Both the position numbers and the translations under genes were made by a program. Positions 1-64,000 of a stretch of DNA of 64,000 nucleotides are shown here, in pieces; the stretch's first letter is position 1, and each line of letters opens with the position of its first letter. The notes beneath the pieces were generated by a model, which was not told the origin of the DNA, ran no database searches, and worked only from the letters and a program-made list of their open reading frames with translations. The stretch comes from Siphonodentalium dalli (lineage: Eukaryota > Mollusca > Scaphopoda > Gadilida > Siphonodentaliidae), in assembly GCA_032622095.1 (NCBI GenBank), contig CP136065.1, forward strand, positions 20,138,134-20,202,133, given 5' to 3'.

Positions 1-3000
1 TATTAAAGCAAACCTGTGTATAGTGCCTGTATTAAAGCAAACCTGTGTATAGTGCCTGTATTAAAGCACCCCTGTGTATAGTGCCTGTATTAAAGCACCC
101 CTGTGTATAGTGCCTGTATTAAAGCAAACCTGTGTATAGTGCCTGTATTAAAGCACCCCTGTGTATAGTGCCTGTATTAAAGCACCCCTGTGTATAGTGC
201 CTGTATTAAAGCAAACCTGTGTATAGTGCCTGTATTAAAGCACCCCTGTGTATAGTGCCTGTATTAAAGCACCCCTGTGTATAGTGCCTGTAAAGCAAAC
301 CTGTGTATAGTGCCTGTATTAAAGCACCCCTGTGTATAGTGCCTGTATTAAAGCAAACCTGTGTATAGTGCCTGTATTAAAGCAAACCTGTGTATAGTGC
401 CTGTATTAAAGCAAACCTGTGTATAGTGCCTGTATTAAAGCACCCCTGTGTATAGTGCCTGTATTAAAGCACCCCTGTGTATAGTGCCTGTATTAAAGCA
501 CCCCTGTGTATAGTGCCTGTATTAAAGCACCCCTGTGTATAGTGCCTGTATTAAAGCACCCCTGTGTATAGTGCCTGTATTAAAGCACCCCTGTGTATAG
601 TGCCTGTATTAAAGCACCCCTGTGTATAGTGCCTGTATTAAAGCACCCTGTGTATAGTGCCTGTATTAAAGCACCCCTGTGTATAGTGCCTGTATTAAAG
701 CACCCCTGTGTATAGTGCCTGTATTAAAGCACCCCTGTGTATAGTGCCTGTATTAAAGCAAACCTGTGTATAGTGCCTGTATTAAAGCACCCCTGTGTAT
801 AGTGCCTGTATTAAAGCACCCCTGTGTATAGTGCCTGTAAAGCAAACCTGTGTATAGTGCCTGTATTAAAGCAAACCTGTGTATAGTGCCTGTATTAAAG
901 CACGCCTGTGTATAGTGCCTGTATTAAAGCAAACCTGTGTATAGTGCCTGTATTAAAGCACCCCTGTGTATAGTGCCTGTATTAAAGCACCCCTGTGTAT
1001 AGTGCCTGTATTAAAGCAAACCTGTGTATAGTGCCTGTATTAAAGCACCCCTGTGTATAGTGCCTGTATTAAAGCACCCCTGTGTATAGTGCCTGTATTA
1101 AAGCACCCCTGTGTATAGTGCCTGTAAAGCAAACCTGTGTATAGTGCCTGTATTAAAGCAACCCTGTGTATAGTGCCTGTATTAAAGCACCCCTGTGTAT
1201 AGTGCCTGTATTAAAGCACCCATGTGTATAGTGCCTGTATTAAAGCAAACCTGTGTATAGTGCCTGTATTAAAGCACCCCTGTGTATAGTGCCTGTATTA
1301 AAGCACCCCTGTGTATAGTGCCTGTAAAGCAAACCTGTGTATAGTGCCTGTATTAAAGCAACCCTGTGTATAGTGCCTGTAAAGCAAACCTGTGTATAGT
1401 GCCTGTATTAAAGCACCCATGTGTATAGTGTCTGTATTAAAGCACCCCTGTGTATAGTGCCTGTATTAAAGCAACCCTGTGTATAGTGCCTGTATTAAAG
1501 CACCCATGTGTATAGTGTCTGTATTAAAGCACCCCTGTGTATAGTGCCTGTATTAAAGCAACCCTGTGTATAGTGCCTGTAAAGCAAACCTGTGTATAGT
1601 GCCTGTATTAAAGCAACCCTGTGTATAGTGCCTGTATTAAAGCAACCCTGTGTATAGTGCCTGTAAAGCAAACCTGTGTATAGTGTCTGTATTAAAGCAC
1701 CCCTGTGTATAGTGCCTGTATTAAAGCAACCCTGTGTATAGTGTCTGTATTAAAGCACCCCTGTGTATAGTGCCTGTAAAGCAACCCTGTGTATAGTGCC
1801 TGTATTAAAGCACCCCTGTGTATAGTGCCTGTATTAAAGCAAACCTGTTAATAGTGCCTGTATTAAAGCAACCCTGTGTATAGTGCCTGTATTAAAGCAA
1901 CCCTGTGTATAGTGCCTGTATTAAAGCAACCCTGTGTATAGTGCCTGTATTAAAGCAACCCTGTGTATAGTGCCTGTATTAAAGCAACCCTGTGTATAGT
2001 GCCTGTATTAAAGCAACCCTGTGTATAGTGCCTGTATTAAAGCAACCCTGTGTATAGTGCCTGTATTAAAGCAACCCTGTGTATAGTGCCTGTATTAAAG
2101 CACCCCTGTGTATAGTGCCTGTAAAGCAACCCTGTGTATAGTGCCTGTATTAAAGCAACCCTGTGTATAGTGCCTGTATTAAAGCACCCCTGTGTATAGT
2201 GCCTGTAAAGCAAACCTGTGTATAGTGCCTGTATTAAAGCAACCCTGTGTATAGTGCCTGTATTAAAGCAACCCTGTGTATAGTGCCTGTATTAAAGCAC
2301 CCCTGTGTATAGTGCCTGTAAAGCAAACCTGTGTATAGTGTCTGTATTAAAGCACCCCTGTGTATAGTGCCTGTATTAAAGCAACCCTGTGTATAGTGTC
2401 TGTATTAAAGCACCCCTGTGTATAGTGCCTGTAAAGCAACCCTGTGTATAGTGCCTGTATTAAAGCACCCCTGTGTATAGTGCCTGTATTAAAGCAAACC
2501 TGTGTATAGTGCCTGTATTAAAGCAACCCTGTGTATAGTGCCTGTATTAAAGCAACCCTGTGTATAGTGCCTGTATTAAAGCAACCCTGTGTATAGTGCC
2601 TGTATTAAAGCAACCCTGTGTATAGTGCCTGTATTAAAGCAACCCTGTGTATAGTGTCTGTATTAAAGCACCCCTGTGTATAGTGCCTGTATTAAAGCAC
2701 CCCTGTGTATAGTGCCTGTATTAAAGCAAACCTGTGTATAGTGCCTGTATTAAAGCAACCCTGTGTATAGTGCCTGTATTAAAGCAACCCTGTGTATAGT
2801 GCCTGTATTAAAGCAACCCTGTGTATAGTGCCTGTATTAAAGCAAACCTGTGTATAGTGCCTGTATTAAAGCAACCCTGTGTATAGTGCCTGTATTAAAG
2901 CAACCCTGTGTATAGTGCCTGTATTAAAGCAAACCTGTGTATAGTGCCTGTATTAAAGCAAACCTGTGTATAGTGCCTGTATTAAAGCAAACCTGTGTAT

Positions 3001-6000
3001 AGTGCCTGTATTAAAGCACCCCTGTGTATAGTGCCTGTATTAAAGCACCCCTGTGTATAGTGCCTGTATTAAAGCACCCCTGTGTATAGTGCCTGTATTA
3101 AAGCACCCCTGTGTATAGTGCCTGTATTAAAGCACCCCTGTGTATAGTGCCTGTATTAAAGCACCCCTGTGTATAGTGCCTGTATTAAAGCACCCCTGTG
3201 TATAGTGCCTGTATTAAAGCACCCCTGTGTATAGTGCCTGTATTAAAGCACCCCTGTGTATAGTGCCTGTATTAAATCACCCCTGTGTATAGTGCCTGTA
3301 TTAAAGCAAACCTGTGTATAGTGCCTGTATTAAAGCACCCCTGTGTATAGTGCCTGTATTAAAGCACCCCTGTGTATAGTGCCTGTAAAGCAAACCTGTG
3401 TATAGTGCCTGTATTAAAGCAAACCTGTGTATAGTGCCTGTATTAAAGCACGCCTGTGTATAGTGCCTGTATTAAAGCAAACCTGTGTATAGTGCCTGTA
3501 TTAAAGCACCCCTGTGTATAGTGCCTGTATTAAAGCACCCCTGTGTATAGTGCCTGTATTAAAGCAAACCTGTGTATAGTGCCTGTATTAAAGCACCCCT
3601 GTGTATAGTGCCTGTATTAAAGCACCCCTGTGTATAGTGCCTGTATTAAAGCACCCCTGTGTATAGTGCCTGTAAAGCAAACCTGTGTATAGTGCCTGTA
3701 TTAAAGCAACCCTGTGTATAGTGCCTGTATTAAAGCACCCCTGTGTATAGTGCCTGTATTAAAGCACCCATGTGTATAGTGCCTGTATTAAAGCAAACCT
3801 GTGTATAGTGCCTGTATTAAAGCACCCCTGTGTATAGTGCCTGTATTAAAGCACCCCTGTGTATAGTGCCTGTAAAGCAAACCTGTGTATAGTGCCTGTA
3901 TTAAAGCACCCATGTGTATAGTGTCTGTATTAAAGCACCCCTGTGTATAGTGCCTGTATTAAAGCAACCCTGTGTATAGTGCCTGTATTAAAGCACCCAT
4001 GTGTATAGTGTCTGTATTAAAGCACCCCTGTGTATAGTGCCTGTATTAAAGCAACCCTGTGTATAGTGCCTGTAAAGCAAACCTGTGTATAGTGCCTGTA
4101 TTAAAGCAACCCTGTGTATAGTGCCTGTATTAAAGCAACCCTGTGTATAGTGCCTGTAAAGCAAACCTGTGTATAGTGTCTGTATTAAAGCACCCCTGTG
4201 TATAGTGCCTGTATTAAAGCAACCCTGTGTATAGTGTCTGTATTAAAGCACCCCTGTGTATAGTGCCTGTAAAGCAACCCTGTGTATAGTGCCTGTATTA
4301 AAGCACCCCTGTGTATAGTGCCTGTATTAAAGCAAACCTGTTAATAGTGCCTGTATTAAAGCAACCCTGTGTATAGTGCCTGTATTAAAGCAACCCTGTG
4401 TATAGTGCCTGTATTAAAGCAACCCTGTGTATAGTGCCTGTATTAAAGCAACCCTGTGTATAGTGCCTGTATTAAAGCAACCCTGTGTATAGTGCCTGTA
4501 TTAAAGCAACCCTGTGTATAGTGCCTGTATTAAAGCAACCCTGTGTATAGTGCCTGTATTAAAGCAACCCTGTGTATAGTGCCTGTATTAAAGCACCCCT
4601 GTGTATAGTGCCTGTAAAGCAACCCTGTGTATAGTGCCTGTATTAAAGCAACCCTGTGTATAGTGCCTGTATTAAAGCACCCCTGTGTATAGTGCCTGTA
4701 AAGCAAACCTGTGTATAGTGCCTGTATTAAAGCAACCCTGTGTATAGTGCCTGTATTAAAGCAACCCTGTGTATAGTGCCTGTATTAAAGCACCCCTGTG
4801 TATAGTGCCTGTAAAGCAAACCTGTGTATAGTGTCTGTATTAAAGCACCCCTGTGTATAGTGCCTGTATTAAAGCAACCCTGTGTATAGTGTCTGTATTA
4901 AAGCACCCCTGTGTATAGTGCCTGTAAAGCAACCCTGTGTATAGTGCCTGTATTAAAGCACCCCTGTGTATAGTGCCTGTATTAAAGCAAACCTGTGTAT
5001 AGTGCCTGTATTAAAGCAACCCTGTGTATAGTGCCTGTATTAAAGCAACCCTGTGTATAGTGCCTGTATTAAAGCAACCCTGTGTATAGTGCCTGTATTA
5101 AAGCAACCCTGTGTATAGTGCCTGTATTAAAGCAACCCTGTGTATAGTGTCTGTATTAAAGCACCCCTGTGTATAGTGCCTGTATTAAAGCACCCCTGTG
5201 TATAGTGCCTGTATTAAAGCAAACCTGTGTATAGTGCCTGTATTAAAGCAACCCTGTGTATAGTGCCTGTATTAAAGCAACCCTGTGTATAGTGCCTGTA
5301 TTAAAGCAACCCTGTGTATAGTGCCTGTATTAAAGCAAACCTGTGTATAGTGCCTGTATTAAAGCAACCCTGTGTATAGTGCCTGTATTAAAGCAACCCT
5401 GTGTATAGTGCCTGTATTAAAGCAAACCTGTGTATAGTGCCTGTATTAAAGCAAACCTGTGTATAGTGCCTGTATTAAAGCAAACCTGTGTATAGTGCCT
5501 GTATTAAAGCACCCCTGTGTATAGTGCCTGTATTAAAGCACCCCTGTGTATAGTGCCTGTATTAAAGCACCCCTGTGTATAGTGCCTGTATTAAAGCACC
5601 CCTGTGTATAGTGCCTGTATTAAAGCACCCCTGTGTATAGTGCCTGTATTAAAGCACCCCTGTGTATAGTGCCTGTATTAAAGCACCCCTGTGTATAGTG
5701 CCTGTATTAAAGCACCCCTGTGTATAGTGCCTGTATTAAAGCACCCCTGTGTATAGTGCCTGTATTAAATCACCCCTGTGTATAGTGCCTGTATTAAAGC
5801 AAACCTGTGTATAGTGCCTGTATTAAAGCACCCCTGTGTATAGTGCCTGTATTAAAGCAAACCTGTGTATAGTGCCTGTATTAAAGCACCCCTGTGTATA
5901 GTGCCTGTATTAAAGCACCCCTGTGTATAGTGCCTGTAAAGCAAACCTGTGTATAGTGCCTGTATTAAAGCAAACCTGTGTATAGTGCCTGTATTAAAGC

Positions 6001-9000
6001 ACACCTGTGTATAGTGCCTGTATTAAAGCAAACCTGTGTATAGTGCCTGTATTAAAGCACCCCTGTGTATAGTGCCTGTATTAAAGCACCCCTGTGTATA
6101 GTGCCTGTATTAAAGCAAACCTGTGTATAGTGCCTGTATTAAAGCACCCCTGTGTATAGTGCCTGTATTAAAGCACCCCTGTGTATAGTGCCTGTATTAA
6201 AGCACCCCTGTGTATAGTGCCTGTAAAGCAAACCTGTGTATAGTGCCTGTATTAAAGCAACCCTGTGTATAGTGCCTGTATTAAAGCACCCCTGTGTATA
6301 GTGCCTGTATTAAAGCACCCATGTGTATAGTGCCTGTATTAAAGCAAACCTGTGTATAGTGCCTGTATTAAAGCACCCCTGTGTATAGTGCCTGTATTAA
6401 AGCACCCCTGTGTATAGTGCCTGTAAAGCAAACCTGTGTATAGTGCCTGTATTAAAGCAACCCTGTGTATAGTGCCTGTAAAGCAAACCTGTGTATAGTG
6501 CCTGTATTAAAGCACCCATGTGTATAGTGTCTGTATTAAAGCACCCCTGTGTATAGTGCCTGTATTAAAGCAACCCTGTGTATAGTGCCTGTATTAAAGC
6601 ACCCATGTGTATAGTGTCTGTATTAAAGCACCCCTGTGTATAGTGCCTGTATTAAAGCAACCCTGTGTATAGTGCCTGTAAAGCAAACCTGTGTATAGTG
6701 CCTGTATTAAAGCAACCCTGTGTATAGTGCCTGTATTAAAGCAACCCTGTGTATAGTGCCTGTAAAGCAAACCTGTGTATAGTGTCTGTATTAAAGCACC
6801 CCTGTGTATAGTGCCTGTATTAAAGCAACCCTGTGTATAGTGTCTGTATTAAAGCACCCCTGTGTATAGTGCCTGTAAAGCAACCCTGTGTATAGTGCCT
6901 GTATTAAAGCAACCCTGTGTATAGTGCCTGTATTAAAGCAACCCTGTGTATAGTGCCTGTATTAAAGCACCCCTGTGTATAGTGCCTGTATTAAAGCAAC
7001 CCTGTGTATAGTGCCTGTATTAAAGCACCCCTGTGTATAGTGCCTGTATTAAAGCAAACCTGTGTATAGTGCCTGTATTAAAGCAACCCTGTGTATAGTG
7101 CCTGTATTAAAGCAACCCTGTGTATAGTGCCTGTATTAAAGCAACCCTGTGTATAGTGCCTGTATTAAAGCAAACCTGTGTATAGTGCCTGTATTAAAGC
7201 AACCCTGTGTATAGTGCCTGTATTAAAGCACCCATGTGTATAGTGTCTGTATTAAAGCACCCCTGTGTATAGTGCCTGTATTAAAGCAACCCTGTGTATA
7301 GTGCCTGTATTAAAGCACCCATGTGTATAGTGTCTGTATTAAAGCACCCCTGTGTATAGTGCCTGTATTAAAGCAACCCTGTGTATAGTGCCTGTAAAGC
7401 AAACCTGTGTATAGTGCCTGTATTAAAGCAACCCTGTGTATAGTGCCTGTATTAAAGCAACCCTGTGTATAGTGCCTGTAAAGCAAACCTGTGTATAGTG
7501 TCTGTATTAAAGCACCCCTGTGTATAGTGCCTGTATTAAAGCAACCCTGTGTATAGTGTCTGTATTAAAGCACCCCTGTGTATAGTGCCTGTAAAGCAAC
7601 CCTGTGTATAGTGCCTGTATTAAAGCAACCCTGTGTATAGTGCCTGTATTAAAGCAACCCTGTGTATAGTGCCTGTATTAAAGCACCCCTGTGTATAGTG
7701 CCTGTATTAAAGCAACCCTGTGTATAGTGCCTGTATTAAAGCACCCCTGTGTATAGTGCCTGTATTAAAGCAAACCTGTGTATAGTGCCTGTATTAAAGC
7801 AACCCTGTGTATAGTGCCTGTATTAAAGCAACCCTGTGTATAGTGCCTGTATTAAAGCAACCCTGTGTATAGTGCCTGTATTAAAGCAACCCTGTGTATA
7901 GTGCCTGTATTAAAGCAACCCTGTGTATAGTGCCTGTATTAAAGCAACCCTGTGTATAGTGCCTGTATTAAAGCAACCCTGTGTATAGTGCCTGTATTAA
8001 AGCAACCCTGTGTATAGTGCCTGTATTAAAGCACCCCTGTGTATAGTGCCTGTAAAGCAACCCTGTGTATAGTGCCTGTATTAAAGCAACCCTGTGTATA
8101 GTGCCTGTATTAAAGCACCCCTGTGTATAGTGCCTGTAAAGCAAACCTGTGTATAGTGCCTGTATTAAAGCAACCCTGTGTATAGTGCCTGTATTAAAGC
8201 AACCCTGTGTATAGTGCCTGTATTAAAGCACCCCTGTGTATAGTGCCTGTAAAGCAAACCTGTGTATAGTGTCTGTATTAAAGCACCCCTGTGTATAGTG
8301 CCTGTATTAAAGCAACCCTGTGTATAGTGTCTGTATTAAAGCACCCCTGTGTATAGTGCCTGTAAAGCAACCCTGTGTATAGTGCCTGTATTAAAGCAAC
8401 CCTGTGTATAGTGCCTGTATTAAAGCAACCCTGTGTATAGTGCCTGTATTAAAGCAACCCTGTGTATAGTGCCTGTATTAAAGCAACCCTGTGTATAGTG
8501 CCTGTATTAAAGCAACCCTGTGTATAGTGTCTGTATTAAAGCACCCCTGTGTATAGTGCCTGTATTAAAGCACCCCTGTGTATAGTGCCTGTATTAAAGC
8601 AAACCTGTGTATAGTGCTTGTATTAAAGCAACCCTGTGTATAGTGCCTGTATTAAAGCAACCCTGTGTATAGTGCCTGTATTAAAGCAACCCTGTGTATA
8701 GTGCCTGTATTAAAGCAACCCTGTGTATAGTGCCTGTATTAAAGCAACCCTGTGTATAGTGCCTGTATTAAAGCACCCCTGTGTATAGTGCCTGTAAAGC
8801 AAACCTGTGTATAGTGCCTGTATTAAAGCACCCCTGTGTATAGTGCCTGTAAAGCACCCCTGTGTATAGTGCCTGTATTAAAGCAACCCTGTGTATAGTG
8901 CCTGTAAAGCAAACCTGTGTATAGTGTCTGTATTAAAGCAACCCTGTGTATAGTGCCTGTATTAAAGCAAACCTGTGTATAGTGCCTGTATTAAAGCACC

Positions 9001-10780
9001 CCTGTGTATAGTGCCTGTATTAAAGCACCCCTGTGTATAGTGCCTGTAAAGCAAACCTGTGTATAGTGTCTGTATTAAAGCAACCCTGTGTATAGTGCCT
9101 GTATTAAAGCAAACCTGTGTATAGTGCCTGTATTAAAGCACCCCTGTGTATAGTGCCTGTAAAGCAAACCTGTGTATAGTGTCTGTATTAAAGCAACCCT
9201 GTGTATAGTGCCTGTATTAAAGCAAACCTGTGTATAGTGCCTGTATTAAAGCAAACCTGTGTATAGTGCCTGTATTAAAGCACCCCTGTGTATAGTGCCT
9301 GTATTAAAGCACCCCTGTGTATAGTGCCTGTAAAGCAAACCTGTGTATAGTGCCTGTATTAAAGCACCCCTGTGTATAGTGCCTGTATTAAAGCAAACCT
9401 GTGTATAGTGCCTGTATTAAAGCAACCATGTGTATAGTGTCTGTATTAAAGCAACCCTGTGTATAGTGCCTGTATTAAAGCAACCATGTGTATAGTGTCT
9501 GTATTAAAGCAACCCTGTGTATAGTGCCTGTATTAAAGCAACCATGTGTATAGTGTCTGTATTAAAGCAACCCTGTGTATAGTGTCTGTATTAAAGCACC
9601 CCTGTGTATAGTGCCTGTATTAAAGCACCCCTGTGTATAGTGCCTGTAAAGCAAACCTGTGTATAGTGTCTGTATTAAAGCAACCCTGTGTATAGTGCCT
9701 GTATTAAAGCAACCATGTGTATAGTGTCTGTATTAAAGCAACCCTGTGTATAGTGCCTGTATTAAAGCACCCCTGTGTATAGTGCCTGTATTAAAGCACC
9801 CCTGTGTATAGTGCCTGTAAAGCAAACCTGTGTATAGTGCCTGTATTAAAGCAACCCTGTGTATAGTGCCTGTATTAAAGCAACCCTGTGTATAGTGCCT
9901 GTATTAAAGCAAACCTGTGTATAGTGCCTGTATTAAAGCAACCCTGTGTATAGTGCCTGTATTAAAGCAAACCTGTGTATAGTGCCTGTAAAGCAAACCT
10001 GTGTATAGTGCCTGTATTAAAGCACCCCTGTGTATAGTGCCTGTATTAAAGCAACCCTGTGTATAGTGCCTGTATTAAAGCAAACCTGTGTATAGTGCCT
10101 GTATTAAAGCACCCCTGTGTATAGTGCCTGTATTAAAGCAACCCTGTGTATAGTGCCTGTATTAAAGCAAACCTGTGTATAGTGCATGTAAAGCAAACCT
10201 GTGTATAGTGCCTGTATTAAAGCACCCCTGTGTATAGTGCCTGTATTAAAGCAACCCTGTGTATAGTGCCTGTATTAAAGCACCCCTGTGTATAGTGCCT
10301 GTATTAAAGCACCCCTGTGTATAGTGCCTGTAAAGCAAACCTGTGTATAGTGTCTGTATTAAAGCACCCCTGTGTATAGTGCCTGTATTAAAGCAACCCT
10401 GTGTATAGTGTCTGTATTAAAGCACCCCTGTGTATAGTGCCTGTATTAAAGCAAACCTGTGTATAGTGCCTGTAAAGCAAACCTGTGTATAGTGCCTGTA
10501 TTAAAGCAAACCTGTGTATAGTGCCTGTATTAAAGCACCCCTGTGTATAGTGCCTGTAAAGCAAACCTGTGTATAGTGCCTGTATTAAAGCCAACCTGTG
10601 TATAATGCCTGTATTAAAGCAACCCTGTGTATAGTGCCTGTATTAAAGCAAACCTGTGTATAGTGCCTGTATTAAAGCACCCCTGTGTATAGTGCCTGTA
10701 TTAAAGCAACCCTGTGTATAGTGCCTGTAAAGCAAACCTGTGTATAGTGTCTGTATTAAAGCAAACCTGTGTATAGTGCC
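1..10780 (+). repeat. 29-bp satellite array, block 1
   Basis: Uninterrupted head-to-tail array that already runs at the window edge. The monomer is a 13-nt half CCTGTGTATAGTG followed by a 16-nt half CCTGTATTAAAGCAAA; both halves begin CCTGT, so the unit may descend from an older, shorter duplication. The main variants are AAACC, AACCC or ACCCC after AAAGC, GTGTC for GTGCC, and a 26-bp form in which TGTATTAAAG becomes TGTAAAG. Rare private changes (ACGCC near 901 and 3449, TTAATAG near 1845 and 4338, AAATC near 3275 and 5768) mark larger duplications. It ends at 10780 in a junction sharing CT with the insert. No gene is present. Confidence 0.97.
834..8430 (+). repeat. ~2.5-kb higher-order repeat within block 1
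   Basis: Rare monomer variants recur at fixed large offsets. ACGCC at 901 recurs at 3449, with ACACC at the matching place near 6000. The TTAATAG variant at 1841 recurs at 4334, and AAATCAC at 3271 recurs at 5764, both at offset 2493. Pairs of ACCCAT monomers 87 bp apart occur at 1414/1501, 3907/3994, 6513/6600 and 7229/7316. Offsets vary between 2493 and about 2606 because whole 26- and 29-bp units were gained or lost. I infer about three tandem copies of a 2.5-kb block plus a later ~716-bp partial duplication. Confidence 0.8.
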
Positions 10781-11009
10781 TCTTCAAAGGTATGGTTATT
10801 AGCCACTTACTAGTACTAGTACATGCTCATGCAACTACGCTCTTCAAAAGAGCTCACACCAACTTAATGTAATGCTCGCAGCTCGGAACCATTCACCATA
10901 ATCTATCTTGGAATTAATATATATTATGCACACACCAACAGTACAGTTGGTTACATACAACGAAATTATTTTCTGAAATCTACAACTTAGTTTGTAAATA
11001 AAACGCATC

Positions 11010-11125
11010 CGATATATATCCCTTTAAATAATTTTTGCACGCACCTGACTTGTGACGTCACTGGTAAGTACGTCATACCGGAGCGCGTGGTTGTGACGTG
11101 TTTCTGTAACGTCTGGTACTTCAGA
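11010..11125 (-). promoter_or_regulatory. ACGT/CRE-rich promoter-like module (left copy)
   Basis: On the minus strand several ACGT cores lie within about 70 bp, including a full palindromic TGACGTCA (11053-11060), the CREB/ATF consensus. A TTTAAAGGGATATATA stretch follows, which could act as a TATA-like element. The same module occurs at 24200-24300 and 25575-25690. A CAAGATGGC string (YY1-like) lies about 40 bp upstream. Promoter activity is inferred from motifs only. Confidence 0.35.
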
Positions 11126-11556
11126 GCTGTGACAGCCATCTTGGGGTAGACTACACATTTGTATTCAGTACCATGACATATGTAGTGTTTTCTAAAATCA
11201 GGCATATATGCCGCACGGACAATCATATATTACGTGAGGGATCACATATGAGGACTCTGACCTATATTCTTATAAAAAGGTAACATAGCTTTTCAGTTAT
11301 AGCGTACATTATCGCATGAAATTGATTTGTTATAAAATATAAACACAACTCCCCCCATGTATGATTTCCCTACAACCACGTGAACGCGCCTCGTTCATCA
11401 CACGAATCTCGTGTTAATATATCGTGTAAAATCTAAACAATTAACGGACTCGTGTTTACCGGTATGAGAGACTCTCGTTCGCGCGGATTTTTTATCTAGT
11501 TTGACGTCATGTATTTTGATGGAGAGCGAAATTTGGCCACATTTTTCCAGCTGGAG

Positions 11557-11671
11557 GTATAGAATGGTAATTTGTTCTATACGGCCCCTCTCTGGTGACC
11601 AATTAGGTCGAGCATTAAGGGCCGAAACCTATCACACAAACAGGCTGTATTTGATGTCTGTTATACCAGAG
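11557..11671 (-). ncRNA. Candidate structured RNA, left copy
   Basis: This is the minus-strand counterpart of 23671-23788. It has three helices in order: P1 AACAG/CTGTT (plus positions 11658-11662 with 11639-11643), P2 CGGCCC/GGGCCG (11619-11624 with 11582-11587), and P3 GTATAG/CTATAC (11577-11582 with 11557-11562). P2 encloses 31 nt containing a GACC/GGTC hairpin, and P3 is a 26-nt hairpin; both lengths equal those in the right copy. Three P2 pairs and one P3 pair differ between copies yet remain paired. An adjoining 8-bp hairpin TATACCAG/CTGGTATA lies at 11662-11701. An A-box-like string TGGTATAACAG fits TRGYNNARNNG, hinting at RNA polymerase III; that part is weak. I recognise no known RNA family. 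Confidence 0.55.
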
Positions 11672-11704
11672 TTATGCTCTTGAGAACTCTTTGCTGGTAT
11701 AGTT

Positions 11705-12300
11705 TTTTCGATCCCAACTTTTTAAATGCTATCTTTTGGACATGGTCTTAGTAAACATTTTCCAAAATTGGTTAATTATTTTTCCTCCAAAACCATCAGG
11801 ATATACTGATAGTCAAACACTGCATAACAATAAACATATACATAAACATACCACCAGAAAAGGTGTGCCATTTATAATAAGGTTTATAAAATCAAAATAT
11901 ATAATATCTGACAGCGATAAACTGTTGCTGTATGTATGCATCTATGGAAACCATTTAACTCTATCCATATATTTATGAATTTACTAACAATTTTCATCCT
12001 ATGGGCAACGATAACCCTTAACGATATTATGAGTAACTGCTCGTCCAATAAGAGACGATAACCTTCAACTATATATAGTTTGCCCAAATTATCATATCTG
12101 ACATACACGTTAACATGTTGGCATAGAACTTAACTATGAAATGGGAAAGGAGTGATATACATTATAACTGTAAGATGTGCGTCGTATACATCATACATAA
12201 ATGGGGAGGGTTACTATGCATCATAACTATGGATGGAAATGTGGTAATATACGTCATAAACATATATTTGGGAATTTGCAAACAATATCCATATCTAATA
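11705..12300. other. AT-rich segment specific to the left copy
   Basis: About 600 bp with no counterpart I can align in the right copy. It is AT-rich and has scattered short ATG-initiated ORFs (60-80 codons) with no recognisable domain. The string TTCAACTATATATAGTTTG near 12063 resembles the TTTAACTATATTTATCGGG of the repeats just downstream, so part of it may be a decayed repeat unit. I see no gene. Confidence 0.5.
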
Positions 12301-12302
12301 TA

Positions 12303-12450
12303 CTACGATGACCTTTAACTATATTTATCGGGAGCTACATGTATATATTCTCATCCAATGCACACTACGATGACCTTTAACTATATTTATCGGGAACTAC
12401 AGGTATATACTCATCCAATGCATGCTACGATGACCTTTATCTATATTTGT
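12303..12450 (+). repeat. Three ~61-bp tandem repeats
   Basis: CTACGATGACCTTTA starts at 12303, 12365 and 12425 (spacings 62 and 60). It is followed by CTATATTTATCGGGA in the first two units and by diverged sequence in the third. The right insert has the reverse complement at 23338-23432 but leaves homology after its second unit. Confidence 0.85.
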
Positions 12451-12716
12451 GTAACTATGGGTGTGTAACTTCTCTGTATACTCAATATATACATGTATAT
12501 GCCTTATACTATTATCGCACAATTAAAACTTCACATAACCGATGAATAATCAACCGTTCTACTATCCTAACTGTTTTTGTTGACTTTTAGATAGCCGTGG
12601 GTTCACGCCTTTCGGTTACCAGTCGATGCATCACGCGGGTTTTTATCTGCCTGCTCGGTGTGTCGGTGTGGTGCTTGCGGACCTTGCCAATAAGTTATCA
12701 TTCCTGACATCCCCTT

Positions 12717-12743
12717 TGGCATAATTGCCATAAACCATAAAAC
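12717..12743 (-). other. Element terminus with subterminal hairpin (left copy)
   Basis: TGGCA (12717-12721) and TGCCA (12726-12730) form a 5-bp stem with a 4-nt loop. They lie 13-14 bp from the point where satellite resumes. The same hairpin and terminal bases end the right copy at 23038-23064. A shared, sharply defined terminus in two opposite orientations against satellite is what a mobile-element end looks like. Confidence 0.5.
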
Positions 12744-15700
12744 AAACCTGTGTATAGTGCCTGTATTAAAGCACCCCTGTGTATAGTGCCTGTATTAAAG
12801 CAACCCTGTGTATAGTGCCTGTATTAAAGCACCCCTGTGTATAGTGCCTGTAAAGCAAACCTGTGTATAGTGTCTGTATTAAAGCACCCCTGTGTATAGT
12901 GCCTGTAAAGCAACCCTGTGTATAGTGCCTGTATTAAAGCAACCCTGTGTATAGTGTCTGTATTAAAGCAAACCTGTGTATAGTGCCTGTATTAAAGCAC
13001 CCCTGTGTATAGTGCCTGTAAAGCAAACCTGTGTATAGTGCCTGTATTAAAGCACCCCTGTGTATAGTGCCTGTAAAGCAAACCTGTGTATAGTGCCTGT
13101 ATTAAAGCACCCCTGTGTATAGTGCCTGTAAAGCAACCCTGTGTATAGTGTCTGTATTAAAGCAAACCTGTGTATAGTGCCTGTATTAAAGCAACCCTGT
13201 GTATAGTGCCTGTAAAGCAAACCTGTGTATAGTGCCTGTATTAAAGCACCCCTGTGTATAGTGCCTGTAAAGCAAACCTGTGTATAGTGCCTGTATTAAA
13301 GCAACCCTGTGTATAGTGCCTGTATTAAAGCAACCCTGTGTATAGTGCCTGTAAAGCAAACCTGTGTATAGTGCCTGTATTAAAGCACCCCTGTGTATAG
13401 TGCCTGTATTAAAGCAAACCTGTGTATAGTGCCTGTATTAAAGCAACCCTGTGTATAGTGCCTGTATTAAAGCAACCCTGTGTATAGTGTCTGTATTAAA
13501 GCAAACCTGTGTATAGTGCCTGTATTAAAGCACCCCTGTGTATAGTGCCTGTATTAAAGCAACCCTGTGTATAGTGCCTGTATTAAAGCACCCCTGTGTA
13601 TAGTGCCTGTATTAAAGCAAACCTGTGTATAGTGCCTGTATTAAAGCAACCCTGTGTATAGTGCCTGTATTAAAGCAACCCTGTGTATAGTGCCTGTATT
13701 AAAGCAACCCTGTGTATAGTGCCTGTATTAAAGCACCCCTGTGTATAGTGCCTGTATTAAAGCAACCCTGTGTATAGTGCCTGTATTAAAGCAAACCTGT
13801 GTATAGTGCCTGTATTAAAGCAACCCTGTGTATAGTGCCTGTATTAAAGCAACCCTGTGTATAGTGCCTGTAAAGCAAACCTGTGTATAGTGCCTGTATT
13901 AAAGCAACCCTGTGTATAGTGCCTGTATTAAAGCAAACCTGTGTATAGTGCCTGTATTAAAGCACCCCTGTGTATAGTGCCTGTATTAAAGCAACCCTGT
14001 GTATAGTGCCTGTATTAAAGCAACCCTGTGTATAGTGCCTGTATTAAAGCAAACCTGTGTATAGTGCCTGTATTAAAGCACCCCTGTGTATAGTGCCTGT
14101 ATTAAAGCACCCATGTGTATAGTGCCTGTATTAAAGCACCCCTGTGTATAGTGCCTGTATTAAAGCAACCCTGTGTATAGTGCCTGTATTAAAGCACCCC
14201 TGTGTATAGTGCCTGTATTAAAGCAAACCTGTGTATAGTGCCTGTATTAAAGCACCCCTGTGTATAGTGCCTGTATTAAAGCACCCCTGTGTATAGTGCC
14301 TGTATTAAAGCAACCATGTGTATAGTGTCTGTATTAAAGCAACCCTGTGTATAGTGCCTGTATTAAAGCACCCCTGTGTATAGTGCCTGTAAAGCAAACC
14401 TGTGTATAGTGCCTGTATTAAAGCAAACCTGTGTATAGTGCCTGTATTAAAGCACCCCTGTGTATAGTGTCTGTATTAAAGCCACCATGTGAATAGTGCC
14501 TGTATTAAAGCACCCCTGTGTATAGTGCCTGTATTAAAGCAACCCTGTGTATAGTGCCTGTATTAAAGCACCCCTGTGTATAGTGCCTGTATTAAAGCAA
14601 ACCTGTGTATAGTGCCTGTATTAAAGCAAACCTGTGTATAGTGTCTGTATTAAAGCAACCCTGTGTATAGTGCCTGTATTAAAGCAACCCTGTGTATAGT
14701 GCCTGTATTAAAGCAAACCTGTGTATAGTGTCTGTATTAAAGCAACCCTGTGTATAGTGCCTGTATTAAAGCAAACCTGTGTATAGTGCCTGTATTAAAG
14801 CACCCCTGTGTATAGTGTCTGTATTAAAGCAAACCTGTGTATAGTGCCTGTATTAAAGCACCCCTGTGTATAGTGCCTGTATTAAAGCAAACCTGTGTAT
14901 AGTGCCTGTATTAAAGCAAACCTGTGTATAGTGCCTGTATTAAAGCAACCCTGTGTATAGTGCCTGTAAAGCAAACCTGTGTATAGTGCCTGTATTAAAG
15001 CAACCCTGTGTATAGTGCCTGTATTAAAGCAACCCTGTGTATAGTGCCTGTAAAGCAAACCTGTGTATAGTGCCTGTATTAAAGCAAACCTGTGTATAGT
15101 GCCTGTATTAAAGCAACCCTGTGTATAGTGCCTGTAAAGCAACCCTGTGTATAGTGCCTGTATTAAAGCAAACCTGTGTATAGTGCCTGTATTAAAGCAA
15201 CCCTGTGTATAGTGCCTGTATTAAAGCAAACCTGTGTATAGTGCCTGTATTAAAGCAAACCTGTGTATAGTGCCTGTATTAAAGCAACCCTGTGTATAGT
15301 GCCTGTATTAAAGCAACCCTGTGTATAGTGCCTGTAAAGCAAACCTGTGTATAGTGCCTGTATTAAAGCAACCCTGTGTATAGTGCCTGTATTAAAGCAA
15401 CCCTGTGTATAGTGCCTGTATTAAAGCAAACCTGTGTATAGTGCCTGTATTAAAGCAACCCTGTGTATAGTGCCTGTATTAAAGCAACCCTGTGTATAGT
15501 GCCTGTATTAAAGCAAACCTGTGTATAGTGCCTGTATTAAAGCAAACCTGTGTATAGTGCCTGTATTAAAGCAACCCTGTGTATAGTGCCTGTAAAGCAA
15601 ACCTGTGTATAGTGCCTGTATTAAAGCAACCCTGTGTATAGTGCCTGTATTAAAGCAACCCTGTGTATAGTGCCTGTATTAAAGCAAACCTGTGTACATA

Positions 15701-18700
15701 GTGCCTGTATTAAAGCAACCCTGTGTATAGTGCCTGTATTAAAGCACCCCTGTGTATAGTGCCTGTATTAAAGCAAACCTGTGTATAGTGCCTGTATTAA
15801 AGCCAACCTGTGTATAGTGCCTGTATTAAAGCAACCCTGTGTATAGTGCCTGTATTAAAGCAACCCTGTGTATAGTGCCTGTATTAAAGCAACCCTGTGT
15901 ATAGTGCCTGTATTCAAGCAACCCTGTGTATAGTGCCTGTATTAAAGCAAACCTGTGTATAGTGTCTGTATTAAAGCAACCCTGTGTATAGTGCCTGTAT
16001 TAAAGCAACCCTGTGTATAGTGCCTGTATTAAAGCAACCCTGTGTATAGTGCCTGTATTAAAGCAACCCTGTGTATAGTGCCTGTAAAGCAAACCTGTGT
16101 ATAGTGCCTGTATTAAAGCAACCCTGTGTATAGTGCCTGTATTAAAGCAAACCTGTGTATAGTGCCTGTATTAAAGCAACCCTGTGTATAGTGCCTGTAT
16201 TAAAGCAACCCTGTGTATAGTGCCTGTATTAAAGCACCCCTGTGTATAGTGCCTGTATTAAAGCAAACCTGTGTATAGTGCCTGTATTAAAGCAACCCTG
16301 TGTATAGTGCCTGTATTAAAGCAAACCTGTGTATAGTGCCTGTATTAAAGCCAACCTGTGTATAATGCCTGTATTAAAGCAACCCTGTGTATAGTGCCTG
16401 TAAAGCAAACCTGTGTATAGTGCCTGTATTAAAGCACCCCTGTGTATAGTGCCTGTATTAAAGCAAACCTGTGTATAGTGCCTGTATTAAAGCCAACCTG
16501 TGTATAATGCCTGTATTAAAGCAACCCTGTGTATAGTGCCTGTATTAAAGCAAACCTGTGTATAGTGCCTGTATTAAAGCAACCCTGTGTATAGTGCCTG
16601 TATTAAAGCAAACCTGTGTATAGTGCCTGTATTAAAGCAAACCTGTGTATAGTGCCTGTATTAAAGCAAACCTGTGTATAATGCCTGTATTAAAGCAACC
16701 CTGTGTATAGTGCCTGTAAAGCAAACCTGTGTATAGTGTCTGTATTAAAGCACCCCTGTGTATAGTGCCTGTATTAAAGCAACCCTGTGTATAGTGTCTG
16801 TATTAAAGCAACCCTGTGTATAGTGCCTGTATTAAAGCACCCCTGTGTATAGTGCCTGTATTAAAGCAACCCTGTGTATAGTGCCTGTATTAAAGCACCC
16901 CTGTGTATAGTGCCTGTAAAGCAAACCTGTGTATAGTGCCTGTATTAAAGCAACCCTGTGTATAGTGCCTGTAAAGCAAACCTGTGTATAGTGCCTGTAT
17001 TAAAGCAACCCATGTGTATAGTGCCTGTATTAAAGCAACCCTGTGTATAGTGCCTGTATTAAAGCAACCCTGTGTATAGTGCCTGTATTAAAGCAACCCT
17101 GTGTATAGTGCCTGTATTAAAGCAAACCTGTGTATAGTGCCTGTATTAAAGCAACCCTGTGTATAGTGCCTGTATTAAAGCAACCCTGTGTATAGTGTCT
17201 GTATTAAAGCAAACCTGTGTATAGTGCCTGTATTAAAGCAAACCTGTGTATAGTGCCTGTATTAAAGCAAACCTGTGTATAGTGCCTGTATTAAAGCAAC
17301 CCTGTGTATAGTGCCTGTAAAGCAAACCTGTGTATAGTGCCTGTATTAAAGCAACCCTGTGTATAGTGCCTGTATTAAAGCAACCCTGTGTATAGTGCCT
17401 GTATTAAAGCACCCATGTGTATAGTGCCTGTATTAAAGCAAACCTGTGTATAGTGCCTGTATTAAAGCAACCCTGTGTATAGTGCCTGTAAAGCAAACCT
17501 GTGTATAGTGCCTGTATTAAAGCAAACCTGTGTATAGTGCCTGTATTAAAGCAACCCTGTGTATAGTGCCTGTATTAAAGCACCCCTGTGTATAGTGCCT
17601 GTATTAAAGCACCCATGTGTATAGTGCCTGTATTAAAGCAACCCATGTGTATAGTGCCTGTATTAAAGCAACCCTGTGTATAGTGCCTGTATTAAAGCAA
17701 CCCTGTGTATAGTGCCTGTATTAAAGCAACCCTGTGTATAGTGCCTGTATTAAAGCAACCCTGTGTATAGTGCCTGTATTAAAGCAACCCTGTGTATAGT
17801 GCCTGTAAAGCAAACCTGTGTATAGTGCCTGTATTAAAGCAAACCTGTGTATAGTGCCTGTATTAAAGCAACCCTGTGTATAGTGCCTGTATTAAAGCAA
17901 CCCTGTGTATAGTGCCTGTAAAGCAAACCTGTGTATAGTGTCTGTATTAAAGCAACCCTGTGTATAGTGCCTGTATTAAAGCAAACCTGTGTATAGTGCC
18001 TGTATTAAAGCAACCCATGTGTATAGTGCCTGTATTAAAGCAACCCTGTGTATAGTGCCTGTATTAAAGCAACCCTGTGTATAGTGCCTGTATTAAAGCA
18101 ACCCTGTGTATAGTGCCTGTATTAAAGCAAACCTGTGTATAGTGCCTGTAAAGCAAACCTGTGTATAGTGCCTGTATTAAAGCAACCCTGTGTATAGTGC
18201 CTGTATTAAAGCAACCCTGTGTATAGTGCCTGTATTAAAGCACCCCTGTGTATAGTGCCTGTATTAAAGCACCCCTGTGTATAGTGCCTGTATTAAAGCA
18301 ACCCTGTGTATAGTGCCTGTATTAAAGCAAACCTGTGTATAGTGCCTGTAAAGCAAACCTGTGTATAGTGCCTGTATTAAAGCAACCCTGTGTATAGTGC
18401 CTGTATTAAAGCAACCCTGTGTATAGTGCCTGTATTAAAGCACCCCTGTGTATAGTGCCTGTATTAAAGCACCCCTGTGTATAGTGCCTGTATTAAAGCA
18501 ACCCTGTGTATAGTGCCTGTATTAAAGCAACCCTGTGTATAGTGCCTGTATTAAAGCACCCCTGTGTATAGTGCCTGTATTAAAGCAACCCTGTGTATAG
18601 TGCCTGTATTAAAGCAACCCTGTGTATAGTGCCTGTAAAGCACCCCTGTGTATAGTGCCTGTATTAAAGCAACCCTGTGTATAGTGCCTGTAAAGCAACC

Positions 18701-21700
18701 CTGTGTATAGTGCCTGTATTAAAGCAACCCTGTGTATAGTGCCTGTATTAAAGCAACCCTGTGTATAGTGCCTGTATTAAAGCAACCCTGTGTATAGTGC
18801 CTGTAAAGCACCCCTGTGTATAGTGCCTGTATTAAAGCAACCCTGTGTATAGTGCCTGTAAAGCAACCCTGTGTATAGTGCCTGTAAAGCAAACCTGTGT
18901 ATAGTGCCTGTATTAAAGCACCCCTGTGTATAGTGCCTGTATTAAAGCAAACCTGTGTATAGTGCCTGTAAAGCAAACCTGTGTATAGTGCCTGTATTAA
19001 AGCAACCCTGTGTATAGTGCCTGTAAAGCAAACCTGTGTATAGTGCCTGTATTAAAGCAACCCATGTGTATAGTGCCTGTATTAAAGCAACCCTGTGTAT
19101 AGTGCCTGTATTAAAGCAACCCTGTGTATAGTGCCTGTATTAAAGCAAACCTGTGTATAGTGCCTGTAAAGCAACCCTGTGTATAGTGCCTGTATTAAAG
19201 CAACCCTGTGTATAGTGCCTGTATTAAAGCAACCCTGTGTATAGTGCCTGTATTAAAGCAAACCTGTGTATAGTGCCTGTAAAGCAAACCTGTGTATAGT
19301 GCCTGTATTAAAGCAACCCTGTGTATAGTGCCTGTATTAAAGCAAACCTGTGTATAGTGCCTGTATTAAAGCAACCCTGTGTATAGTGCCTGTAAAGCAA
19401 ACCTGTGTATAGTGCCTGTATTAAAGCAACCCTGTGTATAGTGCCTGTATTAAAGCACCCCTGTGTATAGTGCCTGTATTAAAGCAACCCTGTGTATAGT
19501 GCCTGTATTAAAGCAACCCTGTGTATAGTGTCTGTATTAAAGCAAACCTGTGTATAGTGCCTGTATTAAAGCACCCCTGTGTATAGTGCCTGTATTAAAG
19601 CAACCCTGTGTATAGTGCCTGTATTAAAGCAACCCTGTGTATAGTGCCTGTATTAAAGCACCCCTGTGTATAGTGCCTGTATTAAAGCAACCCTGTGTAT
19701 AGTGCCTGTATTAAAGCAAACCTGTGTATAGTGCCTGTAAAGCACCCCTGTGTATAGTGCCTGTATTAAAGCAACCCTGTGTATAGTGCCTGTATTAAAG
19801 CAAACCTGTGTATAGTGCCTGTAAAGCAAACCTGTGTATAGTGCCTGTATTAAAGCAACCCTGTGTATAGTGCCTGTATTAAAGCAACCCTGTGTATAGT
19901 GCCTGTATTAAAGCACCCCTGTGTATAGTGCCTGTATTAAAGCAACCCTGTGTATAGTGCCTGTATTAAAGCAAACCTGTGTATAGTGCCTGTATTAAAG
20001 CCACCCTGTGTATAGTGCCTGTATTAAAGCAACCCTGTGTATAGTGCCTGTATTAAAGCAACCCTGTGTATAGTGCCTGTATTAAAGCACCCCTGTGTAT
20101 AGTGCCTGTATTAAAGCAACCCTGTGTATAGTGCCTGTATTAAAGCAAACCTGAGTATAGTGCCTGTATTAAAGCCACCCTGTGTATAGTGCCTGTATTA
20201 AAGCAACCCTGTGTATAGTGCCTGTATTAAAGCACCCCTGTGTATAGTGCCTGTAAAGCACCCCTGTGTATAGTGCCTGTATTAAAGCAACCCTGTGTAT
20301 AGTGTCTGTATTAAAGCAAACCTGTGTATAGTGCCTGTAAAGCAAACCTGTGTATAGTGTCTGTATTAAAGCAACCCTGTGTATAGTGTCTGTATTAAAG
20401 CAACCCTGTGTATAGTGCCTGTATTAAAGCAACCCTGTGTATAGTGCCTGTAAAGCAAACCTGTGTATAGTGTCTGTGTATAGTGTCTGTATTAAAGCAA
20501 ACCTGTGTATAGTGCCTGTATTAAAGCAACCCTGTGTATAGTGCCTGTATTAAAGCAAACCTGTGTATAGTGCCTGTAAAGCAAACCTGTGTATAGTGCC
20601 TGTATTAAAGCCACCATGTGTATAGTGCCTGTATTAAAGCAACCCTGTGTATAGTGCCTGTATTAAAGCAACCCTGTGTATAGTGTCTGTATTAAAGCAA
20701 CCCTGTGTATAGTGTCTGTATTAAAGCAACCCTGTGTATAGTGTCTGTATTAAAGCAACCCTGTGTATAGTGCCTGTATTAAAGCAACCCTGTGTATAGT
20801 GCCTGTATTAAAGCAACCCTGTGTATAGTGCCTGTATTAAAGCAAACCTGTGTATAGTGCCTGTAAAGCAAACCTGTTTATAGTGCCTGTATTAAAGCAA
20901 CCCTGTGTATAGTGCCTGTATTAAAGCAACCCTGTGTATAGTGCCTGTATTAAAGCAACCCTGTGTATAGTGTCTGTATTAAAGCAACCCTGTGTATAGT
21001 GTCTGTATTAAAGCAACCCTGTGTATAGTGTCTGTATTAAAGCAACCCTGTGTATAGTGCCTGTATTAAAGCAACCCTGTGTATAGTGCCTGTATTAAAG
21101 CAACCCTGTGTATAGTGCCTGTATTAAAGCAAACCTGTGTATAGTGCCTGTAAAGCAAACCTGTTTATAGTGCCTGTATTAAAGCAACCCTGTGTATAGT
21201 GCCTGTATTAAAGCAACCCTGTGTATAGTGCCTGTATTAAAGCAACCCTGTGTATAGTGCCTGTATTAAAGCACCCCTGTGTATAGTGCCTGTATTAAAG
21301 CAACCCTGTGTATAGTGCCTGTATTAAAGCAACCCTGTGTATAGTGCCTGTATTAAAGCACCCCTGTGTATAGTGCCTGTATTAAAGCAACCCTGTGTAT
21401 AGTGCCTGTATTAAAGCAACCCTGTGTATAGTGCCTGTATTAAAGCAACCCTGTGTATAGTGCCTGTAAAGCAAACCTGTGTATAGTGCCTGTATTAAAG
21501 CAACCCTGTGTATAGTGTCTGTATTAAAGCAAACCTGTGTATAGTGCCTGTATTAAAGCAACCCTGTGTATAGTGCCTGTATTAAAGCAACCCTGTGTAT
21601 AGTGCCTGTATTAAAGCAACCCTGTGTATAGTGCCTGTATTAAAGCAACCCTGTGTATAGTGTCTGTATTAAAGCAACCCTGTGTATAGTGTCTGTATTA

Positions 21701-23037
21701 AAGCAACCCTGTGTATAGTGCCTGTATTAAAGCAAACCTGTGTATAGTGCCTGTAAAGCAAACCTGTGTATAGTGTCTGTATTAAAGCAACCCTGTGTAT
21801 AGTGCCTGTATTAAAGCAACCCTGTGTATAGTGCCTGTATTAAAGCAACCCTGTGTATAGTGCCTGTATTAAAGCACCCCTGTGTATAGTGCCTGTATTA
21901 AAGCAACCCTGTGTATAGTGCCTGTATTAAAGCAACCCTGTGTATAGTGCCTGTATTAAAGCAACCCTGTGTATAGTGCCTGTAAAGCAAACCTGTGTAT
22001 AGTGCCTGTATTAAAGCAACCCTGTGTATAGTGTCTGTATTAAAGCAAACCTGTGTATAGTGCCTGTATTAAAGCAACCCTGTGTATAGTGCCTGTATTA
22101 AAGCAAACCTGTGTATAGTGCCTGTAAAGCAAACCTGTGTATAGTGCCTGTATTAAAGCCACCATGTGTATAGTGCCTGTATTAAAGCAACCCTGTGTAT
22201 AGTGCCTGTATTAAAGCAACCCTGTGTATAGTGTCTGTATTAAAGCAACCCTGTGTATAGTGTCTGTATTAAAGCAACCCTGTGTATAGTGCCTGTATTA
22301 AAGCAAACCTGTGTATAGTGCCTGTATTAAAGCAACCCTGTGTATAGTGCCTGTATTAAAGCAACCCTGTGTATAGTGCCTGTATTAAAGCAACCCTGTG
22401 TATAGTGTCTGTATTAAAGCAACCCTGTGTATAGTGCCTGTATTAAAGCAAACCTGTGTATAGTGCCTGTATTAAAGCAACCCTGTGTATAGTGCCTGTA
22501 TTAAAGCAACCCTGTGTATAGTGCCTGTAAAGCAAACCTGTGTATAGTGCCTGTATTAAAGCAACCCTGTGTATAGTGCCTGTATTAAAGCAAACCTGTG
22601 TATAGTGCCTGTAAAGCAAACCTGTGTATAGTGCCTGTATTAAAGCCACCCTGTGTATAGTGCCTGTATTAAAGCAAACCTGTGTATAGTGCCTGTATTA
22701 AAGCAACCCTGTGTATAGTGCCTGTATTAAAGCAACCCTGTGTATAGTGCCTGTAAAGCAAACCTGTGTATAGTGCCTGTATTAAAGCCACCCTGTGTAT
22801 AGTGCCTGTATTAAAGCAAACCTGTGTATAGTGCCTGTATTAAAGCAACCCTGTGTATAGTGCCTGTATTAAAGCAACCCATGTGTATAGTGCCTGTATT
22901 AAAGCAAACCTGTGTATAGTGCCTGTAAAGCAAACCTGTGTATAGTGCCTGTATTAAAGCCACCCTGTGTATAGTGCCTGTATTAAAGCAACCCTGTGTA
23001 TAGTGCCTGTATTAAAGCAACCCTGTGTATAGTGTCT
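12744..23037 (+). repeat. 29-bp satellite array, block 2
   Basis: Same monomer, strand and variants as block 1, running between the two inverted inserts. Private variants include GCCACC and GCCAACC monomers, AACCCATG, TTTATAG (20877 and 21164, offset 287) and a TGTACATAG insertion near 15695. Those variants mark short local duplications. The only open frames are short periodic minus-strand ones, treated as artefacts. Confidence 0.97.
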
Positions 23038-23064
23038 GTTTTATGGTTTATGGCAATTATGCCA
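23038..23064 (+). other. Element terminus with subterminal hairpin (right copy)
   Basis: Satellite changes to TTTTATGGTTTATGGC at about 23038, with TGT shared by both sides. TGGCA (23051-23055) and TGCCA (23060-23064) form a hairpin with loop ATTA. This matches the left-copy end in sequence and spacing. Confidence 0.5.
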
Positions 23065-23337
23065 AAGGGGATGTCAGGAATGATAACTTATTGGCAAGGT
23101 CCGCAAGCACCACACCGACACACCGAGCAGGCAGATAAAAACCCGCGTGATGCATCGACTGGTAACCGGAAGGCGTGAACCCACGGCTATCTAAAAGTCA
23201 ACAAAAACAGTTAGGATAGTAGAACGGTTGATTATTCATCGGTTATGTGAAGTTTTAATTATGCGATAATAGTATAAGGCATATACATGTATATATTGAG
23301 TATACAGAGAAGTTACACACCCATAGTTACACAAATA

Positions 23338-23432
23338 TAGATAAAGGTCATCGTAGCATGCATTGGATGAGTATATATACCTGTAGTTCCCGATAAATAT
23401 AGTTAAAGGTCATCGTAGTGTGCATTGGATGA
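23338..23432 (-). repeat. Two ~60-bp repeats matching those at 12303-12450
   Basis: Reverse-complement counterparts of the left-copy repeats, seen as AAAGGTCATCGTAG followed by GCATTGGATGAG, twice. Homology to the left copy ends after the second GGATGAGAATAT, and the insert continues with unrelated AT-rich sequence. Confidence 0.8.
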
Positions 23433-23670
23433 GAATATTGAAATAGGCAATATATAGAGAAATGAAACAATTTTTTAAATGTATATATAAAATAGGTTGT
23501 CGTTTGTTATTTTTTTAGTGTTTATTTTTTGACTTATCGTACTAGCTTGATAACACAGAAGGAATCAATTGTTTGGAAAATGTTTACTAAGTCCGTTCCG
23601 AAATCATATTTTTGTACCGAAAGTTGGTCCTATAAAAAAATGTTTGGCCACAGCAGCTCATCAGGTACAC

Positions 23671-23788
23671 CTCTGGTCTATAACAGATATAAAGCAATCT
23701 GTTATTTCATATATGGTTTCGGGAGTTAAGTGCACGACCTTATGGACAGACCAGTTCTCCCGTACAGACCAAGTCCTTGGCCTGTACG
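23671..23788 (+). ncRNA. Candidate structured RNA, right copy
   Basis: Helices: P1 ATAACAGAT (23680-23688)/ATCTGTTAT (23697-23705), a perfect 9-bp stem; P2 CGGGAG (23720-23725)/CTCCCG (23757-23762) around 31 nt; P3 GTACAG (23762-23767)/CTGTAC (23782-23787), with an inner CCAAG/CTTGG stem (23769-23780). P2 and P3 abut and would stack. Compared with 11557-11671, P2 pairs 4-6 change from C-G, C-G, C-G to G-C, A-T, G-C, and one P3 pair changes from T-A to C-G, always keeping pairing. GGTTT before P2 and CGACC inside it are conserved single-stranded or loop elements. No known ribozyme or RNA class fits; no hammerhead core is present. Transcription is not shown. Confidence 0.6.
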
Positions 23789-23819
23789 CTGAAAGCCAGA
23801 AAATTGCCTGCTGATTCCT

Positions 23820-24199
23820 TCAATATCGAACTAGTATGAACTGCCAAAGGTATTTTATCACGCGCGATGGTAACAGTGCACTGTAAAATCGCGACGGTAT
23901 TATTGTCCGAACACATAATATATTTATAAACTGTGTTGATAGTTTATAGGTGGTCTAACCACAAATTTGCGCAAAGTAAAACCGTGTTTTGTACGGTAAA
24001 AACCCCATCAAAACAAAACGTAGTATAAATTAACATTAGTTTACCTGTAATCAGAAAATAAACACATGTATTAACCTCCATGTAGTTTTCCCGTTCGTCA
24101 GTACATGTGAATGATTTAAGAACACATATCCTCTATTCGCGAAGGAGCCTAAAATGCACAGCCTACCCGGGCTTAATTCCTGCCAGTATGAAGCACAGA
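23820..24199. other. Unassigned stretch of the right insert
   Basis: AT-rich sequence with no ORF of interest and no repeat that I can align elsewhere in the window. It contains short inverted strings such as ATCGCGCG-like bases near 23860-23905. I see no gene. Confidence 0.4.
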
Positions 24200-24300
24200 C
24201 GTTATGAGAAACGTCATGATTCACGAGCTCCGGTGTGACGTATATCCGCCCGTGACGTCACACGTCAGGTGCGTGTAAGACAATTTAAAGGGATACATAT
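24200..24300 (+). promoter_or_regulatory. ACGT/CRE-rich promoter-like module (first, right insert)
   Basis: Five ACGT cores occur in about 70 bp, with a palindromic TGACGTCA at 24253-24260 and a conserved CTCCGGTGTGACGT string upstream. TTTAAAGGGATACATA follows at about 24283. It is diverged from the module at 25575-25690 outside these motifs, so the motifs look preferentially kept. Promoter role is inferred. Confidence 0.35.
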
Positions 24301-24341
24301 TGAACGTGTGTCGGCCATAACAAAATAAATTCGTATTATAT

Positions 24342-26505
24342 AATCAACTGTACAGTTGGGATGTGGATATTATATAATTATTCCAAGAATAATTTGGGTG
24401 AATTATGATTTCGAGTTGCGGCCATTCCCTTAGGTTAGTTTAAGCTCTTTTAAAGAGCGTTGTTACATGAGCATGTGCATGATTGAACCAACCCATTGAG
24501 GAGTGTCTATAAATTTGTAAAAAATATATCGTAATTGGGTATCAAAATGGCTATGTACATCGCGAAATTAATTATTATACCAACGAGCGCGTTCACGTGA
24601 TGGTATGGAAATCATAAGCGGGAAGTTCCATTTATAAATAATATCTTGAAAACATATTTTGTGTAAATGTTATGTATCACGACTGTACTGTCGTGACTAA
24701 GGTTTCGATCACTTGTACTGTTAGGATGTGTATATTATATAATAATTCCAAGATTAATTTTAGTGAAATGATTCCGACTTTTGGCCATTCCCTTACGTTA
24801 GTGTAGCTCATTTAAAGAGCGTTGTTTCTTGAGATGTGCGTGATTGGCATCACACAATTAAGGAGTGTTCATAAATTTGTATGATTATCGTAAATGGGTA
24901 CCGGGTTTTCTGTGTCCACTGCGAAATTAATGATTATAACAACAGGGCGCGTTCACGTGGTGGTATGGGAATAATAAGGGGGGAGTTGTGTTTATAAATA
25001 ATATCGTGAAGGCACCATGTGTAAATATTATGCATAGCGACTTTACTGTCGTGGTTAAGGTTGTGAAAAGGGGGTGGTACTCCATTGTATGCATGAGTCC
25101 TGTACCAAGTAATTTAATTGGATGAATTTTACCGGTTACCAATCATTCTCATTACTATTAAATTTCCCTCTCCATCAAAATACATGACGTCAAACTGGAT
25201 AAAAAATCCGCGTGAACGAGAGTCTCTCATACCGGTAATCACGAGTCCGTTAATTGTTTAGATTTTACACGATATATTAACACGATATTCGTGTGATGAA
25301 CGAGGCGCGTTCACGTGGTTGTAGGGAAATCATACATGGGGGGAGTTATGTTTATATTTTATAACAAATCAATTTCATGCGATAATGTACGCTATAACTG
25401 AAGAGCTATGTTACCTTTTTATAAGAATATAGGTCAGAGTCCTCATATGTGGTCCCTCACGTAATATATGATTGTCCGTGCGGCATATATGCCTGATTTT
25501 AGAAAACACTACATATGTCATGGTACTGAATACAAATGTGTAGTCTACCCCAAGATGGCTGTCACAGCTCTGAAGTACCAGACGTTACAGAAACACGTCA
25601 CAACCACGCGCTCCGGTATGACGTACTTACCAGTGACGTCACAGGTCAGGTGCGTGCAAAAATTATTTAAAGGGATATATATCGGATGCGTTTTATTTAC
25701 AAACTAAGTTGTAGATTTCAGAAAACAATTTCGTTGCATGTAACCAACTGTACTGTTGGTGTGTGCATAATATATATTAATTCCAAGATAGATTATGGTG
25801 AATGGTTCCGAGCTGCGAGCATTACATTGAGTTGGTGTGAGCTCTCTTGAAGAGCGTTGTTGCATGGACATGTACTAGTACTAGTAAGTGGCTAATAACC
25901 ATACCTTTGAAGAGTATTCATACTATTGTAAAAAATATCGTAAATGGGTATCTAAAATGGACGTGTCCATCGCGAAATTAATGATTATAACAACGAGGCG
26001 CGTTCACGTGGTGGTAGCGAAATCCTAAGGTGGAGTTGCGTTTATATTATTATAAAAATTCAATATCATGCATCAATATATGCTATCCCCTAAAAGTCAC
26101 GGAAACAAATTCGTTTTATATAACCAACTGCACTGTTGGGGTGTGGATATTATATCTTAATTCCAAGATAGATTATGTTGAATGGTTCTGAGCTGGGCCA
26201 TACCGTTAAGTTAGTGTGAGCTCTGTTAAAGAGCGTTGCTGCTTGAATGTGTAAGTGACTCAACATAAAATTTTATAAATTATCGTAAATGGGTATCAAA
26301 AATGGACATGCCTACCGCGAAATTAGTGATTATAACAAAGAGGCGCGTTCGCGTGGTGGTAGAAAAATCCTAAGGGGTGTGATTATATCATTATAAAAAT
26401 TTTATTTCATCGCCAATGTGTTCTATAACCTAAAAGCTACGGAAACAAATTCGTGCTATATGACCAGCTGTACTGCTGGGATGTGGATGCTACATATTAA
26501 TTCCA
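24342..26505 (+). repeat. Degenerate ~350-bp tandem repeats
   Basis: Landmarks recur. GCGCGTTCACGTG starts near 24589, 24947, 25304, 25999 and 26344 (spacings about 357, 357, 694, 345). A small hairpin with a TGTACT-type loop occurs at 24345, 24677, 25035, 25744, 26124 and 26464. AATTCCAAGA and GCTCT..AGAGCGTTG recur with the same period. Each unit holds an E-box (CACGTG), except the last where it is CGCGTG. The unit containing 25304 is interrupted by the second CRE module. Units are strongly diverged, unlike the satellite around them, so this array is older. The last unit is cut at 26505 by satellite. Confidence 0.75.
25575..25690 (+). promoter_or_regulatory. ACGT/CRE-rich promoter-like module (second, right insert)
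   Basis: Identical, as far as I compared, to the minus-strand module at 11010-11125. It has TGACGTCA at 25634-25641, further ACGT cores near 25582, 25595 and 25621, a YY1-like CAAGATGGC upstream (about 25551) and TTTAAAGGGATATATA downstream (about 25667). A 79-codon open frame (25468-25707) runs through it but is probably incidental. Confidence 0.35.
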
Positions 26506-26506
26506 A

Positions 26507-29500
26507 GCAACCCTGTGTATAGTGCCTGTATTCAAGCACCCCTGTGTATAGTGCCTGTATTAAAGCAAACCTGTGTATAGTGCCTGTATTAAAGCAACCC
26601 TGTGTATAGTGCCTGTAAAGCAAACCTGTGTATAGTGCCTGTATTAAAGCCACCCTGTGTATAGTGCCTGTATTAAAGCAACCCTGTGTATAGTGCCTGT
26701 ATTAAAGCAACCCTGTGTATAGTGTCTGTATTAAAGCAAACCTGTGTATAGTGTCTGTATTAAAGCAACCCTGTGTATAGTGCCTGTATTAAAGCAACCC
26801 TGTGTATAGTGTCTGTATTAAAGCAAACCTGTGTATAGTGCCTGTATTAAAGCAACCCTGTGTATAGTGTCTGTATTAAAGCAAACCTGTGTATAGTGCC
26901 TGTATTAAAGCAAACCTGTGTATAGTGCCTGTAAAGCAAACCTGTGTATAGTGCCTGTATTAAAGCAAACCTGTGTATAGTGCCTGTATTAAAGCAACCC
27001 TGTGTATAGTGCCTGTGTATAGTGCCTGTAAAGCAACCCTGTGTATAGTGCCTGTATTAAAGCAAACCTGTGTATAGTGTCTGTATTAAAGCAAACCTGT
27101 GTATAGTGCCTGTATTAAAGCAACCCTGTGTATAGTGTCTGTATTAAAGCAAACCTGTGTATAGTGCCTGTATTAAAGCAACCCTGTGTATAGTGTCTGT
27201 ATTAAAGCAAACCTGTGTATAGTGCCTGTATTAAAGCAAACCTGTGTATAGTGCCTGTAAAGCAAACCTGTGTATAGTGCCTGTATTAAAGCAAACCTGT
27301 GTATAGTGCCTGTATTAAAGCAACCCTGTGTATAGTGCCTGTGTATAGTGCCTGTAAAGCAAACCTGTGTATAGTGCCTGTGTATAGTGCCTGTATTAAA
27401 GCAAACCTGTGTATAGTGCCTGTATTAAAGCAAACCTGCGTATAGTGTCTGTGTATAGTGCCGGTATTAAAGCAAACCTGTGTATAGTGCCTGTATTAAA
27501 GCAAACCTGTGTATAGTGTCTGTGTATAGTGCCTGTATTAAAGCAAACCTGTGTATAGTGCCTGTAAAGCAAACCTGTGTATAGTGCCTGTAAAGCAAAC
27601 CTGTGTATAGTGCCTGTATTAAAGCAAACCTGAGTATAGTGTCTGTGTATAGTGCCTGTAAAGCAACCCTGTGTATAGTGCCTGTATTAAAGCAAACCTG
27701 TGTATAGTGCCTGTATTAAAGCAACCCTGTGTATAGTGTCTGTGTATAGTGCCTGTAAAGCAACCCTGTGTATAGTGCCTGTATTAAAGCACCCCTGTGT
27801 ATAGTGCCTGTATTAAAGCAAACCTGTGTATAGTGCCTGTAAAGCAACCCTGTGTATAGTGTCTGTATTAAAGCACCCCTGTGTATAGTGCCTGTATTAA
27901 AGCAAACCTGTGTATAGTGCCTGTAAAGCAAACCTGTGTATAGTGCCTGTATTAAAGCAAACCTGTGTATAGTGCCTGTATTAAAGCAAACCTGTGTATA
28001 GTGCCTGTATTAAAGCAAACCTGTGTATAGTGTCTGTGTATAGTGCCTGTAAAGCAACCCTGTGTATAGTGCCTGTATTAAAGCAAACCTGTGTATAGTG
28101 CCTGTATTAAAGCAAACCTGTGTATAGTGCCTGTGTATAGTGCCTGTAAAGCAAACCTGAGTATAGTGCCTGTAAAGCAAACCTGTGTATAGTGCCTGTA
28201 TTAAAGCAAACCTGAGTATAATGCCTGTATTAAAGCAAACCTGTGTATAGTGCCTGTATTAAAGCAACCCTGTGTATAGTGCCTGTATTAAAGCACCCCT
28301 GTGTATAGTGTCTGTATTAAAGCACCCCTGTGTATAGTGTCTGTGTATAGTGCCTGTAAAGCAACCCTGTGTATAGTGCCTGTATTAAAGCACCCCTGTG
28401 TATAGTGCCTGTATTAAAGCAAACCTGTGTATAGTGCCTGTATTAAAGCAAACCTGTGTATAGTGCCTGTATTAAAGCACCCCTGTGTATAGTGTCTGTG
28501 TATAGTGCCTGTAAAGCAACCCTGTGTATAGTGCCTGTATTAAAGCAAACCTGTGTATAGTGCCTGTATTAAAGCAAACCTGTGTATAGTGCCTGTATTA
28601 AAGCACCCCTGTGTATAGTGTCTGTATTAAAGCACCCCTGTGTATAGTGTCTGTGTATAGTGCCTGTAAAGCAACCCTGTGTATAGTGCCTGTATTAAAG
28701 CACCCCTGTGTATAGTGCCTGTATTAAAGCAAACCTGTGTATAGTGCCTGTATTAAAGCAAACCTGTGTATAGTGCCTGTATTAAAGCACCCCTGTGTAT
28801 AGTGTCTGTATTAAAGCACCCCTGTGTATAGTGTCTGTGTATAGTGCCTGTAAAGCAACCCTGTGTATAGTGCCTGTATTAAAGCACCCCTGTGTATAGT
28901 GCCTGTATTAAAGCAACCCTGTGTATAGTGCCTGTATTAAAGCAACCCTGTGTATAGTGCCTGTATTAAAGCAAACCTGTGTATAGTGTCTGTGTATAGT
29001 GCCTGTATTAAAGCAACCCTGTGTATAGTGCCTGTATTAAAGCACCCCTGTGTATAGTGCCTGTATTAAAGCAACCCTGTGTATAGTGCCTGTAAAGCAA
29101 ACCTGTGTATAGTGCCTGTAAAGCAAACCTGTGTATAGTGCCTGTATTAAAGCAACCCTGTGTATAGTGCCTGTATTAAAGCAAACCTGAGTATAGTGCC
29201 TGTATTAAAGCAAACCTGTGTATAGTGCCTGTATTAAAGCACCCCTGTGTATAGTGCCTGTATTAAAGCAACCCTGTGTATAGTGCCTGTATTAAAGCAA
29301 ACCTGTGTATAGTGCCTGTATTAAAGCAAACCTGTGTATAGTGCCTGTATTAAAGCAAACCTGTGTATAGTGTCTGTGTATAGTGCCTGTAAAGCAACCC
29401 TGTGTATAGTGCCTGTATTAAAGCAAACCTGTGTATAGTGTCTGTATTAAAGCAAACCTGTGTATAGTGCCTGTATTAAAGCCACCATGTGTATAGTGCC

Positions 29501-31588
29501 TGTATTAAAGCACCCCTGTGTATAGTGCCTGTATTAAAGCAACCCTGTGTATAGTGCCTGTATTAAAGCAAACCTGTGTATAGTGTCTGTGTATAGTGCC
29601 TGTATTAAAGCAACCCTGTGTATAGTGCCTGTATTAAAGCACCCCTGTGTATAGTGCCTGTATTAAAGCAACCCTGTGTATAGTGCCTGTATTAAAGCAA
29701 ACCTGTGTATAGTGCCTGTAAAGCACCCCTGTGTATAGTGCCTGTATTAAAGCAACCCTGTGTATAGTGCCTGTATTAAAGCACCCCTGTGTATAGTGCC
29801 TGTATTAAAGCACCCCTGTGTATAGTGCCTGTATTAAAGCAACCCTGTGTATAGTGCCTGTATTAAAGCAACCCTGTGTATAGTGCCTGTAAAGCAAACT
29901 TGTGTATAGTGCCTGTATTAAAGCAACCCTGTGTATAGTGCCTGTATTAAAGCAAACCTGTGTATAGTGCCTGTATTAAAGCAAACCTGTGTATAGTGCC
30001 TGTATTAAAGCAACCCTGTGTATAGTGCCTGTAAAGCAAACCTGTGTATAGTGCCTGTATTAAAGCACCCCTGTGTATAGTGCCTGTAAAGCACCCCTGT
30101 GTATAGTGCCTGTATTAAAGCAACCCTGTGTATAGTGCCTGTATTAAAGCACCCCTGTGTATAGTGCCTGTATTAAAGCACCCCTGTGTATAGTGCCTGT
30201 ATTAAAGCAACCCTGTGTATAGTGCCTGTATTAAAGCAAACCTGTGTATAGTGCCTGTATTAAAGCAACCCTGTGTATAGTGCCTGTATTAAAGCAAACC
30301 TGTGTATAGTGCCTGTATTAAAGCAAACCTGTGTATAGTGCCTGTATTAAAGCAACCCTGTGTATAGTGCCTGTAAAGCAAACCTGTGTATAGTGCCTGT
30401 ATTAAAGCACCCCTGTGTATAGTGCCTGTATTAAAGCAACCCTGTGTATAGTGCCTGTATTAAAGCACCCCTGTGTATAGTGCCTGTATTAAAGCACCCC
30501 TGTGTATAGTGCCTGTATTAAAGCAACCCTGTGTATAGTGCCTGTTTTAAAGCAAACCTGTGTATAGTGCCTGTATTAAAGCAAACCTGTGTATAGTGCC
30601 TGTAAAGCAAACCTGTGTATAGTGCCTGTATTAAAGCAACCCTGTGTATAGTGCCTGTAAAGCAAACCTGTGTATAGTGCCTGTATTAAAGCACCCCTGT
30701 GTATAGTGCCTGTATTAAAGCAACCCTGTGTATAGTGCCTGTAAAGCAACCCTGTGTATAGTGCCTGTAAAGCACCCCTGTGTATAGTGCCTGTATTAAA
30801 GCAACCCTGTGTATAGTGCCTGTATTAAAGCACCCCTGTGTATAGTGCCTGTATTAAAGCAACCCTGTGTATAGTGCCTGTATTAAAGCACCCCTGTGTA
30901 TAGTGCCTGTATTAAAGCAACCCTGTGTATAGTGCCTGTAAAGCAAACCTGTGTATAGTGCCTGTATTAAAGCACCCCTGTGTATAGTGCCTGTATTAAA
31001 GCAACCCTGTGTATAGTGCCTGTATTAAAGCAACCCTGTGTATAGTGCCTGTATTAAAGCAACCCTGTGTATAGTGCCTGTATTAAAGCAACCCTGTGTA
31101 TAGTGCCTGTATTAAAGCAACCCTGTGTATAGTGCCTGTATTAAAGCAACCCTGTGTATAGTGCCTGTATTAAAGCAACCCTGTGTATAGTGCCTGTATT
31201 AAAGCACCCCTGTGTATAGTGCCTGTATTAAAGCAACCCTGTGTATAGTGCCTGTATTAAAGCAACCCTGTGTATAGTGCCTGTATTAAAGCAACCCTGT
31301 GTATAGTGCCTGTATTAAAGCAACCCTGTGTATAGTGCCTGTATTAAAGCAACCCTGTGTATAGTGCCTGTATTAAAGCAAACCTGTGTATAGTGCCTGT
31401 AAAGCAAACCTGTGTATAGTGCCTGTATTAAAGCACCCCTGTGTATAGTGCCTGTATTAAAGCAACCCTGTGTATAGTGCCTGTAAAGCAACCCTGTGTA
31501 TAGTGCCTGTAAAGCACCCCTGTGTATAGTGCCTGTATTAAAGCAACCCTGTGTATAGTGCCTGTATTAAAGCACCTCTGTGTATAGT
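26507..31588 (+). repeat. 29-bp satellite array, block 3
   Basis: Same monomer and strand as the other blocks. It is distinguished by many extra 13-nt halves (runs of CCTGTGTATAGTG doubled, first near 27011) and by CCTGAGTATAG variants. It starts with a TATTCAAGC monomer next to the insert. It is the first copy of the 5.6-kb duplication. Confidence 0.97.
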
Positions 31589-32111
31589 GGGTATCTAAAA
31601 TGGACGTGTCCATCGCGAAATTAATGATTATAACAACGAGGCGCGTTCACGTGGTGGTAGCGAAATCCTAAGGTGGAGTTGCGTTTATATTATTATAAAA
31701 ATTCAATATCATGCATCAATATATGCTATCCCCTAAAAGTCACGGAAACAAATTCGTTTTATATAACCAACTGCACTGTTGGGGTGTGGATATTATATCT
31801 TAATTCCAAGATAGATTATGTTGAATGGTTCTGAGCTGGGCCATACCGTTAAGTTAGTGTGAGCTCTGTTAAAGAGCGTTGCTGCTTGAATGTGTAAGTG
31901 ACTCAACATAAAATTTTATAAATTATCGTAAATGGGTATCAAAAATGGACATGCCTACCGCGAAATTAGTGATTATAACAAAGAGGCGCGTTCGCGTGGT
32001 GGTAGAAAAATCCTAAAGGGTTTGTTCTATAACCTAAAAGCTACGGAAACAAATTCGTGCTATATGACCAGCTGTACTGCTGGGATGTGGATGCTACATA
32101 TTAATTCCAAG
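31589..32111 (+). other. Third non-satellite insert, duplicated end of the right insert
   Basis: 523 bp that repeats 25946-26506 apart from one 39-bp net deletion near 32018. It includes two GCGCGTTC(A/G)CGTG landmarks and hairpins at about 31767 and 32068. It exists because of the tandem duplication and is not an independent insertion. A plus-strand 64-codon ORF (31932-32126) appears only because of the deletion and is not credible. Confidence 0.9.
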
Positions 32112-35100
32112 CAACCCTGTGTATAGTGCCTGTATTCAAGCACCCCTGTGTATAGTGCCTGTATTAAAGCAAACCTGTGTATAGTGCCTGTATTAAAGCA
32201 ACCCTGTGTATAGTGCCTGTAAAGCAAACCTGTGTATAGTGCCTGTATTAAAGCCACCCTGTGTATAGTGCCTGTATTAAAGCAACCCTGTGTATAGTGC
32301 CTGTATTAAAGCAACCCTGTGTATAGTGTCTGTATTAAAGCAAACCTGTGTATAGTGTCTGTATTAAAGCAACCCTGTGTATAGTGCCTGTATTAAAGCA
32401 ACCCTGTGTATAGTGTCTGTATTAAAGCAAACCTGTGTATAGTGCCTGTATTAAAGCAACCCTGTGTATAGTGTCTGTATTAAAGCAAACCTGTGTATAG
32501 TGCCTGTATTAAAGCAAACCTGTGTATAGTGCCTGTAAAGCAAACCTGTGTATAGTGCCTGTATTAAAGCAAACCTGTGTATAGTGCCTGTATTAAAGCA
32601 ACCCTGTGTATAGTGCCTGTGTATAGTGCCTGTAAAGCAACCCTGTGTATAGTGCCTGTATTAAAGCAAACCTGTGTATAGTGTCTGTATTAAAGCAAAC
32701 CTGTGTATAGTGCCTGTATTAAAGCAACCCTGTGTATAGTGTCTGTATTAAAGCAAACCTGTGTATAGTGCCTGTATTAAAGCAACCCTGTGTATAGTGT
32801 CTGTATTAAAGCAAACCTGTGTATAGTGCCTGTATTAAAGCAAACCTGTGTATAGTGCCTGTAAAGCAAACCTGTGTATAGTGCCTGTATTAAAGCAAAC
32901 CTGTGTATAGTGCCTGTATTAAAGCAACCCTGTGTATAGTGCCTGTGTATAGTGCCTGTAAAGCAAACCTGTGTATAGTGCCTGTGTATAGTGCCTGTAT
33001 TAAAGCAAACCTGTGTATAGTGCCTGTATTAAAGCAAACCTGCGTATAGTGTCTGTGTATAGTGCCGGTATTAAAGCAAACCTGTGTATAGTGCCTGTAT
33101 TAAAGCAAACCTGTGTATAGTGTCTGTGTATAGTGCCTGTATTAAAGCAAACCTGTGTATAGTGCCTGTAAAGCAAACCTGTGTATAGTGCCTGTAAAGC
33201 AAACCTGTGTATAGTGCCTGTATTAAAGCAAACCTGAGTATAGTGTCTGTGTATAGTGCCTGTAAAGCAACCCTGTGTATAGTGCCTGTATTAAAGCAAA
33301 CCTGTGTATAGTGCCTGTATTAAAGCAACCCTGTGTATAGTGTCTGTGTATAGTGCCTGTAAAGCAACCCTGTGTATAGTGCCTGTATTAAAGCACCCCT
33401 GTGTATAGTGCCTGTATTAAAGCAAACCTGTGTATAGTGCCTGTAAAGCAACCCTGTGTATAGTGTCTGTATTAAAGCACCCCTGTGTATAGTGCCTGTA
33501 TTAAAGCAAACCTGTGTATAGTGCCTGTAAAGCAAACCTGTGTATAGTGCCTGTATTAAAGCAAACCTGTGTATAGTGCCTGTATTAAAGCAAACCTGTG
33601 TATAGTGCCTGTATTAAAGCAAACCTGTGTATAGTGTCTGTGTATAGTGCCTGTAAAGCAACCCTGTGTATAGTGCCTGTATTAAAGCAAACCTGTGTAT
33701 AGTGCCTGTATTAAAGCAAACCTGTGTATAGTGCCTGTGTATAGTGCCTGTAAAGCAAACCTGAGTATAGTGCCTGTAAAGCAAACCTGTGTATAGTGCC
33801 TGTATTAAAGCAAACCTGAGTATAATGCCTGTATTAAAGCAAACCTGTGTATAGTGCCTGTATTAAAGCAACCCTGTGTATAGTGCCTGTATTAAAGCAC
33901 CCCTGTGTATAGTGTCTGTATTAAAGCACCCCTGTGTATAGTGTCTGTGTATAGTGCCTGTAAAGCAACCCTGTGTATAGTGCCTGTATTAAAGCACCCC
34001 TGTGTATAGTGCCTGTATTAAAGCAAACCTGTGTATAGTGCCTGTATTAAAGCAAACCTGTGTATAGTGCCTGTATTAAAGCACCCCTGTGTATAGTGTC
34101 TGTGTATAGTGCCTGTAAAGCAACCCTGTGTATAGTGCCTGTATTAAAGCAAACCTGTGTATAGTGCCTGTATTAAAGCAAACCTGTGTATAGTGCCTGT
34201 ATTAAAGCACCCCTGTGTATAGTGTCTGTATTAAAGCACCCCTGTGTATAGTGTCTGTGTATAGTGCCTGTAAAGCAACCCTGTGTATAGTGCCTGTATT
34301 AAAGCACCCCTGTGTATAGTGCCTGTATTAAAGCAAACCTGTGTATAGTGCCTGTATTAAAGCAAACCTGTGTATAGTGCCTGTATTAAAGCACCCCTGT
34401 GTATAGTGTCTGTATTAAAGCACCCCTGTGTATAGTGTCTGTGTATAGTGCCTGTAAAGCAACCCTGTGTATAGTGCCTGTATTAAAGCACCCCTGTGTA
34501 TAGTGCCTGTATTAAAGCAACCCTGTGTATAGTGCCTGTATTAAAGCAACCCTGTGTATAGTGCCTGTATTAAAGCAAACCTGTGTATAGTGTCTGTGTA
34601 TAGTGCCTGTATTAAAGCAACCCTGTGTATAGTGCCTGTATTAAAGCACCCCTGTGTATAGTGCCTGTATTAAAGCAACCCTGTGTATAGTGCCTGTAAA
34701 GCAAACCTGTGTATAGTGCCTGTAAAGCAAACCTGTGTATAGTGCCTGTATTAAAGCAACCCTGTGTATAGTGCCTGTATTAAAGCAAACCTGAGTATAG
34801 TGCCTGTATTAAAGCAAACCTGTGTATAGTGCCTGTATTAAAGCACCCCTGTGTATAGTGCCTGTATTAAAGCAACCCTGTGTATAGTGCCTGTATTAAA
34901 GCAAACCTGTGTATAGTGCCTGTATTAAAGCAAACCTGTGTATAGTGCCTGTATTAAAGCAAACCTGTGTATAGTGTCTGTGTATAGTGCCTGTAAAGCA
35001 ACCCTGTGTATAGTGCCTGTATTAAAGCAAACCTGTGTATAGTGTCTGTATTAAAGCAAACCTGTGTATAGTGCCTGTATTAAAGCCACCATGTGTATAG

Positions 35101-37147
35101 TGCCTGTATTAAAGCACCCCTGTGTATAGTGCCTGTATTAAAGCAACCCTGTGTATAGTGCCTGTATTAAAGCAAACCTGTGTATAGTGTCTGTGTATAG
35201 TGCCTGTATTAAAGCAACCCTGTGTATAGTGCCTGTATTAAAGCACCCCTGTGTATAGTGCCTGTATTAAAGCAACCCTGTGTATAGTGCCTGTATTAAA
35301 GCAAACCTGTGTATAGTGCCTGTAAAGCACCCCTGTGTATAGTGCCTGTATTAAAGCAACCCTGTGTATAGTGCCTGTATTAAAGCACCCCTGTGTATAG
35401 TGCCTGTATTAAAGCACCCCTGTGTATAGTGCCTGTATTAAAGCAACCCTGTGTATAGTGCCTGTATTAAAGCAACCCTGTGTATAGTGCCTGTAAAGCA
35501 AACTTGTGTATAGTGCCTGTATTAAAGCAACCCTGTGTATAGTGCCTGTATTAAAGCAAACCTGTGTATAGTGCCTGTATTAAAGCAAACCTGTGTATAG
35601 TGCCTGTATTAAAGCAACCCTGTGTATAGTGCCTGTAAAGCAAACCTGTGTATAGTGCCTGTATTAAAGCACCCCTGTGTATAGTGCCTGTAAAGCACCC
35701 CTGTGTATAGTGCCTGTATTAAAGCAACCCTGTGTATAGTGCCTGTATTAAAGCACCCCTGTGTATAGTGCCTGTATTAAAGCACCCCTGTGTATAGTGC
35801 CTGTATTAAAGCAACCCTGTGTATAGTGCCTGTATTAAAGCAAACCTGTGTATAGTGCCTGTATTAAAGCAACCCTGTGTATAGTGCCTGTATTAAAGCA
35901 AACCTGTGTATAGTGCCTGTATTAAAGCAAACCTGTGTATAGTGCCTGTATTAAAGCAACCCTGTGTATAGTGCCTGTAAAGCAAACCTGTGTATAGTGC
36001 CTGTATTAAAGCACCCCTGTGTATAGTGCCTGTATTAAAGCAACCCTGTGTATAGTGCCTGTATTAAAGCACCCCTGTGTATAGTGCCTGTATTAAAGCA
36101 CCCCTGTGTATAGTGCCTGTATTAAAGCAACCCTGTGTATAGTGCCTGTTTTAAAGCAAACCTGTGTATAGTGCCTGTATTAAAGCAAACCTGTGTATAG
36201 TGCCTGTAAAGCAAACCTGTGTATAGTGCCTGTATTAAAGCAACCCTGTGTATAGTGCCTGTAAAGCAAACCTGTGTATAGTGCCTGTATTAAAGCACCC
36301 CTGTGTATAGTGCCTGTATTAAAGCAACCCTGTGTATAGTGCCTGTAAAGCAACCCTGTGTATAGTGCCTGTAAAGCACCCCTGTGTATAGTGCCTGTAT
36401 TAAAGCAACCCTGTGTATAGTGCCTGTATTAAAGCACCCCTGTGTATAGTGCCTGTATTAAAGCAACCCTGTGTATAGTGCCTGTATTAAAGCACCCCTG
36501 TGTATAGTGCCTGTATTAAAGCAACCCTGTGTATAGTGCCTGTAAAGCAAACCTGTGTATAGTGCCTGTATTAAAGCACCCCTGTGTATAGTGCCTGTAT
36601 TAAAGCAACCCTGTGTATAGTGCCTGTATTAAAGCAACCCTGTGTATAGTGCCTGTATTAAAGCAACCCTGTGTATAGTGCCTGTATTAAAGCAACCCTG
36701 TGTATAGTGCCTGTATTAAAGCAACCCTGTGTATAGTGCCTGTATTAAAGCAACCCTGTGTATAGTGCCTGTATTAAAGCAACCCTGTGTATAGTGCCTG
36801 TATTAAAGCACCCCTGTGTATAGTGCCTGTATTAAAGCAACCCTGTGTATAGTGCCTGTATTAAAGCAACCCTGTGTATAGTGCCTGTATTAAAGCAACC
36901 CTGTGTATAGTGCCTGTATTAAAGCAACCCTGTGTATAGTGCCTGTATTAAAGCAACCCTGTGTATAGTGCCTGTATTAAAGCAAACCTGTGTATAGTGC
37001 CTGTAAAGCAAACCTGTGTATAGTGCCTGTATTAAAGCACCCCTGTGTATAGTGCCTGTATTAAAGCAACCCTGTGTATAGTGCCTGTATTAAAGCAACC
37101 CTGTGTATAGTGCCTGTATTAAAGCACCCCTGTGTATAGTGCCTGTA

Positions 37148-40100
37148 TTAAAGCAACCCTGTGTATAGTGCCTGTATTAAAGCACCTCTGTGTATAGTGC
37201 CTGTATTAAAGCACCCCTGTGTATAGTGCCTGTAAAGCGAACCTGTGTATAGTGCCTGTATTAAAGCAACCCTGTGTATAGTGCCTGTATTAAAGCAACC
37301 CTGTGTATAGTGCCTGTAAAGCAAACCTGTGTATAGTGCCTGTATTAAAGCACCTCTGTGTATAGTGCCTGTATTAAAGCACCCCTGTGTATAGTGCCTG
37401 TAAAGCGAACCTGTGTATAGTGCCTGTATTAAAGCAACCCTGTGTATAGTGCCTGTATTAAAGCAAACCTGTGTATAGTGCCTGTAAAGCAAACCTGTGT
37501 ATAGTGCCTGTATTAAAGCACCCCTGTGTATAGTGCCTGTATTAAAGCAACCCTGTGTATAGTGCCTGTAAAGCAACCCTGTGTATAGTGCCTGTAAAGC
37601 ACCCCTGTGTATAGTGCCTGTATTAAAGCAACCCTGTGTATAGTGCCTGTATTAAAGCACCTCTGTGTATAGTGCCTGTATTAAAGCACCCCTGTGTATA
37701 GTGCCTGTAAAGCGAACCTGTGTCTAGTGCCTGTATTAAAGCACCCCTGTGTATAGTGCCTGTATTAAAGCAACCCTGTGTATAGTGCCTGTAAAGCAAC
37801 CCTGTGTATAGTGCCTGTAAAGCACCCCTGTGTATAGTGCCTGTATTAAAGCAACCCTGTGTATAGTGCCTGTATTAAAGCACCCCTGTGTATAGTGCCT
37901 GTATTAAAGCACCCCTGTGTATAGTGCCTGTATTAAAGCACCCCTGTGTATAGTGCCTGTATTAAAGCACCCCTGTGTATAGTGCCTGTATTAAAGCAAC
38001 CCTGAGTATAGTGCCTGTATTAAAGCACCCCTGTGTATAGTGCCTGTATTAAAGCAACCCTGTGTATAGTGCCTGTATTAAAGCAACCCTGTGTATAGTG
38101 CCTGTATTAAAGCAAACCTGTGTATAGTGCCTGTATTAAAGCACCCCTGTGTATAGTGCCTGTATTAAAGCAACCCTGTGTATAGTGCCTGTAAAGCAAA
38201 CCTGTGTATAGTGCCTGTATTAAAGCACCCCTGTGTATAGTGCCTGTATTAAAGCAACCCTGTGTATAGTGCCTGTATTAAAGCAACCCTGTGTATAGTG
38301 CCTGTATTAAAGCAACCCTGTGTATAGTGCCTGTATTAAAGCAACCCTGTGTATAGTGCCTGTATTAAAGCAACCCTGTGTATAGTGCCTGTATTAAAGC
38401 AACCCTGTGTATAGTGCCTGTATTAAAGCACCCCTGTGTATAGTGCCTGTATTAAAGCAACCCTGTGTATAGTGCCTGTAAAGCAAACCTGTGTATAGTG
38501 CCTGTATTAAAGCACCCCTGTGTATAGTGCCTGTATTAAAGCAACCCTGTGTATAGTGCCTGTATTAAAGCAACCCTGTGTATAGTGCCTGTATTAAAGC
38601 AACCCTGTGTATAGTGCCTGTATTAAAGCAACCCTGTGTATAGTGCCTGTATTAAAGCAACCCTGTGTATAGTGCCTGTATTAAAGCAACCCTGTGTATA
38701 GTGCCTGTATTAAAGCAACCCTGTGTATAGTGCCTGTATTAAAGCACCCCTGTGTATAGTGCCTGTATTAAAGCAACCCTGTGTATAGTGCCTGTATTAA
38801 AGCAACCCTGTGTATAGTGCCTGTATTAAAGCAACCCTGTGTATAGTGCCTGTATTAAAGCAACCCTGTGTATAGTGCCTGTATTAAAGCAACCCTGTGT
38901 ATAGTGCCTGTATTAAAGCAAACCTGTGTATAGTGCCTGTAAAGCAAACCTGTGTATAGTGCCTGTATTAAAGCACCCCTGTGTATAGTGCCTGTATTAA
39001 AGCAACCCTGTGTATAGTGCCTGTAAAGCAACCCTGTGTATAGTGCCTGTAAAGCACCCCTGTGTATAGTGCCTGTATTAAAGCAACCCTGTGTATAGTG
39101 CCTGTATTAAAGCACCTCTGTGTATAGTGCCTGTATTAAAGCACCCCTGTGTATAGTGCCTGTAAAGCGAACCTGTGTATAGTGCCTGTATTAAAGCAAC
39201 CCTGTGTATAGTGCCTGTATTAAAGCAACCCTGTGTATAGTGCCTGTAAAGCAAACCTGTGTATAGTGCCTGTATTAAAGCACCCCTGTGTATAGTGCCT
39301 GTATTAAAGCAACCCTGTGTATAGTGCCTGTATTAAAGCAACCCTGTGTATAGTGCCTGTATTAAAGCACCCCTGTGTATAGTGCCTGTATTAAAGCAAC
39401 CCTGTGTATAGTGCCTGTATTAAAGCACCTCTGTGTATAGTGCCTGTATTAAAGCACCCCTGTGTATAGTGCCTGTAAAGCGAACCTGTGTATAGTGCCT
39501 GTATTAAAGCAACCCTGTGTATAGTGCCTGTATTAAAGCAACCCTGTGTATAGTGCCTGTAAAGCAAACCTGTGTATAGTGCCTGTATTAAAGCACCTCT
39601 GTGTATAGTGCCTGTATTAAAGCACCCCTGTGTATAGTGCCTGTAAAGCGAACCTGTGTATAGTGCCTGTATTAAAGCAACCCTGTGTATAGTGCCTGTA
39701 TTAAAGCAAACCTGTGTATAGTGCCTGTAAAGCAAACCTGTGTATAGTGCCTGTATTAAAGCACCCCTGTGTATAGTGCCTGTATTAAAGCAACCCTGTG
39801 TATAGTGCCTGTAAAGCAACCCTGTGTATAGTGCCTGTAAAGCACCCCTGTGTATAGTGCCTGTATTAAAGCAACCCTGTGTATAGTGCCTGTATTAAAG
39901 CACCTCTGTGTATAGTGCCTGTATTAAAGCACCCCTGTGTATAGTGCCTGTAAAGCGAACCTGTGTCTAGTGCCTGTATTAAAGCACCCCTGTGTATAGT
40001 GCCTGTATTAAAGCAACCCTGTGTATAGTGCCTGTAAAGCAACCCTGTGTATAGTGCCTGTAAAGCACCCCTGTGTATAGTGCCTGTATTAAAGCAACCC

Positions 40101-40363
40101 TGTGTATAGTGCCTGTATTAAAGCACCCCTGTGTATAGTGCCTGTATTAAAGCACCCCTGTGTATAGTGCCTGTATTAAAGCACCCCTGTGTATAGTGCC
40201 TGTATTAAAGCACCCCTGTGTATAGTGCCTGTATTAAAGCAACCCTGAGTATAGTGCCTGTATTAAAGCACCCCTGTGTATAGTGCCTGTATTAAAGCAA
40301 CCCTGTGTATAGTGCCTGTATTAAAGCAACCCTGTGTATAGTGCCTGTATTAAAGCAAACCTG
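37148..40363 (+). repeat. 2243-bp duplication within block 4
   Basis: The 429-bp stretch 37148-37576 recurs at 39391-39819. The rare variants GCGAACCTGTGTCTAG (37713 and 39956) and CCTGAGTATAG (38001 and 40244) recur at the same 2243 offset. Within it 29+29+26-bp trimers (84 bp) are in register, so a 142-codon periodic minus-strand frame stays open. Confidence 0.85.
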
Positions 40364-40959
40364 TGTATAGTGCCTGTAAAGCAAACCTGTGTATAGTGCC
40401 TGTATTAAAGCACCCCTGTGTATAGTGCCTGTATTAAAGCAAACCTGTGTATAGTGCCTGTATTAAAGCAACCCTGTGTATAGTGCCTGTAAAGCAAACC
40501 TGTGTATAGTGCCTGTATTAAAGCACCCCTGTGTATAGTGCCTGTATTAAAGCAACCCTGTGTATAGTGCCTGTATTAAAGCATCCCTGTGTATAGTGCC
40601 TGTATTAAAGCAAACCTGTGTATAGTGCCTGTATTAAAGCACCCCTGTGTATAGTGCCTGTATTAAAGCAACCCTGTGTATAGTGCCTGTATTAAAGCAA
40701 CCCTGTGTATAGTGCCTGTAAAGCAAACCTGTGTATAGTGCCTGTATTAAAGCACCCCTGTGTATAGTGCCTGTATTAAAGCAACCCTGTGTATAGTGCC
40801 TGTAAAGCAACCCTGTGTATAGTGCCTGTAAAGCACCCCTGTGTATAGTGCCTGTATTAAAGCAACCCTGTGTATAGTGCCTGTATTAAAGCACCCCTGT
40901 GTATAGTGCCTGTATTAAAGCACCCCTGTGTATAGTGCCTGTAAAGCAAACCTGTGTAT

Positions 40960-41990
40960 AGTGTCTGTATTAAAGCACCCCTGTGTATAGTGCCTGTATT
41001 AAAGCAACCCTGTGTATAGTGCCTGTATTAAAGCAAACCTGTGTATAGTGCCTGTATTAAAGCAACCCTGTGTATAGTGCCTGTATTAAAGCAAACCTGT
41101 GTATAGTGCCTGTATTAAAGCAACCCTGTGTATAGTGCCTGTATTAAAGCAAACCTGTGTATAGTGCCTGTATTAAAGCAAACCTGTGTATAGTGCCTGT
41201 ATTAAAGCACCCCTGTGTCTAGTGCCTGTATTAAAGCAACCCTGTGTATAGTGCCTGTAAAGCAACCCTGTGTATAGTGCCTGTAAAGCACCCCTGTGTA
41301 TAGTGCCTGTATTAAAGCAACCCTGTGTATAGTGCCTGTATTAAAGCACCCCTGTGTATAGTGCCTGTATTAAAGCAACCCTGTGTATAGTGCCTGTATT
41401 AAAGCACCCCTGTGTATAGTGCCTGTATTAAAGCAACCCTGTGTATAGTGCCTGTATTAAAGCAAACCTGTGTATAGTGTCTGTATTAAAGCACCCCTGT
41501 GTATAGTGCCTGTATTAAAGCAACCCTGTGTATAGTGCCTGTATTAAAGCAAACCTGTGTATAGTGCCTGTATTAAAGCAACCCTGTGTATAGTGCCTGT
41601 ATTAAAGCAAACCTGTGTATAGTGCCTGTATTAAAGCAACCCTGTGTATAGTGCCTGTATTAAAGCAAACCTGTGTATAGTGCCTGTATTAAAGCAAACC
41701 TGTGTATAGTGCCTGTATTAAAGCACCCCTGTGTCTAGTGCCTGTATTAAAGCAACCCTGTGTATAGTGCCTGTAAAGCAACCCTGTGTATAGTGCCTGT
41801 AAAGCACCCCTGTGTATAGTGCCTGTATTAAAGCAACCCTGTGTATAGTGCCTGTATTAAAGCACCCCTGTGTATAGTGCCTGTATTAAAGCAACCCTGT
41901 GTATAGTGCCTGTATTAAAGCACCCCTGTGTATAGTGCCTGTATTAAAGCAACCCTGTGTATAGTGCCTGTAAAGCAAACCTGTGTATAG
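40960..41990 (+). repeat. ~516-bp duplication within block 4
   Basis: A private CCCCTGTGTCTAG monomer at 41210 recurs at 41726, and the surrounding order of AAACC, AACCC and ACCCC monomers matches at that offset. Confidence 0.7.
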
Positions 41991-44900
41991 TGCCTGTATT
42001 AAAGCACCCCTGTGTATAGTGCCTGTATTAAAGCACCCCTGTGTATAGTGCCTGTATTAAAGCAACCCTGTGTATAGTGCCTGTATTAAAGCAACCCTGT
42101 GTATAGTGCCTGTATTAAAGCAACCCTGTGTATAGTGCCTGTATTAAAGCAACCCTGTGTATAGTGCCTGTATTAAAGCAACCCTGTGTATAGTGCCTGT
42201 AAAGCAACCCTGTGTATAGTGCCTGTAAAGCACCCCTGTGTATAGTGCCTGTATTAAAGCAACCCTGTGTATAGTGCCTGTATTAAAGCACCCCTGTGTA
42301 TAGTGCCTGTATTAAAGCAACCCTGTGTATAGTGCCTGTATTAAAGCACCCCTGTGTATAGTGCCTGTATTAAAGCAACCCTGTGTATAGTGCCTGTAAA
42401 GCAAACCTGTGTATAGTGCCTGTATTAAAGCACCCCTGTGTATAGTGCCTGTATTAAAGCACCCCTGTGTATAGTGCCTGTATTAAAGCAACCCTGTGTA
42501 TAGTGCCTGTATTAAAGCAACCCTGTGTATAGTGCCTGTATTAAAGCAACCCTGTGTATAGTGCCTGTATTAAAGCAACCCTGTGTATAGTGCCTGTATT
42601 AAAGCAACCCTGTGTATAGTGCCTGTATTAAAGCAACCCTGTGTATAGTGCCTGTATTAAAGCAACCCTGTGTATAGTGCCTGTATTAAAGCACCCCTGT
42701 GTATAGTGCCTGTATTAAAGCAACCCTGTGTATAGTGCCTGTATTAAAGCAACCCTGTGTATAGTGCCTGTATTAAAGCAACCCTGTGTATAGTGCCTGT
42801 ATTAAAGCAACCCTGTGTATAGTGCCTGTATTAAAGCAAACCTGTGTATAGTGCCTGTAAAGCAAACCTGTGTATAGTGTCTGTGTATAGTGCCTGTATT
42901 AAAGCACCCCTGTGTATAGTGCCTGTATTAAAGCAAACCTGTGTATAGTGCCAGTATTAAAGCACCCCTGTGTATAGTGCCTGTAAAGCAAACCTGTGTA
43001 TAGTGCCTGTATTAAAGCAAACCTGTGTATAGTGCCTGTATTAAAGCAACCCTGTGTATAGTGCCTGTATTAAAGCAACCCTGTGTATAGTGCCTGTATT
43101 AAAGCAACCCTGTGTATAGTGCCTGTATTAAAGCAACCCTGTGTATAGTGCCTGTATTAAAGCACCCCTGTGTATAGTGCCTGTAAAGCAAACCTGTGTA
43201 TAGTGCCTGTATTAAAGCACCCCTGTGTATAGTGCCTGTAAAGCAAACCTGTGTATAGTGCCTGTATTAAAGCAACCCTGTGTATAGTGCCTGTATTAAA
43301 GCAACCCTGTGTATAGTGCCTGTAAAGCAACCCTGTGTATAGTGCCTGTATTAAAGCAAACCTGTGTATAGTGCCTGTATTAAAGCAACCCTGTGTATAG
43401 TGCCTGTAAAGCAACCCTGTGTATAGTGCCTGTAAAGCACCCCTGTGTATAGTGCCTGTATTAAAGCACCCCTGTGTATAGTGCCTGTATTAAAGCACCC
43501 CTGTGTATAGTGCCTGTATTAAAGCACCCCTGTGTATAGTGCCTGTAAAGCAAACCTGTGTATAGTGCCTGTATTAAAGCACCCCTGTGTATAGTGCCTG
43601 TATTAAAGCACCCCTGTGTATAGTGCCTGTATTAAAGCAAACCTGTGTATAGTGCCTGTATTAAAGCAACCCTGTGTATAGTGCCTGTAAAGCAACCCTG
43701 TGTATAGTGCCTGTAAAGCACCCCTGTGTATAGTGCCTGTATTAAAGCAACCCTGTGTATAGTGCCTGTATTAAAGCAACCCTGTGTATAGTGCCTGTAA
43801 AGCAAACCTGTGTATAGTGCCTGTAAAGCACCCCTGTGTATAGTGCCTGTATTAAAGCAACCCTGTGTATAGTGCCTGTATTAAAGCACCCCTGTGTATA
43901 GTGCCTGTATTAAAGCACCCCTGTGTATAGTGCCTGTATTAAAGCACCCCTGTGTATAGTGCCTGTATTAAAGCACCCCTGTGTATAGTGCCTGTATTAA
44001 AGCAACCCTGAGTATAGTGCCTGTATTAAAGCACCCCTGTGTATAGTGCCTGTATTAAAGCAACCCTGTGTATAGTGCCTGTATTAAAGCAACCCTGTGT
44101 ATAGTGCCTGTATTAAAGCACCCCTGTGTATAGTGCCTGTAAAGCAAACCTGTGTATAGTGCCTGTATTAAAGCAAACCTGTGTATAGTGCCTGTATTAA
44201 AGCACCCCTGTGTATAGTGCCTGTATTAAAGCACCCCTGTGTATAGTGCCTGTATTAAAGCACCCCTGTGTATAGTGCCTGTATTAAAGCAACCCTGAGT
44301 ATAGTGCCTGTATTAAAGCACCCCTGTGTATAGTGCCTGTATTAAAGCAACCCTGTGTATAGTGCCTGTATTAAAGCAACCCTGTGTATAGTGCCTGTAT
44401 TAAAGCACCCCTGTGTATAGTGCCTGTAAAGCAAACCTGTGTATAGTGCCTGTATTAAAGCAAACCTGTGTATAGTGCCTGTATTAAAGCAAACCTGTGT
44501 ATAGTGCCTGTAAAGCACCCCTGTGTATAGTGCCTGTATTAAAGCAACCCTGTGTATAGTGCCTGTATTAAAGCAACCCTGTGTATAGTGTCTGTATTAA
44601 AGCACCCCTGTGTATAGTGCCTGTGTATAGTGCCTGTATTAAAGCAAACCTGTGTATAGTGCCTGTGTATAGTGCCTGTATTAAAGCAAACCTGTGTATA
44701 GTGCCTGTAAAGCACCCCTGTGTATAGTGCCTGTATTAAAGCAACCCTGTGTATAGTGCCTGTATTAAAGCACCCCTGTGTATAGTGCCTGTATTAAAGC
44801 ACCCCTGTGTATAGTGCCTGTATTAAAGCACCCCTGTGTATAGTGCCTGTATTAAAGCACCCCTGTGTATAGTGCCTGTATTAAAGCAACCCTGAGTATA

Positions 44901-45498
44901 GTGCCTGTATTAAAGCACCCCTGTGTATAGTGCCTGTATTAAAGCAACCCTGTGTATAGTGCCTGTATTAAAGCAACCCTGTGTATAGTGCCTGTATTAA
45001 AGCACCCCTGTGTATAGTGCCTGTAAAGCAAACCTGTGTATAGTGCCTGTATTAAAGCAAACCTGTGTATAGTGCCTGTATTAAAGCACCCCTGTGTATA
45101 GTGCCTGTATTAAAGCACCCCTGTGTATAGTGCCTGTATTAAAGCACCCCTGTGTATAGTGCCTGTATTAAAGCAACCCTGAGTATAGTGCCTGTATTAA
45201 AGCACCCCTGTGTATAGTGCCTGTATTAAAGCAACCCTGTGTATAGTGCCTGTATTAAAGCAACCCTGTGTATAGTGCCTGTATTAAAGCACCCCTGTGT
45301 ATAGTGCCTGTAAAGCAAACCTGTGTATAGTGCCTGTATTAAAGCAAACCTGTGTATAGTGCCTGTATTAAAGCAAACCTATGTATAGTGCCTGTAAAGC
45401 ACCCCTGTGTATAGTGCCTGTATTAAAGCAACCCTGAGTATAGTGCCTGTATTAAAGCAACCCTGTGTATAGTGTCTGTATTAAAGCACCCCTGTGTA

Positions 45499-45700
45499 TA
45501 GTGCCTGTGTATAGTGCCTGTATTAAAGCAAACCTGTGTATAGTGCCTGTGTATAGTGCCTGTATTAAAGCAAACCTGTGTATAGTGCCTGTGTATAGTG
45601 CCTGTATTAAAGCAAACCTGTGTATAGTGCCTGTAAAGCAAACCTGTGTATAGTGCCTGTGTATAGTGCCTGTATTAAAGCAAACCTGTGTATAGTGCCT
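45499..45700 (+). repeat. 42-bp (29+13) higher-order repeat
   Basis: A full monomer plus an extra 13-nt half repeats about four times, shifted once by a 26-bp monomer. The extra half shows that the 13-nt segment can amplify independently of its 16-nt partner. Confidence 0.85.
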
Positions 45701-47992
45701 GTAAAGCACCCCTGTGTATAGTGCCTGTATTAAAGCAACCCTGTGTATAGTGCCTGTATTAAAGCAACCCTGTGTATAGTGTCTGTATTAAAGCACCCCT
45801 GTGTATAGTGCCTGTATTAAAGCAACCCTGTGTATAGTGCCTGTATTAAAGCAACCCTGTGTATAGTGCCTGTAAAGCACCCCTGTGTATAGTGCCTGTA
45901 TTAAAGCAAACCTGTGTATAGTGCCTGTAAAGCACCCCTGTGTATAGTGCCTGTATTAAAGCAACCCTGTGTATAGTGCCTGTATTAAAGCAACCCTGTG
46001 TATAGTGCCTGTATTAAAGCAACCCTGTGTATAGTGCCTGTAAAGCAACCCTGTGTATAGTGCCTGTATTAAAGCAAACCTGTGTATAGTGCCTGTATTA
46101 AAGCAACCCTGTGTATAGTGCCTGTATTAAAGCAACCCTGTGTATAGTGCCTGTATTAAAGCAACCCTGTGTATAGTGCCTGTATTAAAGCAACCCTGTG
46201 TATAGTGCCTGTAAAGCAAACCTGTGTATAGTGCCTGTATTAAAGCACCCCTGTGTATAGTGCCTGTATTAAAGCAACCCTGTGTATAGTGCCTGTATTA
46301 AAGCACCCCTGTGTATAGTGCCTGTATTAAAGCAACCCTGTGTATAGTGCCTGTATTAAAGCAACCCTGTGTATAGTGCCTGTAAAGCAACCCTGTGTAT
46401 AGTGCCTGTATTAAAGCAACCCTGTGTATAGTGCCTGTATTAAAGCAAACCTGTGTATAGTGCCTGTAAAGCAACCCTGTGTATAGTGCCTGTATTAAAG
46501 CAAACCTGTGTATAGTGCCTGTAAAGCACCCCTGTGTATAGTGCCTGTATTAAAGCAACCCTGTGTATAGTGTCTGTATTAAAGCACCCCTGTGTATAGT
46601 GCCTGTATTAAAGCAACCCTGTGTATAGTGCCTGTATTAAAGCAACCCTGTGTATAGTGCCTGTATTAAAGCAACCCTGTGTATAGTGCCTGTATTAAAG
46701 CAACCCTGTGTATAGTGCCTGTATTAAAGCAAACCTGTGTATAGTGCCTGTAAAGCAAACCTGTGTATAGTGCCTGTATTAAAGCACCCCTGTGTATAGT
46801 GCCTGTATTAAAGCACCCCTGTGTATAGTGCCTGTATTAAAGCACCCCTGTGTATAGTGCCTGTAAAGCAAACCTGTGTATAGTGCCTGTAAAGCAAACC
46901 TGTGTATAGTGCCTGTATTAAAGCACCCCTGTGTATAGTGCCTGTATTAAAGCAACCCTGTGTATAGTGCCTGTATTAAAGCAACCCTGTGTATAGTGCC
47001 TGTATTAAAGCAACCCTGTGTATAGTGCCTGTAAAGCACCCCTGTGTATAGTGCCTGTATTAAAGCAACCCTGTGTATAGTGCCTGTATTAAAGCAACCC
47101 TGTGTATAGTGCCTGTAAAGCAACCCTGTGTATAGTGCCTGTATTAAAGCAACCCTGTGTATAGTGCCTGTATTATAGCAACCCTGTGTATAGTGCCTGT
47201 ATTAAAGCAACCCTGTGTGTAGTGCCTGTATTAAAGCAACCCTGTGTATAGTGCCTGTATTAAAGCAACCCTGTGTATAGTGCCTGTATTAAAGCAACCC
47301 TGTGTATAGTGCCTGTAAAGCAACCCTGTGTATAGTGCCTGTATTAAAGCAAACCTGTGTATAGTGCCTGTAAAGCAACCCTGTGTATAGTGCCTGTATT
47401 AAAGCAACCCTGTGTATAGTGCCTGTATTAAAGCACCCCTGTGTATAGTGCCTGTATTAAAGCAACCCTGTGTATAGTGCCTGTATTAAAGCAAACCTGT
47501 GTATAGTGCCTGTATTAAAGCAACCCTGTGTATAGTGCCTGTATTATAGCAACCCTGTGTATAGTGCCTGTATTAAAGCAACCCTGTGTATAGTGCCTGT
47601 ATTAAAGCAACCCTGTGTATAGTGCCTGTATTAAAGCAACCCTGTGTATAGTGCCTGTATTAAAGCAACCCTGTGTATAGTGCCTGTAAAGCAACCCTGT
47701 GTATAGTGCCTGTATTAAAGCAAACCTGTGTATAGTGCCTGTAAAGCAACCCTGTGTATAGTGCCTGTATTAAAGCAAACCTGTGTATAGTGCCTGTAAA
47801 GCACCCCTGTGTATAGTGCCTGTATTAAAGCAACCCTGTGTATAGTGCCTGTATTAAAGCAACCCTGTGTATAGTGCCTGTATTAAAGCAACCCTGTGTA
47901 TAGTGCCTGTATTAAAGCAAACCTGTGTATAGTGCCTGTAAAGCAAACCTGTGTATAGTGCCTGTAAAGCACCCCTGTGTATAGTGCCTGTA

Positions 47993-48754
47993 TTAAAGCA
48001 ACCCTGTGTATAGTGCCTGTATTAAAGCAAACCTGTGTATAGTGCCTGTAAAGCAAACCTGTGTATAGTGCCTGTAAAGCACCCCTGTGTATAGTGCCTG
48101 TATTAAAGCAACCCTGTGTATAGTGCCTGTATTAAAGCACCCCTGTGTATAGTGCCTGTAAAGCACCCCTGTGTATAGTGCCTGTATTAAAGCAACCCTG
48201 TGTATAGTGCCTGTATTAAAGCAACCCTGTGTATAGTGCCTGTAAAGCACCCCTGTGTATAGTGCCTGTATTAAAGCAACCCTGTGTATAGTGCCTGTAT
48301 TAAAGCAACCCTGTGTATAGTGCCTGTATTAAAGCAACCCTGTGTATAGTGCCTGTATTAAAGCAACCCTGTGTATAGTGCCTGTATTAAATCAACCCTG
48401 TGTATAGTGCCTGTATTAAAGCAAACCTGTGTATAGTGCCTGTAAAGCAAACCTGTGTATAGTGCCTGTAAAGCACCCCTGTGTATAGTGCCTGTATTAA
48501 AGCAACCCTGTGTATAGTGCCTGTATTAAAGCAAACCTGTGTATAGTGCCTGTAAAGCAAACCTGTGTATAGTGCCTGTAAAGCACCCCTGTGTATAGTG
48601 CCTGTATTAAAGCAACCCTGTGTATAGTGCCTGTATTAAAGCACCCCTGTGTATAGTGCCTGTAAAGCACCCCTGTGTATAGTGCCTGTATTAAAGCAAC
48701 CCTGTGTATAGTGCCTGTATTAAAGCAACCCTGTGTATAGTGCCTGTAAAGCAC
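47993..48754 (+). repeat. 504-bp duplication within block 4
   Basis: 47993-48250 and 48497-48754 are the same in monomer order and encode identical 85-codon periodic minus-strand frames. The duplication is recent. Confidence 0.85.
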
Positions 48755-48949
48755 CCCTGTGTATAGTGCCTGTATTAAAGCAACCCTGTGTATAGTGCCT
48801 GTATTAAAGCAACCCTGTGTATAGTGCCTGTATTAAAGCAAACCTGTGTATAGTGCCTGTAAAGCACCCCTGTGTATAGTGCCTGTATTAAAGCAACCCT
48901 GTGTATAGTGCCTGTATTAAAGCAAACCTGTGTATAGTGCCTGTATTAA

Positions 48950-49500
48950 AGCAACTCTGTGTATAGTGCCTGTATTAAAGCAAACCTGTGTATAGTGCCT
49001 GTATTAAAGCAAACCTGTGTATAGTGCCTGTATTAAAGCAAACCTGTGTATAGTGCCTGTAAAGCACCCCTGTGTATAGTGCCTGTATTAAAGCAACCCT
49101 GTGTATAGTGCCTGTATTAAAGCAAACCTGAGTATAGTGCCTGTATTAAAGCAACTCTGTGTATAGTGCCTGTATTAAAGCAAACCTGTGTATAGTGCCT
49201 GTATTAAAGCAAACCTGTGTATAGTGCCTGTATTAAAGCAACTCTGTGTATAGTGCCTGTATTAAAGCAAACCTGTGTATAGTGCCTGTATTAAAGCAAA
49301 CCTGTGTATAGTGCCTGTATTAAAGCAACTCTGTGTATAGTGCCTGTATTAAAGCAAACCTGTGTATAGTGCCTGTATTAAAGCAAACCTGTGTATAGTG
49401 CCTGTATTAAAGCAACTCTGTGTATAGTGCCTGTATTAAAGCAAACCTGTGTATAGTGCCTGTATTAAAGCAAACCTGTGTATAGTGCCTGTATTAAAGC
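48950..49500 (+). repeat. 87-bp (3 x 29) higher-order repeat
   Basis: An AACTC monomer followed by two AAACC monomers repeats at 87-bp spacing (AACTC near 49152, 49239, 49326 and 49413, with an earlier one at 48953). Confidence 0.85.
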
Positions 49501-52500
49501 AACCCTGTGTATAGTGCCTGTAAAGCACCCCTGTGTATAGTGCCTGTATTAAAGCAACCCTGTGTATAGTGCCTGTATTAAAGCAACCCTGTGTATAGTG
49601 CCTGTATTAAAGCAAACCTGTGTATAGTGCCTGTAAAGCAAACCTGTGTATAGTGCCTGTAAAGCAAACCTGTGTATAGTGCCTGTATTAAAGCAAACCT
49701 GTGTATAGTGCCTGTATTAAAGCAAACCTGTGTATAGTGCCTGTATTAAAGCAAACCTGTGTATAGTGCCTGTAAAGCACCCCTGTGTATAGTGCCTGTA
49801 TTAAAGCACCCCTGTGTATAGTGCCTGTAAAGCAACCCTGTGTATAGTGCCTGTATTAAAGCAACCCTGTGTATAGTGCCTGTATTAAAGCACCCCTGTG
49901 TATAGTGCCTGTAAAGCAACCCTGTGTATAGTGCCTGTATTAAAGCACCCCTGTGTATAGTGCCTGTAAAGCAACCCTGTGTATAGTGCCTGTATTAAAG
50001 CACCCCTGTGTATAGTGCCTGTAAAGCAACCCTGTGTATAGTGCCTGTATTAAAGCAACCCTGTGTATAGTGCCTGTATTAAAGCAAACCTGTGTATAGT
50101 GCCTGTAAAGCACCCCTGTGTATAGTGCCTGTATTAAAGCACCCCTGTGTATAGTGCCTGTAAAGCAACCCTGTGTATAGTGCCTGTATTAAAGCAACCC
50201 TGTGTATAGTGCCTGTATTAAAGCACCCCTGTGTATAGTGCCTGTAAAGCAACCCTGTGTATAGTGCCTGTATTAAAGCACCCCTGTGTATAGTGCCTGT
50301 AAAGCACCCCTGTGTATAGTGCCTGTATTAAAGCAACCCTGTGTATAGTGCCTGTGTATAGTGCCTGTAAAGCACCCCTGTGTATAGTGCCTGTATTAAA
50401 GCACCCCTGTGTATAGTGCCTGTAAAGCACCCCTGTGTATAGTGCCTGTATTAAAGCAAACCTGTGTATAGTGCCTGTATTAAAGCAAACCTGTGTATAG
50501 TGCCTGTATTAAAGCACCCCTGTGTATAGTGCCTGTAAAGCACCCCTGTGTATAGTGCCTGTATTAAAGCAAACCTGTGTATAGTGCCTGTATTAAAGCA
50601 AACCTGTGTATAGTGCCTGTATTAAAGCACCCCTGTGTATAGTGCCTGTATTAAAGCAACCCTGTGTATAGTGCCTGTATTAAAGCAAACCTGTGTATAG
50701 TGCCTGTAAAGCAAACCTGTGTATAGTGCCTGTATTAAAGCAACCCTGTGTATAGTGCCTGTATTAAAGCAAACCTGTGTATAGTGCCTGTATTAAAGCA
50801 AACCTGTGTATAGTGCCTGTAAAGCAAACCTGTGTATAGTGCCTGTATTAAAGCAACCCTGTGTATAGTGCCTGTATTAAAGCAACCCTGTGTATAGTGC
50901 CTGTATTAAAGCAAACCTGTGTATAGTGCCTGTATTAAAGCAAACCTGTGTATAGTGCCTGTAAAGCACCCCTGTGTATAGTGCCTGTATTAAAGCACCC
51001 CTGTGTATAGTGCCTGTAAAGCACCCCTGTGTATAGTGCCTGTATTAAAGCACCCCTGTGTATAGTGCCTGTATTAAAGCAACCCTGTGTATAGTGCCTG
51101 TATTAAAGCAACCCTGTGTATAGTGCCTGTATTAAAGCACCCCTGTGTATAGTGCCTGTATTAAAGCACCCCTGTGTATAGTGCCTGTATTAAAGCACCC
51201 CTGTGTATAGTGCCTGTATTAAAGCAAACCTGTGTATAGTGCCTGTAAAGCACCCCTGTGTATAGTGCCTGTATTAAAGCAAACCTGTGTATAGTGCCTG
51301 TATTAAAGCAACCCTGTGTATAGTGCCTGTATTAAAGCACCCCTGTGTATAGTGCCTGTATTAAAGCACCCCTGTGTATAGTGCCTGTAAAGCACCCCTG
51401 TGTATAGTGCCTGTATTAAAGCACCCCTGTGTATAGTGCCTGTATTAAAGCACCCCTGTGTATAGTGCCTGTATTAAAGCACCCCTGTGTATAGTGCCTG
51501 TATTAAAGCACCCCTGTGTATAGTGCCTGTAAAGCAACCCTGTGTATAGTGCCTGTATTAAAGCACCCCTGTGTATAGTGCCTGTATTAAAGCACCCCTG
51601 TGTATAGTGCCTGTAAAGCACCCCTGTGTATAGTGCCTGTATTAAAGCAAACCTGTGTATAGTGCCTGTAAAGCACCCCTGTGTATAGTGCCTGTATTAA
51701 AGCAAACCTGTGTATAGTGCCTGTAAAGCACCCCTGTGTATAGTGCCTGTATTAAAGCAACCCTGTGTATAGTGTCTGTATTAAAGCAACCCTGTGTATA
51801 GTGCCTGTATTAAAGCACCCCTGTGTATAGTGCCTGTATTAAAGCACCCCTGTGTATAGTGCCTGTATTAAAGCACCCCTGTGTATAGTGCCTGTAAAGC
51901 AAACCTGTGTATAGTGCCTGTATTAAAGCACCCCTGTGTATAGTGCCTGTATTAAAGCAACCCTGTGTATAGTGCCTGTAAAGCAACCCTGTGTATAGTG
52001 CCTGTAAAGCACCCCTGTGTATAGTGCCTGTAAAGCAAACCTGTGTATAGTGCCTGTGTATAGTGCCTGTAAAGCAAACCTGTGTATAGTGCCTGTATTA
52101 AAGCACCCCTGTGTATAGTGCCTGTATTAAAGCACCCCTGTGTATAGTGCCTGTATTAAAGCAAACCTGTGTATAGTGCCTGTATTAAAGCAAACCTGTG
52201 TATAGTGCCTGTATTAAAGCACCCCTGTGTATAGTGCCTGTATTAAAGCACCCCTGTGTATAGTGCCTGTATTAAAGCAACCCTGTGTATAGTGCCTGTA
52301 TTAAAGCACCCCTGTGTATAGTGCCTGTATGAAAGCACCCCTGTGTATAGTGCCTGTATTAAAGCACCCCTGTGTATAGTGCCTGTATTAAAGCACCCCT
52401 GTGTATAGTGCCTGTATTAAAGCAACCCTGAGTATAGTGCCTGTATTAAAGCACCCCTGTGTATAGTGCCTGTATTAAAGCAACCCTGTGTATAGTGCCT

Positions 52501-53909
52501 GTATTAAAGCAACCCTGTGTATAGTGCCTGTATTAAAGCAAACCTGTGTATAGTGCCTGTAAAGCAAACCTGTGTATAGTGCCTGTATTAAAGCACCCCT
52601 GTGTATAGTGCCTGTATTAAAGCAAACCTGTGTATAGTGCCTGTATTAAAGCAACCCTGTGTATAGTGCCTGTAAAGCAAACCTGTGTATAGTGCCTGTA
52701 TTAAAGCACCCCTGTGTATAGTGCCTGTATTAAAGCAACCCTGTGTATAGTGCCTGTAAAGCACCCATGTGTATAGTGCCTGTATTAAAGCACCCCTGTG
52801 TATAGTGCCTGTAAAGCAAACCTGTGTATAGTGTCTGTATTAAAGCACCCCTGTGTATAGTGCCTGTATTAAAGCAACCCTGTGTATAGTGTCTGTATTA
52901 AAGCAAACCTGTGTATAGTGCCTGTATTAAAGCAACCCTGTGTATAGTGCCTGTATTAAAGCAAACCTGTGTATAGTGCCTGTATTAAAGCACCCCTGTG
53001 TATAGTGCCTGTATTAAAGCAACCCTGTGTATAGTGCCTGTATTAAAGCAACCCTGTGTATAGTGCCTGTAAAGCAAACCTGTGTATAGTGCCTGTATTA
53101 AAGCAACCCTGTGTATATTGCCTGTATTAAAGCAACCCTGTGTATAGTGCCTGTATTAAAGCAACCCTGTGTATAGTGCCTGTATTAAAGCAACCCTGTG
53201 TATAGTGCCTGTATTAAAGCAACCCTGTGTATAGTGCCTGTATTAAAGCAAACCTGTGTATAGTGCCTGTATTAAAGCAACCCTGTGTATAGTGCCTGTA
53301 AAGCAAACCTGTGTATAGTGTCTGTATTAAAGCACCCCTGTGTATAGTGCCTGTATTAAAGCAACCCTGTGTATAGTGCCTGTATTAAAGCACCCCTGTG
53401 TATAGTGCCTGTATTAAAGCAACCCTGTGTATAGTGCCTGTATTAAAGCACCCCTGTGTATAGTGCCTGTATTAAAGCAACCCTGTGTATAGTGCCTGTA
53501 TTAAAGCACCCCTGTGTATAGTGCCTGTATTAAAGCACCCCTGTGTATAGTGCCTGTAAAGCAAACCTGTGTATAGTGCCTGTATTAAAGCAACCCTGTG
53601 TATAGTGCCTGTATTAAAGCAAACCTGTGTATAGTGCCTGTAAAGCAAACCTGTGTATAGTGCCTGTATTAAAGCAAACCTGTGTATAGTGCCTGTATTA
53701 AAGCAAACCTGTGTATAGTGCCTGTATTAAAGCAAACCTGTGTATAGTGCCTGTATTAAAGCAAACCTGTGTATAGTGCCTGTATTAAAGCACCCCTGTG
53801 TATAGTGCCTGTATTAAAGCAACCCTGTGTATAGTGCCTGTATTAAAGCAAACCTGTGTATAGTGCCTGTAAAGCAAACCTGTGTATAGTGTCTGTATTA
53901 AAGCAACCC

Positions 53910-53990
53910 TGTAACACTGTAGGTACCAAGTTAAACCAGAAGTTACTCACAAAAAAACGCCTACACAAGAAATTATTTGATTATATGTAA
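53910..53990 (+). pseudogene. 3'-terminal fragment of the PLE reverse transcriptase
   Basis: Encodes the last 26 residues of the RT (from CNTVGTKLNQ to KKLFDYM) and its TAA stop at 53988-53990. Everything upstream is replaced by satellite. The junction shares TGT, so the break may lie 1-3 bp either way. It is a remnant of the upstream element copy and cannot function as a gene. Confidence 0.95.
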
Positions 53991-54041
53991 CTGTACCCCC
54001 TCTGCACGAAATATAATACTACACATTATATTCTATAAGAA

Positions 54042-54055
54042 CCCCCCCCCCCCCC
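54042..54055 (+). repeat. Poly-C tract, 14 C
   Basis: The matching tract in the right repeat (60714-60724) has 11 C. This is the only length difference I found between the repeats, and is consistent with slippage or sequencing error. Confidence 0.9.
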
Positions 54056-54185
54056 TATCATAGAAATTTTATCACGATATTATCCACTGTGTTCAGTACA
54101 GAACATATTTTTCAGTGCCCCCACCCCAACTCATTTTTATATATAGTATTATTGAAACCATATACTATACCTTTATCCAGATAAC

Positions 54186-54611
54186 ATGGATTGGGAAAGC
54201 GAGGTCCTCGCATACTTGACCAGCAATTGCAAAACTACAGCAGTATATTTATCTACTGAAGAACTGTGTAACTTGAATCTACAGGATATTCTCTCCTCTA
54301 AAAGCTATATAGAGGTTTTCGACCCATTCAACAATGTTTTCAAGCTTAAGCGAATACCTAACTACAGCTCATTTATTCATATGTATACTGGTATCAGATT
54401 TAGTACCATAGACTTTCGACTCATTAGCCAGTTTCATATTTTTATCTACAAAGTCACCAGCAACATTGTCATAAAAATCACATGCCCTTATGATCGTATA
54501 TGTAAACGATTCCATGTAAACATGTACCCAGAATGTAAAAAACGAATTCTATACAAATTGTACCATTACTACCTGTTCACTGACATAGATTTTTCCACTC
54601 CCATGGACTAA
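54186..54611 (+). CDS. 141-aa protein of unknown function, PLE ORF2 (left copy)
   Basis: I do not recognise this protein. It starts at the first ATG after the RT stop region, about 195 nt downstream. It is rich in aromatic and hydrophobic residues, with no clear signal peptide or membrane helix. Near the C-terminus C100, C106, H110 and C117 give a C-x5-C-x3-H-x6-C pattern that could bind zinc; basic residues surround it (KRFH, KKR). It contains no GIY-YIG motif, so it does not supply the missing endonuclease. An identical copy lies at 60855-61280. That identity reflects recent duplication and is no evidence of selection. Position just after RT makes it either an accessory element protein or a chance ORF. 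Confidence 0.4.
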   Translation: MDWESEVLAYLTSNCKTTAVYLSTEELCNLNLQDILSSKSYIEVFDPFNNVFKLKRIPNYSSFIHMYTGIRFSTIDFRLISQFHIFIYKVTSNIVIKITCPYDRICKRFHVNMYPECKKRILYKLYHYYLFTDIDFSTPMD

Positions 54612-54707
54612 AACATTTTTGGCAGATCACCCACTTTAACTATCTATTTACCCCTTAAACAACACCATTATCGCCTTTAATATAAACCATATGGCCGCTT
54701 AGGTCAC

Positions 54708-54865
54708 GTACATTAACTTCAAATACACCCCCTGTTCAAATGAAATGTAAAAGCAATATTTTTACTTTTATATTTCCTTAGGCTATGTGCATTAACTTCA
54801 AATGCACCCCCTGTTGAAATGGAAATATAAAAACAATATTTTTATTTTTATATTTCTTTTCTCGA
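54708..54865 (+). repeat. Two 79-bp tandem repeats downstream of ORF2
   Basis: GTACATTAACTTCAAATACA at 54708 and GTGCATTAACTTCAAATGCA at 54787 begin two similar units. Each ends in a T-rich stretch (TTTTTAC or TTTTTAT, then TTTATATTTC). The pair is repeated at 61377-61534. The T-rich tails could serve in RNA 3' end formation, but no AATAAA is present in the units. Confidence 0.8.
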
Positions 54866-54869
54866 CTAA

Positions 54870-57800
54870 AGAGTTTTATAAAAAACCACTCAGTTGGCCT
54901 CCCGTTTTTATCGGCGCATGCGCGACCTCAAGCCATTGCATTTAGCAGACGCTCAATCGTAACCTTCACAAAATCTCGATGATTTCTCTCCTAATTTATA
55001 TAATTCTCACGTGAGTACACTGTGTATTTACTGGTTGTCCATATGCATTTATACTTATAGCACATCTAGGCACATTAATTTCAATTTATCAGATGGTAAT
55101 TTGTCTAATTTTCCTCTTCTAAAATCACCCCGTTTGAAATACTTGTCTGCACAACTTTTGATGACATCATCACACTTTTACTGCCAAACTCAACTAAATT
55201 TCTATGTCCCCATGTGAACTTCACCTTGTATTTTACAATAATCTGTAATCATTATTAGTTCTGTAATGACATTTTCACACTTGTATCAACATGTTGTAGT
55301 GCATATTTTGTTTGCGCTTGTAAATAATACACAATTATTCACTCATGCTAAAATATAATCATCTAAATTGAAATCTGTACTCCATTATTTTTCCCCCCAT
55401 TTTATGAGTGCGTGGTGCATAGCGGTTATTTAGCTGGATCGGCTTAACCACATGTTAAGTGACACTACCTGGATAGTGGGCTTCTTGTGTTAAAAAGTGT
55501 CGAAAAGCGGTGGTCTGTTGTTTAAACACTCCATCACCAGGTACATAACTGACGACGATCCCAGTGAAATTTAGCATTTTACTTCAGACTTACACCTACA
55601 CTTACATTCCACAACTGCTTACTCATGTACATAACTATAAATTTCAAAATTAACCCTTTCGAAAACTCGCGGCCTATGCTTACGTTCCTAATTTCTAAAT
55701 TTGTAACACCTAACTATGTACCACGCTCCCATGTTTTACTGAAACTACCGGTATGGGACAATCATGAAACTTAAGAATATTTTAATACTCTACGTATAAC
55801 TAGTTCATTTATGATAGTGCGTGATTCTACGATACTGGTACGCATACTCTGTCATATGTATACCTATATTTTCCAAATTTCAAAACACCAGGCATACCTC
55901 TATTATGCTCCTGTTTTTAATTTTACTGACTATGGAATTGTCCAAGTGGCGCTTCGGAATGTGTACCTAGATAATGATCGCCTTTGTCCATGTTACCGAA
56001 GACAGGTTTACCCTTGTATTCTGTGGTGTTCCCAGCCCCCCAGGATCTCTATATTTTACAACATATGTTGTGTAGGCAGGCATTGCAAATACAGGCAAAC
56101 TTCAGTTTCGGCTTTTAACATTTGACGCATTTTGTTCCGCCCTGATTTGTTTTAGTTCGTTACAAATTACCTACTTTTCAGACAGCCTATTATTCATTTT
56201 GTAATTATTTAGTTGTGGTGTGCTTGCAGACTCTATCTGATTTTTTGATAAGTAACATAGATACTTGTGACAGTGTATGAATTGGCATTTCTCACGGCTC
56301 CCTATATTTTTTTTCATGTACAGATCACAGACTCTCGGCATAACTGACATCGGCATAACTGACCACGGACTCCCGGCAAGGTACATATCGTACTGAGAAA
56401 TTCCTTAACATTACTGTTCGCATTTACTAAACTTAACTGTTCACTAATAAATATTCTAACATATCGTACGGCTAACATATACGCACGTACCTATGCATAT
56501 GTAACTTTGGTTTCAACGGAAATCCATTAATGTATAGATCTTACCTCTACGCATTACGTGCTATGATTTATAATCATAAATAGATTATATTATATTACTC
56601 TTAACCAAACTGGTACATTACACACCATCCTATTTAATTACATTTATGATTCTTACTGTCTACATTGCGCCCCATCAGTACAGATAGGGTGTACAATTAA
56701 ATTACTTACGGTTACTTTAACCGTTACAAACTACTTCTAATGCTACTTTGCACTATGTTTGCAAACTTCACTGTAACAGCCTAGTACCCTTTTATTAATT
56801 ATGGCTATATAGGTGGTAATTTACCTATATTTATGGTATTATAACTCTAATCATCATCAATCCTTACACAACAGTACAGGTGTGTTAGTCCTAGATAACT
56901 GGTGTTGTACATATTTCCATGTGTTGGCCTTTAGGTACATTGTGTGCTCATCGACGGATTATACTGGTTTATGATATTGTATTACATATAACAATACTAA
57001 CCCAATTTACATCTCTATGAATAACAAATTCAATTTTGCCATCCCCATACATACTAAAAATACCTTTTTATATTGCCATTTACATGGTACATATCATTAC
57101 CTAACTTACAATGGTACCTTCCTATATTTAAGCGCCGGGTACTATCACCCCCAAGCACCTCGGTCTTAACCTACATGATCAATATCATGTATACGACACA
57201 ATTGCTACATCTGTAGCTTTAATGTATATACGTTATCGTTATATTTTTCTTCGTTACCCCTCACCTTATTATATGCAGCCAACTGTATATGACCCACCCC
57301 CATTTACATTTTCCCTTTATATTAAATTTAACACAATATCATCTATATCTATGATATGATACTTATCGGTTTTTAAAATTACCACCAACGATATAATAAT
57401 AACCATGAAAACCAAAATGACAAAAATCACCTTGACTCATACCCCGCTATATACATACATATATCATTTTTGCATATGTGACTCACCGGGGTGGTCACAT
57501 CAGTTTATAAAACCTATTTTGAGTATACACCCTATAATTATTTAACCCCCCAACCTACAATACCGGACTAATTTTAAAATAATTGCACCCTGACCTATAC
57601 CTCTATCTTTAATTTTTCTATATTTACCACACTTAAAATACTCTATGTTCTATACATTGGAACCTCAGACAGTATCACCTCAACGAGTTCATATATGTAT
57701 ACCACATTCAGATTTTCGGCATCATATATCACCTTGCACCTGATATATATTTAATTAACTCCACTCCGCACCTTTGTATATACGTTTCTTTTACCTTACA

Positions 57801-58170
57801 TTTTTCAATTACATTATTATCAAGTCTAACCCCCTTTTTATTACTTATGGGTATTTAGCCAAATAACAACATGGCGTTGCCCATACGTGATCGTTATTGT
57901 ATATATTTACGGTTCCACTCGTTTTATTTTCTTGTTAATATTTAAGATTATTTTTATTCACATCGTTCTAAATTCGAACCATAGGCATTTTCTGACATCT
58001 TATATGCCTATCCCATGTGCGATTAGTATCGACATGGCTATTTTACTACAGGTGGTTTCAACACCCCCCACTCATATCCAATATATATGTTATATAATAA
58101 CGTTACATATTCCAATGTATACGCTAAGATAACGTCATATCATCTCACATATACACCTTATGAACACCGA
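54870..58170. other. Noncoding interior of the PLE upstream of RT
   Basis: 3.3 kb of AT-rich DNA with short unrelated ORFs only (55011-55217, 55811-56125, 57887-58132 plus; 56171-56386 minus). None has a recognisable domain. Clear hairpins are CTTAAC/GTTAAG (55443-55459), GACACT/AGTGTC enclosing CACTA/TAGTG (55461-55501), ATGATT/AATCAT (about 56571-56585) and TACATGAT/ATCATGTA with a 4-nt loop (57172-57191). By position it should contain promoter, 5' UTR and possibly an intron of the RT transcript. The part up to 57331 is repeated downstream. Confidence 0.5.
57172..57191. other. Perfect 8-bp hairpin in the PLE repeat
   Basis: TACATGAT and ATCATGTA with loop CAAT. The second copy is at 63841-63860. 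Function unknown; could be a structural element of the element RNA. Confidence 0.5.
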
Positions 58171-58189
58171 TATTAATCGATATTATACA

Positions 58190-58199
58190 TTTTTTCAGC
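58190..58199 (+). promoter_or_regulatory. Possible 3' splice site just before the RT start codon
   Basis: TTTTTTCAG ends at 58198, two bases before the ATG, and a TATTAAT string about 25 nt upstream could serve as branch point. Introns are documented in PLEs, which is unusual for retroelements. A spliced leader or upstream exon joined here would put the AUG next to the exon start. An in-frame TGA at 58161 shows that the unspliced frame is closed upstream. No donor is assigned. Confidence 0.35.
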
Positions 58200-60662
58200 A
58201 TGTCCGATGCCAAGCTTTTTAAATATGATGAGCTTTGCGCTTCGGCATATAAAGAACACATTATGTCTTTTGAGACAAAATTCTATGACCTCTGTAATCA
58301 TGTCGATCACCCCTATGGTAGGGCTCTAATTGATCTGACTCTTTCACAGAAACATGACATCATCACATATTATGATGAATTATGCCCAAAATATACTGAT
58401 TCTTGCTTCAATTATATTAACGATGTTACTCAGTCGGAACTTGACGATAACTTTTCTGAAGTGAATGTCAGAATCTTTGAATTAAACAGACTCCTTGAGG
58501 ACTTTTATGACCGAACCCAGGAAATGAAAGACTTTCGAAGTGTCAGTTTATCACAGAATCGACATACACCCCTACCCACTTCGCAGTACAGTGAATTGAA
58601 TGCATTACATAAACTTTCTCAGCTCAGTAAAGATATGTTACACCATAATATTGGTTACCGTACAGAGCTTCGGACTTTGGACCGTTACCGATTTACACTT
58701 AATAAAGAAGATATAACCGACCGTCAGAAGGTTTTTAACTTTATACCCTGGCATTTACCTGACAACCTTATTGATACTCTGAGTAAGGGAGGTAACTTTA
58801 TCCCTACTCCACTATGGAACCGCAATAAACAAACTGCAAACCTTAAACAAATGGTTTATGATAGCCTTGAACGTATCAATAACCGTACAATTCGTCACAT
58901 ATCATCACAATCCTTGTGTCGTACACCTTCATCTAACGTACTGTTATACACACATGTTAACCATCCTGACTTACCACAAACCTTGATTAATTCTACGCTT
59001 GACAGCATCAATAGTGTCAACAATCATTGTAATTTGCACCATGCTTCACATCGACTATATTTCAAAAATATCTCCGAGTTTGAAACCAAGACAATTGATT
59101 TCTATGCTAACCACCCTGGCATTATTATCTCACCAAGTGATAAAAATCTTGGCATCTCTATTAATACCACTGCCTGGTACGCCCATGAATATCGTCGGCA
59201 ACTCGATGATACTACAACCTATGCAAGGCATCCATATGATACCTTACCTGATTTAATTACCACAGGTGTCTCTAACATGCATTTAATTGCTTTTCAATAT
59301 AAAGATTCTACCATAGATAAGGAATTTCTTTTGAAGCTTATTAAAGTCAAGGCTTCAGATATTATTGTGCCCTCTCTCAATATTGTACCTAAGGTACATA
59401 AACTTAAGCAGTTTCCAACCCCTAACCTTGAAATGACCCTTAAGGCGCGGCCAATTTTGAACGCACATTCTGCTATTTCGACGACAGCGTCACATATATT
59501 AGGCGATATGCTTGATGAATATCTTAAGCAGTTGCGTTACTACTTTGATTGTCATAATTTACAATATACCATATGTAAAGATTCTTTGCATGCTATTCAT
59601 GAATTCCAAACCATACATGTTGAACCTAAATTACTATCACAATATTGGTTCATTTCATTTGATTTCAGTGCATTGTATACATCTATTAGAAATACTGATC
59701 TGTATCTTGCATTTGATTTTATCAAAGAAATCCTTAATATTGATCAAGACCATTATAATTTCATGGTCTCATTATTTGAGTTTATCCAGAGTACTTCATA
59801 CTTTCATGTTGGTTTTAAACACCTCTTCCGGCAACAAAACGGTTTGAGCATGGGCTCTTATTTTAGCTCGCAAGCCGCTAATGTCATTTTATTAAGATGT
59901 GAATACTATATGTATCAGAATATTGAGTTCAGTAAATACATACATATATTTCTTCGATATATTGATGACGGCATCATGTTTATTCAAATGGATTATAATA
60001 ACCTTTGTGTGTTCTTGAATCAGCTCCGAACATACTACCCCTTGCATATAGATTTGGAAATATCTGTCAGCAAGTTTTATGTAAACTTTCTGGATATTAC
60101 ATTCAGTATTAACCATATGTTATGGTTTCAAAACAGCTTGCACATTGGTTTGTACCAAAAGCCATTCAACACATATTCTTATACACATTTCACCAGTGAT
60201 CATCCTATTAGTGTTTTCAAAGGTATTGTGGCCACTGAATGTTTTAGATATTACCGCCATGCCTCATGTAAAGAGGACTATATATATTACACCAACCTTT
60301 TCCTTATCAGACTTTTGAAATGTGGTTACCCTGAACAGTTTTTAATGAAGCATATCTTACCTTATGATACGGTTATGCTTAAGGATATGGCTAAATCAGT
60401 CGCTACCGATCAACAGGGTACTTCTCATGATACCTCTGAATTGCCCACTAGTACAAGTGTGGCCGACATGCAAAATAATAATGATCTCCCTACAGTTTAT
60501 GTGCCTTTGCACTTTTCCAAGACTATACGCAATAACTTTGTTGCCAAGCAACTCATTCGTCACCATAATAAAGTTAGATTTTGTAACACTGTAGGTACCA
60601 AGTTAAACCAGAAGTTACTCACAAAAAAACGCCTACACAAGAAATTATTTGATTATATGTAA
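58200..60662 (+). CDS. Penelope-like element reverse transcriptase, no visible GIY-YIG endonuclease
   Basis: An 820-residue RNA-dependent DNA polymerase that would copy the element RNA into DNA. Residues 1-300 have no domain I recognise. The RT core runs from about 310 to 690: DKNLG (314-318), IVPKVHK (395-401) and ARPIL (416-420), the PLE PKIHK and RPI signatures; motif A FDFSALYTSI with D488; motif B NGLSMGS (547-553); motif C YIDD (587-590) with D589 and D590; then FLDITF (630-635) and GLYQKPFNTYSY (650-661), the PLE FLD and YRKPT signatures. All three catalytic aspartates are present. After about 770 a basic tail follows, with no GIY-YIG motif at either end, whereas canonical Penelope proteins carry one C-terminally. 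It may therefore belong to endonuclease-lacking PLEs such as the Athena/Coprina group; clade is not certain. The first ATG follows a TTTTTTCAG. No stops or frameshifts occur, so it may be active. Confidence 0.9.
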   Translation: MSDAKLFKYDELCASAYKEHIMSFETKFYDLCNHVDHPYGRALIDLTLSQKHDIITYYDELCPKYTDSCFNYINDVTQSELDDNFSEVNVRIFELNRLLEDFYDRTQEMKDFRSVSLSQNRHTPLPTSQYSELNALHKLSQLSKDMLHHNIGYRTELRTLDRYRFTLNKEDITDRQKVFNFIPWHLPDNLIDTLSKGGNFIPTPLWNRNKQTANLKQMVYDSLERINNRTIRHISSQSLCRTPSSNVLLYTHVNHPDLPQTLINSTLDSINSVNNHCNLHHASHRLYFKNISEFETKTIDFYANHPGIIISPSDKNLGISINTTAWYAHEYRRQLDDTTTYARHPYDTLPDLITTGVSNMHLIAFQYKDSTIDKEFLLKLIKVKASDIIVPSLNIVPKVHKLKQFPTPNLEMTLKARPILNAHSAISTTASHILGDMLDEYLKQLRYYFDCHNLQYTICKDSLHAIHEFQTIHVEPKLLSQYWFISFDFSALYTSIRNTDLYLAFDFIKEILNIDQDHYNFMVSLFEFIQSTSYFHVGFKHLFRQQNGLSMGSYFSSQAANVILLRCEYYMYQNIEFSKYIHIFLRYIDDGIMFIQMDYNNLCVFLNQLRTYYPLHIDLEISVSKFYVNFLDITFSINHMLWFQNSLHIGLYQKPFNTYSYTHFTSDHPISVFKGIVATECFRYYRHASCKEDYIYYTNLFLIRLLKCGYPEQFLMKHILPYDTVMLKDMAKSVATDQQGTSHDTSELPTSTSVADMQNNNDLPTVYVPLHFSKTIRNNFVAKQLIRHHNKVRFCNTVGTKLNQKLLTKKRLHKKLFDYM

Positions 60663-60713
60663 CTGTACCCCCTCTGCACGAAATATAATACTACACATTA
60701 TATTCTATAAGAA

Positions 60714-60724
60714 CCCCCCCCCCC
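60714..60724 (+). repeat. Poly-C tract, 11 C
   Basis: Counterpart of the 14-C tract at 54042-54055; lies about 50 nt after the RT stop. Confidence 0.9.
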
Positions 60725-60854
60725 TATCATAGAAATTTTATCACGATATTATCCACTGTGTTCAGTACAGAACATATTTTTCAGTGCCCCCACCCCAACT
60801 CATTTTTATATATAGTATTATTGAAACCATATACTATACCTTTATCCAGATAAC

Positions 60855-61280
60855 ATGGATTGGGAAAGCGAGGTCCTCGCATACTTGACCAGCAATTGCA
60901 AAACTACAGCAGTATATTTATCTACTGAAGAACTGTGTAACTTGAATCTACAGGATATTCTCTCCTCTAAAAGCTATATAGAGGTTTTCGACCCATTCAA
61001 CAATGTTTTCAAGCTTAAGCGAATACCTAACTACAGCTCATTTATTCATATGTATACTGGTATCAGATTTAGTACCATAGACTTTCGACTCATTAGCCAG
61101 TTTCATATTTTTATCTACAAAGTCACCAGCAACATTGTCATAAAAATCACATGCCCTTATGATCGTATATGTAAACGATTCCATGTAAACATGTACCCAG
61201 AATGTAAAAAACGAATTCTATACAAATTGTACCATTACTACCTGTTCACTGACATAGATTTTTCCACTCCCATGGACTAA
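60855..61280 (+). CDS. 141-aa protein of unknown function, PLE ORF2 (right copy)
   Basis: Identical in translation to 54186-54611. Here it follows an intact RT gene by 192 nt on the same strand, so it could be read from the same transcript as a second cistron or be a separate unit. The C-x5-C-x3-H-x6-C pattern (residues 100-117) and the basic C-terminal region suggest nucleic-acid binding only loosely. No homologue comes to mind, and a chance ORF is not excluded. Confidence 0.4.
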   Translation: MDWESEVLAYLTSNCKTTAVYLSTEELCNLNLQDILSSKSYIEVFDPFNNVFKLKRIPNYSSFIHMYTGIRFSTIDFRLISQFHIFIYKVTSNIVIKITCPYDRICKRFHVNMYPECKKRILYKLYHYYLFTDIDFSTPMD

Positions 61281-61376
61281 AACATTTTTGGCAGATCACC
61301 CACTTTAACTATCTATTTACCCCTTAAACAACACCATTATCGCCTTTAATATAAACCATATGGCCGCTTAGGTCAC

Positions 61377-61534
61377 GTACATTAACTTCAAATACACCCC
61401 CTGTTCAAATGAAATGTAAAAGCAATATTTTTACTTTTATATTTCCTTAGGCTATGTGCATTAACTTCAAATGCACCCCCTGTTGAAATGGAAATATAAA
61501 AACAATATTTTTATTTTTATATTTCTTTTCTCGA
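61377..61534 (+). repeat. Two 79-bp tandem repeats (right copy)
   Basis: Same pair as 54708-54865, offset 6669. Being present in both element copies, it predates the tandem arrangement. Confidence 0.8.
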
Positions 61535-64000
61535 CTAAAGAGTTTTATAAAAAACCACTCAGTTGGCCTCCCGTTTTTATCGGCGCATGCGCGACCTCAA
61601 GCCATTGCATTTAGCAGACGCTCAATCGTAACCTTCACAAAATCTCGATGATTTCTCTCCTAATTTATATAATTCTCACGTGAGTACACTGTGTATTTAC
61701 TGGTTGTCCATATGCATTTATACTTATAGCACATCTAGGCACATTAATTTCAATTTATCAGATGGTAATTTGTCTAATTTTCCTCTTCTAAAATCACCCC
61801 GTTTGAAATACTTGTCTGCACAACTTTTGATGACATCATCACACTTTTACTGCCAAACTCAACTAAATTTCTATGTCCCCATGTGAACTTCACCTTGTAT
61901 TTTACAATAATCTGTAATCATTATTAGTTCTGTAATGACATTTTCACACTTGTATCAACATGTTGTAGTGCATATTTTGTTTGCGCTTGTAAATAATACA
62001 CAATTATTCACTCATGCTAAAATATAATCATCTAAATTGAAATCTGTACTCCATTATTTTTCCCCCCATTTTATGAGTGCGTGGTGCATAGCGGTTATTT
62101 AGCTGGATCGGCTTAACCACATGTTAAGTGACACTACCTGGATAGTGGGCTTCTTGTGTTAAAAAGTGTCGAAAAGCGGTGGTCTGTTGTTTAAACACTC
62201 CATCACCAGGTACATAACTGACGACGATCCCAGTGAAATTTAGCATTTTACTTCAGACTTACACCTACACTTACATTCCACAACTGCTTACTCATGTACA
62301 TAACTATAAATTTCAAAATTAACCCTTTCGAAAACTCGCGGCCTATGCTTACGTTCCTAATTTCTAAATTTGTAACACCTAACTATGTACCACGCTCCCA
62401 TGTTTTACTGAAACTACCGGTATGGGACAATCATGAAACTTAAGAATATTTTAATACTCTACGTATAACTAGTTCATTTATGATAGTGCGTGATTCTACG
62501 ATACTGGTACGCATACTCTGTCATATGTATACCTATATTTTCCAAATTTCAAAACACCAGGCATACCTCTATTATGCTCCTGTTTTTAATTTTACTGACT
62601 ATGGAATTGTCCAAGTGGCGCTTCGGAATGTGTACCTAGATAATGATCGCCTTTGTCCATGTTACCGAAGACAGGTTTACCCTTGTATTCTGTGGTGTTC
62701 CCAGCCCCCCAGGATCTCTATATTTTACAACATATGTTGTGTAGGCAGGCATTGCAAATACAGGCAAACTTCAGTTTCGGCTTTTAACATTTGACGCATT
62801 TTGTTCCGCCCTGATTTGTTTTAGTTCGTTACAAATTACCTACTTTTCAGACAGCCTATTATTCATTTTGTAATTATTTAGTTGTGGTGTGCTTGCAGAC
62901 TCTATCTGATTTTTTGATAAGTAACATAGATACTTGTGACAGTGTATGAATTGGCATTTCTCACGGCTCCCTATATTTTTTTTCATGTACAGATCACAGA
63001 CTCTCGGCATAACTGACATCGGCATAACTGACCACGGACTCCCGGCAAGGTACATATCGTACTGAGAAATTCCTTAACATTACTGTTCGCATTTACTAAA
63101 CTTAACTGTTCACTAATAAATATTCTAACATATCGTACGGCTAACATATACGCACGTACCTATGCATATGTAACTTTGGTTTCAACGGAAATCCATTAAT
63201 GTATAGATCTTACCTCTACGCATTACGTGCTATGATTTATAATCATAAATAGATTATATTATATTACTCTTAACCAAACTGGTACATTACACACCATCCT
63301 ATTTAATTACATTTATGATTCTTACTGTCTACATTGCGCCCCATCAGTACAGATAGGGTGTACAATTAAATTACTTACGGTTACTTTAACCGTTACAAAC
63401 TACTTCTAATGCTACTTTGCACTATGTTTGCAAACTTCACTGTAACAGCCTAGTACCCTTTTATTAATTATGGCTATATAGGTGGTAATTTACCTATATT
63501 TATGGTATTATAACTCTAATCATCATCAATCCTTACACAACAGTACAGGTGTGTTAGTCCTAGATAACTGGTGTTGTACATATTTCCATGTGTTGGCCTT
63601 TAGGTACATTGTGTGCTCATCGACGGATTATACTGGTTTATGATATTGTATTACATATAACAATACTAACCCAATTTACATCTCTATGAATAACAAATTC
63701 AATTTTGCCATCCCCATACATACTAAAAATACCTTTTTATATTGCCATTTACATGGTACATATCATTACCTAACTTACAATGGTACCTTCCTATATTTAA
63801 GCGCCGGGTACTATCACCCCCAAGCACCTCGGTCTTAACCTACATGATCAATATCATGTATACGACACAATTGCTACATCTGTAGCTTTAATGTATATAC
63901 GTTATCGTTATATTTTTCTTCGTTACCCCTCACCTTATTATATGCAGCCAACTGTATATGACCCACCCCCATTTACATTTTCCCTTTATATTAAATTTAA

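Follow-up and report, generated by a model that had tools for sequence, protein, structure and literature searches.

We identified a structured RNA domain, real and previously uncatalogued, that forms the internal core of a non-coding element of 3.2-5 kb with one fixed end; its fold is absent from Rfam, and the kind of element to which it belongs is already known. Our preferred reading, held with somewhat better than even confidence, is that the domain forms the core of a retroelement that is non-coding, non-autonomous and probably mobilised by a Penelope-like enzyme, and whose transcript would be antisense to the strand on which the domain was originally reported.

The window (the whole 64,000-nt stretch of DNA that was analysed) consists for the most part of a 29-nt satellite, in which copies A and B of the domain are located in two inverted islands. 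The sequences and coordinates of both copies, 23671-23788 and 11557-11671, were verified in the window, and the initial annotation, which had described them as two diverged homologues, was borne out, with 63.5% identity over ~265 bp (E 4e-15). The outer modules of the two islands are near-identical (98.8% and 97.9%), whereas the middle containing the RNA domain has diverged. Element copy A is truncated at ~26507, the end opposite its fixed end, and its host sequence is the satellite. The features of the two copies are as follows, with RNA sense given as predicted.

23039-26507, minus strand: element copy A, with the fixed end TTTTATGG at 23039 (predicted RNA 3′ end)
23572-23591, plus strand: conserved core 20-mer TTTGGAAAATGTTTACTAAG, copy A
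23671-23762, minus strand (probable RNA sense): pseudoknot domain, copy A
23673-23679/23748-23754, minus strand: helix Pa, copy A
23682-23688/23697-23703, minus strand: hairpin PhA, copy A
23720-23725/23757-23762, minus strand: helix P2, copy A
23763-23788, minus strand: P2-abutting hairpin of copy A, unbroken over 12 bp on the minus strand
10781-12742, plus strand: element copy B, with the fixed end at 12742 and truncation at 10781, in the 29-nt satellite
11557-11671, plus strand of the window (probable RNA sense): the same pseudoknot domain, copy B
11747-11766, minus strand: core 20-mer TTTGGAAAATGTTTACTAAG, copy B

The satellite (TATTAAAGCAACCCTGTGTATAGTGCCTG) accounts for ~50 kb within window positions 1-53912, where it is broken up by the two inverted element copies and also by fragments that are repeated, near 26.5 and at 31.6-32.1 kb. 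The window belongs to a eukaryotic genome of 2.23 Gb in nine contigs, in which the genome-wide counts given below were taken.

Fixed ends, tandem arrays and truncated copies

The core 20-mer TTTGGAAAATGTTTACTAAG, with NCC behind it, has 666 exact copies genome-wide and none in the reversed control. Written on the reported strand, the fixed end of the element is TTTTATGG in A and B and TTTGTTGTAACAATATAGAGATCC in a third subfamily, C. The A/B fixed end TTTTATGGTTTATGGCAATTATGCC occurs in 275 exact copies in the genome, and the base before it is G in nearly all of them, usually as part of TG. Whole units stand head-to-tail at many loci, with GTATATG joined directly to TTTTATGG at the junction.

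Many array-ending and single copies are shortened at the end opposite the fixed end. Among ~21 independent copies selected by the 20-mer alone, 16 stop 35-200 bp beyond the start of the 20-mer, mostly within the structured region, and several of the truncated copies end right at GGTTTCGG. In a tally made by hand of terminal copies bearing the fixed end, in which absence of the exact 20-mer may also reflect mutation, ~20 of ~31 do not contain the exact core within some 975 bp; ~11 reach it, and in ~8 of these the intact domain is missing from the following 190 bp. The truncation counts therefore correspond to a ~six-fold rise in hazard within the domain. Two subfamily C copies cut at GGTTTCGG (L079, ~1650-1675 in element orientation, and C9:197247499-197247563) have differing flanks and continue, directly after the cut, into part of their own fixed end in inverted orientation (ATCTCTATATTGTTACAACAA). 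Two-sided priming could produce this arrangement, and the enzyme of an anole Penelope-like element (PLE) extended both strands in vitro (PMC11167929).

At locus L062, a truncated copy is flanked by a 17-bp target duplication with one mismatch, which points to target-primed reverse transcription. No target duplication was found at L063 and L077, and insertions in the satellite are ambiguous, since in tandem-repeat targets a deletion is indistinguishable from a duplication. By raw count, about half or more of 20 loci examined have a minisatellite directly beside an element junction. At L064:1570-1940, a 19-nt minisatellite that begins within the core of the element is similar to the GGTACAC...TATAACAG sequence of that core; the element copy runs directly into the repeat, which was possibly generated during insertion.

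Head-to-tail arrays, together with a single fixed end that has a T run and, 11 nt further in, a palindrome, also fit a non-autonomous rolling-circle element of the Helitron/Helentron type, which would start at the fixed end, yield head-to-tail units from a circle and be stopped early by hairpins that the core forms in single-stranded DNA. The genome holds intact Helitron ORFs, and tandem repeats are frequent in Helentron derivatives (PMC4067079, PMC8268682). We nevertheless regard this origin as unlikely: the L062 copy has its 17-bp duplication, the T run is preceded by G in nearly all copies and not by a TT target, the listed ends are without a Helitron gene nearby, and the wobble asymmetry described below argues for RNA. 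The subterminal inverted repeat is not above chance either, 36% of shuffles being as good, and on this point and the missing TT target, membership among Helentrons or HINEs was rejected. Separately, we recorded 151 Helitron_like_N matches genome-wide, many of them in long open frames, in classes of ~1600 and ~2500-2860 aa.

Pseudoknot, compensatory changes and RNA strand

The helices named in the initial annotation were recovered: both copies contain AACAG/CTGTT, the six-pair helix P2, in which three pairs are doubly substituted, and the abutting hairpin, in which one pair is compensated. The proposed helix plan had, however, overlooked the helix CTGGT/ACCAG, which lies inside the former "31-nt loop" and crosses P2 in A, B and C; the fold is therefore a pseudoknot. 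The core of this helix (Pa) is invariant, and its extension lies at opposite ends in A versus B and C. Between A and B, Pa shows four apparently compensated pairs, which were not counted because they represent a 2-nt slip of the invariant core. The length enclosed by P2, described as exactly 31 nt, has this value in A and B but is 29 nt in L080-L088, 37 nt in L068 and 34 nt in subfamily C.

P2 is the strongest helix of the domain. The initial annotation held four compensated pairs between two sequences to be improbable by chance, which was an overstatement, since 5.7% of shuffles in a two-copy column-shuffle null contain a helix with a minimum length of 5 bp that carries at least three double compensations; two copies alone are therefore weak evidence of covariation. 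A genome-wide motif search in which only the outer CGG and CCG of P2 were fixed identified subfamily C, whose domain was assembled from overlapping pieces of different copies and whose P2 is again compensated, as CGGTTC/GAACCG. The three subfamilies thus carry P2 as CGGGAG/CTCCCG, CGGCCC/GGGCCG and CGGTTC/GAACCG, and the three-subfamily column-shuffle null for P2 gave 2/4000. The 5′ hairpin abutting P2 has its predicted closing bases in only two subfamily C copies. The blocks CGACCT, GGTTTCGG and the 20-mer are unchanged, while flanking identity falls to ~63%. Judged from these comparisons, selection on the secondary structure of the domain is supported. Searches of Rfam with the window and the element units, at gathering and permissive thresholds, gave nothing convincing, in agreement with the original description of the RNA as undescribed, and no related loci were found in prokaryote genomes and phages.

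The strand was assessed from the shared helices, in which 92 cells are Watson-Crick and ten are not. Seven of these ten are A-C on the reported strand, equivalent to G-U on the minus one; the other three are mismatches, with no G-T among the ten. In this tally, the choice of helix ends tilts somewhat to the minus strand. The abutting hairpin is unbroken on the minus strand, with 12 bp in copy A and 11 in copy B. Because of this hairpin and the wobble ratio of 7 to 0, the RNA is more probably the minus strand, opposite to the reported one; shuffle z-scores were mixed, with A favouring the minus strand and B similar on both. The earlier claim that RNA folding is selected gained from the third subfamily, but the strand on which it was read was probably the wrong one.

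If the domain were functionless, the truncations would reflect passive stalling of the reverse transcriptase (RT), and the compensation would combine chance with founder amplification of a few subfamilies. This possibility draws on the fact that there are only three independent versions, the hundreds of near-identical copies within each subfamily adding no independent evidence. In view of the three-way shuffle result and the blocks that stayed unchanged beside diverged flanks, we consider it quite improbable.

On the minus strand, the helices follow the order P1, P2, hairpin, P1′, hairpin, P2′, which is the crossing-helix order of HDV ribozymes, and copy L068 terminates at P1 within about two bases. 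Both features would suit a self-cleaving ribozyme of HDV topology whose cut would define the 5′ terminus of the mobile RNA, and HDV-like ribozymes are contained in R2 (PMC3774820). The domain differs from such ribozymes in that the UUAUA-like joining strand before P2′ is without the catalytic cytosine, P1 begins with C, and exact 5′ ends are missing at the site, a search for subfamily A copies that stop at the predicted cleavage site with a non-T base next having given 0 matches. With the Rfam match also absent, self-cleavage of this type appears very improbable.

Other candidates were rejected. The initially suggested SINE-like Pol III RNA failed on an A-box-like string that occurs in copy B alone, contains one mismatch and is not followed by a B box on its strand, and on the position of the domain inside a 3-5 kb element; a tRNA search with bacterial settings found none. 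A hammerhead, which the initial annotation had also discounted, and with it a retrozyme, was dismissed: the minus strand of A, C and D carries a CUGAUGA-like string that is without a GAAA partner or stems, the window and units have no Rfam match, and CTGANGA...GAAA is absent from the 3208-bp unit. Although the 20-mer plus a TATA-like string resembled the PSE of an snRNA-type promoter, the upstream regions of host U6 and U2, inspected by eye, are without the 20-mer. The U6 snRNA genes themselves form large arrays of ~1.36-kb period on both strands at C9:133539523-133836326, with separate copies on C3 and C1.

Candidate reverse-transcriptase element and proposed mechanism

A tandem element at the right end of the window carries an ORF for a candidate RT.

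53910-64000, plus strand: tandem element bearing the candidate RT, in which 53910-57331 is repeated as 60582-64000 with 99.9% identity
55936-56066, plus strand: stretch in common with the subfamily C fixed end, 131 bp, 88.6% identity, E 7e-41
58200-60662, plus strand: 820-aa ORF, candidate RT with Penelope-like motifs read by eye
62605-62735, plus strand: second copy of the 131-bp C-end stretch

The element has a period of 6672, its 5′ copy is truncated at the satellite edge, and the ORF is open throughout. Read by eye, the 820-aa product has the motifs PKVHK...RPIL, FDFSALYTSI, QQNGLSMGSYFSSQAAN, RYIDD and FLDITF, which we take to be the Penelope-like RT series. No match to it was found in Pfam, NCBIfam, PADLOC or PDB, and its AlphaFold model has a pLDDT of 31. 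Scanning 56001-64000 for simple motifs revealed no GIY-YIG pattern; members of the PLEs without the endonuclease exist. By the orientation of the shared 131 bp, sense corresponds to the minus strand of the core, as a minus-strand transcript predicts. The end of A and B, the two reported copies, differs from that of C and was not found on the candidate RT element. From these sequence features, the ORF product is a candidate relative of the mobilising enzyme.

In the Penelope-mediated mechanism that we propose, the transcript would end at the fixed end, TTTTATGG in A/B and TTTGTTGTAACAATATAGAGATCC in C, and its core would present a 5′ hairpin abutting the pseudoknot, in which P2 is crossed by Pa with PhA in between. 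A Penelope-like RT would prime on a nicked target ending in TG, and cDNA synthesis would start from the fixed end, the 3′ end of the transcript, with copying frequently halting at the pseudoknot. Tandem units may then arise through end-to-end template jumping or from multimeric RNA templates. The domain would serve either in RNP recognition or as a plain roadblock to the RT; most likely, the pseudoknot is kept for recognition by the RT complex, as the R2Tg pseudoknot would suggest by analogy, or for RNA stability. A further-reaching idea, modelled on telomerase and bacterial DRT systems, is that a Penelope-like (telomerase-related) RT recognises a dedicated pseudoknotted non-coding RNA and inserts, perhaps even extends, tandem repeats. 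The L064 copy, with its adjoining core-like minisatellite, bears on this idea, which we consider rather improbable.

Relation to known elements

Tandem and partial-tandem copies are known from PLEs (PMC11167929). The present elements share these with PLEs, along with 5′ truncation and the lack of a poly-A tail, and the ORF of the candidate partner has Penelope-like RT motifs by eye. In contrast to PLEs, the A/B/C elements are non-coding and no hammerhead was found in them, nor was a GIY-YIG endonuclease recognised beside the candidate RT ORF. A literature search on PLEs did not return any description of a pseudoknot of this kind.

PLEs have also been proposed as mobilisers of metazoan non-LTR retrozymes (PMC7229834), which are likewise non-autonomous, non-coding and arranged head-to-tail, with a structured RNA. 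Retrozyme units, however, measure ~150-450 bp and carry a type I hammerhead, whereas the units here are 3.2-5 kb and are without an Rfam ribozyme. A small pseudoknot in the template RNA is shared with the R2Tg 3′ UTR, where it is bound by the RT to start target-primed reverse transcription (PMC12222951), but here a distance of ~1-1.5 kb separates the pseudoknot from the fixed end, and the elements are not inserted in 28S rDNA.

Collectively, we place the element with a known kind of retroelement, as a new member or relative that is non-autonomous. It provides an example of a mobile element that is frequently inserted in minisatellites and forms multi-kilobase self-tandem arrays. To our knowledge, little is known about how PLE-type RTs choose their RNA, and the covarying pseudoknot, together with the C end common to the candidate RT element, offers a concrete RNA for an in-vitro insertion assay.
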